Positions 1-64,000 of a stretch of 64,000 nucleotides of DNA are shown here, one piece after another. The notes under the pieces were generated by a model. That model had not been told where the DNA came from. It saw nothing but the letters and a program-made list of their open reading frames with translations, and did not search any database. Positions within the stretch are counted from its first letter, which is position 1. Every line of letters starts with the position of its first letter. Where the stretch lies: positions 2,868,036-2,932,035 of the forward strand of contig CP060501.1 of NCBI GenBank assembly GCA_024760545.1, in the 5' to 3' direction. A program made the position numbers and the translations under genes. Source of the stretch: Nitrospira sp. (GTDB taxonomy: Bacteria; Nitrospirota; Nitrospiria; Nitrospirales; Nitrospiraceae).

Positions 1-1421
1 ACGTTTTGGCGGCGGTGCCGCTGACGTTCGACCATGCGTCCTGCAACGAATCCGGCGCGGACGCTGGTCGAGTACTTGAGAAACTGTCGGATGTGAGCTT
101 CCGCCTGAATCGCGTCCTGGTGCGTACCCAACAGATCTTGGACCGCCCGAGCGGACTTGATAAAACGGGTTGCGGGTTTGCCCACCGAGCTGCGAGCGAG
201 CTCCGACGCGTAGCGTGCGCGTTTGGTCTTGATGCGGATATTGTGAAGTACGGCATCAGACGGAGAATGACGGAGACGCCTGATCACCTTGCGCAGTTTC
301 TTGAATGCCCGCTTGGCCAGTTGCTGGACAGTCAGGGGAGATTCTACCACCGAAGGATCCTGCGCAGCTTGTTGAAGCCGCCGGATGAGTTCGAGATATC
401 GGGCGCTCGTGAGTTCGCTGAGGATCATCTGCTGAACGGCATCCCGTTGAGTGCGAAGGTGAGAGATGAATTGCGCCAGCAGCTTGCGATCCCGCGCTTC
501 GAACCCGGCGGATTCATCCGTAAAATACGAAATCTGTACATCGAGATCCCGGGCCGGCCCCAGCAGCTCACTGAGCCAATCGAGCTCCTGTTGCAATGAT
601 GTCACCCATGCCGGAAGGAGGATCGGCCGAGCCGTGCGGAGCACCGCGCGCAGGCGTCTGGTCGCCACACGCATCTGATGCAGACTTTCGCTCTCGGTTC
701 CGAGCCTCGTCCCGGGATCATGAGCGATGAGCCACTGGACGTGCTGAGCGAGCGCCCACTTCAGGTGCTCGATCACCGGCGCCTCCGGCCCAGGCGGGTT
801 CGGAAGAGTGGGGGTTGGGAGCGAGAGGGCCCGAAAGAATTTAGGCCGCCCGTCGTGATCGGAAGCACCGGCTTCGCGCATCCGCTGTTCGAGTGAACGA
901 AGCGAAGTTTCATCGCCTTGGCGCTGTTCGATTTCGAGCTCACGAAAACGCTGGATGGTACGGCCGTTCTTGACCACCGACACCGTGTCGAGGGCGAGCT
1001 CGGCGATCGGAACTCGGTCATGGCGTACCAGAAGGCCGGTTCGCCAGACTCGCAGTGTGACTATCGGCACCACGTTCCGATGCCCAAGATGGAGTATCAA
1101 CAGGCTGCGTAGTGAGGCGGGGGGCTTGGCTTGATCACCGGCCGTTTCCACTTCCTGCCGATCGTCGCCCAGCGGCACTTTAAGCTGCCACGCCTGTTTG
1201 CCCCGTTCGATTCGATAGCGAAGGGTAATTTGCGCATGGGCCAAGTCATAGGCGGTAGTGTCGTAATAGGTGGAGATCAGCTGCCGCCGAGGGAGCAGAG
1301 TGCCGGGAAGCCGAGGGAGTCGGAAGTCTGGATCAACGGACAGCTTGAGCTCACGCTCAGGCTGTGAGGAGATCTGGGAAGAGTGGTGCTCAGAAGCCGA
1401 ACGTTTGTCCGATCGAGTCAT
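1..1421 (-). CDS. CYTH-CHAD domain protein (3' end outside window)
   Basis: This reading frame runs off the left edge, so its C-terminus is missing. The ATG at 1421 is the first start after an in-frame TGA just upstream. About 473 residues are visible. Residues ~20-200 look like a CYTH (triphosphate tunnel metalloenzyme) domain: an ERELKLSV strand near the N-terminus and alternating charged strands such as TLRYRIERG and RELEIEQ. Residues ~225-470 look like a CHAD domain, an alpha-helical region rich in His and Arg (LHQMRVATRRLRAVLR, HNIRIKTKRARYASEL). CYTH domains hydrolyse or bind triphosphates and CHAD domains bind inorganic polyphosphate. With ppk1 3 kb away on the same strand, a role in polyphosphate metabolism or granules is a reasonable inference. 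The domain assignment is strong; the substrate is not shown by the sequence. Confidence 0.88.
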   Translation of the reverse strand, partial: MTRSDKRSASEHHSSQISSQPERELKLSVDPDFRLPRLPGTLLPRRQLISTYYDTTAYDLAHAQITLRYRIERGKQAWQLKVPLGDDRQEVETAGDQAKPPASLRSLLILHLGHRNVVPIVTLRVWRTGLLVRHDRVPIAELALDTVSVVKNGRTIQRFRELEIEQRQGDETSLRSLEQRMREAGASDHDGRPKFFRALSLPTPTLPNPPGPEAPVIEHLKWALAQHVQWLIAHDPGTRLGTESESLHQMRVATRRLRAVLRTARPILLPAWVTSLQQELDWLSELLGPARDLDVQISYFTDESAGFEARDRKLLAQFISHLRTQRDAVQQMILSELTSARYLELIRRLQQAAQDPSVVESPLTVQQLAKRAFKKLRKVIRRLRHSPSDAVLHNIRIKTKRARYASELARSSVGKPATRFIKSARAVQDLLGTHQDAIQAEAHIRQFLKYSTSVRAGFVAGRMVERQRHRRQN

Positions 1422-1567
1422 TGCAAGACCTGTGTGTCAGATGGGTGTGTGTAAGTGTGAACGCTCGAGATGGGAGATGCAAGTCACGGTGGGTCTTCAG
1501 CGAAGACCAAGGTAGGTCGCACGAGCGGCTAGTGAGTTGGAAGGGAGAGGCGAAACTGCCTCGGGGA

Positions 1568-1951
1568 TTAGAAGTCGTCGACCGAAACAGGTCGGAGAAA
1601 ATCGCGCACGGATACAAGGCCCACAAGGGCTCCTCCTTTTGTCACTCCCAGATGGAGAGTGCGATGCTTGTCCATGAGGTCGGCTGCCTCCGTCAACGGT
1701 CGCCGCTCCTCAATGCCGGGAACCGGACTACTCATGATCTCTTCCACCGGCACGAAGTACGCCGCTTTCTCGGCCCCCACGAATTTCTTGACGACATCCG
1801 ATTCCGTCACAATGCCGATGATCTTCGCTTGACGAGCCACCAGGACGCTTTCGACATTACAAGCTTTCATCACCTTTACGGCTTCCACGACCGATGTGCC
1901 TGTTTCGACCGTCACGAGCTCTTTTCTCATCAAATTACCAACTGTAACCAT
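1568..1951 (-). CDS. Tandem CBS-domain protein
   Basis: A 127-residue protein made almost entirely of two CBS repeats (Bateman module). The first covers residues ~5-60 with IIGIVTESDVV and the second ~72-125 with LVGLVSVRDFL; both are the usual beta-strand plus S/T-x-x-D nucleotide-binding signature. Each repeat opens with a typical segment (MRKELVTVETGTSVVEAV and MSSPVPGIEERRPLTEAADL). The start is well supported by AGGAGG six bases upstream of the ATG. Stand-alone CBS pairs usually bind adenine nucleotides and regulate partners, but no partner enzyme is fused or adjacent here, so its target is unknown. Confidence 0.9.
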   Translation of the reverse strand: MVTVGNLMRKELVTVETGTSVVEAVKVMKACNVESVLVARQAKIIGIVTESDVVKKFVGAEKAAYFVPVEEIMSSPVPGIEERRPLTEAADLMDKHRTLHLGVTKGGALVGLVSVRDFLRPVSVDDF

Positions 1952-2084
1952 CTGATCCTCCTTTTTGTTATTTTAGTAGTGGTTCCAGGTTACCAATGAC
2001 CTGTTGCATATGCGTTAGGCAGGCATTACACGGCGGTAAAATTTGGAGGACTCAACAAAGGACGGTTCACCCGGTCTCGGGGAT

Positions 2085-2291
2085 TCAGTCATGACGCAGT
2101 GATGTATATAGAGCCGAAACAAGTCGGCTGAAAAACCGAGTGGCGGGGTGAGTGCGCTGCGAGATTTCAACTGAGAGGGTCGCCGTGCCCCCCACTTTCT
2201 GTTCGACTGATGAGGTCGATATTTTCTCGGACGAGAGCCGGTGGGATCCTCGCGCCCCGTTCCGGCTCTCGTCAGCCCACTTCGCGTTCAC
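2085..2291 (-). CDS. Possible small ORF, 68 residues
   Basis: A GTG-initiated frame preceded by AAGGAG at a good distance (about eight bases). It lies 41 bases downstream of the 27-residue membrane peptide gene on the same strand, so the two could be co-transcribed. The protein is rich in Ser, Arg and Thr, has no recognisable motif or membrane span, and its composition is close to that of random translation. The ribosome binding site is the only real evidence. It may simply be the leader or trailer of the neighbouring transcript. Confidence 0.3.
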   Translation of the reverse strand: MNAKWADESRNGARGSHRLSSEKISTSSVEQKVGGTATLSVEISQRTHPATRFFSRLVSALYTSLRHD

Positions 2292-2332
2292 GATTGAGTC
2301 TCCTTCTACTGAGAATCGATAAGGCAGTTGAC

Positions 2333-2416
2333 TTATTCGCCTTCTGCAGAGAACGCTTTATACATGACTCCCAACACGGCACCCAGCAACAACGCTTCGA
2401 TAATCAGTGTTCCCAT
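2333..2416 (-). CDS. 27-residue single-span membrane peptide
   Basis: A very short frame with an excellent ribosome binding site: AAAGGAGGTG ends six bases before the ATG. The product starts MGTLIIEALLLGAVLGVMY and ends KAFSAEGE. Residues 3-19 form one hydrophobic, glycine-containing helix, followed by a short polar tail; no cleavage site is evident. Such peptides act as membrane-anchored regulators or accessory subunits in other bacteria, but nothing here identifies the partner. The strong SD, clean hydrophobic span and lack of any competing frame make translation likely. Confidence 0.6.
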   Translation of the reverse strand: MGTLIIEALLLGAVLGVMYKAFSAEGE

Positions 2417-2690
2417 TTCTTTCACCTCCTTTCCCGTCTTGACGGTTCCACACCAGTCTGTCGTCGAGTGCGATCTTTGCCGCTCAATACGGAACAAGCT
2501 TATCGAGAGATTGTTTCTGACTGGTTAAGGCCATGCTAAGTCGGTGTGAAGCGCGGTTAAGTCTTAGTTAGGAATGCGTTTTCAGGTGATGAACAAGCGC
2601 GGAGCGTCAGAAGGGGGGAAGAATGGGATGGAGTTTCGCTGATGGCGGTTCAAGTCAACCGGGAGTAGAGGAGATGGACGGCGAGCCTCG

Positions 2691-3341
2691 TTATTCGAAT
2701 TCCTCCCATCCACTCAATCGGCTGCCGAGCACCAGGGTTCGTCGCGTGGTGGAAACGAGGATAAGACCTTGGTCGTTATCCACTCCCAGGATTTGTTCGT
2801 GTACGTCCAATGGTTTCGATGCAAAACCACCGAGCAATGGGGTGAATCCCACCAATCGTTCATTGGTAATGAAGACGGCTCCATAGTCGTTGCTATGGAA
2901 GCGACGGATCTTTTCACGCATGGCCAACGGCTCTTCAAGCCATAGGCCGTTGACTCCGCGAAATCCATATACATGACGATCCGTTCTCACGATGCTGAAG
3001 GTCGGGAGGATCTTCCGCTCGAGGACCTTTTCGTTGAGATCCAGTTCTTTTTTGCTCCAGGTCAGGGCACGGCTTGAAAACCCTAGGAGGCGGCGAGAGG
3101 TCACCACAATGCCATTGATCCCGTTCGCGTCCGAAGCGATCACGACCTCCTGCGCATCTAAAGGTATCTCCCTCCGGCCGCTCAAGAGACTGGTTGCTAC
3201 GGCAAGGCCGGACTCTACTCGCACGGTGACGTCAGACTGAAGTTCAGCCCGCGTGACGTCTTGAGCAAAGACCCAGAACAGAGCACAAGAGACAGCTAAT
3301 GGCATGCGGCCCAGCCGGGAAGAGTGTTCGGCTACGTGCAT
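2691..3341 (-). CDS. Exported hypothetical protein
   Basis: I do not recognise this protein. The N-terminus has a signal-peptide-like hydrophobic stretch (MPLAVSCALFWVFAQ) ending near ALA-type residues at VTRA. The mature part (~190 residues) is predicted to be all beta and shows repeated blocks of the form G-[IV]-V-x-T-x-x-R-[LT]-L-[GV]-F (VVTSRRLLGFSSRAL, FITNERLVGFTPLLG, VSTTRRTLVLGSRL). This suggests three or four propeller-like repeats. The start is uncertain: GTG at 3386, ATG at 3341 and ATG at 3305 are all possible, and none has a strong SD. It lies downstream of the RMD1-like gene and ppk1 on the same strand. Confidence 0.65.
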   Translation of the reverse strand: MHVAEHSSRLGRMPLAVSCALFWVFAQDVTRAELQSDVTVRVESGLAVATSLLSGRREIPLDAQEVVIASDANGINGIVVTSRRLLGFSSRALTWSKKELDLNEKVLERKILPTFSIVRTDRHVYGFRGVNGLWLEEPLAMREKIRRFHSNDYGAVFITNERLVGFTPLLGGFASKPLDVHEQILGVDNDQGLILVSTTRRTLVLGSRLSGWEEFE

Positions 3342-3421
3342 AGTGGATTGGATGGATTCCCCATGTTCCTTGTCCACCAGTCGCACGCTTCATTACTGGA
3401 GGACAAACTCCAGCTAAGTGC

Positions 3422-4525
3422 TTAGCGCCCACCACTCATTGGAACGAACGACAGACCGATGGAGAGCGCGATCAAGACGATGATGATCCACTCAAGGACC
3501 TCCATCCGCCTGGTGCCGGCTCGATCCGACATCTTGCCGTAGATACTTTCCAGCGTCTGCAGTTTGCGGAGGATGCTCGCGTCCCAGGCTTCCAAATGGA
3601 ACCGTTGGGAGACGAGCCGATACACGCGCGCGAGGTACTGATCGCCCAATAACTTCAAGGTGTTGGTGACACGTTCGAAGAGCAGGGCGTTATCGACCTG
3701 CAGCTGCGCAATGTGCATCGTGTCTTTTTCATGGGAGCCGGGCAGCGACAGGAGGCGCGGCTTGCGAGATAAGGCCTCGTAGGCCTCGTCCAGCGCTCGG
3801 TCGAGTTGTTCGTCGAGGATTCGCATCTCCAGCAATTCGACGTTGGCGAATTCCAGCACAGCGCGCACGTCGTCCATGTCTTTGCCGAACAACACTGCCG
3901 AGTGCCAGTCGATGATTGCGGCGTCCTCTCGCCCGAACGAGATCCGGCAGGAGACGGCGTCGGCCACTTCCTGGTCTGAAAACGGGGTCCGTTCGGCGCG
4001 CAGGAGATGGGCCAAATCGGGTTCGTTACTCGACCACAGCGGAGGTTTCTCCGGCACTGAGGATTCAATTAAAAAGATGATGTAATCTTCCACATCCTTT
4101 GCAATGGATGGCCGCTCGATTGCAGAACCGAGCGCGTGGACCAATTGCTCCACGCGGCTGCGCGATTCAGTCAGCAACCGGTCGTTCTCATAGAGCGACT
4201 CGCTCAGATCCAATAACCGATCAAACGGTCCTTCAAGGGGAAAACGATAGGTAATGGTGACGGCTCCAAAATCGTACACCATGACTTCGACCGTCGGGCT
4301 GGCCTGATACTGGCTGACATCGAAAACACTCCCTTCCTGAACCAGCCGCAGCGGAGCCGGCCGATACTCGAAGTACTGAGGGGCTCTGGTCTTATGACGA
4401 AGACGCCCGCGTTCGGCTCCGGCGATGATATGCCGTTCCGCATCAGTCAGGTCGATGGAGTGCCCCACATCATAGGCAAAGAGGGCGAAGCAGACCCCTT
4501 TCGTGATGGTCAGGTTTTGCAACAT
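3422..4525 (-). CDS. RMD1/YagE (DUF155) family membrane protein
   Basis: A 367-residue protein with the layout of the RMD1/DUF155 family. The N-terminal part contains an aromatic/acidic segment (VMVYDFGAVTITYRFPL), the middle has DWHSAVLFG and acidic helices, and the C-terminus has the family's most conserved stretch: LESIYGKMSDR, then TRRMEVLEW leading straight into one membrane helix (~residues 340-360). Yeast homologues sit in mitochondrial membranes or affect sporulation; the bacterial function is unknown. The ATG at 4525 was chosen because MLQNLTITKG begins the conserved region and lies 10 bases after the ppk1 stop codon. This implies co-transcription with ppk1. Confidence 0.75.
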   Translation of the reverse strand: MLQNLTITKGVCFALFAYDVGHSIDLTDAERHIIAGAERGRLRHKTRAPQYFEYRPAPLRLVQEGSVFDVSQYQASPTVEVMVYDFGAVTITYRFPLEGPFDRLLDLSESLYENDRLLTESRSRVEQLVHALGSAIERPSIAKDVEDYIIFLIESSVPEKPPLWSSNEPDLAHLLRAERTPFSDQEVADAVSCRISFGREDAAIIDWHSAVLFGKDMDDVRAVLEFANVELLEMRILDEQLDRALDEAYEALSRKPRLLSLPGSHEKDTMHIAQLQVDNALLFERVTNTLKLLGDQYLARVYRLVSQRFHLEAWDASILRKLQTLESIYGKMSDRAGTRRMEVLEWIIIVLIALSIGLSFVPMSGGR

Positions 4526-4535
4526 AGGACTGATC

Positions 4536-6614
4536 CTATGACGGCCGCATCCAGCTCCCTGCTTGTTCGAGCATCCGCTGTTGGGAATCGAACGGAGGTT
4601 CTCCGGGGCTCGGAGCCACCCGCTCATAGGTGCCGTCCCGGGTCATTCGGCGGAGCTGGACCGTGTCTCGTAGATGCGGAAGCAGAATGTCGTCGCGGAT
4701 CGCCTGTCGGAGGTCGGGTGATTCCACGGGAAAGACCACTTCAATTCGGCCGTCAAGGTTTCGAGGCATGAGGTCGGCGCTCCCGAGCCACAGCTCCTCT
4801 TCTTGGCCTGATCGGAAGTAAAAGATGCGGCTGTGCTCGAGAAACCGTCCGACGAGCGAGGTCACCGCGATCCGCTCGCTGACACCCGGGACTCCCGGAC
4901 GAAGGCTGCATATTCCCCGTACCTGCAAGTCGATCTGCACTCCTGCCTGAGAGGCCCGATACAGCGCCTGGATGCAGGTGGGGTCCGTCAGCGCGTTCAG
5001 CTTCAGCGCGATGTACCCTTGGCTGCCGTCATGGTGCCGGGCCGACACGCGGTCGATCCGTTGGACGATCCCTTCTCTGACTCCGTCCGGCGCTACCATC
5101 AGGCGGTGATAGTGAATCGAACCGGCGTATCCGGTCAGCGCATTGAACAGCGTGACGACATCAGACGTAATGGCCGGATTGCGGGTCAAGAGCGCCAGGT
5201 CGGTATAGACCCGGGCCGTTGCGGGATTGTAGTTCCCGGTGCTGAGATGGGTATAACGGGCGAGGCGGTCTCCTTCTCGTCTTATGATGAGACACATTTT
5301 TGCGTGGGTCTTAAAGCCGACCAGTCCATAGACCACGTGAACACCGGCCCGTTCCATTTCCTGAGCCCACTGGATATTGTGTTCTTCGTCGAAGCGAGCC
5401 TTCAGTTCCACGAGAGCCGTGACTTCTTTGCCGTTTTCGCGGGCTTGCATCAAGGCCTCCACAACAGGCGACTGGCGCCCCACGCGGTACAGTGTCTGTT
5501 TGATCGCCACGACATCCGGATCGGTGGCCGCGAGGCGCAGCCACTCAACGATGGGCATGAAGCTGTCGTACGGGTGGTACACCAGTACGTCTCGGTCTCG
5601 AATCGAGGCGAACATATCCGGCTTGGTCAGGATTGGGGTCGGCTTGTGGGCTGCCGGAGGATCTTTCAGATCGGGTCGGTCGAGTTGCGTCAATTCGATC
5701 AAATCGGCCATGCCGAGCGGACCGGGAACTGCCTGGATCTGATCCGAGGCCAGTTCAAGGTTGTGCGCGAGCATCTCACGTATCCGGTCCGGCATCTTTC
5801 CACTGACTTCCAGGCGGACGGCCGTTCCGAAATGCCGCAGGCGAAGGCTTTCTTGGATCGCCTCAAGCAGATCGGCGGCTTCATCCTCTTCGATGTCGGG
5901 GTCCGCATCGCGCGTGACCCGGAAGGGATAGGCCGCGATCACCGCGCAGCCGGGAAACAACAGGTCCAAATTCGCGGCGATGACGTCCTCGATCCACACA
6001 AACCCACTGGGCGCCGGCTCAGGACCGGCCCCTGTCGAGAACTCCGGGACGTTGAGCAAGCGCGGGAACAGAGGTGGAACTTTCAGTCGTGCAAACCGTT
6101 CCTGACCGTCGGTGTGACGGATGACGATCGCAAGGTTCATAGAGAGGTTGGAAATATGGGGAAACGGATGAGCGGCATCGAAGGCGAGAGGGGTCAGAAC
6201 GGGAAGAACCGCGGTTGTAAAGTAGTCACGAAGGTGCTTCGTCGCATCCGCCCCGAGATCTGAATGGCTGACAAGGTGAACTCCGGCCTCCCGAAGTTTC
6301 GGCAAGAGATCCCCTTCCCAGCAGTTCAGGTGTCTCGTCAACAAGAGATCAAGCTCCCGTTTGATCGATTCAAGTTGCTGTTTCGGTGTCAGTCCATCGG
6401 GCGGGGCGTCGACCGCTCCGGTGTGCAATTGCCAATAGAGACCGGACATCCGGATCATGAAAAACTCGTCCAGATTTCGGCTGAAGATGGAGAGGAATTT
6501 TACCCGCTCCAGAAGAGGATGCCGGGTATCCAGGGCTTCTTCTAAGACCCGTTCGTTGAAACGTAGCCAACTCAATTCACGATTGATATAGAGAGAGGAG
6601 TCTGCGAGGTCCAT
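4536..6614 (-). CDS. ppk1: Polyphosphate kinase 1
   Basis: PPK1 reversibly transfers the gamma phosphate of ATP to long-chain polyphosphate. The 692-residue product has the normal length. It starts MDLADSSLYINRELSWLRFN, the standard N-terminal motif of the family (RELSWLxFNxRVLEEA); a longer frame upstream lacks homology-like sequence, so I chose the ATG at 6614. The middle contains YHPYDSF, and the C-terminal half contains VELKARFDEEHNIQWA and GFKTHAKMCLI. The histidine in the last motif is the expected phosphorylated catalytic residue. The second PLD-like half has YIALKLNALTD and ARVYTDLALLT. It is followed by the RMD1-like gene, and a CYTH-CHAD gene lies on the same strand. Confidence 0.97.
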   Translation of the reverse strand: MDLADSSLYINRELSWLRFNERVLEEALDTRHPLLERVKFLSIFSRNLDEFFMIRMSGLYWQLHTGAVDAPPDGLTPKQQLESIKRELDLLLTRHLNCWEGDLLPKLREAGVHLVSHSDLGADATKHLRDYFTTAVLPVLTPLAFDAAHPFPHISNLSMNLAIVIRHTDGQERFARLKVPPLFPRLLNVPEFSTGAGPEPAPSGFVWIEDVIAANLDLLFPGCAVIAAYPFRVTRDADPDIEEDEAADLLEAIQESLRLRHFGTAVRLEVSGKMPDRIREMLAHNLELASDQIQAVPGPLGMADLIELTQLDRPDLKDPPAAHKPTPILTKPDMFASIRDRDVLVYHPYDSFMPIVEWLRLAATDPDVVAIKQTLYRVGRQSPVVEALMQARENGKEVTALVELKARFDEEHNIQWAQEMERAGVHVVYGLVGFKTHAKMCLIIRREGDRLARYTHLSTGNYNPATARVYTDLALLTRNPAITSDVVTLFNALTGYAGSIHYHRLMVAPDGVREGIVQRIDRVSARHHDGSQGYIALKLNALTDPTCIQALYRASQAGVQIDLQVRGICSLRPGVPGVSERIAVTSLVGRFLEHSRIFYFRSGQEEELWLGSADLMPRNLDGRIEVVFPVESPDLRQAIRDDILLPHLRDTVQLRRMTRDGTYERVAPSPGEPPFDSQQRMLEQAGSWMRPS

Positions 6615-6942
6615 GTGCCTGTTCCAACCTAAAGCCGACCGTCCGCCGAAGCAGCTGTGATCTCGCTGCCTAGATTGAGGATAGTCGCCTCGGTGGCAAT
6701 GACTCAAGAGCGGTCGAGTAAATTCTTTGTTAACAGAAGGCGCTGTGTGAGTCCTGTCCGGAACCCTCCACTCCACAATATCGAGTTCCACTTATCCTCA
6801 GGCTTGCAGAACCTGTATGACAAGCAGTCGCGAGCATACCACTCCTCAAAGACTCGTCATCGAGCGAAGAGCTAGGGAGGGATCGAGTGAACAGCATGGC
6901 TGCGAGAGCTGTATGGCTCAGGGGTGAGTCCAGAACCTAACC
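6615..6942. other. Intergenic stretch between exporter and ppk1
   Basis: About 330 bases between the 3' end of the exporter gene and the ppk1 start. I see no convincing gene on either strand, no hairpin followed by a T run and no repeat. It probably holds the ppk1 promoter, but no good -35/-10 pair could be assigned by eye. Confidence 0.4.
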
Positions 6943-8673
6943 TCAAGGACTCGGTTCATTCAAACGGATGGTGTAGAGATAGTGATATAAACCTTTGCGT
7001 GCCATCAGTTGCGCATGGGTCCCTTCCTCAACCAGTTTGCCCTTGTCCAACACTAATATGCGGTCGGCGCGCTGAATGGTCGACAGTCTGTGGGCGACCA
7101 CGAAGGTCGTGCGACCTTCCATGAGATGCTGGAGTGCTTCTTGGACCAACCGTTCAGATTCCGTATCGAGCGATGAAGTGGCTTCGTCCAGTAACAAAAT
7201 GCGAGGATTTTTCAGGATGGCCCGCGCGATCGCGATTCGTTGACGTTGGCCGCCTGAAAGGTTGACCCCCTTTTCACCGACCACGGTTTGGTACCCATCG
7301 GGCAGGGCGGTAATGAAATCATGCGCGTGCGCGGCTTTACTGGCTTCCCAGACCGTGGCGTCACTCGCCGTCATATCACCGTAGCGAATGTTGTCGAGGA
7401 TCGTTCCACCAAAGAGGATGGTTTCCTGAGGGACCAGTGCGATCTGCCGGTACCAACTCTCGAGGGTCACATCCCGCAGATCTCTGCCGTCAATGGTGAT
7501 CCGACCTTCCGCCGGATCGTAGAAACGATGGAGCAGGTTGATCACGGTGGTCTTGCCCGCGCCGGTCGGGCCTACCAAGGCGACGAGTTCGCCGGACTTA
7601 GCTTCAAATGAAAGGTTGGACAAGACGGGATGGCGAGGATCGTAGCTGAATGTGACGCCGTCCACTCGCACATGGCCGGCGATTGTCACGAGTGGTTGAG
7701 CGTCTGGTCGATCATAAATGTCCGGCTGAGCATCCAAAATTTCAAAAACCCGTTGCATCGCTCCCTGAGCCTCTTTGACCTGCGCAAACACGCGGGCGCC
7801 CGAGCTGAATGGACCGATCAAGATACCGGCGAATAGGACGAAGGCGAACAGATCGCCCGGAGTGACCACCCCGTCGATGACCTGTCGGCCCCCATACCAC
7901 AGAACCGCCGCCGCCGATGAAAATGTCAGGAGGCTGATCACCGGGATAAAAACGGCCATGATACCTGCTCGGCGGAGTGTGAGACCGAGTGTTTGATCAA
8001 CCTGTTCGGCAAAGCGAGTCTTTTCCCGTTGTGTCTGGACGAACGATTTGACGATACGAATGCCGGAGAGTACTTCTTCGACCAGCGTGCTGACCGAGGC
8101 GGTGTGATCTTGAATCGAGGTCGAAAGAGATTTCAGCTTGCGACCAAAGACCTTGGCGACCAGAACCAGTGCGGGGAGGAGGATCAAGATCAAGAGGCAC
8201 AGACGCCAATTCATCATGAGGAGGAAGGTAATGCCGCCGACGAAGGTCACGAGTTGTTTGACGCCGTCGATGGGAGTTTCCGTGACGATGGACTGAATGA
8301 CCGTCACGTCGTTCATCAATCGGGAGAGCAATTCTCCGGTACGCCGCCGCGCAAAAAAGCTGATAGTCAGCGTTTGTAAGTGGCTGAATAGATGCTTGCG
8401 AAAATCGGCGACGACGTGCTGCGAAACCCATGCGGACAGGTAACTATGGCCCATCGAGCACATTCCCTGGAGAAGGACCAAGCCCAAGAAAAGGCCGATC
8501 GACTGCGTCATCTTGTCGGCGTCTCGCTGAACGGTGATGAGATCCCAGAGAATGCCCGCAAGCCGAACCAAGGAGAGATTGATGAGTGCCACCCCCGATA
8601 CCAGCAGCCCTGCCAGGATCAAACGCGGCAAGTAGGGTCGAACAACAGGCAAAAATCGCTTGAAGATCAACAT
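6943..8673 (-). CDS. MsbA-type ABC exporter (fused TMD-NBD)
   Basis: A 576-residue half-transporter. Residues ~15-310 form the six-helix type IV exporter membrane domain, with the coupling segment LMNDVTVIQSIVTETPIDGV. Residues ~335-570 form the ATPase: Walker A GPTGAGKTT, Q-loop IALVPQETILF, signature NLSGGQRQRIAIARA, Walker B ILLLDEATSSLD and switch histidine VVAHRLSTI. It would work as a homodimer in the inner membrane. Family members move lipid A, lipids, drugs or peptides; the sequence alone does not separate these. It lies downstream of two small genes on the same strand. Confidence 0.92.
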   Translation of the reverse strand: MLIFKRFLPVVRPYLPRLILAGLLVSGVALINLSLVRLAGILWDLITVQRDADKMTQSIGLFLGLVLLQGMCSMGHSYLSAWVSQHVVADFRKHLFSHLQTLTISFFARRRTGELLSRLMNDVTVIQSIVTETPIDGVKQLVTFVGGITFLLMMNWRLCLLILILLPALVLVAKVFGRKLKSLSTSIQDHTASVSTLVEEVLSGIRIVKSFVQTQREKTRFAEQVDQTLGLTLRRAGIMAVFIPVISLLTFSSAAAVLWYGGRQVIDGVVTPGDLFAFVLFAGILIGPFSSGARVFAQVKEAQGAMQRVFEILDAQPDIYDRPDAQPLVTIAGHVRVDGVTFSYDPRHPVLSNLSFEAKSGELVALVGPTGAGKTTVINLLHRFYDPAEGRITIDGRDLRDVTLESWYRQIALVPQETILFGGTILDNIRYGDMTASDATVWEASKAAHAHDFITALPDGYQTVVGEKGVNLSGGQRQRIAIARAILKNPRILLLDEATSSLDTESERLVQEALQHLMEGRTTFVVAHRLSTIQRADRILVLDKGKLVEEGTHAQLMARKGLYHYLYTIRLNEPSP

Positions 8674-8766
8674 CGCTGGTCAGAAGGCATGATCTGCAAC
8701 GAAATTGTATTCTCGCCCACGGCGACGTTGAACGCTATCGAAGTGACAGGAGGTGAGACGGAAGGC

Positions 8767-8985
8767 CTAAAGTTGCGCGATCGACTCAATGAGATTCTTG
8801 TTGATCGCCACGAAATCCGACCGATCCTTATCGTTGATGACGACGTCGGTTAGGCTGATGAAGAGACGTGCTTCTTCGTTGATCGCGTCGGAGACACGAT
8901 TCCGCATGGGAGGGACCAAGAAGTCTCCCACGTAGGTGCAATTGACCGTCCGTACGCGGATGCGGACTTTCTTGCCCTCGGCCAC
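8767..8985 (-). CDS. Small conserved hypothetical protein (DUF6812-like)
   Basis: A 72-residue soluble protein with an RVRTVNCTYVGDFLVPP strand-turn segment, then RVSDAINEEARLFISLTDV. That pattern (a short beta-barrel with 'VPP..NRVSDxLN..xxFIxLTDV') recalls small proteins annotated as DUF6812; the assignment is from memory and tentative. The ATG follows GGAAGGGACCGT, a usable ribosome binding site. It lies 30 bases downstream of the tiny AURKAIP1/COX24-like gene and upstream of the exporter gene, all on one strand, so a three-gene operon is possible. Its function is unknown. Confidence 0.7.
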   Translation of the reverse strand: MAEGKKVRIRVRTVNCTYVGDFLVPPMRNRVSDAINEEARLFISLTDVVINDKDRSDFVAINKNLIESIAQL

Positions 8986-9015
8986 GGTCCCTTCCTCCCG
9001 CCATGCAGGCTGAGC

Positions 9016-9111
9016 TTAGCTTTTTCGGCGCAGAAATTTCTGACGTTGGCGCAGCTTTTTGTACTTATGCTTGCGCATCTTCTTTCGGCGTTTTTTCAAC
9101 ACGCTGGACAT
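9016..9111 (-). CDS. AURKAIP1/COX24-domain ribosomal protein, 31 residues
   Basis: A tiny, very basic protein: MSSVLKKRRKKMRKHKYKK, then LRQRQKFLRRKS. This matches the conserved C-terminal core of the mitochondrial ribosomal protein mS38 (AURKAIP1/COX24), found as a free-standing 30-40-residue protein in some bacteria, where relatives have been seen bound to ribosomes. The ATG at 9111 is preceded by AAGGAG, seven bases upstream; a longer frame reaching 9207 has no such signal. It is divergent from the lipoprotein-nadB operon, with about 95 bases in between. High Lys/Arg content and lack of a hydrophobic core fit a protein folded only on rRNA. Confidence 0.85.
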   Translation of the reverse strand: MSSVLKKRRKKMRKHKYKKLRQRQKFLRRKS

Positions 9112-9191
9112 GCTGTGTGTCTCCTTAGGGTGGCCGAGTCTAAAAGCTTTCCGCTCAAAATGCAAGCTCACAGCGCCTTTCGCCCCTATGG

Positions 9192-9197
9192 TATACT
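9192..9197 (+). promoter_or_regulatory. -10 element, probably leaderless start of lipoprotein gene
   Basis: TATACT lies eight bases upstream of the ATG at 9206. If it is a sigma-70 -10 box, transcription would start at or next to the ATG, giving a leaderless mRNA; there is no Shine-Dalgarno before this ATG. No good -35 was found. Confidence 0.45.
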
Positions 9198-9205
9198 GGC
9201 CCTTC

Positions 9206-9724
9206 ATGCGTACCTGGAGATCCTATTCATCGGCGTCCTTGTTTCTCGGGTGGCTCATCCTCCTGGCGATGGCGGTAGGTGGATGCCCGTCAAAAACCAT
9301 TCAGTACCCTGCGGAGCACGAGCGGCTCCTTCGCATCGATCAGGCCGTGGACTCCCTGCGGAGCGCCTATCAACGAAAAGATCGGCCCGGGTTTCAAGCC
9401 GTGATGTTGCCGTCGGATCAGATGGAAGACCTTCAGCGCCAGGCGGAGATGGACTTCGAGGCGTTTCACTCCATCGCGCTTGAGTTCATGATCGAACGGG
9501 TCGTCATCGAAAAGGACGACATCGACGTCTTTGTCCATTGGCAAGGGACGTGGATGAAAGATGCCAACGACACCGGTGTACGGCAGCGCGGCCACGCGCG
9601 ATTACAGTGGGTCGGGACACAGTCGATTCTCTTGCGCCGGGTAGAGGGAGATCTACCGTTCGGGATGAAGACGAAACAGATGCTTTCGTCCGAGCCTCTC
9701 TCGCCGCAGAACGTTCCGCGATAA
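9206..9724 (+). CDS. Lipoprotein of unknown function
   Basis: A 172-residue protein with an N-terminal hydrophobic segment followed by a lipobox-like site (LAMAVGGC), so it should be exported and lipidated. The mature part has an acidic, helical start (RIDQAVDSLRSAYQRKDRPGF) and then a strand-rich half with VFVHWQGTWMKDAND. That layout suggests a small NTF2-like or DUF4440-like fold, but I cannot name a family. The ATG at 9206 was chosen because it gives the proper signal sequence and sits just after a TATACT element. The stop lies two bases before nadB, so the two are probably co-transcribed. Confidence 0.7.
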   Translation: MRTWRSYSSASLFLGWLILLAMAVGGCPSKTIQYPAEHERLLRIDQAVDSLRSAYQRKDRPGFQAVMLPSDQMEDLQRQAEMDFEAFHSIALEFMIERVVIEKDDIDVFVHWQGTWMKDANDTGVRQRGHARLQWVGTQSILLRRVEGDLPFGMKTKQMLSSEPLSPQNVPR

Positions 9725-9726
9725 CG

Positions 9727-11361
9727 ATGCCTCCGAACGCCCAGGAAGCGGATTTTCTCGTGATCGGAAGTGGAGTCGCCGGGCTCCGCGCCGCATTGGA
9801 GCTCTGCCGCGTGGGTCGGGTGATCATGCTCACCAAAGGCCATCCTCTTCAGAGCAATTCAATCTTTGCACAAGGCGGTGTTGCCGTCGCGCTGAGTGAA
9901 GAAGACGATGTCGCCATCCATTTGACGGATACAGTGAAAGCGGGACATGGGTTGTGTCGTCGTGAAGCGGTGCGCGTTCTGGTCGAGGAAGGACCGGATC
10001 GAATTCAAGAGCTTATCCGGTGGGGAGCGAAGTTCGACAAGACCGGGGGGAAATTTGCCTTTGCTCGAGAAGCGGCCCACAGCCGCAGCCGAATCCTCCG
10101 GGCTCGAGGCGATGCCACGGGAAACGAGATGGTCCGTGTCTTGATGGCGCAGGCCGCCAGACACAGGCGAATTATCCGATTGGATTACCACTTCACCGTC
10201 GATCTTGTGGTCGAGGAAGGCCGATGCTGTGGAGCGGTCGTGCTCGATGAAAATTCAGGACAGCAATTCACGATTCCCGCAAAAGCGGTCGTCCTGTCGA
10301 CCGGTGGAGCCGGGCAGATTTTTGCTCGGACCACGAATCCGCCCAATGCGACCGGCGACGGGATGGCTATGGCATTTCGTGCGGGAGCGGAACTACAGGA
10401 TATGGAATTCGTCCAGTTTCACCCAACGTCGTTGTATCTACCGTCGAGCCCGCCGTTCTTGTTGTCTGAGGCCATGCGGGGAGAGGGAGGCCAGTTGCGC
10501 AATAATAAGGGAGAGATGTTCATGCAACGGTATCATCCGCTCGGCGTCTTGGCTCCGAGGGATATCGTGGCGCGGGCCATTTGGGCGGAGATGGCGGCGA
10601 CGCGCGCGCGACATGTCTACCTTGATGTGACTCACCTGGGGGCAGATTTCGTGAAACGACGCTTTCCGACGATCTATGCGACCTGTCTTCGCCATGATAT
10701 CGATATCACGGAAGAATGGATCCCGGTTTCTCCAAGTGCCCATTACATGATGGGTGGGGTGGCGACCGACATCAATGGGGCCACGACGCTGCCGGGACTG
10801 TTCGCAGCCGGCGAGGTGGCATGCAGTGGCGTGCATGGCGCCAACCGGCTGGCCAGCAATTCTCTATTGGAGGGGCTTGTGTTTGGGATGCGGGCCGGTG
10901 TTGCCGCTGTCGCGTGGGCGGCTCGCTGTTCGATGCCGACGATGACTGCTCACCCCGAGCGCTTGAATCGCGGCCACGTTGACCGATTGGAGGACGCGGA
11001 AAAGGTACGAAGTTCGTTGCGCCGAACGATGTGGGGGCAGGTGGGGCTGGTCCGTTCTCGGGAGTCGTTGATTCGGGCCACGGCTCAGCTTGCCCGATGG
11101 GAGCGCATGGTGTCCCGAACCTTTGCGACGCGGGCGGACTTGGAGGTCAAGAACATGGTGCAGGTGGCGCACTGTGTGGCGGAAGCGGCGTTATGGAGAG
11201 AGAACAGCGTCGGCGCCCATTATCGCTCCGATTTTCCTGAAGCTCGCCGCCCGGGGTGGAAGCTGCATAGCCGATTGCGTGTGATCGAACGCGCTACTGA
11301 TCAGGCGGAGTCGAGGAAACAGGGGCAGATAGTGGCACTGCGTATCCCGAAGAGGGGATGA
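9727..11361 (+). CDS. nadB: L-aspartate oxidase
   Basis: NadB oxidises L-aspartate to iminoaspartate with FAD, the first step of de novo NAD synthesis. The 544-residue product starts at the ATG two bases after the lipoprotein stop. It opens with the dinucleotide-binding motif VIGSGVAGLRAALEL. Typical segments of the succinate dehydrogenase/NadB flavoprotein family follow: LTKG, SIFAQGGVAVAL, the FAD loop AHSRSRILRARGDATG, LSTGGAG, FVQFHPTSLY, LSEAMRGEGG, HYMMGGVATD and GVHGANRLASNSLLEGLVFG. The C-terminal helical domain is complete. Its last 68 bases overlap the convergent transglycosylase gene. nadA and nadC are not in this window. Confidence 0.96.
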   Translation: MPPNAQEADFLVIGSGVAGLRAALELCRVGRVIMLTKGHPLQSNSIFAQGGVAVALSEEDDVAIHLTDTVKAGHGLCRREAVRVLVEEGPDRIQELIRWGAKFDKTGGKFAFAREAAHSRSRILRARGDATGNEMVRVLMAQAARHRRIIRLDYHFTVDLVVEEGRCCGAVVLDENSGQQFTIPAKAVVLSTGGAGQIFARTTNPPNATGDGMAMAFRAGAELQDMEFVQFHPTSLYLPSSPPFLLSEAMRGEGGQLRNNKGEMFMQRYHPLGVLAPRDIVARAIWAEMAATRARHVYLDVTHLGADFVKRRFPTIYATCLRHDIDITEEWIPVSPSAHYMMGGVATDINGATTLPGLFAAGEVACSGVHGANRLASNSLLEGLVFGMRAGVAAVAWAARCSMPTMTAHPERLNRGHVDRLEDAEKVRSSLRRTMWGQVGLVRSRESLIRATAQLARWERMVSRTFATRADLEVKNMVQVAHCVAEAALWRENSVGAHYRSDFPEARRPGWKLHSRLRVIERATDQAESRKQGQIVALRIPKRG

Positions 11362-12004
11362 CGTGTCCGGCTGAAGCAAGGTCACGTGCAAGAAAGGTTC
11401 GGTAGTACCGCAACACCTTGCGAACATATTGACGGGTTTCGTCGATCGGCGGAAGAGTTCGGTAACGGTCTACCACATGTTCCCCCGCATTATACGCGGC
11501 AAGTGCCAGAGGGAGATTCCCGCGGAATCGATCAAGCAGTTGTCGCAAATACTTGGTTCCTCCACCGATATTATCTTCCGGATCGTAGAGATCCCGCACA
11601 TCCAACCTCAACGCAGTCTGCGGCATCAATTGCATTAATCCGATGGCGCCTGCCCGGGATACCGCCTGGGGATCAAAATCAGATTCGGCCTTGATGACGG
11701 CACGGATCAGGGCTGGGTGCAGCTGATGTTGCTGTGAGAATCGGCTGATCATCGGTTCCAACTGTTGTTCCGAGATGATGGGGTGCAGCCGATTCGGTTG
11801 GAGGTCGACCCGCCGGTACCGAGCATCCGATGGAACATTGGTGAGAGATATGGTCCCCTTGGCATCGATATATTGGTAAATTTCAGAGTGGACACTGGGG
11901 GTCGCCATCATCAGGAGAAAGCCGCTGCAGAGAATGCTGGAGGCCGCCATGCGGGGCCACCTGTGGATTGAGTCAGTTTGGCGTCTGAGTATTGGCATCG
12001 TCAA
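11294..12004 (-). CDS. Lytic transglycosylase with N-terminal DUF4124-like region
   Basis: A periplasmic murein-cleaving enzyme of the Slt/MltC type, 236 residues. A signal peptide spans roughly residues 15-40. Residues ~41-65 (EIYQYIDAKGTISLTNVPSD) match the DUF4124 module common before such domains. Residues ~95-200 form the SLT domain: the catalytic glutamate in IRAVIKAESDFDPQAVS, then GAIGLMQLMPQTA and LALAAYNAGEHVVDRY. The C-terminal tail is Pro/Ser rich. Two in-frame ATGs (12004 and 11998) are both acceptable starts. Its 3' end overlaps nadB by 68 bases in convergent orientation, so the two transcripts must be partly antisense. Confidence 0.92.
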   Translation of the reverse strand: MTMPILRRQTDSIHRWPRMAASSILCSGFLLMMATPSVHSEIYQYIDAKGTISLTNVPSDARYRRVDLQPNRLHPIISEQQLEPMISRFSQQHQLHPALIRAVIKAESDFDPQAVSRAGAIGLMQLMPQTALRLDVRDLYDPEDNIGGGTKYLRQLLDRFRGNLPLALAAYNAGEHVVDRYRTLPPIDETRQYVRKVLRYYRTFLARDLASAGHVIPSSGYAVPLSAPVSSTPPDQ

Positions 12005-12098
12005 ACGATAGCAGCCTGGAACAGACAGTCAAGGAAATGCAGTTCTTATGCCTTTGTGGGGATCTGGAAGATGCTGGAAAAACAGGAGGATCAGAAAA

Positions 12099-12986
12099 TC
12101 ATGTCGAGCCGGCTGGTTCCAAAAAGCGCTCTCGTGCGGCAATGAATTGCTCTCTGAGTTTTCGGGTCATCCGACCCGGTGTTCCGCCTCCAACCGGTGT
12201 GTGCCCTACCCGGGTCACCGGCATAATTTCCATGCTGGTGTTCGTTAAAAAACACTCGTCGGCCCGGTGCAACTGATCGGCAGGATAGTGTCCTTCTTCG
12301 ACGGGGATTTGGAGTTCCCCGGCCAGCTGAATCACGATCCCTCTAGTGATGCCGTCAAGCAGGCCGCACTCCAACGCGGGTGTTCGCAATATGCCGTTCG
12401 TCACAAAGAACAGATTGCTGATCGTGCACTCGGTCAGATGTTCCTCCCAATTGAGCAGGATACTATCGAATGCGCCGACGGCAATGGCCTCGCGTTTTGC
12501 CAGAATATTGTTCAAGAAATTGATGGCCTTGATCTGCGGCGACAATGCACTCGGCAGGTTCCGCTTCGTGGCAGCGATGATGACATGGACACCCGCCCCA
12601 TAGAGATGGGACGCCGGAGACACCAGAGGCTTGGCCATCACGACAACAGTCGGTGATGGGCACAGAGACGGGTCTAAACCAATGTCTCCCGCTCCTCTCG
12701 AAACGGTGATCCTCAGATAGGCATCGCGCTGGTCAGTTCCAATGTCGTTGCGTGCCATCGCCTCATGCAGAATATCGGCCCACTCCTTCAGGGGAATCGG
12801 GATCGTCAACCCGATTGCTTCAGCGGATCGGAACAACCGTGACAGATGTTGATCCCGCATGAAGAGGCGGGGGCCGTACGAACGAAGCGTCTCATAGACC
12901 CCGTCTCCATAGAGAAATCCATGGTCGAACACGGAGATCACGGCGTCTTCGCCTCTCACAAACTTGTTATTCAAATAGATCCACAT
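12099..12986 (-). CDS. Class IV aminotransferase family enzyme (probable aminodeoxychorismate lyase or branched-chain aminotransferase)
   Basis: A 295-residue PLP enzyme of fold type IV. It starts MWIYLNNKFVRGEDAVIS and has FDHGFLYGDGVYETLR near the N-terminus, the PLP lysine region at IKAINFLNNILAKREA, NWEEHLTECTISNLFFV, and the PLP-phosphate segment GLLDGITRGIVIQLA. This family includes IlvE, D-amino-acid aminotransferase and PabC. The ATG lies four bases after the stop of the pabB-like gene, so the pair is translationally close. In that context PabC (4-amino-4-deoxychorismate to p-aminobenzoate) is the best guess, but BCAT activity cannot be ruled out. Confidence 0.85.
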   Translation of the reverse strand: MWIYLNNKFVRGEDAVISVFDHGFLYGDGVYETLRSYGPRLFMRDQHLSRLFRSAEAIGLTIPIPLKEWADILHEAMARNDIGTDQRDAYLRITVSRGAGDIGLDPSLCPSPTVVVMAKPLVSPASHLYGAGVHVIIAATKRNLPSALSPQIKAINFLNNILAKREAIAVGAFDSILLNWEEHLTECTISNLFFVTNGILRTPALECGLLDGITRGIVIQLAGELQIPVEEGHYPADQLHRADECFLTNTSMEIMPVTRVGHTPVGGGTPGRMTRKLREQFIAARERFLEPAGST

Positions 12987-12990
12987 CGGG

Positions 12991-14466
12991 TCATGAAAAG
13001 GCACTGAAAAAGGCCTGAGCCTTATGGATGGTTTCCTCGTACTCATGGGCCGGGTCGGAATCAGCCACAATCCCCGCTCCAACTTGCAGATAGCCTTTCC
13101 CCTGCTGCATGACCAGCGTTCGGATGAGGATATTGAAATCAAGGTCACCGCTCCAGCTGAGGTAGCCCATCGATCCGGTATATGGACCGCGGCGGACCGG
13201 TTCCAATTCTTCGATGATCTCCATGCAGCGAATCTTGGGGACGCCGGTAATCGTTCCCCCCGGGAACATGGCCTTCAACAGGTCGAACCCAGTTGCGTGA
13301 TCCTTCAAGGTGCCGCCTACATGTGAGACCAGGTGGTTGACATGAGAATACTGCTCCAAGGTCATCAGTTCGTCCACGTGGACGCTTCCAAAACGGCAAA
13401 CCCGGCCGAGGTCATTTCGCTCAAGGTCCACCAGCATGACATGTTCCGCGCGTTCCTTTTCATTGGCTCGCAGCTCGCCAACAAGTCGGTGATCGTCGGT
13501 CACATTGTTCCCACGGGGTCTGGTGCCCGCGATCGGCCTGGTGTCGGCTTGACGACCGTCGAGGCGAACGAGGCGTTCTGGTGATGAACTGATGAGGCGA
13601 ACCGCATCGAACCGGAGCAATCCTGAGAAAGGAGAAGGGTTCAACGTCCGGAGGCGACCATAGGCCGACAAATCGGCTTGAATTGCTCCCTGAGAGAGCG
13701 TCTCACAGCTCACGGTGAAACGGTGTGAGAGGTTGGCCTGGTATATGTCTCCCGCTGCAATGTACTCCTGGCAGCGGCGGACATTTGTCATATAAGCCGA
13801 CTGATGCTGCTCAGGTGTGAATGTGAGGTTGCCGAGGTTGCCCTCATACGCCTCGACACGGTTGAGTCCGGTTAACTGGGCTTCGAAAGCCGCGAGGCGA
13901 TCGTTCCCTTCACGAAGAAGCTTTTCCCGAGGCTCGCCTAAAAATCGTTCAAGCGGTGGGCAGAACATCAGCATCAGATGGCCGAGTTCATGGTCCACGG
14001 CTGCGACTAGATCGAAAAATGCGAATTCCAGATCCGGACAGGCAAGGTCATCGAAGGCCAACGAGGGCAACTTCTCGAACTGGCGGGCAAGATCATAGCT
14101 CAAGTAACCGACTGCTCCGCCGAAAAACGGCGGAGCTTCGGAAGGACGAACAATCTGCTGGCTCTGCATCAGATGGGCCAAACGTTCAAAAGGGCCCAGC
14201 CCCGTTTTCATGTGGCCTTGGGTCGATCGTTCCACGAACTGTTCAGCTGTTCCGGACAACCTGAGATAGGGATCGCTGGCGAAGTAGGAATATCGCCCCA
14301 TCGTCCCGCTACCGTTGCCACTCTCAAACAGAAAGGACGGGTGACGAGTCGAGGCGGTTTTGGCGTACAGCTCAAAGGAGCTAGCCGAGGGACAAGGGCG
14401 CGTCACGATGAGAGGCGAAGGAGGTCCTTGCAAAAATGAGCTCGACGATGGTGCGATCCGCCGCAT
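12991..14466 (-). CDS. pabB: Aminodeoxychorismate synthase component I-like (anthranilate synthase family)
   Basis: A chorismate-binding enzyme of 491 residues. It has an N-terminal TrpE/PabB domain (HPSFLFESG, SDPYLRLSG) and a C-terminal chorismate domain with CQEYIAAGDIYQANLSHRF, SSSPERLVRLDG, MLVDLERNDLGRV, MFPGGTITGVPK and GPYTGSMGYLSW. The adjoining class IV aminotransferase gene points to p-aminobenzoate (folate) synthesis. One feature is odd: the signature reads PIAGTRPRG, as in anthranilate and isochorismate synthases, whereas classical PabB has PIKGT with a catalytic lysine. The ATG at 14466 is preceded by AAGGAAG; the TTG two codons earlier is less likely. TrpE remains an alternative. 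No glutaminase subunit is adjacent. Confidence 0.85.
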   Translation of the reverse strand: MRRIAPSSSSFLQGPPSPLIVTRPCPSASSFELYAKTASTRHPSFLFESGNGSGTMGRYSYFASDPYLRLSGTAEQFVERSTQGHMKTGLGPFERLAHLMQSQQIVRPSEAPPFFGGAVGYLSYDLARQFEKLPSLAFDDLACPDLEFAFFDLVAAVDHELGHLMLMFCPPLERFLGEPREKLLREGNDRLAAFEAQLTGLNRVEAYEGNLGNLTFTPEQHQSAYMTNVRRCQEYIAAGDIYQANLSHRFTVSCETLSQGAIQADLSAYGRLRTLNPSPFSGLLRFDAVRLISSSPERLVRLDGRQADTRPIAGTRPRGNNVTDDHRLVGELRANEKERAEHVMLVDLERNDLGRVCRFGSVHVDELMTLEQYSHVNHLVSHVGGTLKDHATGFDLLKAMFPGGTITGVPKIRCMEIIEELEPVRRGPYTGSMGYLSWSGDLDFNILIRTLVMQQGKGYLQVGAGIVADSDPAHEYEETIHKAQAFFSAFS

Positions 14467-14631
14467 GTTCAATGACTTCCTTGTACAAGGAGCGTGAGCC
14501 CACTATACCGCAGAGATTTCTGGTGGGATAGGGCTCTAACGGCTTGACATTCCTCACGGAGTTTTGCTTAAATTGCTCGCCCATCAACGGCAGAGTTCTG
14601 CTCACGTGCTCTCGCCTCCCATGGGTCTCGG

Positions 14632-14850
14632 ATGGCCCCTTCACAAGATCCCTTATACGCGGGGCTCGGCCAAGCGGTCCGGATCGCAACAGATCTGCTC
14701 GCTGCGCTGATTGTCGGGGGAGCGCTGGGGTGGGTCTGCGACACATACCTCTTTGATTCTACCCCCTGGGGGATGATTGGAGGTCTTGTGTTAGGCCTCG
14801 CGACAGGAATGAGGAATGCGTATCGGTCGGCCCAACGGTGGAAGACGTAA
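14632..14850 (+). CDS. AtpI-like ATP synthase accessory protein
   Basis: A 72-residue protein with two membrane helices (~residues 15-33 and 43-60) and a Gly-rich connection (GGALGWVCDTYLF, WGMIGGLVLGLATGMRN). This is the usual form of AtpI (ATPase_gene1), which helps assemble the c-ring or carries Mg2+. It is the first gene of the Fo cluster and lies 31 bases before atpB. The basic C-terminus (YRSAQRWKT) would face the cytoplasm. The assignment rests mostly on length, topology and position. Confidence 0.8.
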   Translation: MAPSQDPLYAGLGQAVRIATDLLAALIVGGALGWVCDTYLFDSTPWGMIGGLVLGLATGMRNAYRSAQRWKT

Positions 14851-14881
14851 CGCCGATCGATAAAGAAAACACAAGAGTATC

Positions 14882-15631
14882 ATGGAAGAAAGCCCGCTCC
14901 ATCAATTCGAACTTCAGAACTGGATTCCGATTTCGCTAGCCGGATTGGACATTTCCATCAATAAGGCCGTCGTCTTCATGTGGATCGTCGTTGCGGTGAC
15001 GGCGATGTTGATGGTGATGGCAGGATCGGCCCGCAGGCTGGTGCCCGGAAAGTTGCAGAGCATGGCGGAAATGATGGCGGATTTCATTCGCAGCATGATT
15101 TTGGATACGATGGGCAAAGAGGGGATGCGATTTTTCCCTCTCATCGCCACGCTGTTCCTGTTTATTCTCTTCAGTAATCTCATCGGGTTGATCCCAGGCA
15201 GTTACACGGTCACGAGTCAGGTAGTCGTGACGGCTGTCTTTTCCTGCGTGGTCTACGGGCTCAGCTTGGTCATAGGATTTTATTTACATGGAGTGAAGTT
15301 CCTCGGCATCCTTGTTCCGCCAGGCACGCCCGGCTGGCTGGTGCCCTTGATGATTCCGATCGAAATAATCAGTCAATTGGCACGGCCTGTTTCGCTGGCT
15401 GTCCGGCTCTTTGCGAATATGACGGCAGGCCACGTCATGCTTGCGGTTCTGTTCGGCCTGACGATCGGTGGCGGGTTGCTGATCGGGTGGTTGCCCTTTA
15501 CGTTTACGGTGGCAATCTATGTATTGGAATGTGGTATCGCGTTCATTCAAGCCTATATTTTTACGATATTGACTTGTGTCTACTTGGGGGACGCATTTCA
15601 TTTGCACGGACATGATGAGCACGCGCATTAG
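14882..15631 (+). CDS. atpB: ATP synthase Fo subunit a
   Basis: The 249-residue proton-channel subunit of F-type ATP synthase, with five to six membrane helices. Key signatures: LIGLIPGSYTVTSQ in the second helix region and the channel helix PISLAV-type segment LARPVSLAVRLFANMTAGHVML, which carries the essential arginine (in VRLFANM). The last helices have VLECGIAFIQAYIFTILTCVYLGDA, with the conserved Glu and Gln. It ends in a His-rich tail (HLHGHDEHAH). It is followed 36 bases later by the c subunit gene, which has a GGGAGGAG SD. Confidence 0.96.
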   Translation: MEESPLHQFELQNWIPISLAGLDISINKAVVFMWIVVAVTAMLMVMAGSARRLVPGKLQSMAEMMADFIRSMILDTMGKEGMRFFPLIATLFLFILFSNLIGLIPGSYTVTSQVVVTAVFSCVVYGLSLVIGFYLHGVKFLGILVPPGTPGWLVPLMIPIEIISQLARPVSLAVRLFANMTAGHVMLAVLFGLTIGGGLLIGWLPFTFTVAIYVLECGIAFIQAYIFTILTCVYLGDAFHLHGHDEHAH

Positions 15632-15667
15632 CGCGTGCGCGTTTAGACAAGGGAGGAGTAAGCCATA

Positions 15668-15898
15668 ATGGATTCAGCAGCAGCAGGGTTGATCGGTATG
15701 GGATGTGCGGCGGCAGGGTTTGCCGGGGCCGGTGTGGGAATCGGCTACATCTTCGGGAAGATGATCGAAGTGGTGGCCCGTCAGCCCGAAGCAGAAGCTC
15801 GCGTCACGAAGTATATGTGGATCGGATTCGCGTTGGTGGAAGCCATTGCCTTGTATGGCTTGGTCATTGCCTTCATCATCATGGGCTTCCGCAAATAA
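15668..15898 (+). CDS. atpE: ATP synthase Fo subunit c
   Basis: A 76-residue two-helix hairpin that forms the rotor ring. The first helix is glycine/alanine rich (GMGCAAAGFAGAGVGIGYI), the polar loop has ARQPEAE, and the second helix has GFALVEAIALYGLVIAFII with the ion-binding glutamate in VEAIALY. The GAGVGIG spacing and a lone Glu without the extra polar ligands of Na+ rings suggest H+ coupling (inference). GGAGGAG precedes the ATG. Confidence 0.96.
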   Translation: MDSAAAGLIGMGCAAAGFAGAGVGIGYIFGKMIEVVARQPEAEARVTKYMWIGFALVEAIALYGLVIAFIIMGFRK

Positions 15899-15900
15899 CA

Positions 15901-15968
15901 GTGCCGAGCGGTGAGTGCCCGGTGCTGAATAGCACTCGGCGCTCAGGACTCAGCACACAGCACTTAGG
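15901..15968. repeat. Dispersed short repeat with hairpin between atpE and atpF
   Basis: The atpE-atpF spacer holds a hairpin at 15917-15940, in which GCC-c-GGTGCT pairs with AGCACT-c-GGC around a GAAT loop. It is followed by alternating 'CTCAG.ACTCAGCAC' units. Positions 15937-15953 match 37313-37329 (start of der) at 15 of 17 bases. It looks like a small REP-type or tandem-derived element rather than a normal spacer. Confidence 0.5.
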
Positions 15969-15975
15969 TTAAATT

Positions 15976-16482
15976 ATGCCTCAGTTTGAATCGCATTTTT
16001 TCTCTTCCCTGATCTTCTGGGAAATCGTGTCGTTCGCGATTTTGTTTTTTGTGCTCTACAAGTATGCCTTCCCGGGCATCCTGAGCGTTCTTGAAGAGCG
16101 CGAAAAGAAAATCAAGGACAGCTTGGATCAAGCCGAGCTTCATCGAACGGAAGCCGAGCGCCGGTTGAAGGAATATGAAGCCAAACTCAGCGCAGCGGGG
16201 AAAGAGGCGGAAGCCATCCTTGCCACCGCGAAGGAACGGGCACAACGGCTCCTCGATGAAAACGAGCAACGGTTAACGGCGGATGCGGAACGAATCAAAG
16301 GGGAAGCTACGCGTGAGATCGAGCAGGAACGGCGCAAGGCGCTTCAAGACATTCGGACCCAAACGACCGAGCTTGCGTTGATGGTAGCCGAGAAAGTGGT
16401 GCAGCGGAGCTTGACTGAGGCTGATCAGAAAAAGTTCGCAGACGAAGCGCTCGACGCTCTTTCCAAATCCTATGGGCGATAA
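15976..16482 (+). CDS. atpF: ATP synthase Fo subunit b
   Basis: The 168-residue peripheral stalk subunit. One N-terminal membrane helix (~residues 10-28, IFWEIVSFAILFFVLYKYA) is followed by a long charged coiled coil (VLEEREKKIKDSLDQAEL ... RIKGEATREIEQERRKAL). The C-terminal part ALMVAEKVVQRSLTEADQKK is the usual delta-binding end. It is the last Fo gene: the genes for delta, alpha, gamma, beta and epsilon do not follow. Instead a strong bidirectional terminator lies just downstream. Confidence 0.94.
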   Translation: MPQFESHFFSSLIFWEIVSFAILFFVLYKYAFPGILSVLEEREKKIKDSLDQAELHRTEAERRLKEYEAKLSAAGKEAEAILATAKERAQRLLDENEQRLTADAERIKGEATREIEQERRKALQDIRTQTTELALMVAEKVVQRSLTEADQKKFADEALDALSKSYGR

Positions 16483-16495
16483 CGTATTGTAACGT

Positions 16496-16529
16496 GCGGG
16501 TGGAGTCAGCTCAGCGTGACTCCACCCGC
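16496..16529. terminator. Bidirectional terminator hairpin between atpF and larE
   Basis: A perfect 13-bp inverted repeat (GCGGGTGGAGTCA and its complement) around the 8-base loop GCTCAGCG. It sits between two convergent genes and overlaps the last codons of larE. No long T run follows on either side, so termination could be inefficient or Rho-assisted. Confidence 0.7.
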
Positions 16530-17315
16530 CCGATACCCTTCCAAATCCACGGTCACGAATTTAAACCCCAATTCCTTCAATTGTGCGCTGATTCTGGCGC
16601 ATCGGGCTGCTTCCATGAACCAAGGCAGTTCGTCTTTCGCTACTTCAATCCTGGCTATTTCCCCGTGGTTTCGCACTCGAAAATGACGGAATCCCTCGTG
16701 TTGGAGCACGGCTTCGGCTCTTTCGACTCGGCTTAATTTTTCGCTGGTAATCACGATCCCTCGCGGGATTCTTGACGAAAGACAGGCTGCGGCCGGTTTA
16801 TCCCAATTTGAAAGCCCAAGTTCTTTGGCCAGGATGCGGATGTCGGACTTCGAGAGTTCAGCTTCGACGAGCGGGCTGCGAACTCCCCATTGGCGAGCGG
16901 CGTTGATGCCGGGACGGTCGTCACCGAGATCATCAAGGTTGGTTCCGTCCACGACATACGCAGCTGCCTTGGATTCACGGAGATTCCCAAGAAGCCGGTA
17001 CAAATCGGTCTTACAGTGAAAACACCGATTTGCGTCATTCTTGACGAAGTCGTCGATGGCCAGCTGATCGGTTTGGACCGTTTCATAACGTGCACCGATT
17101 TCCTGGGCGACCCGCTCGGCAGTTTCCAACTCGATCGAGGGGAACGTCGGAGAGACGGCCGTGATACCGACCGCCTTTTCATGGAGTTGCTCGTGAGCGA
17201 CCTTCAGGACGAAGGTGCTGTCGATTCCACCGGAATACGCGACCACTACCGAGCCCATCTCTGTCAGGAGGGTTCGGAGCCGATCGAGTTTGTGCTGGAG
17301 AACAGCCGATTGCAT
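16506..17315 (-). CDS. larE: ATP-dependent sacrificial sulfur transferase LarE
   Basis: LarE adenylates pyridinium-3,5-biscarboxylic acid mononucleotide and transfers sulfur to it while making the nickel-pincer cofactor of lactate racemase-type enzymes. The 269-residue protein has the PP-loop VVVAYSGGIDSTFVLKVA at residues ~20-37, then DDFVKNDANRCFHCKTDLY, VDGTNLDDLGDDRPG, SPLVEAELSK and KPAAACLSSRIPRG. The last carries the cysteine corresponding to the sulfur-donor region. The ATG at 17315 gives the normal LarE length. larB and larC are not nearby. It is the last gene of a minus-strand set after two M16 proteases, 19 bases downstream of the second. Confidence 0.9.
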   Translation of the reverse strand: MQSAVLQHKLDRLRTLLTEMGSVVVAYSGGIDSTFVLKVAHEQLHEKAVGITAVSPTFPSIELETAERVAQEIGARYETVQTDQLAIDDFVKNDANRCFHCKTDLYRLLGNLRESKAAAYVVDGTNLDDLGDDRPGINAARQWGVRSPLVEAELSKSDIRILAKELGLSNWDKPAAACLSSRIPRGIVITSEKLSRVERAEAVLQHEGFRHFRVRNHGEIARIEVAKDELPWFMEAARCARISAQLKELGFKFVTVDLEGYRAGGVTLS

Positions 17316-17334
17316 GGAGTGCTCTTCAGGCTGT

Positions 17335-18732
17335 CTAGTGGCGGACCTTCGCCTTGGTGATGTTGCCGACGACAACAAGCGCGTAGTGTTGAGGATCCAG
17401 GTACTGTTTCGCGACGCGCAGCACATCTTCCTTTGTCACCCGTTCGATCCACTTTGTGTACTGACTGAAATAGTCGAACCCCAGCCCAAAAAACTCTACC
17501 TGCGCCAAGACCTGCGCCAACTTGGCAGTGGAATCCAGCCGCAACGGGAAGCTGCCCATCAAGAAGGATTTGGCCTCAGCCAATTCCTGATCACTGACCG
17601 AGGCCTCCCGAATAGCCTTCATTTCAGCTAAGACACCGCTGATAGCCTGGTTCGTGGTCTCGGTTCGAGTCTGAAGATTGATCCAGAAAGAGCCTGGCAT
17701 CGCCCGGGCGTCGTAATGGCTCATAATGCCGTACGCGAGCCCCTGCTTGTCCCGAATGGAATCCATGAGACGCGAGGAAAATCCACCGGCACCCAGGATA
17801 TGATTCATCACGGTCACGGCGTAAAAGTCCGGGTTGGTTCGACTGATTCCGGGGTGACCCAGCACTATCGTGGATTGCGTCAAATCCTTCTCAATGAGCT
17901 GCACGGCCTTCTTGTCGATGGCGGCCGGCTTCCTGACCGACCTGGTCGGCCCGGGACCTTTCTTCCAGGATCCGAAATGCGTCTGAACGAGTGCGGTCGC
18001 TTGTTCGACCGTCACGTCACCGACGATCGTGAGGATGACTTGGTTGGGGAGGTACTCCTTAGCGTAAAAGCTTTGGACATCCGCTAACGTGATCTTGTTC
18101 AGTGTCTCCTCGGTCCCGTTCACCGGCCAACGATAGGGATGATTCTGGAAGACCAACTGATTGAACGCCTTAATGGCGACGTGCCCGGGATCGTCATTGT
18201 CGCTGACAATTTCCCCAAGGATTTGTGAGCGAACCCGTTCAAATTCCTGCTTGGGAAATGCCGGATGCTGAAGGATGTCGGCAAGGAGGATGAAGCCGAG
18301 GTCGATGTCCTTTTTGAGGGTGCGTGCCGATGCCGTCGTGAAATCTTCGCCCGCTTGGGCTCCCAGCGAGCCGCCGACAAAATCAATCTGCTCAGCCAGC
18401 TGTTTAGAAGATCTCGTTCCTGTCCCTTCGTCCAAGAGGCTGGCGACTAAATTCGCCACACCTGCTTTGTCCGGTGGATCTTGCGCGGAGCCGGCCTTGA
18501 TGAGGGCATGAATTTCAACGATCGGGAGAAAATGCTGTTCCAACACCAACACGGTCATCCCGTTCGGGGTGACGAATCTCGTCGGCGAAATGTCCGCCGC
18601 AAACCCTGTCGTCGTGACGCAGGTCAACAACGCAGCACACAAGACCCATCCCAACGCACCTCTTCCAGCGCATCCTCGGACAGATGGCGGATCGGGAGAG
18701 CAGCGCTTGTTGGTTCTCGGTTCGTTACCCAT
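17335..18732 (-). CDS. M16 peptidase family protein lacking the zinc motif
   Basis: A 465-residue periplasmic protein with a signal peptide (hydrophobic core GWVLCAALLTCVTT, ending FAADI). It has the M16 fold: NGMTVLVLEQHFLPIVEIHALIKAGSAQD at the N-terminus and GFSSRLMDSIRDKQGLAYGI in the second half. The HxxEH zinc-binding motif is absent; the aligned segment reads VANLVASLLDEGT. It should therefore be the non-catalytic partner of the upstream gene, which has an intact motif and ends six bases before this start. Paired active/inactive M16 subunits form heterodimers in other bacteria and in mitochondrial MPP. Confidence 0.9.
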   Translation of the reverse strand: MGNEPRTNKRCSPDPPSVRGCAGRGALGWVLCAALLTCVTTTGFAADISPTRFVTPNGMTVLVLEQHFLPIVEIHALIKAGSAQDPPDKAGVANLVASLLDEGTGTRSSKQLAEQIDFVGGSLGAQAGEDFTTASARTLKKDIDLGFILLADILQHPAFPKQEFERVRSQILGEIVSDNDDPGHVAIKAFNQLVFQNHPYRWPVNGTEETLNKITLADVQSFYAKEYLPNQVILTIVGDVTVEQATALVQTHFGSWKKGPGPTRSVRKPAAIDKKAVQLIEKDLTQSTIVLGHPGISRTNPDFYAVTVMNHILGAGGFSSRLMDSIRDKQGLAYGIMSHYDARAMPGSFWINLQTRTETTNQAISGVLAEMKAIREASVSDQELAEAKSFLMGSFPLRLDSTAKLAQVLAQVEFFGLGFDYFSQYTKWIERVTKEDVLRVAKQYLDPQHYALVVVGNITKAKVRH

Positions 18733-18738
18733 AGTCGA

Positions 18739-20118
18739 CTAAGACTTTCCTTCGTTGACCGCTGTGGGATTCGATTCGGGGGGCTTGGACGGCGTGGGAA
18801 CGAGAATGCCGACGGTCCGATTGTCCTGGGTGAGGTATTGCTTGGCGACGCGCTGGATATCCTTTGCGCTGACGGCGCGAATGCGCTCCACGAATTGATC
18901 GACCCGCCGCCACCCGGCACCGACGGACTCCGCTTGCCCCATCAACATGGCATGGCGGAAATTCGAATCCTGCTCGAAGACGCGCGACGCTTCCACCTGG
19001 TTCTTGGCCCGCTGAAGCTCCAGATCAGACGGCGGCTCATTCTGAAGCCGCACGATCTCGCGCTGCAAGGCTTCTTCGACCGCCTCAACTTTCGCGCCGG
19101 GGTTCACCAATGAGTAGAAATAGAACAGGCCGGGATCTGTCTGCAGCAAGCTGTATTCAGCCCCGACCGCCAATGAGTTTTTCTGCTCATACACCAAGCT
19201 CTGGTACAGACGGGAGCTTTTCCCATGCGAAAGGATCGATTCGAGGATGTCGAGGGCATAGGAGTCCTCGCTCGAATAGTTGGGCACACGAAACCCCATC
19301 ATGACAAACGGCACCTGCGCTTCCCGTTTGAGGATGAAACGGCGCTCACCTCGTTGATCCGGCTCCTGCGGCAGGGCTTGCTTGGGCGAGGGACCTCTGG
19401 GGATCGGTTCAAAGAGATGCTTGATCGTCGGAAGCAAGGCGTCGGCCTTGATATCGCCCACGACGATCAGGGTTGCGTTGTTGGGAGAGTAAAACGTGTC
19501 GTAGTGGCGCTGTAAGTCTTCCAGAGACATCGCGTCGATATCGGCGAACCAGCCGATCACAGGCCAATGATAGGGGTGGCTGAGGAAGGCTTGGGCAAAC
19601 AGGGCCTCAACCAGCGCCCCCTGCGGGTCGTCCTCGGACCTGAGCCGGCGCTCTTCCTTGACGACTTCACGCTCGGTTTGGAATTCGCCGTTGTCGAGAA
19701 GGAGGCCCTGCATCCGATCGGCCTCCAGTTCCAAGGCCAACCCGACACGATCAGCAGCCACATTCTCGAAGTAGGCGGTGAAGTCTTGGCTGGTAAACGC
19801 GTTGTCGATTCCGCCGTTTTTCCGGACGATACGGGAAAATGATCCTTTGGGATACTTCGCCGTGCCCTTGAACATCATGTGCTCGAGCATGTGGGAGAGT
19901 CCGGCCCGACCCATGACTTCATTACGGGAGCCGACCCTATACCACACTTGCACCGTGGCCACCGGAGCCTTGGGGACCTCAATCAGCAGCACTTTCATGC
20001 CGTTTGAGAGCTGATATTCGTTTGGTTCAGCTCCCATCGACAAGGAGGTCGAGCCAAAGACGAGCAGTGCCCCAAGAATGCGGGTAAACCAATAGCGTTT
20101 GGAAGATTGTCTGATCAT
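18739..20118 (-). CDS. M16 family zinc metallopeptidase (catalytic subunit)
   Basis: About 459 residues, with an N-terminal signal peptide (RYWFTRILGALLVFGS, ending SMGAEP). The zinc-binding motif HxxEH is intact in GLSHMLEHMMFKGT, and the third ligand region is present in LELEADRMQGLLLD. The C-terminal half has the R/Y-type segment SSRLYQSLVYEQKNSLAVG. The start is uncertain: ATGs at 20157, 20139 and 20118 are in frame without a good SD. I prefer 20118 because it gives a normal signal peptide and does not overlap rlmN. It probably works with the adjoining inactive paralogue on periplasmic peptides. Confidence 0.92.
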   Translation of the reverse strand: MIRQSSKRYWFTRILGALLVFGSTSLSMGAEPNEYQLSNGMKVLLIEVPKAPVATVQVWYRVGSRNEVMGRAGLSHMLEHMMFKGTAKYPKGSFSRIVRKNGGIDNAFTSQDFTAYFENVAADRVGLALELEADRMQGLLLDNGEFQTEREVVKEERRLRSEDDPQGALVEALFAQAFLSHPYHWPVIGWFADIDAMSLEDLQRHYDTFYSPNNATLIVVGDIKADALLPTIKHLFEPIPRGPSPKQALPQEPDQRGERRFILKREAQVPFVMMGFRVPNYSSEDSYALDILESILSHGKSSRLYQSLVYEQKNSLAVGAEYSLLQTDPGLFYFYSLVNPGAKVEAVEEALQREIVRLQNEPPSDLELQRAKNQVEASRVFEQDSNFRHAMLMGQAESVGAGWRRVDQFVERIRAVSAKDIQRVAKQYLTQDNRTVGILVPTPSKPPESNPTAVNEGKS

Positions 20119-20140
20119 GATGTTCGTCGAAAAAACCATG

Positions 20141-21241
20141 CTAGCAACGAGTTTCAATGGGTGTCAAGGTTAGGGGGGTTCGGTTGCCGGAGAGATCTCC
20201 GAGTTGTCCGCAGGCGCCGAATACGTCACGTCCTCGGCTCTTGCGAACGAACGCATCGAGGCCGGCCTCGCGGAGGGCGGATTGAAAACGAAGGATGTCT
20301 TGTTCCGATGGGCGATGAAAACGACTACCTGGAAATTCATTGAACGGGATCAGATTGACCTTGCACCGTATGGATCTTAGCAACTGTACCAGGCGGCGGG
20401 CATCAGCCGAGTGATCATTTACGCCTGCCAGAAGAACATACTCGAACGTCAGGCGCTGATGGGAAGCGAGCGGATAGCGACGACACGCAGCCAAGAGTGC
20501 CCTCAGCGAGGCGATCTCGCTCGCGGCAGGCATCAGTTCTCGCCGCTGTTCTTCAGTCGTGGCATTAAGCGAGACGGCGAGATTCACACCGAGCGCCGCA
20601 ACCTCCGTGAGGCGGGACGCCAGTCCCGCCGTTGAAACCGTGATACGTCTGCGCGACCATCCAAGGCCCCACGGTTTGTTGGTCAGACCGGTGACCGCGG
20701 CCTTGAGCGTTTCCAGATTAGCCAGAGGTTCTCCCATTCCCATGAAGACGAGATTCGTGATGCGTTCATTGGAAGCCAGCACATCTTGGGCGCTCAGGAT
20801 TTGGTCGATGATTTCGTGAAGCTTGAGGTTTCGTTTCAGCCCCATTCTTCCGGTCAGACAGAAACCGCAGTCCAACATACAGCCGACCTGCGTCGACACA
20901 CACAGTGTCAGCCGTTCTTCATCCGGGATCAGGACGGCTTCGATCGTCATTCCATCATCGAGCGCCAACAGCAATTTCCGCGTTCCATCCTGGGACCGCA
21001 TGACTGTGACTTGAGCCGAGCGACCAATGGCGGCAGATCGAGACAACATCAACCGATCAGGCATAGGGAGGTCGGTCATATCGGTGACAACCCGTACCCG
21101 ACGCTGATAGAGCCAGCGCAAGATTTGTTTGGCACGATACGCCGGCCAGCGCTGTCCGCAGACAAACTTCTCCATCTGGGATTCGGTGAAACCCAAAAGA
21201 TTTGTCGCTGTATTCGAATGGGCCATCGGCACGTCGGGCAT
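20141..21241 (-). CDS. rlmN: Dual-specificity RNA methyltransferase RlmN
   Basis: A radical SAM enzyme that methylates C2 of A2503 in 23S rRNA and A37 in some tRNAs. The 366-residue protein has the N-terminal helical domain (RWPAYRAKQILRWLYQ), the CxxxCxxC cluster motif in STQVGCMLDCGFCLTG, the SAM-binding GMGEPLANLETLKAAV, the sequence RRITVSTAGLAS, and NLAVSLNATTEEQRRELMP. The C-terminal part has the expected cysteine (FGACGQLGDLSG) for the methyl-carrier role. It is the first gene of the rlmN-M16-M16-larE run. The slt gene is divergent, with about 135 bases in between. Confidence 0.95.
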   Translation of the reverse strand: MPDVPMAHSNTATNLLGFTESQMEKFVCGQRWPAYRAKQILRWLYQRRVRVVTDMTDLPMPDRLMLSRSAAIGRSAQVTVMRSQDGTRKLLLALDDGMTIEAVLIPDEERLTLCVSTQVGCMLDCGFCLTGRMGLKRNLKLHEIIDQILSAQDVLASNERITNLVFMGMGEPLANLETLKAAVTGLTNKPWGLGWSRRRITVSTAGLASRLTEVAALGVNLAVSLNATTEEQRRELMPAASEIASLRALLAACRRYPLASHQRLTFEYVLLAGVNDHSADARRLVQLLRSIRCKVNLIPFNEFPGSRFHRPSEQDILRFQSALREAGLDAFVRKSRGRDVFGACGQLGDLSGNRTPLTLTPIETRC

Positions 21242-21342
21242 AGCGTCCTCGATGACAGGAGCCTACCACAGCGGGAGCTGAGCCGCATACGGCCTCACGC
21301 ATCACTGGGCTCGAAACTTCTTCCATTGTCGGCGGCCCTGTA

Positions 21343-21348
21343 TATAAT
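21343..21348 (+). promoter_or_regulatory. -10 box of the slt gene
   Basis: A perfect TATAAT lies 28 bases upstream of the ATG at 21377, in the divergent gap between rlmN and slt. The -35 region (around CTTCCA, 17 bases upstream) is poor, so the promoter may depend on an activator or an extended -10. Confidence 0.5.
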
Positions 21349-21376
21349 GAACGCGGGTGAATGTCGGTGAGTCTTC

Positions 21377-23680
21377 ATGAGAACCTATACTAAGGCTCAT
21401 TCCATCGTCGGCGTCGGCTTGGTGCTGGCTGCAGGGCTGGCAATTGCGCTCAGCGGTTTGTTCTCACGCGACGCGCATACCGCGCAGGTCGCCACACCGG
21501 AACAATCAAATACCGATACCTGTCTCTCGGCAGAGGACTGTTTTCTGGCTGCGGTCTGGCCGAAGGAACGACTCGGCAATAGCTTGACGAAAGATCAAGT
21601 TGTGGCCCTGAGGTTGGAACGTCTCCGAAAGGTGATGGAGGGATTTCCTGCTTCGCAGTGGGCTAAACGCGCCGGGTTGCTGTCCGGTGTCATTCTGATA
21701 GAACGAAACCCTGCAAGCGCACTTTCTTACCTTCGGGCAGCCCAACGGGATTTTCCGGTGCTCGACGATTACATTCGATTCTGGATCGGCGAAGCCTTGC
21801 TGCATGCGGGCGATGCCAAGGAAGCGGCCGATATGTTTGAAGGCGTACCGCAAGCGGTTCCCGATTCCAACCTGCTCAACCAAGTCGCGCTTCGTGCCGG
21901 GGAAGCGTGGTACCAAGCTTCCAACTGTTCTGCAGCCGTGGCCTGGCTTGTGAAAGCAGTCAATGGGAATGACAAGGATCCACAGATCGCTCAGGCGTGG
22001 TTACGGTTGGCCACTTGTTATCTTCGAGAAAATCAACTGACCGAGGGGCGGGAAACGCTGAAGCAACTCTGGGTGAAGTTCCCGCAGACTAAGGAGGCCA
22101 AGGAAGCCGAAACTCTGCTCGGGACCAATATCGGGGGGGAGTCTTGGACAGCTCCGGCCGACACGCATTATGCGCGGGCGCAGGCATTCTTAGCACAGTC
22201 GCTCCATGTGGAGGCGATCGATGAGTTGAAAAAGTTCATCGCGCGGGAACCCTCCTCTCCGAATCGCTGGGACGCCAAACTCAAATTGGGTATCGCCCAG
22301 GTTCGGCTCAAGCTGTACGATCAGGCGCGCGACACGTTTTATGCGCTGACCGAGGAGCAAGGCCCTCGGGCTGACGAAGCCACCGTATGGTTGGGGAGGG
22401 TCTATCTACGGCTGGGACTGGGAGACAAGCTGTTGGAACTTTCCCGCACGCTGTCGAAGCGAACGCTGACTCCGGAACAGAAAGGGCAGATCAACATATT
22501 TGCGGGGATCTGGCTGGAGGACCAAGCACGGTTCGATGAATCGATTGCAAAGTATCGACTCGTTGCTAAGTCGGGAGACCCGATGTCGCAACGGACGGAA
22601 GCACAATGGCGGGAAGGGTGGGTGCTCTACCGAACGGACCGCCATCGTGACGCGATCCGTGTATGGCAGCAGATCGTCGATCAGAAGGACAGCGACTTTG
22701 AGCCGCAGGCGCTTTACTGGATTGCCCGGTCCTACGGCCGTGTCGAGGATGCGAAGTCAAAGGAAGTGTTCGCGCAGCTTTGTCAGCGGTTTCCCTTCAC
22801 GTACTATTGCCAGTTGGCGCGTGAACAAACGGGCATCTCGACCGCCGGTAGGACGGAACCGGAGCCCTCCCCCATCTCAGCTGCATCCACCCAGCCCGCA
22901 TCGGAGATACCTTCAGCGTCGGTTCAAGATACTCAGCCAAATAGTCGGGCACAAATCGAGCTGCAGTCATCATACCGGCGGGCGGTCGAACTCAGGACAC
23001 TTGGTCTCGATCAAGATGCCGCGAGAGAGCTTGCCGCGTTGACGGATCGATATAGTCGTGATCCCGAGGTATTGGCCGCCTTATCGATGATGTTGAACGA
23101 GGTCGGCGCGTACCATCATGCTTTGCGTCTGGTACGATCCCGGTTCCGAGAAAAGTTGGAGCGAACCGGCGGAGTGATTGCCGACGGTCTCTGGAATGCG
23201 GCCTATCCAACCGGATTGCTCCCTACAATCAAAATGTTGGGAGCGAATGGGGTTGACCCGCTTCTTGTTGCGGCGATCATTCGAGAGGAAAGTCAGTATG
23301 ATTGGAGAGCTGTGTCTCGTGTCGGCGCCATCGGATTGATGCAAGTCATGCCGGCCACCGCCAATGCGGTGGCTCAACAGCATCGCCTTCCGAGCCTGTC
23401 GAGAGAAGATCTATTCGATCAAGAGATCAACATCCGGATCGGAGTCCGGTATGTGGAGCAACTGCTCACGCAGTTTTCCGGCAATCTCGTACAAACGATC
23501 GCTGCGTACAATGCTGGCCCGATCGTCGTGGGAAATTGGGCGGCGACCTATCGCGGGCGGAGCGAGGATGAGTTTGTTGAGTTGATCCAGTATCAAGAGA
23601 CCCGGCAGTACGTCAAACGGGTGCTTCGCAGCTACAAGGAGTATCTGCGTCTAGCCGGGATTCAAAGATCCATTTCTTGA
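21377..23680 (+). CDS. Soluble lytic murein transglycosylase (Slt70-like, TPR superhelix)
   Basis: A 767-residue periplasmic enzyme that cuts the MurNAc-GlcNAc bond in peptidoglycan, forming 1,6-anhydro ends. The N-terminus has one hydrophobic export segment (IVGVGLVLAAGLAIALSGL). Residues ~60-500 are a helical TPR-like superhelix (repeated A-x-x-x-L...A-x-Y motifs, e.g. WLRLATCYLRENQLTEGR). A Pro/Ser-rich linker lies at ~500-530. The catalytic SLT domain covers ~610-755: IIREESQYDWRAVS carries the glutamate, followed by GAIGLMQVMPATANAVA and IAAYNAGPIVVGNWA. The stop codon overlaps the -35 box of the zapB promoter. Confidence 0.93.
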   Translation: MRTYTKAHSIVGVGLVLAAGLAIALSGLFSRDAHTAQVATPEQSNTDTCLSAEDCFLAAVWPKERLGNSLTKDQVVALRLERLRKVMEGFPASQWAKRAGLLSGVILIERNPASALSYLRAAQRDFPVLDDYIRFWIGEALLHAGDAKEAADMFEGVPQAVPDSNLLNQVALRAGEAWYQASNCSAAVAWLVKAVNGNDKDPQIAQAWLRLATCYLRENQLTEGRETLKQLWVKFPQTKEAKEAETLLGTNIGGESWTAPADTHYARAQAFLAQSLHVEAIDELKKFIAREPSSPNRWDAKLKLGIAQVRLKLYDQARDTFYALTEEQGPRADEATVWLGRVYLRLGLGDKLLELSRTLSKRTLTPEQKGQINIFAGIWLEDQARFDESIAKYRLVAKSGDPMSQRTEAQWREGWVLYRTDRHRDAIRVWQQIVDQKDSDFEPQALYWIARSYGRVEDAKSKEVFAQLCQRFPFTYYCQLAREQTGISTAGRTEPEPSPISAASTQPASEIPSASVQDTQPNSRAQIELQSSYRRAVELRTLGLDQDAARELAALTDRYSRDPEVLAALSMMLNEVGAYHHALRLVRSRFREKLERTGGVIADGLWNAAYPTGLLPTIKMLGANGVDPLLVAAIIREESQYDWRAVSRVGAIGLMQVMPATANAVAQQHRLPSLSREDLFDQEINIRIGVRYVEQLLTQFSGNLVQTIAAYNAGPIVVGNWAATYRGRSEDEFVELIQYQETRQYVKRVLRSYKEYLRLAGIQRSIS

Positions 23681-23705
23681 CAAGATATTGTGAAGTTTTT
23701 ATAGT
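23677..23705 (+). promoter_or_regulatory. Strong sigma-70 promoter for zapB-zapA
   Basis: Consensus TTGACA at 23677-23682, a 17-base spacer, and TATAGT at 23700-23705. The -35 box overlaps the stop codon of slt. Transcription should start near 23712, giving a ~33-base leader with GAGGAG before the zapB-like ATG. This is the best promoter match I see in the window. Confidence 0.75.
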
Positions 23706-23744
23706 GTACCACAATTCATAGGGCCTAAACAAAGAGGAGTTGCA

Positions 23745-23999
23745 ATGTCGTTGGATCGACTTGATGCCCTGGAAACTCGGATTCGTGACTTGGTGAAGCT
23801 GGTTCAAGAGCTCAAACGAAAGAATGCGCTATTGGAAGATGAAGTCAAGACGGCTCGCCAGCGGTTGGTCGCTCAGGATGATGTGAATCAACGATGGGAA
23901 AAAGAGCGGATCGATATCAAGGCGCGAATTGAAAAAGTCATGAGTGAGATCGAGTTGCTTGAATGTGTCGAGGAGCCCAAGGAGGTGACCATTGACTAA
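23745..23999 (+). CDS. ZapB-like coiled-coil protein
   Basis: An 84-residue protein that is almost entirely a heptad-patterned coiled coil (ALETRIRDLVKLVQELKRKN, LLEDEVKTARQRLVAQ, IDIKARIEKVMSEIELL). It is followed immediately, with an eight-base overlap, by zapA. Short coiled-coil proteins in that position are commonly called ZapB-like or cell-division proteins and would act at the FtsZ ring. The SD (AGAGGAG) and consensus promoter make expression certain enough. The function is inferred from context. Confidence 0.78.
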   Translation: MSLDRLDALETRIRDLVKLVQELKRKNALLEDEVKTARQRLVAQDDVNQRWEKERIDIKARIEKVMSEIELLECVEEPKEVTID

Positions 24000-24288
24000 G
24001 ACTATTGATGTCGAAATTTATGGTCAACGGTACGCAATCACGGGTGATGGCGATGATGCCTATATCCGACGGCTGGCACACTTTGTCGACGATCATATGA
24101 AACATTTGGCCGAAGGGATGAAAACGACGACCCCAACGAAACTCGCGGTGCTGACAGCCATCAATCTTGCCCATCAGCTTTTTGAATCTGAGAAGAAACG
24201 AACCCAAGGGGAAGCCGATGTCGAACGACGGATGGTCACGTTGATGGAGTCCATTGATGAGCAGATGCCGACATCTCTCTTTCGATAG
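23992..24288 (+). CDS. zapA: Cell division protein ZapA
   Basis: ZapA crosslinks FtsZ protofilaments at midcell. The 98-residue protein has the family's N-terminal globular part (KTIDVEIYGQRYAITGDGDD, YIRRLAHFVDDHMKHLAEG) and a C-terminal helix with LTAINLAHQLFESEKK. The start is a TTG at 23992, set by AGGAGGTG six bases upstream, inside the end of the zapB-like gene. The overlap implies translational coupling. The two genes share the promoter at 23677. Confidence 0.93.
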   Translation: MTKTIDVEIYGQRYAITGDGDDAYIRRLAHFVDDHMKHLAEGMKTTTPTKLAVLTAINLAHQLFESEKKRTQGEADVERRMVTLMESIDEQMPTSLFR

Positions 24289-24478
24289 GAATTCACCTTG
24301 CTTTCCGAGAGTCCCTTTGTTATCGTATAGATAGGTGGGTGTATTGATGGGTAGGAAAAGGATGATATCGTAGAATCGTTGATTATTGGAAATGAGCGTA
24401 GTGAGTATAAGAGAGAACATTTTACTGATGGGGTACGAAGAGTTAGTACGGTGGATGCTCATGGTAGTGGGGGTGTTT

Positions 24479-24676
24479 GGTCAGGGGCTCTTATGTGCTG
24501 CGCGTCGACCAATTGCCCAAAGTAAGGATATCCGGCAGCTGCAAGCCGGGCGAAGTGAGTACCTACCGTCCATGCCTGTTTCAGTAACTGGCCCTCCTCA
24601 ACGACTGAGAGCTGAACACCGACAGCCGTGGAGGAGCGGACAGAGAAGTGTGTTGGGTATGGCATCGTGCCCTGAC
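24479..24676 (+). ncRNA. Candidate structured RNA in the zapA-rny gap (6S-like position)
   Basis: The 539 bases between zapA and rny hold no credible gene. Within them GGTCAGGG (from 24479) can pair with CCCTGAC (around 24669-24675), closing a domain of about 195 nt, close to the size of 6S RNA. Inside lie a CCGGC/GCCGG hairpin (24532-24548) and a CCTCCTC/GAGGAG hairpin (~24592-24637). In several Proteobacteria the 6S RNA gene lies directly downstream of zapA. I could not confirm the 6S central bubble or consensus, so this is mainly a synteny argument. It might instead be a long rny leader. Confidence 0.3.
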
Positions 24677-24827
24677 AATCTCTTATGTTTCCAGACGCAA
24701 CGGTTCGCAGTCTCCTAAGTCCCTTCCATCCTCACCCCACATTGTGACTCGTGCCCACTTATGCTCGATCTGTTCGTGTGTGTTATGCCGGGTTGAGTAG
24801 ATTTCGCCTGGCGCTTCCAAGAAGGGG

Positions 24828-26408
24828 GTGACTCCCATTTCAACCTCAATTGTCGTTTACGTCATACTCTCAGGAATCATCGGCGCGTTGATTGGTGCAG
24901 GGATATTTGAGCTTCTGCGGCGCCGCATGACAGGGGCCAAACAAGCTGAGGCGGAAGAGTTGGCCAAGCAGGTTGTGCAGAATGCGCAACGCGAGGCGGA
25001 GACTGTGCTCAAGGAAGCCAAATTTGAGGCTAAGGACCTCGTGTTTCAAGCGAAGTCCGAATTCGAGCAAGAGCAGAAGGCAAAGCTTGGTGAGCTCTCG
25101 GCGATGGAAAAACGTGTCATTCAACGAGAGGAAGGGTTCGATAGAAAGCTCGCCGCCTTGGAAAAGCGCGAAAATGATGCGCGCAAGCGCGAAGCGGATT
25201 TTACGAAACGAGAAGAGGGGCTCGTGGCCAAGGAGTCTTCCTGTGCCAAGGCTGAACGCGAGCATCGCGACGCGTTGGAACGGGTGGCCGGCATGACGGC
25301 GGAAGAGGCTAAAAAACAATTGATTGTCGAGATGGAGTCGCAGGCGAAGCTGGATGCCGTCGGGATTGCTAAACGAACGATCGAAGAAGCCCGTGAGAAT
25401 TCCGAACGGGAAGCCCGGGAGATCATTACCACGTCGATTCAGCGTGTCGTGCGCGACTATGTGTCGGAGTCCACGATCTCGGTGGTTCCCATTCCGAATG
25501 ATGCCATGAAAGGTCGGATCATCGGTCGGGAAGGGCGGAATATCCGTGCGCTTGAGGCGGCGACGGGCATTGATCTGATCATCGATGAAACCCCTGAGGC
25601 GGTGATCATTTCAGGGTTTGATCCATTGCGGCGCGAGATTGCGAAAGTGTCGCTGGAACGGCTGATGCACGATGGACGGATACATCCCACGCGAATCGAG
25701 GAGATCGTCGACAAGGTCAAGGTCGACATCGACAAGCTGATGTACGAGGAGGCGGAGAAGATCATCTTTGAGCTGGGGCTCTCTGATTTTCATCCGGAGT
25801 TGATCAAAGTACTGGGGCGTCTGAAGTATCGAACGAGCTACGGACAAAATAACCTCTATCATGCCCGCGAAGCCTCTTACATTTGCGGGATCATGGCGTC
25901 GGAGTTGGGCCTCGATGTCAGGTTGGCTCGCCGTGGAGCCTTGCTTCATGATATCGGCAAGGCGGTCAGCCATGAAGAAGAGGGACCGCATGCCATGTTG
26001 GGGGCCGAGATCGCCAAGAAATACGGAGAATCCCCCCAGATCGTCAATGCGATCGCTGCGCATCACGAGCAGGTGGATCCGATCTGTCCGGAAAGCGTGC
26101 TCGTGGCGGCTGCAGAGGCCTTGTCGGCGGCTCGCCCCGGGGCCAGACGGGAGGCCCTCGAATCCTACGTGAAGCGTTTGGAAAAACTGGAATCACTTGC
26201 AACCGGCCACAAGGGAGTGCAGAAAGCCTACGCGATCCAAGCCGGGCGCGAAATTCGCGTGATCGTGCGACAGGAAGACATCACCGATGCCGAGTCATTT
26301 CAACTGTCCCGTGAACTCGCGAAGAAGATCGAACAGGAGTTGACCTATCCTGGGCAGATTAAAGTCACCGTGATTCGAGAAAGCCGATACGTGGAATACG
26401 CCAAATGA
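24828..26408 (+). CDS. rny: Ribonuclease Y
   Basis: RNase Y is a membrane-anchored endoribonuclease that starts mRNA decay. The 526-residue protein has an N-terminal membrane helix (VVYVILSGIIGALIGAGIF), a long charged coiled coil (~30-205), a KH domain with GRIIGREGRNIRALEAATG (~215-280), and an HD domain with the metal-binding HDIGKAVSHEEEGPHAMLG (~335-430). It ends with the usual IKVTVIRESRYVEYAK. The start is a GTG at 24828 behind AAGGGG. Its ATGA overlap with the next gene shows coupling. Confidence 0.96.
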   Translation: MTPISTSIVVYVILSGIIGALIGAGIFELLRRRMTGAKQAEAEELAKQVVQNAQREAETVLKEAKFEAKDLVFQAKSEFEQEQKAKLGELSAMEKRVIQREEGFDRKLAALEKRENDARKREADFTKREEGLVAKESSCAKAEREHRDALERVAGMTAEEAKKQLIVEMESQAKLDAVGIAKRTIEEARENSEREAREIITTSIQRVVRDYVSESTISVVPIPNDAMKGRIIGREGRNIRALEAATGIDLIIDETPEAVIISGFDPLRREIAKVSLERLMHDGRIHPTRIEEIVDKVKVDIDKLMYEEAEKIIFELGLSDFHPELIKVLGRLKYRTSYGQNNLYHAREASYICGIMASELGLDVRLARRGALLHDIGKAVSHEEEGPHAMLGAEIAKKYGESPQIVNAIAAHHEQVDPICPESVLVAAAEALSAARPGARREALESYVKRLEKLESLATGHKGVQKAYAIQAGREIRVIVRQEDITDAESFQLSRELAKKIEQELTYPGQIKVTVIRESRYVEYAK

Positions 26409-27184
26409 AGGTTCTATGTATCGGAGACATTATGGGAGAGCCGGGCCGCCGGTCTGTCGCCCGGGTGGTGCCCCGCCTGATTGCGCAGCGCCAGATTGAT
26501 GCGGTCATCGCTAACGGTGAGAATGTTGCGGGGGGGTTCGGGATCACGCCGGATCTGGCCGAGGAACTCTTTGAAATGGGCATTTCGGTCATCACGACCG
26601 GAAACCACGCCTGGGATAAGAAAGAAGCGGTCGATTACTTCTCTCGCGAACCCCGCGTCTTGCGTCCCGCCAACTATCCGGCGGGAGTCCCGGGAAACGG
26701 TCACGTCGTCATTGAAACTGCCGGCGGGGAGCGGCTGGCGGTGCTGCAGCTGATGGGCCGGGTCTACATGCCGACGATCGATTGCCCATTTCAGGTGGCG
26801 AAACGTGAGCTCTCGCGGTTGAAGCGAGAGACATCGGCGATTATCGTCGATATGCATGCGGAAGCCACGTCTGAAAAAATGGCCATGGGGCATTATTTGG
26901 ATGGAGAGGTCGCGGCGGTCGTCGGCACGCATACGCACGTGCAAACGGCCGATGAGCAAATCCTCCCGAAGGGCACCGCATATATGACGGACATCGGAAT
27001 GACGGGGCCGCTCCATTCGGTGATCGGAGTGAAGAAAGAATTGGCGATCGATAAGTTTTTAACCGGCATGCCGAGACGTTTTGAAGTGGCCTCTGGACCG
27101 TCGGTGTTTTGCGCGGTGTTGCTCGAGCTCGATCCCCGCTTGGGCAAGGCGATCGCGTTTGAACGAATTCGCCTCATCGATTAG
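26405..27184 (+). CDS. ymdB: YmdB-type metallophosphoesterase
   Basis: A 259-residue calcineurin-like phosphoesterase of the TIGR00282/YmdB family, which hydrolyses 2',3'-cyclic nucleotides and affects biofilm and motility choice in Bacillus. Metal ligands are visible in LCIGDIMGEPGR, VIANGENVAGGFG, TTGNHAWDKKEA, IIVDMHAEATSEK and VVGTHTHVQTAD. It starts four bases before the end of rny (ATGA), the conserved rny-ymdB arrangement. Confidence 0.94.
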   Translation: MKVLCIGDIMGEPGRRSVARVVPRLIAQRQIDAVIANGENVAGGFGITPDLAEELFEMGISVITTGNHAWDKKEAVDYFSREPRVLRPANYPAGVPGNGHVVIETAGGERLAVLQLMGRVYMPTIDCPFQVAKRELSRLKRETSAIIVDMHAEATSEKMAMGHYLDGEVAAVVGTHTHVQTADEQILPKGTAYMTDIGMTGPLHSVIGVKKELAIDKFLTGMPRRFEVASGPSVFCAVLLELDPRLGKAIAFERIRLID

Positions 27185-27234
27185 GTTGGAACACTGAAAT
27201 AGGCTGGGGCCTGCATGTCTGCGGTGGCTCAGCT

Positions 27235-28659
27235 GTGATCATTGAGTACCTCGCGAGTGTCATAAGGAGAGGACTCACGAACACATACTCTCGCTCATCT
27301 CTATCATCTCCCGATGTCTCCTCGAGGCAGGTCCTCACCGTTTCGGAACTGAACGCCATGGTTCGGGCTTCCCTCGAAACTGACTTTCCCGAGGTGTGGC
27401 TCGAAGGGGAAATCTCGAATCTTCGCGCGCCGGGTTCCGGGCATGTGTACTGTACACTGAAGGATCAATCGAGTCAGGTTCGAGTAGTGCTCTTTCGTTC
27501 GGTCGCGATTCGTCTGCGGTTCGATTTGGAGGATGGATTGCATGTCGTTGTGCGGGGGCGGCTCTCTGTCTACGAGCCGCGCGGTGAGTACCAGGTCATT
27601 CTGGATCATCTTGAGCCCAAAGGGCGTGGCGCTCTCCAACTGGCGTTTGAGCAGCTGAAGCATCGTCTCGAGTCGGAGGGGCTCTTCGATGGGAAGCGCA
27701 AACGAGCATTACCGGTATTTCCTTGGACGGTCGGAATCGTGACCTCATTGACCGGAGCGGCGGTTCGAGACTTGATCACCGTGTTGCACCGTCGATGTCC
27801 CATCTTGAGGATTGTCATCGCGCCTGTGCAGGTACAGGGGGCCGGATCGGCTGAGCAAATCGCCTCAGCCATTCATGCGTTGAACAAACTGGGCTTTATC
27901 GATGTGATGATTGTGGGGCGAGGCGGTGGTTCGATGGAGGATCTGTGGAGCTTCAACGAAGAAGTCGTCGTACGAGCCATCGCTACGTCGCGGATTCCGA
28001 TCGTGTCGGCGGTTGGTCATGAGACGGACGTCACACTGGCAGATTTTGCGGCAGACGTACGGGCGCCGACGCCATCGGCTGCGGCTGAAACGGTTGCTCC
28101 CGTGTTAGCTGAGGTCGTAGCCTGCCTAAGCAGGCTCACCACCCAATGTCGGCAGGCTATAAGCTCGCAGTGCCTGGAACACAATCAGCGCCTTGACCTT
28201 CTGCTCGCCCATCTGGTGAATATCCGGTTCAGAATTCTCAAGGAAGCCCAACGTGTGGATGGTGCGGTGGCGGGCATGCGAGAAGCCGTGCGCGCCCAGC
28301 TGAAGGAAGCGATGGCGAGCGCGCAAGCATGGACCCACGTGCTGATGTCGAAGAGCCCTGCCATCCAAGTGCGCCGGGATATGGTGATCATTCCACAACT
28401 ACGATCGCGGTTGATGGGGGCGGTGAGCCATGGCCTGAAATGGAGGGCGCAGCAGGTCCATGCCTATCTCGGCAGATTGAACGGTTCGAGTCCGCTTGCC
28501 ATCCTAGATCGAGGCTATGGAATCCTCGAGACGGCGCAGGGGCGCCGGGTCATTCGGGATGCCCGGCAAGTCTCTGTTGGAGAAGAGATCCTGGCACGTT
28601 TGGCAAGGGGCCGGCTACGCTGTACCGTCGAGGAAGTGACGCCGGACCCGTCGGTTTAA
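27235..28659 (+). CDS. xseA: Exodeoxyribonuclease VII large subunit
   Basis: A 474-residue catalytic subunit of exonuclease VII, which degrades single-stranded DNA. Residues ~30-130 form the OB fold (LTVSELNAMVRASLETDFPE, VWLEGEISNLRAPGSGHVYCTLKD). Residues ~135-460 hold the conserved core (FPWTVGIVTSLTGAAVRDLI, DVMIVGRGGGSMEDLWSFNEE, VSAVGHETDVTLADFAAD) and a long coiled coil, ending in LARGRLRCTVEEV. The exact start is uncertain: the region before SSRQVLTVSEL is not conserved, and GTG at 27235 or a later codon could be used. xseB follows 55 bases later. Confidence 0.95.
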   Translation: MIIEYLASVIRRGLTNTYSRSSLSSPDVSSRQVLTVSELNAMVRASLETDFPEVWLEGEISNLRAPGSGHVYCTLKDQSSQVRVVLFRSVAIRLRFDLEDGLHVVVRGRLSVYEPRGEYQVILDHLEPKGRGALQLAFEQLKHRLESEGLFDGKRKRALPVFPWTVGIVTSLTGAAVRDLITVLHRRCPILRIVIAPVQVQGAGSAEQIASAIHALNKLGFIDVMIVGRGGGSMEDLWSFNEEVVVRAIATSRIPIVSAVGHETDVTLADFAADVRAPTPSAAAETVAPVLAEVVACLSRLTTQCRQAISSQCLEHNQRLDLLLAHLVNIRFRILKEAQRVDGAVAGMREAVRAQLKEAMASAQAWTHVLMSKSPAIQVRRDMVIIPQLRSRLMGAVSHGLKWRAQQVHAYLGRLNGSSPLAILDRGYGILETAQGRRVIRDARQVSVGEEILARLARGRLRCTVEEVTPDPSV

Positions 28660-28684
28660 AAGCGAACCAAGACCTCGTTATAAT
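28655..28684 (+). promoter_or_regulatory. Probable promoter of xseB
   Basis: TTTAAA (28655-28660, overlapping the xseA stop), an 18-base spacer and a perfect TATAAT (28679-28684). It lies 30 bases upstream of the xseB GTG, so xseB, tlyA and the epimerase gene could be expressed independently of xseA. Confidence 0.5.
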
Positions 28685-28714
28685 GGCCCTCGTTGCTGCG
28701 TAAAGGAGAGCATT

Positions 28715-28972
28715 GTGGCTGGAGTGAAATTTGAACAAGCGATGGCCAGACTGGAAGCCATCGTGGGTGAATTAGAGAAGGGAGATCTGCCGCTGGATGA
28801 ATCGCTGAGGATTTTTGAGGAAGGCATCCGGCTGTCCAAGAATTGTCTGAAAGTATTGGAAGACGCCGAACGGAAAGTAGAGGTTCTCGTTCAGGACAAG
28901 AATGGAAAGAAGCAGTTGCGCGCCTTCACGTCCGATGACATCGACCTACAGAGTTCCGCAGAGGATTCATAA
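28715..28972 (+). CDS. xseB: Exodeoxyribonuclease VII small subunit
   Basis: An 85-residue helical hairpin with the family motif FEQAMARLEAIVGELEKGDL, PLDESLRIFEEGIRLSKNC and LEDAERKVEVLV. Several copies bind each XseA. It starts at a GTG preceded by AAAGGAGAG. The last ~12 residues (DDIDLQSSAEDS) are an acidic tail. Confidence 0.95.
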   Translation: MAGVKFEQAMARLEAIVGELEKGDLPLDESLRIFEEGIRLSKNCLKVLEDAERKVEVLVQDKNGKKQLRAFTSDDIDLQSSAEDS

Positions 28973-29026
28973 CCGGTCGATCGTCTGATCACCGTTTGGT
29001 TCTCATTCGCTCCCCTTTTCAATTCG

Positions 29027-29797
29027 ATGGGTACGAAAGCACGACTCGAGAAAGATCGTTGTGACCATGTGCTGGCGGCCCAGGGATTGGTGCAGAGCCG
29101 GGATGCCGCAGCCCGCATCATTCTTGCCGGAAAAGTCAAAAGCAACGGCGTGATCGTCGATAAGCCGTCCAGAATGATTCCTGTCGATGCGTCCATTGAG
29201 ATTACCGGAGAGAGTACGCCGTTTGTCAGCCGAGGCGGTGAAAAACTGACGGCAGCGCTGGATTCCTATTCGATCGTCCCTCAGGGCATGATCTGTCTCG
29301 ATGTCGGATGCTCGACCGGCGGGTTCACCGACTGCTTGCTGAAGAGAGGGGCTGCAAGGGTGTATGCCGTTGATGTCGGCTATGGTCAGTTCGATTGGCG
29401 ACTTCGGCATGACCCGCGCGTCGTGTTGATTGAGCGAACCAACATTCGCTACATCGCGCGCTCTGCCATACCGGAACCGGTTGACCTAGTCGTCGTGGAT
29501 GTTTCCTTTATCTCTCTGACGAAAGTCCTTCCGCCCATCACTCAATTTCTGCGATCGCAAGCCAGAATCATCGCCTTGATCAAACCGCAGTTTGAAGTGG
29601 GGAAGGGCCAGGTGGGTCGAGGCGGCGTCGTACGCGATGAGACCCAGCGAACGGAGGCCGCCCAGAGAGTCGTACGGTTCGCGATGGAAATGGGATTACG
29701 GCCGGTGGGGACTATGGCGTCTCCGATCAAGGGGAAAAAGGGAAACCAGGAAATATTAGCAATCTTTGAGTACAACGCCCCGTTTCATGGTATGTAA
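29027..29797 (+). CDS. tlyA: TlyA family rRNA 2'-O-methyltransferase
   Basis: A 256-residue protein. Residues ~6-65 form an S4 RNA-binding domain (RCDHVLAAQGLVQSRDAAAR, ILAGKVKSNG). Residues ~78-250 form an FtsJ-like SAM methyltransferase: CLDVGCSTGGFTDCLLKRGA is the SAM site, followed by VYAVDVGYGQFDWRLR, VVVDVSFISLTKVLP and ALIKPQFEVGKGQVGRGGVV. Such proteins methylate cytidines in 16S and 23S rRNA and were first annotated as hemolysins. It lies in the xse operon neighbourhood, 54 bases after xseB. Confidence 0.93.
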   Translation: MGTKARLEKDRCDHVLAAQGLVQSRDAAARIILAGKVKSNGVIVDKPSRMIPVDASIEITGESTPFVSRGGEKLTAALDSYSIVPQGMICLDVGCSTGGFTDCLLKRGAARVYAVDVGYGQFDWRLRHDPRVVLIERTNIRYIARSAIPEPVDLVVVDVSFISLTKVLPPITQFLRSQARIIALIKPQFEVGKGQVGRGGVVRDETQRTEAAQRVVRFAMEMGLRPVGTMASPIKGKKGNQEILAIFEYNAPFHGM

Positions 29798-29838
29798 GGT
29801 GTGTCGCAATTGCCGAGACAGATCAATCAGGAGGGCCA

Positions 29839-30759
29839 ATGAAAGTACTCGTGACGGGCGGCGCAGGGTTTATCGGGTCTCATGTGGTGGATCGACTGGT
29901 CGAAGAGGGACATCAAGTCGTCATCGTCGACAATTTGTCCACCGGAAAACGCAAGAACGTCAACCGCGCGGCGAGTCTGTATAAGACCGACATTACCAGC
30001 GGGCGTCTTGAACGGGTCTTTCGCAATGAACGGCCCAACATTGTTCTGCATCTCGCCGCCCAGATCAGTGTGCGCAACTCGGTGGCCGATCCGGTGTTTG
30101 ATGCGCAGGTCAATGTCCTGGGAACCATGAACGTGTTGCAGCAAGCCGTTCGGTACGGATGCCGAAAGGTCGTGTTCTCCTCGTCCGGCGGTGCGATTTA
30201 TGGTGAACAGGAAACATTCCCAGCCTCTGAGTCCCACGTGAATAACCCGCTGTCACCCTATGGGATCAGCAAACTGTGCGGTGAGCATTATCTGTCCTAC
30301 TTTCAACGCACAAGCGGCATTCCAGTGGTCAGTTTACGGTACGCCAATGTGTATGGACCGCGGCAGGATCCCGAGGGAGAAGCCGGCGTCGTTGCGATCT
30401 TCATTCAGAAGATGTTGAACAATGAGCAACCCATCATTAATGGAAATGGCCGTCAAACGCGAGACTTCGTGTTCGTCGATGATATCGCTGAAGCGAACCT
30501 GGCCGCCATGGGTCAGGACGCGCATGGGGTCTACAATGTCGGCACAGGGACCGAGACATCCGTGAACGAGCTGTTCCGCGTGCTTGCCGATCTCACCGGT
30601 TCCGGTGCCAAGGAAGTCCATGGGCCGGCCAAGCCGGGTGAGCAGCTGCGAAGCGTGATCGATCCATCCAGGATCAAACAGGAATTAGGATGGGAGGTCA
30701 AAGTGGATCTCGCCGACGGGCTCAAGCAGACAGTCGAATTCTTCCTGGGGAAAAAGTAG
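29839..30759 (+). CDS. NAD-dependent sugar epimerase/dehydratase (UDP-glucose 4-epimerase type)
   Basis: A 306-residue extended short-chain dehydrogenase. It starts MKVLVTGGAGFIGSHVVDRL (NAD-binding TGxxGxxG), then IVDNLSTGKRKNVN, HLAAQISVRNSV, VVFSSSGGAIYGEQ with the catalytic Ser, and YGISKLCGEHY with the YxxxK pair. GalE-like specificity is suggested by NLSTGKRxN and by RYANVYGPRQDPEGEAGVV, a variant common in archaeal-type and Nitrospira-type GalE. The substrate is probably a UDP-hexose for cell-surface glycans. AGGAGG precedes the ATG. Confidence 0.88.
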   Translation: MKVLVTGGAGFIGSHVVDRLVEEGHQVVIVDNLSTGKRKNVNRAASLYKTDITSGRLERVFRNERPNIVLHLAAQISVRNSVADPVFDAQVNVLGTMNVLQQAVRYGCRKVVFSSSGGAIYGEQETFPASESHVNNPLSPYGISKLCGEHYLSYFQRTSGIPVVSLRYANVYGPRQDPEGEAGVVAIFIQKMLNNEQPIINGNGRQTRDFVFVDDIAEANLAAMGQDAHGVYNVGTGTETSVNELFRVLADLTGSGAKEVHGPAKPGEQLRSVIDPSRIKQELGWEVKVDLADGLKQTVEFFLGKK

Positions 30760-30847
30760 GCGGCGCTTCTGCCACCCATCACCTCTGTCTCGGGAGAGTA
30801 ACGAGGCCGTCGGGTGCTGACTTTAACTGTGCCAAGATCCGGCTGAA

Positions 30848-31168
30848 TCAGTATCGAGGAACGGACCCATCGACTTGAACAGACCAGGCATCGATCCCAC
30901 CGACCAAGTTCTTGACGTTGGAAAATCCCTGCTGAAGAAGAAATCCTGTCGCGTCGCCGCTCCTCATCCCGTGGTGGCAGTACGCGATAATTTCGGCATT
31001 CTTGTCCAATTTTGACATTGAGTTGGGCAAGGTCCCAAGTGGAATCAGGATGGAATTGTCCAGCTTGGCGAGCTGATTCTCCCAAGGCTCTCGGACATCC
31101 AAGAGTATCAGCTTATCTCCATTATCGATTCGGGCCTTCAATTCCTGGGGGGTAATGGCAAAGTTCAT
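30848..31168 (-). CDS. Rhodanese-like domain protein (cytoplasmic)
   Basis: A 106-residue single-domain rhodanese without signal peptide. It has FAITPQELKARIDNGDKLIL, LLDVREPWENQLAKL and the active-site loop IIAYCHHGMRSG, whose cysteine carries the persulfide. It ends with NLVGGIDAWSVQVD. GAGGAGG lies seven bases before the ATG. It is convergent with the epimerase gene. Such proteins move sulfane sulfur; the partner is not apparent. Confidence 0.92.
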   Translation of the reverse strand: MNFAITPQELKARIDNGDKLILLDVREPWENQLAKLDNSILIPLGTLPNSMSKLDKNAEIIAYCHHGMRSGDATGFLLQQGFSNVKNLVGGIDAWSVQVDGSVPRY

Positions 31169-31280
31169 GTCACGTCCTCCTCATGGCTGGAGCGAATCAT
31201 AAGCGACCGGAGAAAAGGCTGTCAAATGCGGCTTGTCACTCAGGCATGCCGGATGTCCTGCGTGTCGCAACTTCCGTAAC

Positions 31281-31970
31281 TCAGGCCGTTTCGAACTGCC
31301 ATCGCCCTCGTCGATCGGGAAGCGTGAGCGCCTGATCGAGATGGTCGATGAAGTCTGCCCGTGGAATCTCTTCCGCGCCGAACCGCATGACATGAGGCGA
31401 AGATTGCTGGCAGTCGATGAGCTGAAAATCCCAGTCCCGGAGCTGTTGTACGAGCCTAACCAGCGCCACCTTTGACGCATCGTCGACGATGGTGAACATC
31501 GACTCGGCAAAGAATGCGCCACCGAGCGCCACACCGTAGAGGCCGCCGACCAAACATTCACCGTGCCATGTTTCAACGGAATGGGCAAAGCCGAGTTCGT
31601 GCAGCTGCGTGTAGGCGTCCAGCATGTCACTGGTGATCCACGTCCCGCCACCGGGATATTGAGGGCGCGGTCCCGCGCACTGTTCCATGACCTTCCGAAA
31701 GCTGGTATCGAGGGTGACCGTAAAGACGCTCCGACGAAGGCTTCGGTTGAGACTGCGTGGGACATGAAGATGTGTGGGGAATAACACGGCGCGGGGGTCC
31801 GGCGACCACCACAGAATCGGTTCGTCTTGGTTGTACCAGGGGAAAATACCCTGCCGGTACGCTTCGAGGAGCCGGTCAGGGCGGAGATCACCCCCCACGG
31901 CCAGCAGGCCTTCTGGGGATGCCTGATTGACCGGCGGAAAACGAAGATCGTGCTGTTTCAAACGGAACAT
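31281..31970 (-). CDS. aat: Leucyl/phenylalanyl-tRNA-protein transferase
   Basis: Aat adds Leu or Phe to N-terminal Arg/Lys of proteins, marking them for ClpSA degradation. The 229-residue product has the family landmarks: FPPVNQASPEGLLAVGGDL, AYRQGIFPWYNQDEPILWWS, PRAVLFPTHLHVPRSL, GTWITSDMLDAYTQLHELGF, AHSVETWHGECLVGGLYGVA, FFAESMFT and FQLIDCQQSSPHVMRFGAEEIPR. The ATG at 31970 gives the standard N-terminus; a longer frame adds 21 unconserved residues. ClpS is not in the window. Confidence 0.95.
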   Translation of the reverse strand: MFRLKQHDLRFPPVNQASPEGLLAVGGDLRPDRLLEAYRQGIFPWYNQDEPILWWSPDPRAVLFPTHLHVPRSLNRSLRRSVFTVTLDTSFRKVMEQCAGPRPQYPGGGTWITSDMLDAYTQLHELGFAHSVETWHGECLVGGLYGVALGGAFFAESMFTIVDDASKVALVRLVQQLRDWDFQLIDCQQSSPHVMRFGAEEIPRADFIDHLDQALTLPDRRGRWQFETA

Positions 31971-32033
31971 CGTCACGTACGATACGTGAAGCGACGCAAG
32001 ACGACGCTGTCCGAAGCAAGATGAATTGGGCAA

Positions 32034-33740
32034 TCACTCTTGGGGTTTCTCGGCCGCCGCCAGGATGGGCCGGAACATCGGATCCGCATCGAGCACCGCC
32101 TTTAGTAATTCGCTGTGGAGAAAATAGCGCCAGACCTCATCGTCTTTGTCCGGTATTTCGTCAAACCAATGCTTGGCCTCGGTCAGGTGCCGTAACATTT
32201 GTCCCTTGTCCCCATAGTCCGGCATAAAAATCATGCTGTAGGCCATCGTGTATTCCGAGAGAAACTTATCGATCGGCAACTCGGCGATGGCCGACGCCGC
32301 ACGAGCGTCTTCGTATGCCCGGACACTGTTGGGATCGTGCAACACCCGATTCCAAGCCACTTTGTTGATACGGGACCAAGCCAGCTGAACAAGCGCCTCG
32401 GCTTTGGGTGTTTTTCGGTCAGCCGGAATATCGTTGACCAAGGATTCGAACGTGTCGATCATCGGACCTTGATCGTTGTTCCACCGATACGCCATCCCGA
32501 GCCGGAAGCGGTTATCCAACTGTTCAGGATGGGTTCGAGCGAGGGTTTCCAACGCGGGCAACAGCCGGTAGAGAAAGTCTGCCGGGGTCGGTTGCGAGAA
32601 TCCACCCATCTCCATTGCGTTCGAGAGATCCAGGCGGCCGGCGGCTGCATAGATATTCCAATAAAACTCGCCGACGGTCAGGGAGAGCGCCGGATCCTTG
32701 ACGGTCAGTTTGTGATTCTGGGCGGCTTCGCGAAGCAAGACGGCATAGAGATTTTTGGTCAGGACCATCAGGGCGTCCACCTGATTCGGGTCGATGATCA
32801 GGATGCGATTGAGCATGGCGACTCGATCGCGCAATTCGGGAAACGTTGCAGCGCGAGCTGCCGCTGCCGTCAGCGTTCCAGGCTGATCGTCGGGGCCCCA
32901 CCAGGTAATGGACTCGGGAAGGGGACGGCTCAGTTCGGTCGTGAACGGGATCTTTTCGGCAACCATGCCTGGCGCTTCGGGCCTGGAGTCCAGGGGAAGA
33001 TGGGAGACAGCGGTGTCTTGCGGGAAACCGTGTTTTCTGAGTCCAGTGAAGACCACCCATCGAGTCGTGATGGATTTCACTGCGCGTCGCTCCCGTTTGA
33101 TCGTATTCGTCCAGTGGACGATGCCCGGTCCGTACGTAACCGGCGATGCCAGTGGGTCGTGATAGTGGACGGTTAGATCAACCACAGTGGTCGGGACGCT
33201 GATGACTTTTCCATTCGGCTTCAGTCGGAAGGATCCATTCGGGATCGAGCGGCTGTTTGTCACAGTAAGATGAAGACCCGTTCCGGGAGGTGAGACCCCA
33301 AGAGCATCCATCACAAAGGCAGAGGCTTGAGTACGGGGCAACTCGTCTCCATAAAACGCCAGAGGGCCCGTGCTTGGCCAGAGGACGTTCAATCCAACAT
33401 CAGACCGTTTCAAGATCGGTGCATGGCCGGCAGTCAGTGCCTGCCAACAACCGTCGTGCGAGGGATCGGCTACAGGGGAGTTCTTGGGGCCGGCCGACGG
33501 AACCGTCACGAATTTATACTGGCACGCGAAGTCCAGTTGTCCGGCCGTGATCCTGTCGCCTTTGGCGATGGCCTCGGTATAACGAAGGGCCGTGTCTATG
33601 GCGGCCTTGTGGGTGGTTCTGTGCTCCTTCGCCATTGGAGGAAGATTGGATACCGCAGCGGCAAGGTCCGGCGCAGTTGCAGCGAAAACCGTGAGCAGTC
33701 CCGAGAGGATCAAGATTCCATAGAGTGTGCGCATATTCAT
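32034..33740 (-). CDS. Exported TPR-like protein of unknown function
   Basis: A 568-residue protein that I do not recognise. A signal peptide is clear (LYGILILSGLLTVFAATA, cleavage near DLAAA). Residues ~30-270 are mostly strands with a conserved-looking CQYKFV/CWQALTAG pair of cysteines. Residues ~290-560 are helical, with LNRILIIDPNQVDALMVLTK and similar TPR-type segments. It follows the ECF sigma/anti-sigma pair on the same strand, 28 bases after the anti-sigma stop, so it may belong to the sigma regulon or respond to envelope stress. That link is inference from order only. Confidence 0.6.
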   Translation of the reverse strand: MNMRTLYGILILSGLLTVFAATAPDLAAAVSNLPPMAKEHRTTHKAAIDTALRYTEAIAKGDRITAGQLDFACQYKFVTVPSAGPKNSPVADPSHDGCWQALTAGHAPILKRSDVGLNVLWPSTGPLAFYGDELPRTQASAFVMDALGVSPPGTGLHLTVTNSRSIPNGSFRLKPNGKVISVPTTVVDLTVHYHDPLASPVTYGPGIVHWTNTIKRERRAVKSITTRWVVFTGLRKHGFPQDTAVSHLPLDSRPEAPGMVAEKIPFTTELSRPLPESITWWGPDDQPGTLTAAAARAATFPELRDRVAMLNRILIIDPNQVDALMVLTKNLYAVLLREAAQNHKLTVKDPALSLTVGEFYWNIYAAAGRLDLSNAMEMGGFSQPTPADFLYRLLPALETLARTHPEQLDNRFRLGMAYRWNNDQGPMIDTFESLVNDIPADRKTPKAEALVQLAWSRINKVAWNRVLHDPNSVRAYEDARAASAIAELPIDKFLSEYTMAYSMIFMPDYGDKGQMLRHLTEAKHWFDEIPDKDDEVWRYFLHSELLKAVLDADPMFRPILAAAEKPQE

Positions 33741-33768
33741 GACGAAAAAGAAAATGAGGTGTTATAGG

Positions 33769-34074
33769 TTACCGTGTTTGGGCGGTTTGAAGGATCTTTC
33801 GGCGCATGAACGCCCGTTCGGCCGTTGATAAAGTTGGGACCTGGCTCCGGCGACAGAGCGACACGATCTGACGCAACGACGCGACAAAGGTCTCACAATT
33901 CGAACAGGCCCCCAGATGCCGGCGAATTTCCCGGCAAATACTCCCGGAAAGTTCGTCATCGATATAGGCGGACAGCTTGCGAAGGATATTCAAGCACCGG
34001 CTTTTCCCGTGATCGTGCCGGTGCCGAGTCGCTGCGGAATGTTGTTGCCTCCCATACGCGCTACGTTTGGCCAT
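33769..34074 (-). CDS. Putative anti-sigma factor (zinc-finger, zf-HC2 type)
   Basis: A 101-residue protein with CLNILRKLSAYIDDELSG followed by CREIRRHLGACSNCETFVA. That is the H-x3-C-x2-C motif of ZAS-type anti-sigma domains. No membrane helix is present, so it would be a soluble regulator that binds the sigma factor encoded just upstream (26 bases away). The ATG at 34074 has GGAGG nine bases upstream, which favours it over the GTG at 34092. Its C-terminus (RRKILQTAQTR) is basic. Confidence 0.85.
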   Translation of the reverse strand: MAKRSAYGRQQHSAATRHRHDHGKSRCLNILRKLSAYIDDELSGSICREIRRHLGACSNCETFVASLRQIVSLCRRSQVPTLSTAERAFMRRKILQTAQTR

Positions 34075-34100
34075 AGAGAGCGTGTCCTCCACAAGCTAAG

Positions 34101-34715
34101 TCAGTCGTGTTCATGGTCGGTGAACGCCTCATCAAGACCCCGCGCGCTGAGTTGACGGCGCACAAACAGTCGCGCTCGGTGCAGGCGTGATTTGACCGCG
34201 CGTTCATTCAAGCCCATGATGGTCCCTACTTCTTTTGCGCTCAGCCCTTCCATATCACGAAGCACCAAGACCATTTTGTACTTCTTCGGCAACTGGCTGA
34301 TCGCGGCATTAAGGGCCTGCCGTAATTGCTTATTCTGGAGCGCTTCTTCGGGACTGAACCCATCGATCGGGATCTGCAGGCGAAACTCTCCATCGGATGT
34401 GGGGATGAATTCCTCGAGCGACAGCTCCCGTTCCGGGGCCCCTTTTCGTTTTCGCCGCATGCGCAAGCACGCCCGTGAGGCGATGGTATACAGCCATGTC
34501 GAAATCTGCGCCTCACCACGGAATCTGTCGAAGCCTCGATAGGCATTTAAAAACGTCTCCTGCACCAAATCCTTTGCGGCTTCCGGTTCGCCGCACAGTC
34601 GGTGAGCGAAGCGATATATCAGGTCTACATGATCTCTGTATAGAGTATCAAAAGTCTTTGCATTTCGGGAAGGAAGCGAGGCCGGCGGACGGCGAGTGGT
34701 GGAAGATGCGCCCAT
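34101..34715 (-). CDS. ECF-type RNA polymerase sigma factor
   Basis: A 204-residue sigma factor of the RpoE class. Region 2 is at residues ~20-95 (LYRDHVDLIYRFAHRLCG, DLVQETFLNAYRGFDRFRGE, ISTWLYTIASRACL). Region 4 is at ~135-195 (ALNAAISQLPKKYKMVLVLR, EGLSAKEVGTIMGLNERAVK, SRLHRARLFVRRQL). The linker between them is about 45 residues. It is followed by a zf-HC2 anti-sigma gene, the usual pairing. The signal sensed is unknown. Confidence 0.93.
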   Translation of the reverse strand: MGASSTTRRPPASLPSRNAKTFDTLYRDHVDLIYRFAHRLCGEPEAAKDLVQETFLNAYRGFDRFRGEAQISTWLYTIASRACLRMRRKRKGAPERELSLEEFIPTSDGEFRLQIPIDGFSPEEALQNKQLRQALNAAISQLPKKYKMVLVLRDMEGLSAKEVGTIMGLNERAVKSRLHRARLFVRRQLSARGLDEAFTDHEHD

Positions 34716-34777
34716 AAGCAGCGCAGTCTACGGGGGGATGGAAAAGAGAGTCAAGACGAAGACGGGAAACTGAAGAA

Positions 34778-35830
34778 CTACTTCAGTCGGTGAAATTCTA
34801 CGACGCTGCCATGTGCGTCGAGCTCCACCGTGATGGGGGTCCCTTCCCTTAGCCCGTCCAGTGCGGTCTTTCCTGGATCGGTGGGGAAGGTCTGTTCTCC
34901 GCTCGGAGTCCAGAGTCTGATGCTGGTTCGATCTGGAGCGGCAAATTCCAACGGACCGGTTACAAAACGACGGACCGGAGCAGGATCACTGGGCGCGGAG
35001 AGATCCGTCACGACGTGATGGTCATGCATATGCAACGTCATGGTCTGTCCGACCTTGGGATTCTTGATGCCGATGTTGGCGTTGACATTGATGATGCCGA
35101 TGGGAGTTCGGAAGAAAATGAAGTTGGATTTCAGTTTTGAGACGGTGCCGGTCAGCAACACGTGTGCACCGGATCCGCTTGCACCGATCTGGCCAATCTG
35201 AAGGTCGAATTGAAGGTCATGGACGCCGATGACGGTGTTTGTCTCATCAACTTCAACCGTTACGGGATCGCCCTCTTTACGGGTCGCGAACGCCCGCTCG
35301 TGGCTGCCCATGTGGAATGCCTTTTCGCCGTCAGGCGTCCACCACAGCAATCTCTTTTCATCCTCATCGCTTCGTTTAAACGGTCCGCTAAGATAGCGGT
35401 GAACAAGCATCCCATCGGTTCGCTTCACGATATCGATCGCAAAATGGTTTTCATGGACCCAAAAGGAGACTTCCTGCGAGGCCGGGAGGGTTTTGAGGGT
35501 GGTCTTCGAACTGAGTGAAAGCAGCCCAATCGGTGTCCTTAGAAAGACAATGCCCGGCTTGGCTCGCCAGACCCGGCCTTTGAGTGTGATGGACGGGTTC
35601 ACCTCGCTGACGGCAGCAGGGCTACTGGTCGAAGGTTCTGCGGCGGTCTCGGGCTGACCCGACTCCTCCGATTCAACCGGCGCCTCGTCCTCGGCAGGCG
35701 CCGTATCGGACGGAGGCTGACGCTCCTCTTCCACCGCCAGGCACAATCCGGTCATACCGAGGCTGACAATTCCAATAAGGAACAGGGTACGAAATGCGCG
35801 GGAGGTCTGGAAGAATCGAGTCATCGGCAT
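34778..35830 (-). CDS. Exported protein with two copies of a ~130-residue domain
   Basis: I do not recognise the family. The start is placed at the ATG at 35830 (or 35824), which gives a signal peptide (FRTLFLIGIVSLGMTGLCLA). Next comes a ~50-residue acidic, Pro/Glu-rich stretch, then two related domains. Both have a strand followed by F-[LF]-R-T-P-I-G (GIVFLRTPIGLLSL and FIFFRTPIGIINVN), then a histidine/acid segment (VHENHFAIDI and MHDHHVVTDL), a GP block (YLSGPFKR and FVTGPLEF), W-T-P-[DS]-G-E (WWTPDGEKAFH and LWTPSGEQTFP) and a final EGxPxTVE strand. An internal duplication is therefore evident. It is upstream of, and on the same strand as, the sigma factor gene. Confidence 0.65.
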   Translation of the reverse strand: MPMTRFFQTSRAFRTLFLIGIVSLGMTGLCLAVEEERQPPSDTAPAEDEAPVESEESGQPETAAEPSTSSPAAVSEVNPSITLKGRVWRAKPGIVFLRTPIGLLSLSSKTTLKTLPASQEVSFWVHENHFAIDIVKRTDGMLVHRYLSGPFKRSDEDEKRLLWWTPDGEKAFHMGSHERAFATRKEGDPVTVEVDETNTVIGVHDLQFDLQIGQIGASGSGAHVLLTGTVSKLKSNFIFFRTPIGIINVNANIGIKNPKVGQTMTLHMHDHHVVTDLSAPSDPAPVRRFVTGPLEFAAPDRTSIRLWTPSGEQTFPTDPGKTALDGLREGTPITVELDAHGSVVEFHRLK

Positions 35831-35995
35831 CGAAGTATTCGATCGAGGGATGGCGCAAATTGTCCTGATTGATCTGAATGGCCGGCTCCTCTTGAGCTGT
35901 GGCCATAGCAATCAATTATGCGAATAACATGGGCTCCTATCGGAGTCAACCCGAAAGCGAGTTGCCTTGCATCCCGAACGGGGGAAAAGGATCGC

Positions 35996-37354
35996 CTATT
36001 TTTTTCGAACGAGGAGGCGAAGCGGTGTGCCGGTAAACTCGTAGGTCTCGCGCAACTGATTCTCCAAGTATCGCAGGTACGAGGGCGTGAGGTCTTCCGG
36101 ATGGCCGACGAACAACGCAAAGACCGGCGGTTTGGTAGCCACCTGCGTGATAAACGCCGATTTCGTCACGGCTGAGGGTTTGTGTTTCCGTGCCGGCAAC
36201 GGATGGGTGACGAGAATCTTCTGTAACCAGGTATTCAGCACGCCGGTGGACACGCGCTTGGTAAACATGGTGTGCACTTCCTTGAGGAGCGGGAAGAGGC
36301 GACGAACGGTGGACTCCGGTTTGAGGGCCGATCCATACAGGATCGGAGCCCAGGTTAGGAAGGGAAATCGGCGACGAAGCTCGAGATCATATTCCTGCTT
36401 CGCCTTCGCATCTCCGGCTCGTAAGTCCCACTTGTTGATCAGAAGAATGCAGGCACGCCCCTGCTTAAGAATGGCCCCGGCAATCTTGGTGTCTTGTTCC
36501 GTGACTCCTTCCATCCCATCCAAGAGAAGGACGGCAATGTTGGAACGACCGATGGCGCGGAGCGACCGCAGCACGCTGTACCCTTCCACTCCACGATCGA
36601 CCTTGCCGCGCCGTCGAATACCCGCTGTGTCGGTGAAAATGTAGCGTTGATCGTGGTGCGTGACCAGCGAGTCGACCGGATCACGCGTGGTTCCCGGAAC
36701 ATCGCTGACGACGACTCGCTCTTCTCCAAGCAGCGCATTCACGAGGGTAGATTTGCCGACGTTCGGGCGTCCCACAACGGCAACGCGGGGCAGTTGTTCC
36801 AGTTCGCCGGATTCGTCAGCCGGTGGGAGCAAGGGATAGATCGCATCCAAGAGCTCAGCGACACCGAGGCCGTGCTCGGCGGATACGGGATAGAGCTGAT
36901 CGGTTCCCAATCGATAGAAGTCGGCGAGCAACGGATCGGATTTCGGGGTATCAATCTTGTTGATCGCATAGAGAAGGGGCTTCGTCACTCCGCGCAACAG
37001 CCGCACGACCTCATGATCCGCGGGTGTCAATCCTGATCGACCGTCCAGCAGCACGATGAGGATATCCGCCTCGGCAATGGCCATTTCCGATTGCCGTCGG
37101 ATCAGGTTCAGCATGCTGTTGGACGAGGAGAGATCCAGTCCTCCCGTGTCGACCAGCCGAAACTTGCGGTTGCGGTACGCGGCGTCGGCATAGTTGCGGT
37201 CGCGTGTGACGCCAGGGACATCGTCCACAATGGCGATTTTTGCGCCCAAGATCTTATTGAATAGCGTCGACTTTCCCACATTCGGCCGGCCGATGATGGC
37301 GATGAGAGGAAGCGGCGCTGAGGATTCAGTGCTGAGTGCCGGGTGTAAGGACAT
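35996..37354 (-). CDS. der: Ribosome-assembly GTPase Der (EngA)
   Basis: A 452-residue protein with two tandem GTPase domains and a C-terminal KH-like domain, needed for 50S subunit assembly. G1 motifs are GRPNVGKSTLFNKIL and GRPNVGKSTLVNALL; G3 motifs are LVDTGGLD and FTDTAGIRRRG; G4 motifs are NKID and NKWD. Residues ~360-452 form the KH-like domain (PPVFALFVGHPEDLTPSYLR). The first ~15 residues are unconserved and encoded within a short repeat that is also found near atpF. Confidence 0.96.
   Translation of the reverse strand: MSLHPALSTESSAPLPLIAIIGRPNVGKSTLFNKILGAKIAIVDDVPGVTRDRNYADAAYRNRKFRLVDTGGLDLSSSNSMLNLIRRQSEMAIAEADILIVLLDGRSGLTPADHEVVRLLRGVTKPLLYAINKIDTPKSDPLLADFYRLGTDQLYPVSAEHGLGVAELLDAIYPLLPPADESGELEQLPRVAVVGRPNVGKSTLVNALLGEERVVVSDVPGTTRDPVDSLVTHHDQRYIFTDTAGIRRRGKVDRGVEGYSVLRSLRAIGRSNIAVLLLDGMEGVTEQDTKIAGAILKQGRACILLINKWDLRAGDAKAKQEYDLELRRRFPFLTWAPILYGSALKPESTVRRLFPLLKEVHTMFTKRVSTGVLNTWLQKILVTHPLPARKHKPSAVTKSAFITQVATKPPVFALFVGHPEDLTPSYLRYLENQLRETYEFTGTPLRLLVRKK
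37313..37345. repeat. Short dispersed repeat overlapping the der start
   Basis: A GC-rich CTGAG/GTGCTGAGTGCC motif whose first 17 bases match 15937-15953 (atpE-atpF gap) at 15 positions. It covers codons ~4-14 of der, so it has been translated into the N-terminal extension of that protein. Confidence 0.45.
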
Positions 37355-37412
37355 AAGAAACAGTCAGGATCCAAAAAGGGAGATGCCGGACCCTAGCATA
37401 GGATTTTTCTCA

Positions 37413-37440
37413 AAGACAACCTGCCTCCTTCGGGTATACT
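37413..37440 (+). promoter_or_regulatory. Promoter giving a probable leaderless HAD mRNA
   Basis: AAGACA (37413-37418), a 16-base spacer and TATACT (37435-37440). The ATG of the HAD gene is at 37448, seven bases after the -10 box, so transcription would begin at or beside the start codon. No SD precedes this ATG. Confidence 0.5.
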
Positions 37441-37447
37441 TTCCGCT

Positions 37448-38146
37448 ATGACTCACAACTCGGTCCCCAACACGCAGGACGTCCTCGACTGGACTCACAT
37501 TGACGATGTGCTGCTCGATATGGACGGGACGTTGCTGGATCGCCATTTTGACAACTTCTTCTTCGAAGAAGAGCTGCCGCGTCGATACGCGACGCTTCAC
37601 ACCCTTTCGTTTGAGGAGGCTCGCAATCGGCTCATGGCGATGTACCGGTCCGTGGAAGGTGAGTTGGCCTGGACAGATCTGCATTACTGGACGAAGCGGG
37701 TCGGGATCGATGTGGTGGCCATGCACAAGGAACTCGATCATATGATCGGGTTTCTACCCGGCGCCGAGCCGTTCTTGCGGGGGCTACGTGAACGCGGGAA
37801 GCGGATCATTATCCTGACCAATGCCCATGCTTCCGGCGTCTCTGTCAAGACAGCCAAGACAGGTCTGGATCGATACGTCGATCGGATCGTCGATGCCTTT
37901 GAGGTGGGCTATCTGAAAATGCGGACGGACTATTGGCCAGTTTGCCGGCGATTGGTGGGATTCGACCCGGAGCGGTCGCTCTACGTCGATGATGATGAAG
38001 GTTGTCTTCAGGCCGCGCATCGGTTCGGCATCCGGCATCTGGTCCATAGCGCCAAGTCGAGTTCGCAGTCGCCCGCCCAGGCCTCCGCAACCTTTCCGTC
38101 TGTCGAAAGCATGACGATGTTGCTCAATGGCTATTCGTTGCAATGA
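37448..38146 (+). CDS. HAD hydrolase, GMP/IMP nucleotidase (YrfG) type
   Basis: A 232-residue phosphatase of the haloacid dehalogenase superfamily. Motif I is VLLDMDGTLLD (nucleophile and acid Asp), motif II is IIILTNAH, motif III is the Lys in SVKTAKTGLD, and motif IV is YVDDDEGCLQAA. The cap region (FFEEELPRRYATLHTLSFEEA) resembles E. coli YrfG, which dephosphorylates purine mononucleotides. Substrate specificity is inferred. The last 23 bases overlap the convergent methyltransferase gene. Confidence 0.85.
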   Translation: MTHNSVPNTQDVLDWTHIDDVLLDMDGTLLDRHFDNFFFEEELPRRYATLHTLSFEEARNRLMAMYRSVEGELAWTDLHYWTKRVGIDVVAMHKELDHMIGFLPGAEPFLRGLRERGKRIIILTNAHASGVSVKTAKTGLDRYVDRIVDAFEVGYLKMRTDYWPVCRRLVGFDPERSLYVDDDEGCLQAAHRFGIRHLVHSAKSSSQSPAQASATFPSVESMTMLLNGYSLQ

Positions 38147-38774
38147 CGTTGTCCCTCCCTTCTTGCGAGGCAGTTCCCCGATACATTTCTCCGCCGATGC
38201 GCGGGATCCCCTCCATGACGAAACGGTCGAGTTGTCGAACCACCAGACCGGCATCAGCAATGAGCCGGTCGATTCGGCGATTCAAGTTACAGCCGCAACC
38301 GATCAGATTCTGAAGCGGATTCAGTCGATCCTGCCATAGAGCCACACGGGCGTCGTCACTGCGGCCATGTTCGAGAAACAAGAAGCGCCCGCTCGGCTTC
38401 AATACACGACGAATTTCCCGGAGAGCTTTCACCGGATCGGCAATCGTACACAGCGTCCAGGTACTGACGGCGCAGTCGAAGGTGTGGTCCGGGTAAGGTA
38501 AGGTCTCTGCGCTCTGCTGCGTGATATCAACGGGAAATCCCGCTGAGGCGCAGCGTTGGGCTAGCCGCACAGGGAGCATCGTCACCGGTTCAACCGCCTG
38601 CAACCGAGCCACTCCGGCCGGGTACTGCGCCAGGTTTAAACCGGTCCCAAGGCCGATTTCCAAAACCTCTCCCCGCGCTGTCCGCAGCAAGTCTTGCCGA
38701 AGCTGCTGAAAAGTAGCTCCGTTCATCACGTGGTCCATCAAGCGCGGGAAAATGTAGGCGCCATACCAACCCAT
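38124..38774 (-). CDS. Class I SAM-dependent methyltransferase (UbiE/Methyltransf_11 type)
   Basis: A 216-residue methyltransferase. Motif I is VLEIGLGTGLNLAQYP (SAM-binding E/D-x-G-x-G-x-G), followed by VEPVTMLP, the acidic loop DHTFDCAVSTWTLCTI, LKPSGRFLFLEHGR and the family-typical LIGCGCNLNRRID near the C-terminus. That last segment is common in methyltransferases of the phosphatidylethanolamine or thiol group, but the substrate here is unknown. It is convergent with the HAD gene and divergent from leuS. Confidence 0.88.
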   Translation of the reverse strand: MGWYGAYIFPRLMDHVMNGATFQQLRQDLLRTARGEVLEIGLGTGLNLAQYPAGVARLQAVEPVTMLPVRLAQRCASAGFPVDITQQSAETLPYPDHTFDCAVSTWTLCTIADPVKALREIRRVLKPSGRFLFLEHGRSDDARVALWQDRLNPLQNLIGCGCNLNRRIDRLIADAGLVVRQLDRFVMEGIPRIGGEMYRGTASQEGRDNVIATNSH

Positions 38775-38943
38775 ATGAATCGCTTTCGTTTTCGAATGTC
38801 TCCCTTGCCTTACCTTACCCTAAGTTCCATGGACGTGGAACGGCCAGGAATTGGCAAGACGCAGCCGCTCAACGTCCTGGCATTGTTGTTGCCCCCGCCG
38901 GTCTATGTTAGAGTCCTTCCTTTTTGAAGGGACTTTGACGGCC

Positions 38944-41379
38944 ATGAGCAAAGGGTTCGATCACCACGCCATCGAAGCGAAGTGGCAGGCCTATTGGGAC
39001 GAACACCGACCCTTTCAAGCTCAGCACGATCCGGCCAAGCCCAAATTTTACTGCCTCGATATGTTCCCCTATCCATCGGGGTCCGGGCTCCACGTCGGCC
39101 ATCTCGAAGGGTACACCGCCACCGACATCGTTTCTCGGTACAAGCGGATGAGGGGCTTCAACGTGCTGCATCCGATGGGGTGGGATGCATTCGGTTTACC
39201 GGCCGAACAGTATGCCGTGAAAACCGGAATCCATCCGGCGAAGACGACGGCCGAAAACATCGCCACGTTCAAGCGGCAGATGAAGCGCGTGGGGCTCTCA
39301 TATGATTGGGAGCGGGAACTCAGCACGACCGACCCTGAGTATTATCGCTGGACGCAATGGATCTTCTTGAAGCTCTTCGAGCGAGGGCTGGCCTATGTCG
39401 CGGAAGTACCCGTGAATTGGTGTCCTGCGCTCGGGACGGTGCTGGCCAACGAGGAAATCATCGACGGTAAGAGCGAAGTTGGCGGGTTCGACGTGATCCG
39501 CAAGCCGATGCGCCAGTGGGTGCTGAAGATCACCGCCTATGCCGATCGATTGCTCGAGGACCTGAAACTCGTGGATTGGCCTCCCAGTACGTTGGAGATG
39601 CAAAAAAACTGGATCGGGCGTTCGATCGGCGCGGAAGTCGAATTTTCATTGGCCGATCAGAAGGGCGCGATTCGGGTGTTTACGACCAGACCGGATACGC
39701 TGTTCGGGGCGACCTATATGGTTCTGGCACCTGAACACCCGCTCGTCGATGTGATCACGAGCGAGGGGCAAAAAGACGCGATTACGGCCTACCGCGAGGC
39801 TTCGGCGAAGAAGAGCGATCTGCAACGGCAGGAACTCGACAAGGAGAAGACCGGCGTATTCACCGGCGGCTATGCCGTCAATCCCGTGAACAACGAACGG
39901 CTGCCTGTTTGGGTCGCGGATTATGTGCTGATGAGCTACGGGACCGGCGCAATCATGGCTGTACCGGCGCATGACGAGCGCGACTGGGCGTTCGCCCATC
40001 ACTATCAGCTCCCTATTCGAGAGGTCATTTCCGGGGGACACGTCGAGGAGGCGGCGTTCACCGACACGGATCGCGGGACCGTCGTGAATTCATCGACTCA
40101 GGATGGCGGTTTCTCGATCAACGGCCTCACGCCTTCCGAAGCGATTCCGAAGATGACCGACTGGCTGGCGAAGCAGGGAAAGGGAACACGAGCGGTCAAT
40201 TACAAACTGCGCGATTGGCTCTTTGCCCGCCAGCGGTATTGGGGTGAACCCTTTCCGATCGTGTGGGTTGACGGAGAAGCGCACCCGCTCCCGGAGGAGC
40301 ACCTTCCCCTCGTGTTGCCGGAGGCCAACAATTTCAAGCCGTCGGGTACCGGCGAGAGTCCCTTGGCGAACTTAGGCGAGTGGCTGGCCACGACGGATCC
40401 CACCACGAAGAGACCTGCTCGGCGCGAGACCAATACCATGCCGCAATGGGCCGGCTCTTGCTGGTATTACCTCAGATTCATCGATCCCAAGAACACGGCC
40501 CAGTTGGTCGACCCGGTGAAGGAACGATATTGGATGCCTGTGGATCTCTATATCGGAGGTAGCGAGCATGCCGTGTTGCACCTTCTCTATGCACGATTCT
40601 GGCACAAAGTCCTGTTTGATGTCGGGGTGGCCAGCACGCGTGAGCCGTTCATGAAATTGGTTCATCAGGGGATCGTGTTGGGAGAAGACAATCAGAAGAT
40701 GTCGAAATCGAGGGGGAACGTCGTCAATCCCGATGACATGATCGATCAGTTCGGCGCGGATGCCGTGCGGCTCTATGAGATGTTCATGGGACCACTCGAA
40801 GCGATGAAACCGTGGAGCACCAGGGGCGTGGAAGGAGTGACGCGATTCTTGGAACGGGTCTGGCGGCTGATGGTCGACGAAGACGGCCGATTGTCCAGCG
40901 CCGTCGTCTCAACAACTCCGAGCCTTGACCATCAACGCCTGCTTCATCAGACGATCAAAAAGGTCACGGAGGATATCGAGGCGCTTCGTTTCAATACGGC
41001 GATCTCGCAAATGATGATCTTCACCAACGAGATGACGAAGGCCCAGCAACGGCCGCGATCCGTGATCGAGCCGTTTGTCCTGCTCCTCGCTCCGTTCGCG
41101 CCGCATGTGGCCGAAGAGCTCTGGGGCTGCCTGGGACACCAACCCAGCGTCTCGCAGCAACCGTGGCCGACCTTCGATCCGGCCATGACGGTGAGCGAGC
41201 GCATGACCATTCCCGTTCAAATCAACGGGCGGCTCAGGGCCAAGATCGATGTGCCGGCCGACGCGGCACGCGAAAATGTTGAGCAACTCGGCCGCGAGGC
41301 GGCGGCGGAGTGGTTGCAAGGGAAAGAGCCGAAAAAAGTCATCTACGTCGAAAAGAAGCTGATCAACTTCGTGATCTAG
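38944..41379 (+). CDS. leuS: Leucyl-tRNA synthetase
   Basis: A class I synthetase of 811 residues. The HIGH motif is [12 protein letters not shown] and the KMSKS motif is [14 protein letters not shown]. The CP1 editing domain has the threonine-rich motif [19 protein letters not shown] and the conserved aspartate region [20 protein letters not shown]. The [10 protein letters not shown] segment follows. The ATG at 38944 begins [18 protein letters not shown], the usual start; a longer frame adds 31 unconserved residues. lptE and holA follow, the same order as in many Gram-negative bacteria. Confidence 0.97.
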
Positions 41380-41417
41380 GGAGATGCGGCGTGCCGGGTG
41401 TTGAGGTCACAAGAGGC

Positions 41418-42050
41418 ATGGGTCACGGGGGAAGGCGGAACCTCCAGTCGGAACTCGGCGCTCTTGTCGCAGTCGTGCTCGTATCGAGTCTCGTCGCCTG
41501 CGGCTATCAATTTCGAGTCGAGGGAGCCGGACCCACCATCGGAGGAGCGGCCGCTCCCACTTCCACCGAGCCACCGCCACGACTCATCATCCGGACGTTG
41601 CTCAACAACAGCTTCGAGCCGAATCTGGAAACCCGATACACCAATTACCTTCGCGAAGAGTTTTCTGCCGGCAGCGGGACGCAGGTGGTTCCTGAGTCCG
41701 ACGCGGCGGATCTCGTGCTGACCGGGCAAATTCTGTGGGTGAGCGTGCCGACGCTCAGTTTTTCACAGACGGCAACGTTGGAAAGCAGGGCTGAAGTCGT
41801 CGTGACGGTTCGGGTGGAAGATATGCGGTCGAAAAAGATGGTGTGGTCGCAGCTTGCAAAGGGAGCGTCGGAGTTCTTCATCACGCCCGATCTCCAATTT
41901 AATCGGGCGTTGCAGAATCGGGCGATGGAGCAGGCAGGTCGCTTTGTGGCGGCGGACTTGGCGGCGCGGTTTCTACTGCAAGTTGAAACCGGTGCACTGA
42001 CCAAGCCGGTGTCCATACCCGCTCCCGGGCCTCATTCGAACAACGAGTAG
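41418..42050 (+). CDS. lptE: LPS-assembly lipoprotein LptE
   Basis: LptE plugs the LptD barrel and helps insert LPS in the outer membrane. This 210-residue protein has a signal peptide and lipobox (SSLVACGYQFR). The short conserved CGYxF segment after the lipid-modified Cys is typical of LptE. The mature part has RTLLNNSFEPNLETRYTNYL and the strand segment ESRAEVVVTVRVEDMRSKK. Position between leuS and holA supports the call. A GTG at 41391 behind AGGGAG is an alternative start. Confidence 0.88.
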   Translation: MGHGGRRNLQSELGALVAVVLVSSLVACGYQFRVEGAGPTIGGAAAPTSTEPPPRLIIRTLLNNSFEPNLETRYTNYLREEFSAGSGTQVVPESDAADLVLTGQILWVSVPTLSFSQTATLESRAEVVVTVRVEDMRSKKMVWSQLAKGASEFFITPDLQFNRALQNRAMEQAGRFVAADLAARFLLQVETGALTKPVSIPAPGPHSNNE

Positions 42051-42055
42051 AGCCA

Positions 42056-43168
42056 ATGTCATCGGCCGTGAATCATGCGCAGTTGGAATCAGTGCTCAAA
42101 CAGCAGGCGCCGGCGTCTTTGTATCTGGTCGTCGGGGAAGAAGACCTGCTGAGAGATTATGCGCTCGCCGCGATCAAGCGCGCGGTCCTGGGCAGTGATG
42201 GGGATGAATTCAATTATGAGTTGTTCTACGGGGATGAGGCGAGCGGGAGCGATATTCGGAACAGCGTGGCGGCAGTGCCGGTCTTCGCGGAGCGCCGCTT
42301 GGTCGTGGTGAAGACGGCGGAAAAACTGTCCGCTCGGGAAAGCGACCTCCTTCTCGACTGTGTGAAAAGTCCAGTGGACTCCACGACCCTGGTGTTCGTT
42401 AGCCCAAAGCTGGACGGTCGGCTGAAATTTTCCCAAGCCCTGACCAGAGCGGCCGTTGTGGTCGATTGCTCACCGCTCCGGGATGCTCAGTTGCCTCCGT
42501 GGATTGCCCATGAAGCGAAACGGGTGGGGCTTCAGCTGGAAGAAGAAGCGGCGCAATCACTGCAAGAGGCCTACGGCTCATCCCTCTATGGTGTGCGCCA
42601 AGAATTGGAAAAGCTGGCTTCGTATGTGCCGCCCGATCGTCCGGTCACCGCTGCCGATGTCCATCTGCTCCGCGGCATGGAGCCCGGTGCGTCCGTGTTC
42701 GATTTGACGTTGGCCATCGCAGAGGGCCGTCGTGGACGAGCCCTTTCGATCTTGGCGCGCAACCTTGAGGCAGGGGAGGCTCCGCTTCGGATTCTCGGTT
42801 CTCTTGCCTGGCAGTATCGTCGCCTCTGGAAGGTCAAAGAGCTGTTAGCCAGTGGCGGCCGTGATGGGGAAGCCGCCAGAAGTTTGTGCATGGACCCGTG
42901 GAAAGTCCGCTCTTTTCTCGATCGGTTTTCCGAACCACATCTTCACGCGGCCCTGCGTCTTTTTCTGGACGCGGACGGGAAGCTCAAAGGGGGAAGCGGC
43001 AGCCGTCCACGGATGGTGCTGGAGCACCTGCTGTTGAAGCTGTGTGAGGAGACCGCAGGAAAACGGGTGGAACCGCCTCGCCGTCCCCCTGTGTCACCGA
43101 AACGAGTCCCTGCGCGGGTGGTGTCGAACGTGCGAACGATTAAGAGCCGGAACCGGACAGAGCGTTGA
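42056..43168 (+). CDS. holA: DNA polymerase III delta subunit
   Basis: The clamp-loader subunit that opens the beta clamp, 370 residues. The N-terminal AAA-like domain begins LYLVVGEEDLLRDYALAAIK, with FAERRLVVVKTAEKLSA. The middle has YGSSLYGVRQELEKLASYV, and the C-terminal collar has LTLAIAEGRRGRALSILARN and ILGSLAWQYRRLWKVKELLA. The normal HolA organisation is complete; a basic tail of ~30 residues follows. It starts five bases after lptE and overlaps the convergent rpsT gene by 29 bases. Confidence 0.94.
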   Translation: MSSAVNHAQLESVLKQQAPASLYLVVGEEDLLRDYALAAIKRAVLGSDGDEFNYELFYGDEASGSDIRNSVAAVPVFAERRLVVVKTAEKLSARESDLLLDCVKSPVDSTTLVFVSPKLDGRLKFSQALTRAAVVVDCSPLRDAQLPPWIAHEAKRVGLQLEEEAAQSLQEAYGSSLYGVRQELEKLASYVPPDRPVTAADVHLLRGMEPGASVFDLTLAIAEGRRGRALSILARNLEAGEAPLRILGSLAWQYRRLWKVKELLASGGRDGEAARSLCMDPWKVRSFLDRFSEPHLHAALRLFLDADGKLKGGSGSRPRMVLEHLLLKLCEETAGKRVEPPRRPPVSPKRVPARVVSNVRTIKSRNRTER

Positions 43169-43418
43169 CACGAAGCGCCAGACGCGACACACGGCGGGAG
43201 GCAGTGTTAGGATGAAGGACACCTTTCGAAACGGCTTTTCCGATCGCCGAGGTGGCTTCCAGCAAGCTGGTCTTCGCCTCATCCGCCTTCTTTCCGGCCA
43301 CGGCGGACTGCACTTTCTTGATCAGCGTCTTGACTGTGTTGATGGTGGCACGATTCCGCTCATGACGCCGCTCGGCTTGGCGAGCTCGTCGAATAGTCGA
43401 TTTGTGAGTCTGAGGCAT
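43140..43418 (-). CDS. rpsT: 30S ribosomal protein S20
   Basis: The 92-residue S20 protein: PQTHKSTIRRARQAERRHER at the N-terminus, then NRATINTVKTLIKKVQSAV, the typical SAIGKAVSKGVLHPNTASRR and the C-terminal VSRLALRVNAL. It binds 16S rRNA helices 9 and 44. AGGAGTACTCG precedes the ATG. Its 3' end overlaps the 3' end of holA on the other strand. Confidence 0.97.
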   Translation of the reverse strand: MPQTHKSTIRRARQAERRHERNRATINTVKTLIKKVQSAVAGKKADEAKTSLLEATSAIGKAVSKGVLHPNTASRRVSRLALRVNALSGSGS

Positions 43419-43503
43419 CGAGTACTCCTGTAGAAAAGAAAATGACTTCTATCATAGGGCATCGCCGATCGTCAAGGATCGGTCCTGCAGAAGGAGCAAA
43501 GGC

Positions 43504-44217
43504 ATGGTGAAAATTGCAGCGCGCGACCGACTCATCTTTGCGTTGGATGTGCCTTCAGCGGCAGACGCCGATCGACTTTTGGATCGACTCCACGGGCACA
43601 TTTCTTTCGTGAAAGTCGGCCTTGAGCTCTATACGGCTGCAGGCCCTGAGATGGTGAAGCGGATTGTGGAACGAGGAATGCGGGTGTTCCTCGACCTGAA
43701 GTTTCTGGATATCGAAGAAACGGTCCGTCGCGCGACGAGCCGGGTTGCGGGGATGGGCGTGGATTTCCTCACCGTCCATGCCAATCGCAAAGCGCTCACC
43801 GCGGCCGTGCAAGGGCGGGAGGGTTCATCGCTGAAGCTGCTGGCCGTGACCGTGTTGACCAACTTCGACGGCCAGGATCTGCGGGAGATGGGGATACAAC
43901 GGACGGTTCAGGACCTGGTCACAGCGAGGGCATTGCTCGCCTCGGAAGTCGGCTGTGACGGTGTCGTGGCGTCCGGTGAAGAAGCGTCAGCCATCAGGCA
44001 GAAAGTCGGACCTCGTTTTGCAATCGTCACGCCGGGAGTCCGGCCGACCGGCAAGGGGGTGGACGATCATGCGAGAGCGACGACCCCCACGCAAACGATT
44101 GCGTCCGGCGCAGACTATCTGGTGATCGGTCGGCCGATTCGTGACGCGGCAGACCCACCGGCAACCGTCGACGCCGTTCTGGCCGAAATGCAAGCGGCGT
44201 TCGATGCACGACAGTAA
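43504..44217 (+). CDS. pyrF: Orotidine 5'-phosphate decarboxylase
   Basis: The last enzyme of UMP synthesis, 237 residues with a TIM barrel. It starts with DRLIFALDVPSAADADRLLD. The catalytic K-D-K-D set lies in FVKVGLELY and VFLDLKFLDIEETVRRA. Phosphate-binding segments are FAIVTPGVRPTG and GADYLVIGRPIRDAADP. AGAAGGAG precedes the ATG. Confidence 0.96.
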   Translation: MVKIAARDRLIFALDVPSAADADRLLDRLHGHISFVKVGLELYTAAGPEMVKRIVERGMRVFLDLKFLDIEETVRRATSRVAGMGVDFLTVHANRKALTAAVQGREGSSLKLLAVTVLTNFDGQDLREMGIQRTVQDLVTARALLASEVGCDGVVASGEEASAIRQKVGPRFAIVTPGVRPTGKGVDDHARATTPTQTIASGADYLVIGRPIRDAADPPATVDAVLAEMQAAFDARQ

Positions 44218-44278
44218 AGAGTCTTGGTTGCGACGGCAATCCGCGCTTTGTTAATATCATCCTTCCTCAAGCCCTCGT

Positions 44279-44356
44279 GGTGGGTGTAGCTCAGCTGGTT
44301 AGAGCGCCGGATTGTGGATCCGGAGGTCGCGGGTTCGAAACCCGTCATCCACCCCA
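44279..44356 (+). tRNA. tRNA-His (anticodon GTG)
   Basis: A full cloverleaf: acceptor GTGGGTG pairs with CATCCAC, the D-arm is in GCTCAGCTGGTTAGAGC, the anticodon loop holds TTGTGGA with anticodon GTG, and the T-arm is GCGGG-TTCGAAA-CCCGT. The extra G at position -1, unique to tRNA-His, is encoded at 44279 opposite C at 44353, and CCA is encoded at 44354-44356. The 3' end is duplicated at 48453. Confidence 0.97.
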
Positions 44357-44418
44357 CTTGCCTTCCTCGCAACTACTGGATAGGTCAGCTGATCTGACGA
44401 TGCTGGCACCGTGAATGC
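44345..44418 (+). repeat. Direct repeat copy 1, including the tRNA-His 3' end
   Basis: A 74-base segment that starts in the T-stem/acceptor end of tRNA-His and continues into the spacer. It matches 48453-48526 without gaps at 68 of 74 positions. A weaker partial copy is at 51398-51443. The core includes GGTCAGCTGATCTGACGATG, which contains a short palindrome. This arrangement is what site-specific integration at a tRNA 3' end leaves. Confidence 0.85.
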
Positions 44419-44435
44419 GGCTAAGGAGGAACGCG

Positions 44436-44894
44436 ATGAGAAAAATCTGTTGGTCACTCGCCGTTATTGGGGTCGTTGTGGTCCCATTTGTTCATGTCCT
44501 CGGGTTTGCACAAAACTATCCTTCAAGTGTCACTCAGAAGGTACTTTCCGCGCAACGGGACGTGAGGACCATCGGTATGCCTGAGTACCGAAAGATCGTT
44601 GATAATCCTGCTAATGCGCTGATCATCGATGTTCGTGAGCCCGACGAGTACGCAGCGGGGCATGTGCCGGGCGCAATTAACATTCCGCGCGGCATGCTCG
44701 AATTCCAGATTTGGAAACAGGTCGGCTTTCCTGCCAAGAGCGAACTCGACAAGCCGCTGTATCTTCAATGCTCGAGTGGCAACCGTGCCTCTCTCGCGGC
44801 GAAATCCCTTAGAGAGCTAGGTTTTACCGACGTCACTGCCGTGGTGATGAGCCTAGATGAGTGGCAAAAGGCTGCCAATCCGTTTGTGAAGTAG
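44436..44894 (+). CDS. Exported rhodanese-like protein
   Basis: A 152-residue protein with a signal peptide (ICWSLAVIGVVVVPFVHVLG, cleavage near FAQ) and one rhodanese domain at residues ~45-150. It has IIDVREPDEYAAGHVPGAIN, IPRGMLEF and the active-site loop LYLQCSSGNRASLAAKSL, with the catalytic cysteine. AAGGAGG precedes the ATG by about six bases. It would act on sulfane sulfur in the periplasm. It is the first gene after tRNA-His and begins 17 bases after the direct repeat. Confidence 0.88.
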   Translation: MRKICWSLAVIGVVVVPFVHVLGFAQNYPSSVTQKVLSAQRDVRTIGMPEYRKIVDNPANALIIDVREPDEYAAGHVPGAINIPRGMLEFQIWKQVGFPAKSELDKPLYLQCSSGNRASLAAKSLRELGFTDVTAVVMSLDEWQKAANPFVK

Positions 44895-44923
44895 GGGTGT
44901 TCCAGGTACAACGTTCATAGCTC

Positions 44924-45031
44924 ACGGTCGTGGTCGTCGATGACCATCGGCTGCTGCGCCAGGAATTGCGGAGCCTTATCAGTGCTTATGATGGCTTCAC
45001 GATGGTGCAGACCATAGATCTGAAGGGATAA
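44924..45031 (+). pseudogene. Fragment of a NarL-type receiver domain
   Basis: A 35-codon frame between stop codons reads VVVVDDHRLLRQELRSLISA and then diverges to a TAA. The DDH-x-x-x-R-x-x-L-x-x-x-[LI] pattern is the first helix-strand unit of a response regulator. It closely resembles the receiver of the hybrid kinase at 48700 (LLVDDHQIMRQGLRSML). The phospho-acceptor Asp and everything after it are missing, so this is a remnant. No SD is present. Confidence 0.55.
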
Positions 45032-45101
45032 GAACAAGTATTTCCAACGGTTCTGATCCAGGAGTTTACGCATTGTCTATGCCTATGGTACAACGTCGCG
45101 C

Positions 45102-45308
45102 ATGGAAAACATCCGACCAGAAGTTGGGAAGTTCCTCCGTTCGTGCGAACACTTGTTTGGCTTCACCCATGAGAGCGGACAGCTCACACCCGAGGAGTGT
45201 CAAGTCCTGGAATACTACGTTGAAGAACTTCATAAACAGATAGCATCTCACTGTAGTGCTTCCACTGCTCATTGCCCCGAAAACCCAACTTCTGTTTCTC
45301 AGCCTTGA
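45102..45308 (+). CDS. Small hypothetical protein, 68 residues
   Basis: An ATG-initiated frame encoding MENIRPEVGKFLRSCEHLFG, then QLTPEECQVLEYYVEELHKQ and a Ser/Thr-rich tail. The first 45 residues are probably two helices. The segment F/Y-L-x-x-[CS]-E-x-L ... L-T-x-x-E-x-x-x-[LI]-x-Y-Y matches the 48-residue ORF encoded on the opposite strand at 47381-47527, which supports both being real. The SD is weak. Function unknown. Confidence 0.5.
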   Translation: MENIRPEVGKFLRSCEHLFGFTHESGQLTPEECQVLEYYVEELHKQIASHCSASTAHCPENPTSVSQP

Positions 45309-45784
45309 GAACTATCACACCGTCTTGGCCTCTTCGACTTCTGCTCCTGACACCGCTTCCATCATCATTGAGTGTCACGTTGGAACACTTAGGCTCTAGT
45401 GATCTGACAACCTCGCATCCCTCGGACTGACTGCTCCTCGGCTGGTAATTTATTCCCTGCGGCATGGAGCGATTACCATAGTGCTGCAGTACGGCGAACC
45501 CGGCCGAAACTCTCACAGGGTATTCAACGGGGAATGTGCATGAGCAGTATGTACACAAAGAGTTGATCTCAATGAAGACGCTAGAGGAAGGACATGAACG
45601 GTTGCAGTATCTCAAATTCTGCGCGTTTTGAATCACTCTAGAGAATCTTGGGATTTGTCGGGCGGCGTTCCGGATTCGGCGGTTGTTTTGACCATTCGTG
45701 TCGCACGAGTATGAAGCGTCTCGTCGGCTTGTAACTCTTCTCTGAATGACCCTAGTCTTCCGAGATATAACCATTTGATATATA
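45309..45784. other. Gene-poor stretch
   Basis: No convincing gene. A 203-codon frame exists on the minus strand but has random-looking composition and no SD. The plus strand around 45539-45630 has a short frame ending KTLEEGHERLQYLKFCAF that may be a gene remnant. The sequence just before 45785 is AT-rich, with several TATA-like words. Confidence 0.35.
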
Positions 45785-45981
45785 ATGGATATCAAGTTCT
45801 ACGAGCGACCCGCTGTCGGCTATGAAGTCCTCCTGTTGAGACCGGTTCAGGATGTAAGCTCTACGACACTCTCCGAACCGTCATTGAGTACCGTTCCGGA
45901 TCTCTGTACAGCACTATCTATCCCTTCGGCGGGCTGATTCGGGATATGCGGTTGATCGAAAGGCAGTCAAGGAAAACCTAG
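45785..45981 (+). pseudogene. Frameshifted small gene
   Basis: Two adjoining frames both look protein-like. From the ATG at 45785 comes MDIKFYERPAVGYEVLLLRP; after about position 45858 the same quality of sequence continues in the next frame as KLYDTLRTVIEYRSGSLYST, then IYPFGGLIRDMRLIERQ, ending at the TAG at 45979-45981. A single frameshift would join them into a ~65-residue protein of unknown family. No homologue is recognised. It may be a sequencing error or a true mutation. Confidence 0.35.
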
Positions 45982-46067
45982 GCACTTCACTAGTAAAGTT
46001 ACTGGTTTGGTGGTCTGTCTCTAGACATTTCGTCTGGATGGGATCAGCATCATCGTGGAGTGTACTC

Positions 46068-46280
46068 ATGGTATCTCAAGTAGAGACGAAGGTCATCGAG
46101 TATGATGTCAGAGACTTGGCAAAGCGATTTGCTATGCCACCCTCCGAAGCGCATGACATGCTCTGGAATGAAATCCACCAGCTTGAACAGGCCGCTCGCA
46201 TTCAGGATTTTGTTCCCGTGCTCGCGCCGAAACACGTCAAGGAGCATCTCCGAGATAGGCCCGCCCAGCAATCCGCCTGA
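46068..46280 (+). CDS. Small helical protein, DUF3562-like
   Basis: A 70-residue protein: YDVRDLAKRFAMPPSEAHDM, then LWNEIHQLEQAARIQDFVPV and LAPKHVKEHLRDR. The pattern of a helix-turn with 'A-x-x-[FL]..P.-E.V...' followed by 'E...LE..ARI.DF.PVLA...V...L' resembles DUF3562 proteins; the resemblance is from memory. GTGGAG precedes the ATG. It is predicted to be soluble. Function unknown. Confidence 0.6.
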   Translation: MVSQVETKVIEYDVRDLAKRFAMPPSEAHDMLWNEIHQLEQAARIQDFVPVLAPKHVKEHLRDRPAQQSA

Positions 46281-46588
46281 ACGGTCTGTCGCCTCGGTTA
46301 GTGAAGCTACTTCCCCCGCTCGGCGACTCTTAATCCATTCTTGATAGTTACGTAACGACCCAGTGCCACTGTGCGGACAGCGACCGGCGCACTATGATCA
46401 CTTCGGGAGGCTCGCGAGAGGACAAGGCTTAGGTCACCTCGCAATCTGGGACATCCCCTAGTTGGTCAGGTGATATAGGGGAGATAAGCTCAGTGAGGGA
46501 TGTCCACTACTAACTAGGTTTTCTGACGACAGATCGAGCACACTTTTCAGAATGAGCCACGACCAGCTTATGGCGAGGAGACGCGATA
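46281..46588. other. Gap with an inverted repeat
   Basis: No gene is visible. GGACATCCC at 46449-46457 is perfectly complementary to GGGATGTCC at 46497-46505, with ~39 bases in between that themselves have partial symmetry (CTAGTTGG and CTAACTAG just outside the right arm). It could be a weak stem, a protein-binding site or an old element end. Confidence 0.4.
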
Positions 46589-46939
46589 ATGCCCAATACC
46601 GTCAGAGGTTTCTTCCACACGCTCGCACACGCGGAACAGACGAAGTTCGAAATCGCAACTCTCAAGCAGATTCCGACTATTGATATGCAGGTGTATGACC
46701 AAACCGGTGTTCAACTCACCGCTGGTACCGCCGCATCGCCAAATAGTTCTTTCGAGAGTCTCAAGGACTCCCTTGGATTCGGTCCATTGAGCCTGCCTCT
46801 CTACCCGGAGGGCGTTCGCCGTGGTGGGCCGGTTCTCGATATCCAAGCCGATGATCGTCACATCGATGCGATTGCCGATGTGTTGGATCGATGCGGAGCG
46901 GAGGACATCTCAATCTTCACAGCAGCAGAACGGAAGTAA
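46589..46939 (+). CDS. Hypothetical protein, 116 residues
   Basis: Not recognised. The start is supported by GAGGAG about nine bases before the ATG. It opens MPNTVRGFFHTLAHAEQTKF, then has a DMQVYDQTGVQL strand, a Ser/Pro-rich central part, and ends with DDRHIDAIADVLDRCGAEDI and SIFTAAERK. The last part (alpha-beta with 'D-x-[IV]-A-x-[IV]-L-x-x-x-G-A-E-D-I') resembles the end of general-stress proteins that have a glycine-zipper middle, but here the middle differs. No signal peptide is seen. Confidence 0.6.
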   Translation: MPNTVRGFFHTLAHAEQTKFEIATLKQIPTIDMQVYDQTGVQLTAGTAASPNSSFESLKDSLGFGPLSLPLYPEGVRRGGPVLDIQADDRHIDAIADVLDRCGAEDISIFTAAERK

Positions 46940-47002
46940 TTCAACCAGAATCATGGCTGGTAGAAACCGGCGTGACCAATCTATCGAACCCAGGACACAA
47001 CA

Positions 47003-47278
47003 ATGCCTGACTATAAGCATCGCTGGATCGAGTTGAGTCCTAGACAAGATACTCACGATGGGATGTGGCGCTGTCATTATATGATTATTGAATTCAGGCA
47101 CATGTCGTGGAGGTATCGCCAAGGATATCCTGACGGAGTCTTCGCGTCCCGTGATGCTGCCGCCTCTGTTGCTCTGGAGGAAGCGCAACGTCTCGTCGAT
47201 GCAGGCGTCGATCAGATGGCCAGCGTAGGTACTGGTGAACAACAGGGCAGAAGGGAGTACGCCGAAGACGGTTCATGA
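47003..47278 (+). CDS. MPDYKH-family small protein
   Basis: A 91-residue soluble protein of an unrecognised family with paralogues at 56734 and (as two repeats) 54503. Shared features are a MPDYKHRWIEL start, then P, a D/N-G-x-W-x-C-x-Y block (GMWRCHYMIIEF), a Y-x-x-G-x-x-D-G-x-F turn (YRQGYPDGVFAS) and an Ala-rich helix (AAASVALEEAQRLVD). The single Trp and Cys in the W-x-C-x-Y block are invariant. No SD is obvious. The C-terminal ~20 residues are unconserved. Confidence 0.7.
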   Translation: MPDYKHRWIELSPRQDTHDGMWRCHYMIIEFRHMSWRYRQGYPDGVFASRDAAASVALEEAQRLVDAGVDQMASVGTGEQQGRREYAEDGS

Positions 47279-47380
47279 GCTGGTGGGGATGCTATAGCTT
47301 TGTGACGCATTTCTCCTTCCATTCAATTCAATATAGCCCTCCTGACATCCCCAAATGATTCGTGTACTACCCCAACTGCG

Positions 47381-47527
47381 TCAGCTCGGAAAGCTCTGAG
47401 CGACCTTCAAGAGATAGTACTGAATCAGCTCCACTTCAATGTATGTGAGTTCCTCTACCTTTACACTGCAGTCGAGTAAGATTTCTGAGGCAACCATGTA
47501 TTGCCTGATCTCTTCGCGCAGGGTCAT
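47381..47527 (-). CDS. Small hypothetical protein, 48 residues
   Basis: A minus-strand frame encoding MTLREEIRQYMVASEILLDC, then SVKVEELTYIEVELIQYYLL and KVAQSFPS. It is helical and acidic. It aligns with the 68-residue protein at 45102 through Y-[ML]-x-[AS]-x-x-x-L and L-T-x-x-E-x-x-[LV]-[IL]-x-Y-Y. It has no good SD, but the similarity to another small gene in the same region and the amino-acid makeup argue for real coding. It lies between two plus-strand genes. Confidence 0.45.
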   Translation of the reverse strand: MTLREEIRQYMVASEILLDCSVKVEELTYIEVELIQYYLLKVAQSFPS

Positions 47528-47625
47528 GGGAGAGACTATGCAGTGTTGAAGTGAAGTGGATTCTTAAGGTAAGGTGAGCGTGTGGGTGTCAGCTAAACTG
47601 GCAATTGTCTTAGCTTCTGACATCC

Positions 47626-48054
47626 ATGAAGCCGCTTTACTCCGATATTCTGAACGCCTCAAAGTACCGACACAAGTTTCCACCACACGCACTAGTAGAC
47701 CAAATCAAGTCCGATCTGGCCTCCACCGGCATGGTAGGGAGTGGAGCAGCGATAAAGCTCATCTCCTTGACCTATTGTTTGAGCGCCGAAACGGTCCTGT
47801 ATGAATTTGCGGCTCATATATTGAGAAATCTCCCGGATCTCGGGCTCACTTCCCAGGAGAGCCTCCTTGAAGTCATCGGCGAAGCGTTCACGACCATCAT
47901 GGCGGAAGCCAGAGGATGCGCCCTGAGAGAGCTTCCAATCGAGGAGTCACGGGAGTTGGCATCAAGTTACTTCAATGAACGAAGCGGTCGTTTTCTGGAG
48001 CAGTTGCAGAGGAAAGTCCACCAAACTCTCAGTGACCAGTTAGAGCAAAGCTAG
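47626..48054 (+). CDS. Hypothetical protein, 142 residues
   Basis: Not recognised. A helical, mostly polar protein (LVDQIKSDLASTGMVGSGAA, IKLISLTYCLSAETVLYEFA, ESLLEVIGEAFTTIMAEARG) with an amphipathic C-terminus (RFLEQLQRKVHQTLSDQLEQ). No signal peptide or metal motif. Length, sustained helix pattern and codon use support coding. There is no clear SD before the ATG, so the true start could lie elsewhere. Confidence 0.6.
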   Translation: MKPLYSDILNASKYRHKFPPHALVDQIKSDLASTGMVGSGAAIKLISLTYCLSAETVLYEFAAHILRNLPDLGLTSQESLLEVIGEAFTTIMAEARGCALRELPIEESRELASSYFNERSGRFLEQLQRKVHQTLSDQLEQS

Positions 48055-48221
48055 CCCGATTCTGAAGATTCAGAGCTGTGTTGAGGTGCCCCACCATCCT
48101 CTCCCGTTTACGTTAGTACCCTAGGGTTTGTCCTAGTGCCGCACCCCATTGAGGCTGATTAGGCTGGGGCCTTCTGCTTACGAGGAACCCAACCTATCGG
48201 TCCGTGAAAGGAGCGCACAAC

Positions 48222-48425
48222 ATGACTATGACGGTTAAATACTGTCTTAAATGTGGTGATAGGTTGTCATACACGGCACCGCGGAATGAAGACGAAATCA
48301 AATTTTACTGGGCCAAGCTCCGAAGGCATGGTTCGGTCACTCGCCAGGGAATATGTGATGGTTGTGGACGGGAGGCCAGCATAACCAGTTATCCGGTACC
48401 AGATTGGGTCACGCAAGCTGTCTAG
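48222..48425 (+). CDS. Small zinc-ribbon protein
   Basis: A 67-residue protein with two CxxC pairs: YCLKCGDRL near the N-terminus and GICDGCGREA about 35 residues later. That is a four-cysteine zinc ribbon. GAAAGGAG precedes the ATG by about eight bases. A longer protein at 53840 has the same layout (CNLC ... ICDAC). It may bind nucleic acid or protein; the role is unknown. The gene ends 28 bases before the second copy of the tRNA-derived repeat. Confidence 0.7.
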   Translation: MTMTVKYCLKCGDRLSYTAPRNEDEIKFYWAKLRRHGSVTRQGICDGCGREASITSYPVPDWVTQAV

Positions 48426-48452
48426 AGCATCCACGTCGTGACTGTAAGATTT

Positions 48453-48526
48453 TCATCCACCCCACTTGCCCTGCTCGCAATGACTGGATAGGTCAGCTGA
48501 TCTGACGATGTTGGCACTGTGAATGC
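48453..48526 (+). repeat. Direct repeat copy 2 (tRNA-His 3' end fragment)
   Basis: A gap-free 74-base match to 44345-44418 with six differences. It includes the last bases of the tRNA acceptor arm with CCA (TCATCCACCCCA), but no complete tRNA. With copy 1 it brackets about 4.1 kb containing only small genes and no integrase. Confidence 0.85.
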
Positions 48527-48699
48527 TGCCGCTGGTTGCGCGGGGGCTTGCTGGGGGGTAGCGTCCTCGTCCATCTTGGTGTATGTGTATATGCAGGCCG
48601 GTCCACATCAGGGGGCAACCTCGTGCTCTCCAGACCGGTTCTTATCGACCTAGCTCCCATATCGGCACAAGCCAGTACAGTGCTTCCCCTGCTTTACCG

Positions 48700-51246
48700 A
48701 TGACGTCCTCCAAGCCCAGTTTCTACCAATTACCCGTACAGATTGCGGCGATCACGGCGGTGGTCGTGGTGACCTGGCTGGCGGCGTGGCAGTATATGCA
48801 ACAGTCGCTGATACAAACAGCCGGGGAAGCTCTCAGTTTAGGGGCGGCGGAAATCGCCTCGAAATTCGATCGGCTGATTTTTGAACGCTATGATGATCTG
48901 CGCGTCATGGCGGTTGTTTTGTCGAATCGTATAAAAGAAGATCCGCCGTTCGTGCAGCATTATCTTCACACGGTTCGGGACACCCGTAAAACATATCATT
49001 GGGTTGCGGTGGCGGACAGGGAGGGACGCTTGGTGGCCTCAACTTCGAATGAATCTCCGCGAGGGATGGATGTCAGTGCGACCCCCTGGTTTCAGGAGAT
49101 CCGCGCACTGGCCTTGACAAGGCCAGATGCCACCTTACTGGGAGGAGTTGATGCCTTCTTGGCCGAGGAAGGTGCACCTGATGCGATCGCGATCTCACGA
49201 GCCATCTACGATTCGCGCGGAAGCTTTGCCGGCGTGGTAACGAGCCGTATCACCCTCTCCGTCTTGGAAGAGATTGCAGTGGAAACGCTGCCCAGTTTGC
49301 CCAACAAAAGTTCCATGTTGACCGATATCGAGTACCAGATCATCGCTGAGGATGGAGTGGCCTACGTCGACAGTGACTTGGCTCATAAGGGCCGATCCAA
49401 CTTTTCCGCCCTGAAAATGAGATCGCTGGAATTGGCGCGCCAAGGTAAGGGGCGTTATATCGAGGAAATGAACCTGCGGAAGCACATTCCCATCATCACA
49501 GGTTACAGTCACACCAGGGGATGGGGTCAGCCCGATGCGTTTCGGTGGACGGTATTGGTGAGCATACCCACGGCGTCGCTAGTACAGCCCGTTCGAAGTT
49601 TTCATTTCAAGGTCGGAGCAGTCGGCGTCGTCATCGTCCTGCCGATCTTCTATCTCCTCATTTGGATGCAAGGACGATTGCTCAAGGAATGGAAGCTCGC
49701 CCAGGCGGAACGAATGCGCGCCACGGCGGCCGAGGCACAGTATCATCTGTTGTTGCAGACTACGGATCAGGGCATTTTCGGAGTGGATCACAACGGGCGC
49801 TGCACCTTTATGAACCAGTCAGGGGCCAAGATGCTGGGCTATATGCCCTACGAATTGCTAGGGCATCCCTTCCATGATCGTGTGCACCGTGGAGGCGACG
49901 TACTCTGTGGCGATCAGTGTGTGCTGCTACGGGCTCTTTCACATGGGAATTCCACGCGACTCGAGGAGCAGGTGTTCCGGCGTAAGGATGGGACTGTGCT
50001 GGAGGTGGAATGTTCGGCCTTTCCCCTCACGGAACCCAGCCATACCACTGACTTCGTGTTCACGTTTGTCGATATTACCGAGCGTAAGCAGCGGACCAAG
50101 GAGTTGATGCTGTACCAGGGGCGTCTGCAGTCGCTCGCGAATCAATTACGTAAAGCAGATGAGACGGTCCGCCAACGCGTGGCGACCGAGCTCCACGACA
50201 ATCTTGCGCAGACGCTCGCCCTGTGCCGGATGAAACTGGAAGCCCTGTCGCGCGCCACGACGCCGTCGTGCGCCGCCGGCATTGCGCCAATTACGGAGCT
50301 GATCAAGGAAGCGTTGGCAGTCATTCGACAATTGATGAGCGATTTGCGACCACCGACGCTCGGGGGTGACGGGGATCTAGCTGCAGCGGTCCAGTGGGTT
50401 ACGGAGAAGCTACAGCGCCATGGATTGGTCGTCCGAGTGATAGATGATGGCAAGCAAAAGCTGTTGGATGCCGAGGTATTGCGTACTGCATATCAGTCGC
50501 TCCATGAGCTGCTCTTCAATGTGCTCAAGCATGCGCAGGTCACCGAAGCGACGGTGCGGCTGCGCCGAATTGGTGACCATCTTGCCATTCAAGTCAAGGA
50601 CCGCGGCGCTGGTTTTCAAATGGAGGGCTCGCAGGCACCCACACGGGAGGGTGGGTTCGGTCTGTTCAATCTACAAGAACAACTGCACGCGATCGGCGGA
50701 CGCATTCGGGTCTGGTCCGTCCCTGGGCGCGGGTCCCGAGTGACGATGCTGTTCCCGTTGCAGACCCGTACGGTCACGGCGCTGGCCGGGTATCAAGGGA
50801 AGCAAACCTCCACTGCAGCCCAGCCCGGCAACGGAGATGACCGTCCCAGTCAGCTTCGGATTCTCTTAGTAGATGATCATCAGATCATGCGGCAAGGTCT
50901 GCGCAGCATGCTTGAGAGCGAACCGGGATTCGAAATCGCCGGCGAAGCGATGGACGGAGAAATTGCGGTAGAGCTCGCCGCCTCAGTCCATCCTGACGTT
51001 ATCCTCATGGACATCAATATGCCGAAGCTCAACGGCGTGGAGGCCACCCGTCGCATCAAGCACCAGTTCCCAAACATCGCCGTGATTGGACTATCGATGC
51101 ACGAGGATCCGAAGCTTGAGCAGTCGATGTACGAGGCCGGCGCCTGCGCTTACTTATCGAAGGGCACGGCCTTCAATGTCGTCTGCGACACGATCAGCAA
51201 GGTGCGGGGCGGGGACCGCACGACGGAGAACCATCCTGTCAACTGA
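48700..51246 (+). CDS. Hybrid histidine kinase: sensor, PAS, HisKA_3, ATPase, receiver
   Basis: An 848-residue membrane sensor. Membrane helices lie at ~12-32 and ~300-320, flanking a periplasmic dCache-like domain with VAVADREGRLVAST and TPWFQEIRAL. A PAS domain covers ~345-460 (GIFGVDHNGRCTFMNQSGAK). The HisKA_3 phosphorylation helix has VATELHDNLAQTLALCR. The ATPase has LLFNVLKHAQ, VKDRGAGF and GGFGLFNLQEQ. A C-terminal NarL-type receiver (~718-840) has LLVDDHQIMR, VILMDINMPKLNG (phospho-Asp) and AYLSKG, but no DNA-binding domain follows. Output must pass to another protein. It begins right after repeat copy 2. The ATG at 48700 gives a proper first helix. Confidence 0.93.
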   Translation: MTSSKPSFYQLPVQIAAITAVVVVTWLAAWQYMQQSLIQTAGEALSLGAAEIASKFDRLIFERYDDLRVMAVVLSNRIKEDPPFVQHYLHTVRDTRKTYHWVAVADREGRLVASTSNESPRGMDVSATPWFQEIRALALTRPDATLLGGVDAFLAEEGAPDAIAISRAIYDSRGSFAGVVTSRITLSVLEEIAVETLPSLPNKSSMLTDIEYQIIAEDGVAYVDSDLAHKGRSNFSALKMRSLELARQGKGRYIEEMNLRKHIPIITGYSHTRGWGQPDAFRWTVLVSIPTASLVQPVRSFHFKVGAVGVVIVLPIFYLLIWMQGRLLKEWKLAQAERMRATAAEAQYHLLLQTTDQGIFGVDHNGRCTFMNQSGAKMLGYMPYELLGHPFHDRVHRGGDVLCGDQCVLLRALSHGNSTRLEEQVFRRKDGTVLEVECSAFPLTEPSHTTDFVFTFVDITERKQRTKELMLYQGRLQSLANQLRKADETVRQRVATELHDNLAQTLALCRMKLEALSRATTPSCAAGIAPITELIKEALAVIRQLMSDLRPPTLGGDGDLAAAVQWVTEKLQRHGLVVRVIDDGKQKLLDAEVLRTAYQSLHELLFNVLKHAQVTEATVRLRRIGDHLAIQVKDRGAGFQMEGSQAPTREGGFGLFNLQEQLHAIGGRIRVWSVPGRGSRVTMLFPLQTRTVTALAGYQGKQTSTAAQPGNGDDRPSQLRILLVDDHQIMRQGLRSMLESEPGFEIAGEAMDGEIAVELAASVHPDVILMDINMPKLNGVEATRRIKHQFPNIAVIGLSMHEDPKLEQSMYEAGACAYLSKGTAFNVVCDTISKVRGGDRTTENHPVN

Positions 51247-51397
51247 TATTCCGTGGCGAGACTCGGGCAGCAGATTATGATAGGACAAGCCGATCAGTAT
51301 GGCCGCTGGCATGGCATGTCTGTGTGGGTGAGTTAGCTCGCTGTTCACCATGAGAATCCAGTTCGAACACGCTTATATGCAGCCAACTCTGGCCATC

Positions 51398-51443
51398 CTA
51401 CTGGAGAGATCATGAGATCTGACGAGACGGGGCCAGTGAACGC
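51398..51443 (+). repeat. Possible degraded third copy of the tRNA-linked repeat
   Basis: A 46-base segment aligning without gaps to 44373-44418 at about 34 positions, including CTACTGGA, GATCTGACGA and GTGAA.GC. The tRNA part is absent. If real, it extends the duplicated architecture past the kinase gene. Chance similarity is not excluded. Confidence 0.35.
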
Positions 51444-51509
51444 TCTTTCAGGTTACGCGGGGGAGTAGTCCACGACAGTAGAGACTCAGCGAGCATTCAA
51501 AGGCACATC

Positions 51510-51905
51510 ATGCGAGTCGCGCTGGTTCTGATCATTCTCCTTCTCAGCGGATGTTCCCAGGCCAGGCCAGACAGGGCTATCTATTCCGAATCCGGACCTG
51601 ATCAGGCTATCGACCGAGCTGACAGTTATTGGACAGAAGAACGCAAAGCCCTGTATGAGCGGGCCCGTGAGGGAGCACGTCAGGCCCGTGAACGGTACAT
51701 CGCGACCAACCGTCCGGCGCTTCAGCAACAATTTCGACAGGAAAACCCCGGTCTGACCGATGCGGAAATCAATGCGCTTGTCGATGATGCGCTGGAGAAT
51801 GGGTTGCGCCAAGCCGTTGGACGCCGAAGATTGGATCCCGCGAGACCGCCCATTGACTGTATGTCTCCACAATTGGGACGTTCCGTCTTCACGAACTGCT
51901 ATTAG
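51510..51905 (+). CDS. Small lipoprotein
   Basis: A 131-residue protein with a short signal and clear lipobox (VLIILLLSGCSQ). The mature part is charged and helical (RKALYERAREGARQARERYI, NPGLTDAEINALVDDALENG), with two C-terminal cysteines (PIDCMSPQ and TNCY) that could form a disulfide. No family recognised. It would sit on the inner or outer membrane facing the periplasm. Confidence 0.72.
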   Translation: MRVALVLIILLLSGCSQARPDRAIYSESGPDQAIDRADSYWTEERKALYERAREGARQARERYIATNRPALQQQFRQENPGLTDAEINALVDDALENGLRQAVGRRRLDPARPPIDCMSPQLGRSVFTNCY

Positions 51906-52237
51906 CAAGCGCTGCACTCGCTAAGAAATGGGCTTGGCGTTTCTCTTCCGTGGCCTTCTTCACTAAATCAACCATATCTCGGCCCACCTCCGGTCACTCA
52001 CTGAGAGCGGGCGTTGCTTCACTTCGCCTTCGTCGGCGCCTGGGGCATGGGTGCCAGCGGCTCAAAGGGTTGTCAATCCGCTCTCTACGCCCATGGCAAC
52101 GCAAATGATGTGCTGATTAGGAAACATCCGGACCTCCCATCCCCCCCTTTCGGCGTACCTCGTTCGAATCTGGCTCGAATCTTCATTCCTGATACGGTTG
52201 ACTCAAGCACGACGCACTTACCAAGAGGAGGACCGAG
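51906..52237. other. Gene-poor stretch
   Basis: No gene supported on the plus strand. On the minus strand a short frame ends QPFEPLAPMPQAPTKAK and could be the tail of a lost gene. No terminator or repeat was seen. The end holds the SD of the next gene. Confidence 0.3.
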
Positions 52238-52483
52238 ATGACCTGTACACGCTGTCAGGGATTGATGCTGGAAGAGCAGATGATCGATATGGAAGCCGGG
52301 TATGGCGAGATGTGGAGTCGCAGCTGGCGCTGCATCAATTGTGGCCACCGGGATGACGCCGTCCTGCAGCAGTCCCGTCAGCTCCACGCCCAGCCGATCT
52401 TGGTCAGCGCCCAGGCCGTGATGGTTGAAGAGACCGTGGAGCTGCCGTGGGAATCGGATTTGTCTGAGCCGCTTGCCGCTTAA
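52238..52483 (+). CDS. Zinc-ribbon small protein
   Basis: An 81-residue protein: MTCTRCQGLM at the start and SRSWRCINCGHRDDAV at ~28-43 give two CxxC pairs, an apparent compact zinc ribbon. The C-terminal ~35 residues (LVSAQAVMVEETVELPWESD) are acidic and probably unstructured. AGAGGAGG lies about seven bases before the ATG. The gene ends 49 bases before a receiver-only regulator. Similar 'CxxC..CxxC' proteins are frequent in this class of genomes, but their role is unknown. Confidence 0.75.
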   Translation: MTCTRCQGLMLEEQMIDMEAGYGEMWSRSWRCINCGHRDDAVLQQSRQLHAQPILVSAQAVMVEETVELPWESDLSEPLAA

Positions 52484-52532
52484 GATACCGGCTGGCCCAA
52501 GAGGGGCTCTGGCATGGAAAAGGGACAAGCTC

Positions 52533-52895
52533 ATGAGACCAGTCACCATCCTAATCATTGAGGATCATGCGTCAGTTCGCACCCTGCTGGCGCTAAACCT
52601 TGAAGATGCCGGCTATCAGGTTTGTGAGGCCGCCAATGGCCGGCAGGGACTCGAACGGTTTCGGGCGCAGCCCGTGGATTTGGTCATCACGGATCTGGAG
52701 ATGCCAGAGATGAACGGCCTGGAGGTCATCCTGGAGTTGACCCGGGCGTTCCTGAATGTGAAGGTCATCGCCATGAGCGGGCGTTCCGCAGAAGAACTCC
52801 AGAAGGCAAAGCTCCTCGGGGCTCGGCATACCTTTCCAAAACCGCTGGATCTCGAGGCGTTGCTCTACGCAGTGCAGTATGAACTGCAGCACTAG
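52533..52895 (+). CDS. Receiver-only response regulator
   Basis: A 120-residue CheY-like protein: ILIIEDHASVRTLLAL (acidic pocket), VDLVITDLEMPEMNGLEVI (phospho-Asp), VIAMSGRSAEEL (switch Ser) and HTFPKPLDLEAL (conserved Lys). No output domain. It could receive phosphate from the nearby hybrid kinase. AAAGGGAC is a moderate SD. A close relative is at 62131. Confidence 0.9.
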   Translation: MRPVTILIIEDHASVRTLLALNLEDAGYQVCEAANGRQGLERFRAQPVDLVITDLEMPEMNGLEVILELTRAFLNVKVIAMSGRSAEELQKAKLLGARHTFPKPLDLEALLYAVQYELQH

Positions 52896-53075
52896 CCACG
52901 ACAGCACCGTCACGCCAACCTCTTCAGAATGAGCGTCGATCTTAGGGGGTTGAGTTTACCGTTCGTTTGATGGATAACGAACAACGATCGGGTACCAAGA
53001 ACGGAAGATATTCCCACGATATGGCTCGATGCAAATGTGAACGTTTTGACCGCTCAGCGTGCTAAGCTCAACAGT

Positions 53076-53615
53076 ATGCGGATTTGTGTGGGCAGATTGA
53101 CTCAGGTCCTTTTCCTATCGGCTCTGTGCGTGACCGTCGGGTGCACCGCTGTGCCACGAAAATATCTGAAAGAGGTAGATCCGGGTGTCACGTTGTCTTC
53201 GCTGGCCGCCACGCCCGAGCGTTATCAAGATCGGCTTGTCGTATTGGGCGCTGTCATCGTGAAAGAGGAAATTCGGGGTGGAAACCTCTGGTTGCACGTA
53301 AAGAATCGCCCACTCAATGAGAATTACCGGCCACATCTTCCCCCCAGCCCAAGCGATCACGAAGGCGGGTGGTATTGGATCGTCGTGAAGAACCATCACA
53401 CGTTGCCCGGTTCCTACCGCCATTGGGCTGATATGACCATCGTCGGTCGTGTCGTCGGTGTTGGTCCGGAAGGACAGCCACTCCTGAAATTGGTATATGC
53501 ACGCGGGTGGGGCATGTCCGCGGAACATGATGGCGTGTGGGAACACAGTGTGGATGAGAACTATGGACCCACGACTCCACCAGAGCTCATCCGTGAATCG
53601 GACCCATTCCAATAA
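53076..53615 (+). CDS. Slp-type outer-membrane lipoprotein
   Basis: A 179-residue lipoprotein with lipobox LCVTVGCTAVPR. The mature sequence follows the Slp family: VDPGVTLSSLAATPERYQDR, then LVVLGAVIVKEEIRGGNLWL, a conserved PLNENYRP segment and the strand TIVGRVVGVGPEGQPLLKLV. Slp proteins are starvation- or stress-induced in E. coli. The ATG at 53076 was chosen for the signal peptide. An upstream start would add 13 residues. Confidence 0.82.
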   Translation: MRICVGRLTQVLFLSALCVTVGCTAVPRKYLKEVDPGVTLSSLAATPERYQDRLVVLGAVIVKEEIRGGNLWLHVKNRPLNENYRPHLPPSPSDHEGGWYWIVVKNHHTLPGSYRHWADMTIVGRVVGVGPEGQPLLKLVYARGWGMSAEHDGVWEHSVDENYGPTTPPELIRESDPFQ

Positions 53616-53839
53616 CGAACGAAGAGTACCCCCGTCAGTCTCCCCTTCGAGATTCGCTTCGTCTTAGGCCTATGTAGCGCCTTAGGCATACTCGAGACGG
53701 ACGAGCTCATCGACGTATGTAAGACGACCGGCATCGTCCGGCTAGGGATCCTACCAGCAAGTAACCGCACTTACTCATGACAAAATGACCTCCGTTATGG
53801 ATCCTACCCGGTAGGTGCCCTCGCTATGGAGGTGAGCCT

Positions 53840-54127
53840 ATGGCCTCTCAATTAAAATCCGTCACCCTCTGTAACCTGTGTGAAAAAGTCTATGATTCGA
53901 ACCGATCCTTGTGGGTGAAAGTGAATGACTACCGTGCATATCATGGCGAACCAGCCGACAACTATGTCTTCACCGAAGCGATTTGTGACGCGTGCCACAC
54001 GCTGTACGCAACAATGATCGGAATGCGCAACAAGGCGAACCGAGTCACGGGCTCGACCGTTGATGATGGCTTCATTGCGGCGCTGGCACCTGACAGCACC
54101 TCAACAATTGACCATGGTCTCGCTTAG
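53840..54127 (+). CDS. Zinc-ribbon-like small protein
   Basis: A 95-residue soluble protein with CNLCEKVYDSNRSLWVKVND and, ~40 residues later, EAICDACHTLYATMIGMRNK. The two CxxC pairs should bind zinc. The tail is Thr/Ser/Asp-rich. TGGAGGTGAGCC precedes the ATG. The layout is like the 67-residue protein at 48222. It lies 26 bases before the H1-like gene. Confidence 0.72.
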   Translation: MASQLKSVTLCNLCEKVYDSNRSLWVKVNDYRAYHGEPADNYVFTEAICDACHTLYATMIGMRNKANRVTGSTVDDGFIAALAPDSTSTIDHGLA

Positions 54128-54153
54128 GCAGGTACTTCAACATGGGAGGTCAC

Positions 54154-54438
54154 ATGAAAAAGCGGCGTGCTAAACAAGTTGTGAATGCCACGAAACAACT
54201 GATGCGACAGGGGAAGAAGACTTTGCGAGGCAAGGCGGGAGCTGCGGCTCGAAAACTCAAGAAGACCGTGGGCGGCGTTGCATCCACAGCGAGCCGGCGA
54301 CTGAAGAAAGGAGTCAAGAGGACAAAATCCACGGCCGCTAGTCGTCAGGCGGGGAAGCTCGGTCGAGCCGTCGGCGGATTCCTGGGCCAGGCGATCGGCA
54401 GTGCCCAGAAACTTGTCACACAAGTCGTGAAGAAGTAG
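54154..54438 (+). CDS. Histone H1-like basic protein
   Basis: A 94-residue protein with about 30% Lys+Arg and no Asp or Glu. It opens MKKRRAKQVVNATKQLMRQG and has AAARKLKK, TASRRLKKGVKRTKS and TAASRQAGKLGRA blocks, a pattern like bacterial histone H1 (HU/Hc1-type) tails. The last 25 residues are less basic and could form an amphipathic helix (GGFLGQAIGSAQKLVTQVV). It probably binds nucleic acid or polyphosphate. GGGAGG precedes this ATG; an ATG at 54142 is an alternative. Confidence 0.7.
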   Translation: MKKRRAKQVVNATKQLMRQGKKTLRGKAGAAARKLKKTVGGVASTASRRLKKGVKRTKSTAASRQAGKLGRAVGGFLGQAIGSAQKLVTQVVKK

Positions 54439-54502
54439 AGCAGAGCGGAGGTGAAGACGCTGTCATGGAAAAGATGATGACTGAAGATCCATCGAACCGG
54501 CA

Positions 54503-54985
54503 ATGTTCACTCCTCTGAGCGACTTTTATTATGCCGGGTGTATGATCAAGTTGACTCCGGATCGACTGGCGGATGGGCAATGGGGATGCCGGTATTCAAT
54601 TGTTGTGGAATCCCTAAAGCCAAAGTCCAATTTGAAAGAGGGGCATGTCGAGGCAGACTTTTCAACTTCTATAGACGCAGAAATAGCGGCATTGAAAGCC
54701 GCGAAGTGCATTATTGATTCAGGTATACCGCTGTTCAATTTTAATGTCCTGACAGAAGGAACTACGGCTCAGAGATTTCAGTATCGCGACTACCATTCTG
54801 ATGGCCGCACGATCAAATTGCTGCCGGTCCAACTAGCGAATGGGAGCTGGCAATGCGAGTATATACTTTTTGAACCTGGCAAACTCCCAACCGGCAAAAG
54901 GCGCGGATTGGCTGATGGCACCTTCGCTACAGTCACGGAGGCCACCGCGGCTGCCTTGAAAAAGGCGAAACGTGTCATCAGTTGA
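54503..54985 (+). CDS. MPDYKH-family protein with two repeats
   Basis: A 160-residue protein made of two copies of the domain seen in the proteins at 47003 and 56734. Copy 1 (~residues 8-75) has MIKLTPDRLADGQWGCRYSI and an AEIAALKAAKCIIDS helix. Copy 2 (~92-160) has TIKLLPVQLANGSWQCEYIL, LADGTFATVTEATAAALKKA and KRVIS. The invariant G-x-W-x-C-x-Y occurs in both. The start is uncertain (54503 or 54542); the earlier one keeps the full first repeat. Function unknown. Confidence 0.7.
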   Translation: MFTPLSDFYYAGCMIKLTPDRLADGQWGCRYSIVVESLKPKSNLKEGHVEADFSTSIDAEIAALKAAKCIIDSGIPLFNFNVLTEGTTAQRFQYRDYHSDGRTIKLLPVQLANGSWQCEYILFEPGKLPTGKRRGLADGTFATVTEATAAALKKAKRVIS

Positions 54986-55155
54986 TTCAGCAATCGATCA
55001 GGCTCACAAACTCGGCTTACCTGCTCGTCAACAACCGGGCAGAGTGGAACGTGACGAAGACAGTTCATGGGCCGGGTTCCCTCCCATTAGACACTTGGTA
55101 GCCCAATGGCTTAGGGTGATCTGAGAGTCCACACCCCTAAACGAGGAGTAGGCCC

Positions 55156-55257
55156 ATGCCCGGAATGTTTGGCGCTCATCCTCCGCTCATGCTGATCGCC
55201 ATTGCCATCGTCATGATAGCGATTGTGGTATTCGCGCTGATGACGGCAGGTTACTAG
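55156..55257 (+). CDS. 33-residue single-span membrane peptide
   Basis: A tiny frame with a good SD (GAGGAG, eight bases before the ATG). Product: MPGMFGAHPPLMLIAIAIVM then IAIVVFALMTAGY. Residues 11-30 are one continuous hydrophobic helix. It ends in GY and has no charged residue. Likely an inner-membrane micropeptide; the partner is unknown. Confidence 0.55.
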   Translation: MPGMFGAHPPLMLIAIAIVMIAIVVFALMTAGY

Positions 55258-55308
55258 GTTGGGTCAGTCTGATGCTGACGGTGTCAACGACAGCGATGTT
55301 GATCGACT

Positions 55309-55440
55309 TTAGGCTTCTTCCCGGTCTCCGATCTTAACGATGAAGACGGACAGTTTCTTATCGTTGATCGTGTAGATATGCGGTAAGGGCCTGGCCGAAT
55401 GCGATCAAGGTCACCCTCGCATTCATCTTCTCCACACCAT
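55309..55440 (-). pseudogene. RelE/ParE-type toxin remnant
   Basis: On the minus strand one frame reads CDLDRIRPGPYRI and, after a frameshift, the next reads YTINDKKLSVFIVKIGDREE with a stop at 55309-55311. Joined, they match the C-terminal core of RelE toxins (R-x-G-x-Y-R-[IV]-x-Y-x-I-x-[DN]-x-x-[LI]-x-[VI] ... G-[DH]-R). The N-terminal half and any antitoxin gene are not recognisable. It looks inactive. Confidence 0.5.
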
Positions 55441-55578
55441 CTCGACGGAGGGCGAGGTCGAGTAGGGTGGTGAGGGAGAATGCAAAGCGCCCCCTAAGGT
55501 CCTTCCTAGTAGGGAGATTACGGCTCATTCGCTACCATCGTGTCGATGTGAGACACGATAGGGCGGCGAGGAGTCCAT

Positions 55579-55908
55579 GTGTCGATTTTTGCCAGCGTGG
55601 TGTTGTGCGGTGTTCTGATACTCGTGAGTACAGCGTTCGCTGAGGACGAGCAGATCCTGCTACTGTTATCCGCGAAGGGCACCCAAATGTCGGGCCTCTT
55701 TACCGCCAAGGATCACTGGGAGGTGCGTTGGAAGGGCGACGAAGGACTCTCTATCATAACGTTCGATCGCGAAGGCAATCGTATTGCCGCGATTGCCTAT
55801 GCAGAGCACGGCGGAGGCGGGAGCGCTTCTCAAGAACAGGGCGGGACGTACTCGCTCAAGGTTATCAGCGAGGGGGCCTGGACCGTGACGGTCGTGCAGC
55901 AACCATGA
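55579..55908 (+). CDS. Secreted small protein, family A copy 1
   Basis: A 109-residue secreted protein: signal peptide IFASVVLCGVLILVSTAFAE, then EDEQILLLLSAKGTQM, a W-E-V-R-W strand (DHWEVRWKGDEG), and a Gly-rich turn leading to GGTYSLKVISEGAWTVTVVQ. It is clearly paralogous to the protein at 60758 (same W-E-V-R-W, GGTYSLK and W-T-V-T-V-V-Q landmarks and the same length). The fold is probably a small beta-sandwich. The start is GTG at 55579 after GAGGAG. Confidence 0.78.
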   Translation: MSIFASVVLCGVLILVSTAFAEDEQILLLLSAKGTQMSGLFTAKDHWEVRWKGDEGLSIITFDREGNRIAAIAYAEHGGGGSASQEQGGTYSLKVISEGAWTVTVVQQP

Positions 55909-56376
55909 GCATTTTATTATGGTGATGGCTGCCTCGACGTGCGTCGAGTAACACAGCGAAACGGACCGAAATGCTTTAAGAGCGACAACCTCATATGCTG
56001 CACCGGGATCCGAGAATTCAAGAATATCCTACTGTGACTTTCCTCTAGCATAGTGCAAGCCATCACCCTGGTATCCATTGAGATACGACACGTATCCGTC
56101 GAGATACCATAAGAGGATTGGTAGAAACCCAGTGGGATGTCACAAATTCACCGCACCAACCCGATTGTCGATTGCATGTAAGGACGATTGCACTGTTGAT
56201 CAATCAGCAGCGGTACCGCATCTTCTGCTGAACCAGTAACTGCGAACGCAGGGCCTGTTCAACGGCATATCCGGACACGTGGCGCTATGACCATTCTATT
56301 GGGGCGGATTGGCATAGCTTCTGCACTTCCGGAGTCCAGGTGAACACGTTCCAGATATTGACCAGCAGGAGGGATT
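55909..56376. other. Gene-poor stretch
   Basis: No frame longer than 60 codons is convincing, and no short SD-preceded ORF was found. It includes a pair of similar 'GTATCCRTTGAGATAC' type words near 56088-56110 that are partly palindromic. The last bases hold the AGGAGG of the next gene. Confidence 0.35.
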
Positions 56377-56667
56377 GTGACGAATCCTGGAGGTAGTGAG
56401 CCTGGAAACATTGGAATCATACAGCAGTGCCTTGAAAGGTGGTTTCGTGATGTCACGCCGGGCCCGTACACTGAGCGCTTCGTCTATCACGATGGCGCGC
56501 AGACTTCAGAACTCGCACTCGACCGTGAATTCGTCAACGATCTCCGTCCGGAGAACCTCAAGGAGTATATGGAGCATACCGTGCTCCCCACGCTCCGTGC
56601 GAGTCCTGGAAAGATCATTCGAGCAGGGACCGACGGCCTCAGTGTCCGTGCAAGACAGACGCACTGA
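56377..56667 (+). CDS. Hypothetical protein, 96 residues
   Basis: Not recognised. It starts at a GTG with AGGAGG about five bases upstream, a strong initiation site. The sequence has IIQQCLERWFRDVTPGPYTE, then FVYHDGAQTSELALDREFVN, DLRPENLKEYMEHTVLPTLR and SPGKIIRAGTDGLS. The balanced alpha/beta pattern and lack of low complexity suggest a real soluble protein. It lies 66 bases upstream of an MPDYKH-family gene. Confidence 0.65.
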   Translation: MTNPGGSEPGNIGIIQQCLERWFRDVTPGPYTERFVYHDGAQTSELALDREFVNDLRPENLKEYMEHTVLPTLRASPGKIIRAGTDGLSVRARQTH

Positions 56668-56733
56668 CCAAGTGCCCGCGACACGGAAGGAGGCTCATGT
56701 TCAAGGGATGGGTGGAGACTCGAGAAAACGACA

Positions 56734-57093
56734 ATGCCGGACTATAAGCATCGCAGCATCGAGTTGGTTCCCAGACGTCAAGCTGATGGGGCCTGGCATT
56801 GCGAGTATCGCATTATTGAATTCCGACAAACCTGTTGGGGGTATCACAAAGGGTGCCCAGACGGCGGCTTCCCTTCCCGCGAAGAGGCCCTCGCGGCAGC
56901 CCTGGAGGAAGCGAAACCTATCGTCGATTCACTCGAGCCCCCTGCACAGGTTCCATGGTCCGAATACGGCTCGGTTCTAGGAACATACGGGGACAGGGTG
57001 AAAAGACTGACTTTCGCTTTCGCTCAGTCGTTGGTCTTCTTTGGTACGAGTGTCCCGCGCAGAGTGTTCTTCCTCCCGAATTGGCGAAAATAG
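56734..57093 (+). CDS. MPDYKH-family protein
   Basis: A 119-residue protein whose first 70 residues (MPDYKHRSIELVPRRQADGA, WHCEYRIIEFRQTCWGYHKG, CPDGGFPSREEALAAALEEA) align along their whole length with the protein at 47003 and with each repeat of the protein at 54503. Residues 75-119 (VKRLTFAFAQSLVFFGTSVP) do not align and may be a read-through past an ancestral stop. The ATG context also resembles that at 47003. Confidence 0.68.
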   Translation: MPDYKHRSIELVPRRQADGAWHCEYRIIEFRQTCWGYHKGCPDGGFPSREEALAAALEEAKPIVDSLEPPAQVPWSEYGSVLGTYGDRVKRLTFAFAQSLVFFGTSVPRRVFFLPNWRK

Positions 57094-57351
57094 TGGACAC
57101 CATCGCCTGAGTTCTTCACTGCTCAAAAAGGCCTTTATACATTCTAGGATAGAGTCATGGAGTGGCTTCTGTGACCCAGATAATTGCGCAGACACGCATG
57201 GTAGCAGCGTTTGGTACCTCATTCGCAAACTCGGCTTCCGTATGGTACACTTCATGCGTCGAGCTGTGATCCTCGCGCTCATTCCTTCCTTGTGTTGTCC
57301 TTGTGTGATCGAATAATAGGTGTGTGGTAGGGTGGTCGGGCAAAGGCCTTT

Positions 57352-57519
57352 GTGTCAATCATCGAGTCCGGCACTGAGCTGGAGGATGGGTGCAAGCTCA
57401 GCAGGCCACACCACGACGAACGCATACTTGGTAGAAGCCTCTCTGAGCGTGAAGATCGTAGCCAAGAACTGATTGACCATGTGCACGGTAATTCATTTCG
57501 TACGAGAGATAAGTTATGA
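57352..57519 (+). CDS. Possible short ORF coupled to the next
   Basis: A GTG-initiated, 55-residue frame (MSIIESGTELEDGCKLSRPH, DERILGRSLSEREDRSQELI) whose TGA overlaps the ATG at 57516 (ATGA). The overlap and balanced composition suggest translation, but there is only a weak AAAGG upstream and no recognised family. Upstream (57094-57351) there is nothing except a 20-codon signal-peptide-like frame at 57255. Confidence 0.25.
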   Translation: MSIIESGTELEDGCKLSRPHHDERILGRSLSEREDRSQELIDHVHGNSFRTRDKL

Positions 57520-57782
57520 GTACCTCGTGGTGGACGAAGCCCTCGCACCGACGGAAAGCACGCATTCGTAGAACGAGGATACGCTGGGATCTTCTGGGAC
57601 TGCCAGATCCGGCCGGAACCTCCTCCGCACCGTCAATTGAGGATGTTCGCCGCCAAATCATCTCCGCCTCAAGCAATGGGCTGAGCCCTGATACACTCGC
57701 TCGTGCTCAGGCAAACGACTCTCTCCGTACATCAGTTCCGAAAGCAACTCGGGCATCTCGAAAGCGAGGGACCCGTTCCTAG
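57516..57782 (+). CDS. Hypothetical small protein, 88 residues
   Basis: Starts MSTSWWTKPSHRRKARIRRT, followed by IRWDLLGLPDPAGTSSAPSI and EDVRRQIISASSNGLSPDTL. It is basic with Arg-rich ends and one possible helix. Its start overlaps the end of a 55-residue frame, consistent with coupling. No motif known. It may be a real small protein or the leader of the gene beginning at 57825. Confidence 0.4.
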   Translation: MSTSWWTKPSHRRKARIRRTRIRWDLLGLPDPAGTSSAPSIEDVRRQIISASSNGLSPDTLARAQANDSLRTSVPKATRASRKRGTRS

Positions 57783-57824
57783 AACGCCTCGTGCCTTACG
57801 ACGCTGTATCAGAAGGAGGACATC

Positions 57825-58013
57825 ATCGGAGGACCAGGAAAAACTACCAGCGGCAAACGTGAACGCGAACGAGCACGTCAACAGAAGCAGCGGACGAAGG
57901 AAGAGCGGCGCGCGCAACGTCAGGCCAACAAGGTGAACCGGAGCCCGACGGTCGAGGGGGAAGATCCGGATCTCGCTGGTTTGCGCTGGGGTCCTCAATC
58001 GCCCGCGTACTGA
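57825..58013 (+). CDS. Charged KTTSGKRERE-type small protein with ATC at the start position
   Basis: A 62-residue frame that lacks any ATG, GTG or TTG at its 5' end, yet has AAGGAGG exactly where a ribosome binding site should be; the codon at the proper distance is ATC. The product reads GGPGKTTSGKRERERARQQK, then QRTKEERRAQRQANKVNRSP and GEDPDLAGLRWGPQSPAY. This is the layout of small proteins I know from other bacteria (start near 'MGKTTSGKRxRE', Lys/Arg/Glu helix, 'GEDPDIAG' tail). Either ATC is used, as in infC-type rare starts, or the start was mutated and the gene is silent. Confidence 0.5.
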   Translation: MGGPGKTTSGKRERERARQQKQRTKEERRAQRQANKVNRSPTVEGEDPDLAGLRWGPQSPAY

Positions 58014-58217
58014 CGCCGGTATACCCGTGAGCACTTCTCTGCGCTTGCTAACTATTCGATCGCGAGTCACCAAGTAATACTCCGGCCTCTCACCAAAGAG
58101 GTCACTCGATGCAACGGACATTTCTAAAGTGGCGGGACAGTCTCGTAATGGCTCCTTGACACCTTCCGACGGTTGCCCTAGCCTTACATCGGTAGTTGGC
58201 TATACGTCTAGTTTCCG

Positions 58218-58325
58218 ATGACCCTGACAATTCCTCCCAACGACCGTATTTATAAGTTCGCAGCAATCGGTGGACTCATTCTCATTATCTTATCCGTGTA
58301 TCTTTCCGAGCAAACGGTTTCATAG
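58218..58325 (+). CDS. 35-residue single-span membrane peptide
   Basis: A frame encoding MTLTIPPNDRIYKFAAIGGL then ILIILSVYLSEQTVS. Residues 12-29 form a hydrophobic helix, flanked by polar ends. There is no clear SD, so translation is uncertain. It resembles the 33-residue peptide at 55156 only in type. Confidence 0.35.
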   Translation: MTLTIPPNDRIYKFAAIGGLILIILSVYLSEQTVS

Positions 58326-58529
58326 TCCCTCAGGCTCCTCCCGTGCCGGCCGCCACAGGCTACTTCTCATAAATTCATAGGATTCGGATGTCACTCTGAC
58401 CAGGCTGTGCCTTTCCCATAATCCAACATCCAATGCCGGCTCGCTGCTCTCCTCCCTATGTGCTTTCCTAGTACGCCAGCCCCGCGAGGTCCACTATGCT
58501 TGGTGAAAATCCTTCACAAGGAGAAACGT

Positions 58530-58856
58530 ATGCGACGACGGAACCATCCTCCCTATGTGCTCATGCTTGCGATCAGCGTGGCGGGGTTCTGTTCACTCGC
58601 GGAAGGGTCGCTGGGACCATACGAAGCGAAGGGTGCCAAGCTCAATCACAAACAGATGCCTCAGCAAGCGAGCGATGATTCGTCTCGGCTGGACAACCAA
58701 CAGCAGGGAGCTGGCGACGTATTCGAAAGGGAGAATGCTAAGGCGCTGCGCAAGAGCCCAGTCGTGTCGCCGTCGAGAGAACAGCGCAATCCTGAAGGGA
58801 AGGTACGGCTCAGGGTAGGGGGTCAGGCACCAGTCCCACCAGGCCTTCCGGAGTGA
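58530..58856 (+). CDS. Secreted hydrophilic protein, 108 residues
   Basis: Signal peptide MRRRNHPPYVLMLAISVAGF then CSLAEG. The mature part is hydrophilic, Gln/Arg/Pro-rich and probably disordered (LNHKQMPQQASDDSSRLDNQ, RKSPVVSPSREQRNPEGKVR), ending in PVPPGLPE. AAGGAG lies six bases before the ATG. No family recognised. Confidence 0.65.
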   Translation: MRRRNHPPYVLMLAISVAGFCSLAEGSLGPYEAKGAKLNHKQMPQQASDDSSRLDNQQQGAGDVFERENAKALRKSPVVSPSREQRNPEGKVRLRVGGQAPVPPGLPE

Positions 58857-58971
58857 GTGGTGATCTAGAGCCTTCTCTGTGACTCACTGGGATTGTTACT
58901 AGGTTCACACTAAGCGATCATTGACTAGAATGACGGTCGTACTCTCTACTCCTCAGCATACGGAGGTCTCG

Positions 58972-59139
58972 ATGGCCATTGCACCAGTCAAGCAGCTATT
59001 CCCTCAACGACAGCACTGCGACTCACGGCGTTCCACAGGGGCTCAAGGGCTCTACTCTGACAGAACCAACGAGAGAATCAGGATGGCACATCTGTTCATG
59101 GGCGTGCTCAAGTGCTTTGTTCCTCGTATCAAAATATGA
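58972..59139 (+). CDS. Possible small protein, 55 residues
   Basis: CGGAGG is seven bases before an ATG opening MAIAPVKQLFPQRQHCDSRR; the frame ends VLKCFVPRIKI. Basic, no span, no motif. Only the SD supports it. The remaining ~250 bases up to the next gene hold nothing visible. Confidence 0.4.
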   Translation: MAIAPVKQLFPQRQHCDSRRSTGAQGLYSDRTNERIRMAHLFMGVLKCFVPRIKI

Positions 59140-59389
59140 TGGAAGATGTGCCCGGATGAAAGCGGGGCGCAGTTAGATTTCGTCAAGTTGTGATCATCTC
59201 CTTACTCTGTTCGGACTCCACCCATGAGGGCCTAGAACATCACCGCGACATTTGTTGATCGGTGATTCCCCAACACATAGCCCCATCGCTTCTCGAGAAG
59301 CCACTCCACTACTCTCTCGTTCCATTGAGAATGCCTGTGAACGGGATATTCTTGGTGAATATTTTCTTCTATCCAGATATATATCAGGT

Positions 59390-59671
59390 GTGAAGACCCT
59401 GACGTCGATTGGTCAGAGAACGAGTTCAAGGTGGATCGCACTCTTTCTCTGTGTCTGTGTGCTGGCGCAGGTGGTCGGCATGCCGATGACGCTCCTGAGT
59501 CTGTTGACGACCTCCGATGTGCTCGCGGAATCAGGTTCCGAAGATCCCTCGATGCTTCCCCAAGTGCCTGAGCTCCGTCCCTTCAGCGCCCTACACCTCC
59601 GTGTCGACGGACATACGATTCCCCATCTGCCGGTGTTGGCCGCGTCCGTCTTCCATCCGCCCTTGACCTAA
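59390..59671 (+). CDS. Secreted LCVCVLAQ-family protein, copy 1
   Basis: A 93-residue protein starting at a GTG. The hydrophobic segment WIALFLCVCVLAQVVGMPMT is a signal peptide or anchor. The rest is Pro/Leu/Ser rich: LLSLLTTSDVLAESGSEDPS, LPQVPELRPFSALHLRVDGH, and ends LPVLAASVFHPPLT. The protein at 61660 has the same sequence plan with about 70% identity by eye. No function known. Confidence 0.68.
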   Translation: MKTLTSIGQRTSSRWIALFLCVCVLAQVVGMPMTLLSLLTTSDVLAESGSEDPSMLPQVPELRPFSALHLRVDGHTIPHLPVLAASVFHPPLT

Positions 59672-59834
59672 TCTCACTCCGCACAAGACGTGTATCGGCG
59701 ACCGGGCTCCTGGCCGTGACGATCCCGCCATGTTCGATGCGCTCAGTGTCGAGATGAAGGGGCTTGTGAGCGGCGATCAACAGGCCGTCACTCGGGCAAC
59801 GGTCGGGGCTTCAAATTATCAAGTGAGGTGCATT

Positions 59835-60080
59835 ATGCAGCGAGGGCTCCGTCTTTTTCGTGAGGAACCCGTGAGTCTCGTACTGGTTGAACTCCGCACC
59901 CCGGGTATGGACAGATTGGATCTGATTCGAATGCTCCACCACACCCATCTGAGGGCGAAGATTATCGCCATGGCCGGAGGTATCGGGGACTGAGAGCATC
60001 TCGCGGTGTATCAGGGCGTTCATACGACGCTCCAGAAACCATTCAGTCGGCAGGAACTCTTGGAGGTCGTGCGTGCGCAA
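59835..60080 (+). pseudogene. Degraded receiver gene (deletion and nonsense)
   Basis: Compared with the intact receiver at 62131, this copy has an internal deletion of about 37 codons: MQR joins directly to GLRLFREEPVSLVLVELRTP. The acidic pocket (EDE) is missing and the phospho-Asp is replaced by Glu (LVELRTPGMD). A TGA at 59991-59993 stands where the intact gene has Trp (GGIGDW). The frame then continues as homologous sequence (TLQKPFSRQ) to about 60080. It is a clear pseudogene from the same duplication as the flanking secreted protein genes. Confidence 0.82.
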
Positions 60081-60139
60081 CCGGCGTCGTCCCGTCCTGT
60101 CGGTGTGAGAGACAACCACGTTGAGGAGAAACGATACGA

Positions 60140-60571
60140 ATGAGATGCTTGTTGGCACTGCTCGTGATTCTGACTTCCCCTGTTTTTGCGGTGGCAGGTG
60201 AACCGGACACACTGCTCAGCCTCGTGGCGGACTACGCCGACCATAAGCAACGGGTTCAAGACTTTCGAGCGACGAGGGGAAAGGGTTCTTCACGCGACAC
60301 TGGACAGCTGATTGAACTCAAGAGGGAACTGCTCGTGGCCATCAAGGCCGTCGATGAGTATCGGGCGCGACTCCTTCGAAGTCGAGAGGAGGCCGTCGCA
60401 CACGATGTGCCGCTTGCACTCAAATATGCCTACCTCGCGATGTTTCATGTCATCTCGATGGAGTTAGATCACACGCTGTATCGGTCAGATTTGGCTCTCA
60501 CGCTGTCAGAGAAGTATGTCGACATCTGGCTAGCGGTTGATCCGTCGATTCCCGTGATGGCTGTTCCCTAG
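60140..60571 (+). CDS. Secreted helical protein, 143 residues
   Basis: Signal peptide MRCLLALLVILTSPVFAVAG, then a helical mature protein: LLSLVADYADHKQRVQDFRA, LIELKRELLVAIKAVDEYRA and ALKYAYLAMFHVISMELDHT. GAGGAG precedes the ATG at about 12 bases. No cysteine or metal motif. Unknown function; regular helix periodicity and the signal peptide support coding. Confidence 0.68.
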   Translation: MRCLLALLVILTSPVFAVAGEPDTLLSLVADYADHKQRVQDFRATRGKGSSRDTGQLIELKRELLVAIKAVDEYRARLLRSREEAVAHDVPLALKYAYLAMFHVISMELDHTLYRSDLALTLSEKYVDIWLAVDPSIPVMAVP

Positions 60572-60757
60572 CAAAATCGCGTGCCGAAATGCTCTGCACT
60601 CCTACTGCAACACTGACAAGTATGTATGGATGCCCACAGATCACCTTATCGGACCAAGTGCCCACTAGAAGTTCAGTCGCGGGACAGCTGGTGCTCCCGC
60701 GGTGCCCGGATGTAACATGTTGTGATTGGATCCGCGCCGAACAAAAGGAGGGATACC

Positions 60758-61087
60758 ATGTATCGATTGATGAGCGTTGTGATGTGTGGTTCGCTGCTGC
60801 TCGCCGGCTTGGTGTTCGCCGCGGAGGAACAAATCATCCAGGAACTCACTGCAAACGGATCGCGGACGACGCGGCCGTTCACCGTGAAAGACGGTTGGGA
60901 GGTGCGGTGGACAGCCACGAATGATTTCTCGCTCTTTCTTCTCGATGCTCAGGGACAACAGCTGGAGGCGCTGGGGAATTCGACCGGCGATGCTGCCGGC
61001 GCCACGTATCACGCGAAAGGCGGGACCTACTCTCTCAAAATCTCGAGCAATGCGCACTGGACGGTTACGGTGGTGCAGCTTCCCTAG
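60758..61087 (+). CDS. Secreted small protein, family A copy 2
   Basis: A 109-residue paralogue of the protein at 55579. Signal peptide LMSVVMCGSLLLAGLVFAAE, then EEQIIQELTANGSRTTRPFT, KDGWEVRWTATNDF, and the C-terminal GGTYSLKISSNAHWTVTVVQ. AAAGGAGG lies about seven bases upstream of the ATG, the better SD of the two copies. The W-E-V-R-W and W-T-V-T-V-V-Q motifs are shared. A small beta-sandwich exported to the periplasm is likely. Confidence 0.8.
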   Translation: MYRLMSVVMCGSLLLAGLVFAAEEQIIQELTANGSRTTRPFTVKDGWEVRWTATNDFSLFLLDAQGQQLEALGNSTGDAAGATYHAKGGTYSLKISSNAHWTVTVVQLP

Positions 61088-61659
61088 CTCACACGGTTTG
61101 TTCAGGTTCCCATAACATATGGATTGTATGCGGAGTCACTCGATAGTGTGAATGGCCATTCACAGAGACCCGATCCCTGGTGGGGGAGCCGAGGGGAAGG
61201 CGAGCCGATGCTGAAGGAATTGCATCGTGAGCCGTCACTGAGATAGCTGCCTCTTGTCGGGTCGTGCAAGCGGATCATCCAAACATGATCGCGCCACCCG
61301 CACGATTTCGTAACGATGGGTGCCGGCAACGGTAGAGCAAACCGTTGCCGGCCGCGCGAATCACTTTGATGATCCTGTCGGGCACGCGGGGCCGTTCTGT
61401 CTGCCGCTTTTGGTTGGCGGAGAATCGTGCCAGGCAAGGGCGGCTTGATGATGCGTGGGGCTCCCCTTGTTCGCCAGCGACTTTGAGTCGCCCAGGATCG
61501 CGGCAGGGGAGACGCCTCTTGACTTGCCATCCTTCATAAGATACACGATAACTCGTCGTAGCAAGTCGCATCGTCGGCAGCCTGTCAGGGTGCTCCCTAC
61601 TGATATTTCTCTTCAGAGAACCTCTGGGCGAGAGCCCTCCACCGAGAAAAACGAACGAC
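61088..61659. other. Non-coding stretch with a perfect hairpin
   Basis: No gene is supported on either strand in these 570 bases; minus-strand frames have random composition. At 61322-61352 a perfect 12-bp stem (GCCGGCAACGGT and its complement) closes a 7-base loop (AGAGCAA). No T run follows, so it is not a standard terminator. It may be an attenuator, a REP-like element or part of a small RNA. Confidence 0.5.
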
Positions 61660-61956
61660 GTGCTACGGAACATCAGCGGCGCCACAGACTTCATCGATCA
61701 TCCACAGGTTACGGTGTGCCTCATTCTTTTACTCTGTGTCTGTGTGCTCGCGCAGATGCTCGGTGCCCCGGTGACTCTGCTCAGTCTGTTGACGAACTCG
61801 GACATGCTTGCCGGATCGGTTTCTGAAGATTTCTCGGTACTCCCTCCGGTACCTGAACTCCGCCCCTTCAGTGCCCTGTGTCTCCGTGTCGATGGGCATC
61901 CAATTCCCCATCTGCCTGTATTGGCCACCTCGGTCTTCCATCCGCCCCTGACGTAA
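61660..61956 (+). CDS. Secreted LCVCVLAQ-family protein, copy 2
   Basis: A 98-residue paralogue of the protein at 59390: VTVCLILLLCVCVLAQMLGA signal or anchor, LLSLLTNSDMLAGSVSEDFS, LPPVPELRPFSALCLRVDGH and LPVLATSVFHPPLT. The GTG start (61660) is uncertain. It lies upstream of an intact receiver gene, just as copy 1 lies upstream of a broken one, so gene pair and spacer were duplicated together. Confidence 0.68.
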   Translation: MLRNISGATDFIDHPQVTVCLILLLCVCVLAQMLGAPVTLLSLLTNSDMLAGSVSEDFSVLPPVPELRPFSALCLRVDGHPIPHLPVLATSVFHPPLT

Positions 61957-62130
61957 TCTCACGCCAGCCTCCATGTGAGCATCGGCCATCGGGCCTTTGG
62001 CCAGAGATGTTACCGCCATGTCCGGTGTTCTCGTGTGCGCGAGATTGAGGGATTCGCGAGCGGCGATTGATCTGCCGCTGTAGCCGAGGCGTTGACCGGT
62101 CGGCCTCGAGACCGTGAAAAGGGGTCTATC

Positions 62131-62520
62131 ATGCAGAGAGTGCTCGTGATTGAAGACGAACCAGAAGTACGGCGACATGTTCAACAGGCCTTGGAAATTG
62201 AGGGCTATTCTGTCCTGACAGCCGCCGATGGGCACGAAGGGCTCCGCCTCTTACGCGAAGAGCCTGTCGATCTCGTGCTCGTCGATCTCCTGATGCCCGG
62301 GATGGACGGTTTGGAACTGATCAGGCAACTCCGCCGTACCTGCCTCACTGCCAAGATTATCGCCATGTCCGGCGGAATCGGGGACTGGAACTATCTCCAA
62401 GTCGCCGCGTATCTGGGAGCCCATATGACGCTGCAAAAGCCATTCAGTCGGCAGATGTTGCTGGATGTCGTGCGGGCACAGCTGTCGCCGGATTCAGGGT
62501 GCAAGGGCGGCCGCAGCTAG
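62131..62520 (+). CDS. Receiver-only response regulator
   Basis: A 129-residue CheY-like protein. LVIEDEPEVRRHVQQALEIE carries the acidic pair, VDLVLVDLLMPGMDGLELI the phospho-Asp, IIAMSGG the switch Ser and MTLQKPFSRQ the Lys. No output domain; a ~10-residue Gly/Lys/Arg tail follows. AAAAGGGG precedes the ATG. It is the intact twin of the pseudogene at 59835. Confidence 0.9.
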   Translation: MQRVLVIEDEPEVRRHVQQALEIEGYSVLTAADGHEGLRLLREEPVDLVLVDLLMPGMDGLELIRQLRRTCLTAKIIAMSGGIGDWNYLQVAAYLGAHMTLQKPFSRQMLLDVVRAQLSPDSGCKGGRS

Positions 62521-62735
62521 GGAGCGACCTCGCGAGTTGCAACATTCAAACTCTCTAAGTGATATCTCGGGTGTCTTCGACAGTGAGCCGCTCCATGAGG
62601 CGAGAATAACCAGCGGATGGATATCGAGGGTTTGCAAAAGAACCGGCTGGGAGCGAGTATGTGGAAAGCGTCTAGCGAGGCGGACCTCACTCGAGGCTCC
62701 GCGCATCCATCCACTGTCGACCGGAAGGAGTAGAT

Positions 62736-63161
62736 ATGAAATGTCCCGAATGTTTGACGGAAAACGATGTCTCCGCCACGAAATGTTCGGTGTGCGCGCA
62801 TCCATTTGCCCCACAGCCGGTTCGGCCTGTGGTGTACACCAGTTTCTACGGGGGGTATTTTGCCTTTCGCGAATTGGTGACACCACATCTCATTAAGGTG
62901 GTGTATATCGTGGGAGCCTGCTTCATCACTGCGGCAGGGGTCATATCGATCCTGTCACCCGAAACGTTGAGCGGGGGGTATGAGGCGGACCCGATCCTCA
63001 CCCGCTTTGGAGGGATCATGGTTTTACTGGTTGGAAATCTGGTGTGGCGGATGATGTGCGAAGGCGCCATCCTGCTCTTTAGCCTCCATGAGATCCTTGT
63101 CAGCCTCGACACTCGGGCCAGGGTCATGATGGCTCGGCTTCAGCAGACCTCGAGCGTGTGA
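62736..63161 (+). CDS. DUF4282-like membrane protein with zinc ribbon
   Basis: A 141-residue protein. An N-terminal zinc ribbon (MKCPECLTENDVSATKCSVC) is followed by a membrane part: FRELVTPHLIKVVYIVGACF and a second span GGIMVLLVGNLVWRMMCEGA, then LLFSLHEILVSLDTRA. The order 'R-E-L-x-T-P-x-L-I-K-x-x-Y ... W-R-[MV]-x-x-E-x-x-I-x-x-F-x-[IL]-x-[ED]' is the DUF4282 signature. AAGGAG precedes the ATG. Function unknown; it may be a membrane-stress protein. Confidence 0.78.
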   Translation: MKCPECLTENDVSATKCSVCAHPFAPQPVRPVVYTSFYGGYFAFRELVTPHLIKVVYIVGACFITAAGVISILSPETLSGGYEADPILTRFGGIMVLLVGNLVWRMMCEGAILLFSLHEILVSLDTRARVMMARLQQTSSV

Positions 63162-63440
63162 CGCATGACCTGACGGACATCCTCTTTACCCTCTTCATCG
63201 TGTTTGTGGCTGCGCAGGTCGGTGCGGAAGTCGTCGGGCGGCTCACGCTCCCTGCTGTGGTCGGCGAGATTGCGGCCAAGGATCGGCCTGGCCGCGATCA
63301 TTGAGGCGTTTCTGGCCGGGATGGTGGTCGCCGAAAGCCAACAGCGTCATACGCTGGAGCACCAACTGTCACCTAATGATGGCGTTCCTGGTGCCATTTT
63401 TCTTTGTGGTGACCGGCGCGCAGGTCGATGCGTAGGTCAA
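63158..63440 (+). pseudogene. Remnant of a cation:proton antiporter (Kef/NhaP type)
   Basis: The frame starting at GTG 63158 reads THDLTDILFTLFIVFVAAQV then GAEVVGRLTLPAVVGEIAA, the start of a CPA2 antiporter. It then jumps, with a frame change, to IIEAFLAGMVVAESQQRHTL and, after another, to MAFLVPFFFVVTGAQVDA, segments that are ~250 residues downstream in an intact transporter. Large internal deletions and frameshifts show a dead gene. Its start overlaps the stop of the DUF4282 gene. Confidence 0.7.
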
Positions 63441-64000
63441 CAGCCTTTTAACCGGCGGACCATCTCGGAGTAGAAGATGTCGGCCAGCCGCTCCAAATTC
63501 ACGCAATCCGCTTCATTATAGCCGAGCAGCCGCTCTCTGGCGGCCTCATCATGGGAGTGCCGCCATCGATTCCACAGCAGGACCGCATCATGACCATCCA
63601 AGCCGTGCAGATCTGCCGCGCGAGCAATGTCCAGTTGCGCCTCAATCGCCTTCAGTCCCCCTCGGTATCCAAGCTGCCGGCCAACAAAGCAAAGGTCAAT
63701 ATGAGGTTGGTTCAGGGGAAGGCCGGGATAGTGCGTGAGCAGCATCGGCACATCAAACGTCGTCCCGCAAAAGGTTACCAGTAGATCGTATTGCGACAAT
63801 TCTTCCCCAAGTTGCCGCTGGTCCAGCGACTCACCTCGAACGAATGAGGTGAAGCGACCATGGGCGTATAACCCCACGACGGTGATTTGTCCGAACGAAT
63901 CCGTTTCGATATCCAGATACACGGCGCGGTCACGAAGCCATTCATAGAGCCGCCACTGCTCCCGCTGAGGCAAGATCACGCCGAAGTAGCGCGCATCGTC
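63437..64000 (-). CDS. RNase H-like exonuclease (YprB type), N-terminus outside window
   Basis: The frame stays open to the right edge, so the true start lies outside; 188 residues are visible. VYLDIETDSFGQITVVGLYA carries the D-x-E metal site, LLVTFCGTTFDVPMLLTHYP the second, and YNEADCVNLERLADIFYSEM the third and last. LGYRGGLKAIEAQLDI is also typical of YprB_RNaseH-like proteins (3'-5' exonuclease fold). The C-terminus at 63437 is normal. Confidence 0.85.
   Translation of the reverse strand, partial: DDARYFGVILPQREQWRLYEWLRDRAVYLDIETDSFGQITVVGLYAHGRFTSFVRGESLDQRQLGEELSQYDLLVTFCGTTFDVPMLLTHYPGLPLNQPHIDLCFVGRQLGYRGGLKAIEAQLDIARAADLHGLDGHDAVLLWNRWRHSHDEAARERLLGYNEADCVNLERLADIFYSEMVRRLKGC

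Follow-up and report, generated by a model that had tools for sequence, protein, structure and literature searches.

A probable structured leader with a predicted promoter of its own and a probable AUU start codon precedes the ribonuclease Y gene in Nitrospira

What occupies the long gap between zapA and rny in Nitrospira, a genus of nitrite-oxidising bacteria? We addressed this question in a 64,000-nucleotide stretch of Nitrospira sp. DNA (hereafter the window), which contains a zapB-like gene (23745-23999), zapA (23992-24288, + strand; Pfam PF05164, E 6.6e-19) as the upstream neighbour of the gap, the gap itself, rny encoding ribonuclease Y (24837-26408, + strand; TIGR03319, 684 bits against a cut-off of 454), a ymdB-like gene (26405-27184), and xseA (27235-28659). 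The rny protein of the window is 100% identical to a protein of Nitrospira sp. BO4. A first-pass annotation had given the gap a length of 539 bases, which is correct if rny begins at GTG 24828 (zapA ends at 24288); with AUU 24837 as the actual start, the length becomes 548 bases. The gap is real and mainly non-coding, and it had been read either as a 6S-like RNA or as a regulatory leader of rny.

For comparison between species, we used a set of 99 gaps, 58 from the genus, 29 from the order, and 12 from the family, together with named rny relatives (80 kept of 231 found, N. moscoviensis and N. defluvii among them). A DNA match to the gap is present in 47 of 98 genomes, all of them in the window's genus and with the window's own genome counted. 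Since the comparison loci were retrieved via zapA or rny, the position of the leader beside rny is partly an outcome of this sampling choice. At two loci (L013 and L021, assemblies G019 and G020), the rny frame is broken or rearranged, which may be an assembly error.

6S RNA is an unbranched rod of about 180-200 nt with a central bubble, and in E. coli it sits after zapA, a position that would suit a 6S RNA or a 6S paralogue in the gap. The covariance-model search argues against this reading, as no Rfam 6S match was found in 24200-24900 even at E values up to 10. No Rfam family, known riboswitch aptamers included, reaches its threshold within the gap. The only 6S match listed for the window's genome lies about 284 kb away (G000:C1:3176939-3177012, L001 1501-1574); it scores 33.6 bits, below the cut-off of 46.4, and is likely the 6S RNA of Nitrospira. 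The 6S core was matched in 52 of the 98 genomes, and each of the 52 belongs to the window's genus, which contributed 59 genomes; one of the 52 passes the Rfam cut-off (46.8 bits) and the other 51 stay below the gathering score. Of the 61 such places listed, 59 can be compared with the rny position, G004 and G040 lacking an rny match, and none of the 59 coincides with the gap. Nine genomes, G012, G018, and G053 among them, carry a second, mostly weaker 6S match that is perhaps a paralogue. Furthermore, the conserved fold described below spans about 400 nt (24335-24740) and branches, unlike 6S, for which the first-pass annotation had expected a transcript of about 190 nt. The missing match, the core at another place, and the size and branching of the fold all speak against the 6S candidate; a 6S RNA or paralogue in the gap is extremely improbable, and the sequence there holds nothing in its favour. 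An RNase P RNA in the gap was rejected, its gene being located at G000:C1:1350492-1350919 (292.8 bits).

Just downstream of zapA, a putative promoter on the + strand (24298-24326) consists of a -35 element TTGCTT (24298-24303), a 17-base spacer, and a -10 element TATCGT (24321-24326) with an extended -10 TGT, the TG of which sits one base 5′ of the -10 element. Based on the position of the -10 element, transcription is predicted to start near 24333. Column identity at 24301-24330 is 0.92-0.97 (29 gaps), second to that of the rny ribosome site at 0.98. Of the 99 gaps, 87 contain the motif TTGnnn-N14-TGnTAnnnT within their first 200 nt, compared with a mean of 0.45 under a null of crude shuffles of 2-base blocks. 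It is also present in 71 of 75 named relatives, where the -35 element lies a median of 544 bases (508-625) before the rny start. A simple sigma-70 scan did not list the promoter at 24298-24326. In three sister-genus loci (L103, L105, and L106), an inverted repeat, CAAAGGG...CCCCTTTG, falls within the promoter spacer just after zapA and could be an operator.

Upstream of rny we found no consistent intrinsic terminator, with terminator-like sites in 10 of the 99 gaps where 5.4 are expected. A conserved promoter without a consistent terminator is most simply read as a single transcript that covers leader and rny. The structured leader would then extend over 24333-24836 on the + strand, about 504 nt if both the +1 and the AUU are right.

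The evidence for structure in this leader comes from the consensus fold and long-range pairing. Folded alone, the whole gap has a z of -0.78, with 22 of 100 shuffles at least as good, and 24470-24700 is matched or beaten by 129 of 200 shuffles (z +0.48). When 25 representatives of the 34 aligned homologous gaps are folded together with RNAalifold, 24328-24745 reaches a z of -7.2 on the + strand, compared with -3.9 on the opposite strand. The consensus describes a rod on the + strand, closed by a terminal helix of 24335-24343 with 24733-24740, in which 87.7% of cells are paired and there are no double-sided changes. Inward of it lie helices of 24374-24380 with 24699-24706 (90.3% of cells paired; double-sided changes in 5 of 7 pairs), 24386-24394 with 24686-24694 (94.1%; 3 of 8 pairs), 24409-24415 with 24680-24685, the weakest of the rod (79.4%; 1 of 6 pairs), and 24430-24438 with 24665-24673 (92.1%; two of nine pairs invariant and one with double-sided changes). 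A branch helix of 24450-24460 with 24557-24567 (+ strand; 84.7% of cells paired) bears hairpins at 24469-24510 and 24532-24549, and the branch region as a whole (24445-24570) has an alifold z of -7.0. Beyond the rod, conservation is comparatively low at 24751-24810 (0.60-0.72; 29 gaps). A possible + strand hairpin, GCCGGG/CCTGGC at 24787-24812, can be seen by eye in several relatives just 5′ of the Shine-Dalgarno sequence, with no alifold support (24745-24815, z -0.3).

Comparison between species thereby bears out the call of a structured region in the first-pass annotation, through a larger and different fold from the one it had noticed. Its outer pair of complementary segments, placed about 195 nt apart, does exist (GTCAGGG 24480-24486 with CCCTGAC 24670-24676, span 197) but is not conserved, with 60.9% of cells paired and no excess covariation over 34 species; the 3′ arm at 24665-24673 pairs with 24430-24438 and not with the partner at 24480-24486.

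Over the 34 rows of the alignment, 87.3% of cells are paired in the named helices against 36.6-48.0% in slid controls, a comparison that is partly circular because the fold was derived from the same 34-species sequences. Double-sided changes number 54 in these helices, compared with 23.2 ± 5.6 in shuffles (0 of 500 reaching the observed count; 34 rows), and further pair types show no excess (63 against 61.3; 156 of 500). A strict tree-based covariation test returned no significant pair, the one listed at E up to 1 (E 0.67) not being a base pair. The default-scored RNAalifold consensus is weak, at -2.94 kcal/mol, yet three of the long-range helices described above recur in it. In ten other clades, which are small (2-12 rows each) and were compared with 15 shuffles, z on the + strand is -6.7 in B, -3.3 in C, -1.6 in D, 0.2 in E, -5.1 in G, -3.0 in H, -5.0 in g9, -3.2 in g11, -3.1 in g3, and -7.5 in f2. 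The minus strand comes close to the + strand in B and G and is stronger in g9, g11, and g3.

The fold closes by base pairing between its two ends, as in free-standing RNAs, and it leaves off about 95 nt short of the AUU. Both features favour the rival view that the promoter drives a separate and stable regulatory RNA of about 400 nt (24333-24740), its ends paired, and that rny is expressed through read-through or processing. Against this view, no consistent terminator separates the fold from rny (sites in 10 of 99 gaps, 5.4 expected), and we regard it as unlikely.

For the leader of rny as the preferred reading, its architecture can also be followed where the sequence has diverged. We used an alignment-free test in which the 5′ 30% of a leader is paired with its 62-90% part. 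With dinucleotide shuffles of the whole leader, each of the 26 leaders tested, out of 32 representatives, lies above the null mean, and the mean z is 5.0. Because the leaders are purine-rich at the 5′ end (0.60) and pyrimidine-rich at the 3′ end (purine 0.42), the test was repeated with shuffles inside 60-nt blocks. All 27 chosen diverged leaders exceed the null mean here as well (mean z 3.5), and in 23 of them the observed pairing was reached by none of 18 shuffles. Random 505-base pieces of the window gave a mean z of 0.09 (n = 28) and 0-37 pairs, compared with 34-86 in the leaders, and three of the 28 were also unreached by any of 16 shuffles. The signal is mixed in other families and sister genera, where 17 of 18 leaders are above the null mean and one is below, nine of the 18 being unreached by 12 shuffles. 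A domain model, R1, has one match in the window's genome (150 of 1703 first-look candidates scored); because the leader sequence diverges fast, the model finds only four at E values of up to 1 across 38 diverged loci that we selected.

A further reading is that the leader doubles as coding sequence for a small, fast-evolving protein, from an open reading frame of 96 codons (24428-24715) with a hydrophobic start, MGYEELVRWMLMV. Frame 0 is the most depleted of stops (49 against 101.8 ± 14.0, 0 of 60 simulations, with the terminal stop position counted) and has the highest BLOSUM z of the six frames (+3.6, 34 species), and other genera also carry open reading frames at the same place. The frame is open in 21 of the 34 species; the ATG is kept in 19 and in-frame stops occur in 13, which speaks against a protein, as does a non-synonymous to synonymous ratio of 2.09, near the neutral expectation of 2.28 (67 near pairs). 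The three codon positions are conserved to about the same degree (0.73/0.75/0.71; 29 gaps), where the first 10 codons from the rny GTG give 0.89/0.93/0.82 in the same number of gaps. In addition, no clear Shine-Dalgarno sequence is visible by eye, and the product has no match in Pfam or NCBIfam. We therefore find a small protein quite doubtful and a weaker rival to the structured-leader reading, although the leader may combine the two functions, fold plus small protein. In two other genera of the order (L070-L072, L075, and L083-L085), open reading frames of about 110-130 codons lie inside the leader, and their translations are similar within each genus.

At its 3′ end, the structured leader meets an unusual start site. 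The extended Shine-Dalgarno sequence AAGGGGGTGA (24822-24831, + strand) contains GTG 24828-24830 and leaves this GTG zero spacing, and an in-frame ATT (24837-24839, + strand) lies five bases past it. A start caller restricted to ATG, GTG, and TTG picks GTG 24828, inside the Shine-Dalgarno sequence. Of 77 named relatives (3 of the 80 were dropped), 69 carry ATT at the position of 24837 and the other 8 carry ATG. The Shine-Dalgarno sequence is near-complete in the ATT lineages, where the longest run against the consensus AAGGAGGTGA averages 9.86 of 10 (n = 69; G allowed for A) and the spacing to the ATT is 4-5; the run is shorter in the ATG lineages, with a mean of 6.88 (n = 8). In one clade (L050-L053, L055-L059, and L068, all read by eye, and L153-L156), the GTG is out of frame and the ATT is kept. 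Loci L153-L156 also offer an in-frame ATG or TTG, 42-60 nt upstream, so an alternative start is possible there, and all have in-frame starts farther downstream. Read by eye, twelve sister-genus loci comprise nine with ATT, two with ATG, and one that is unclear. At greater distance, ATT was read by eye in two class-level loci (L115 and L116) and in L118, one of five phylum-level loci; the remaining four have ATG, and class-level L117 likely has TTG (by eye). On this pattern of conservation, rny probably starts at AUU 24837 and not at GTG 24828.

Sequence comparison thus supports a promoter, a conserved length, a conserved fold, and a Shine-Dalgarno sequence with AUU, and, judged by sequence, a long structured 5′ leader with its own promoter lies upstream of an RNase gene. 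We consider it probable that the gap serves as the 5′ leader of rny mRNA, with its own promoter, a folded rod, and an AUU start, and that it keeps the level of RNase Y steady. Of the two earlier proposals, the regulatory leader is the one supported, since a conserved promoter directly follows zapA, no terminator recurs consistently, length and architecture are conserved, and rny has an unusual start site. We infer that the leader regulates rny, that it is co-transcribed with rny as one piece, and that it mediates feedback. In the proposed mechanism, transcription would start at the dedicated extended -10 promoter just past zapA, and the RNA of about 500 nt would fold into a long branched rod in which the 5′ third pairs with sequence lying some 50-190 nt ahead of the start codon. 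Ribosomes would bind the unusually complete Shine-Dalgarno sequence and initiate at AUU, a start that would limit rny translation. Through the leader, the rny mRNA would also become a target for the decay machinery, for RNase Y itself and perhaps for RNase III acting on the rod, so that surplus RNase Y would shorten its own message. RNase Y, RNase III, or IF3 may act here. Much more tentatively, RNase Y in the Nitrospirales might be set by a two-stage RNA device that keeps architecture over sequence, in which a rod of about 500 nt is read by RNases and the AUU with a complete Shine-Dalgarno sequence then ties decay capacity to IF3 stringency.

Related arrangements have been described for other decay endonucleases. 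In B. subtilis, RNase Y cleaves its own rny mRNA within the 164-nt 5′ UTR and the early ORF (PMC10303841). The Nitrospira leader precedes the same gene, and a very strong Shine-Dalgarno sequence is reported there too. It differs from the B. subtilis leader in its length of about 504 nt, its conserved long-range rod, its promoter after zapA, and its probable AUU. The rne 5′ UTR, reported as 361 nt in E. coli and 458-622 nt in cyanobacteria (PMC10989929), is likewise a long leader of similar length before a major decay endonuclease; unlike it, the Nitrospira leader belongs to a different gene family, rny, and its gap holds no Rfam family at threshold. By place and length, the Nitrospira leader fits the pattern of a decay endonuclease that throttles itself, and by analogy with E. 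coli rne and B. subtilis rny, its most likely role would be homeostatic control of RNase Y synthesis.

The start site has parallels as well. In S. aureus, weak AUU or AUA starts with an extended Shine-Dalgarno sequence lower the yield, and the genes named are S. aureus cvfC1, ccpN, and infC and, from the reference list of that study, E. coli pcnB (PMC13009471). Like these genes, Nitrospira rny combines a weak start with an extended Shine-Dalgarno sequence that is conserved among relatives; rny itself has no occurrence in the main text of the study (PMC13009471). The open-access literature matches listed include no report of an rny leader or an rny start codon in Nitrospira.

Our results suggest that this leader is one without an Rfam entry and that the start of rny may have been mis-annotated across this group. 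It is common for decay ribonucleases to regulate their own mRNAs, and the published cases found come from E. coli, cyanobacteria, and B. subtilis. If the reading proposed here is true, Nitrospira would provide an independent example, with an architecture conserved across sequences that can hardly be aligned, and its conserved AUU start would link mRNA decay with start-codon selection.
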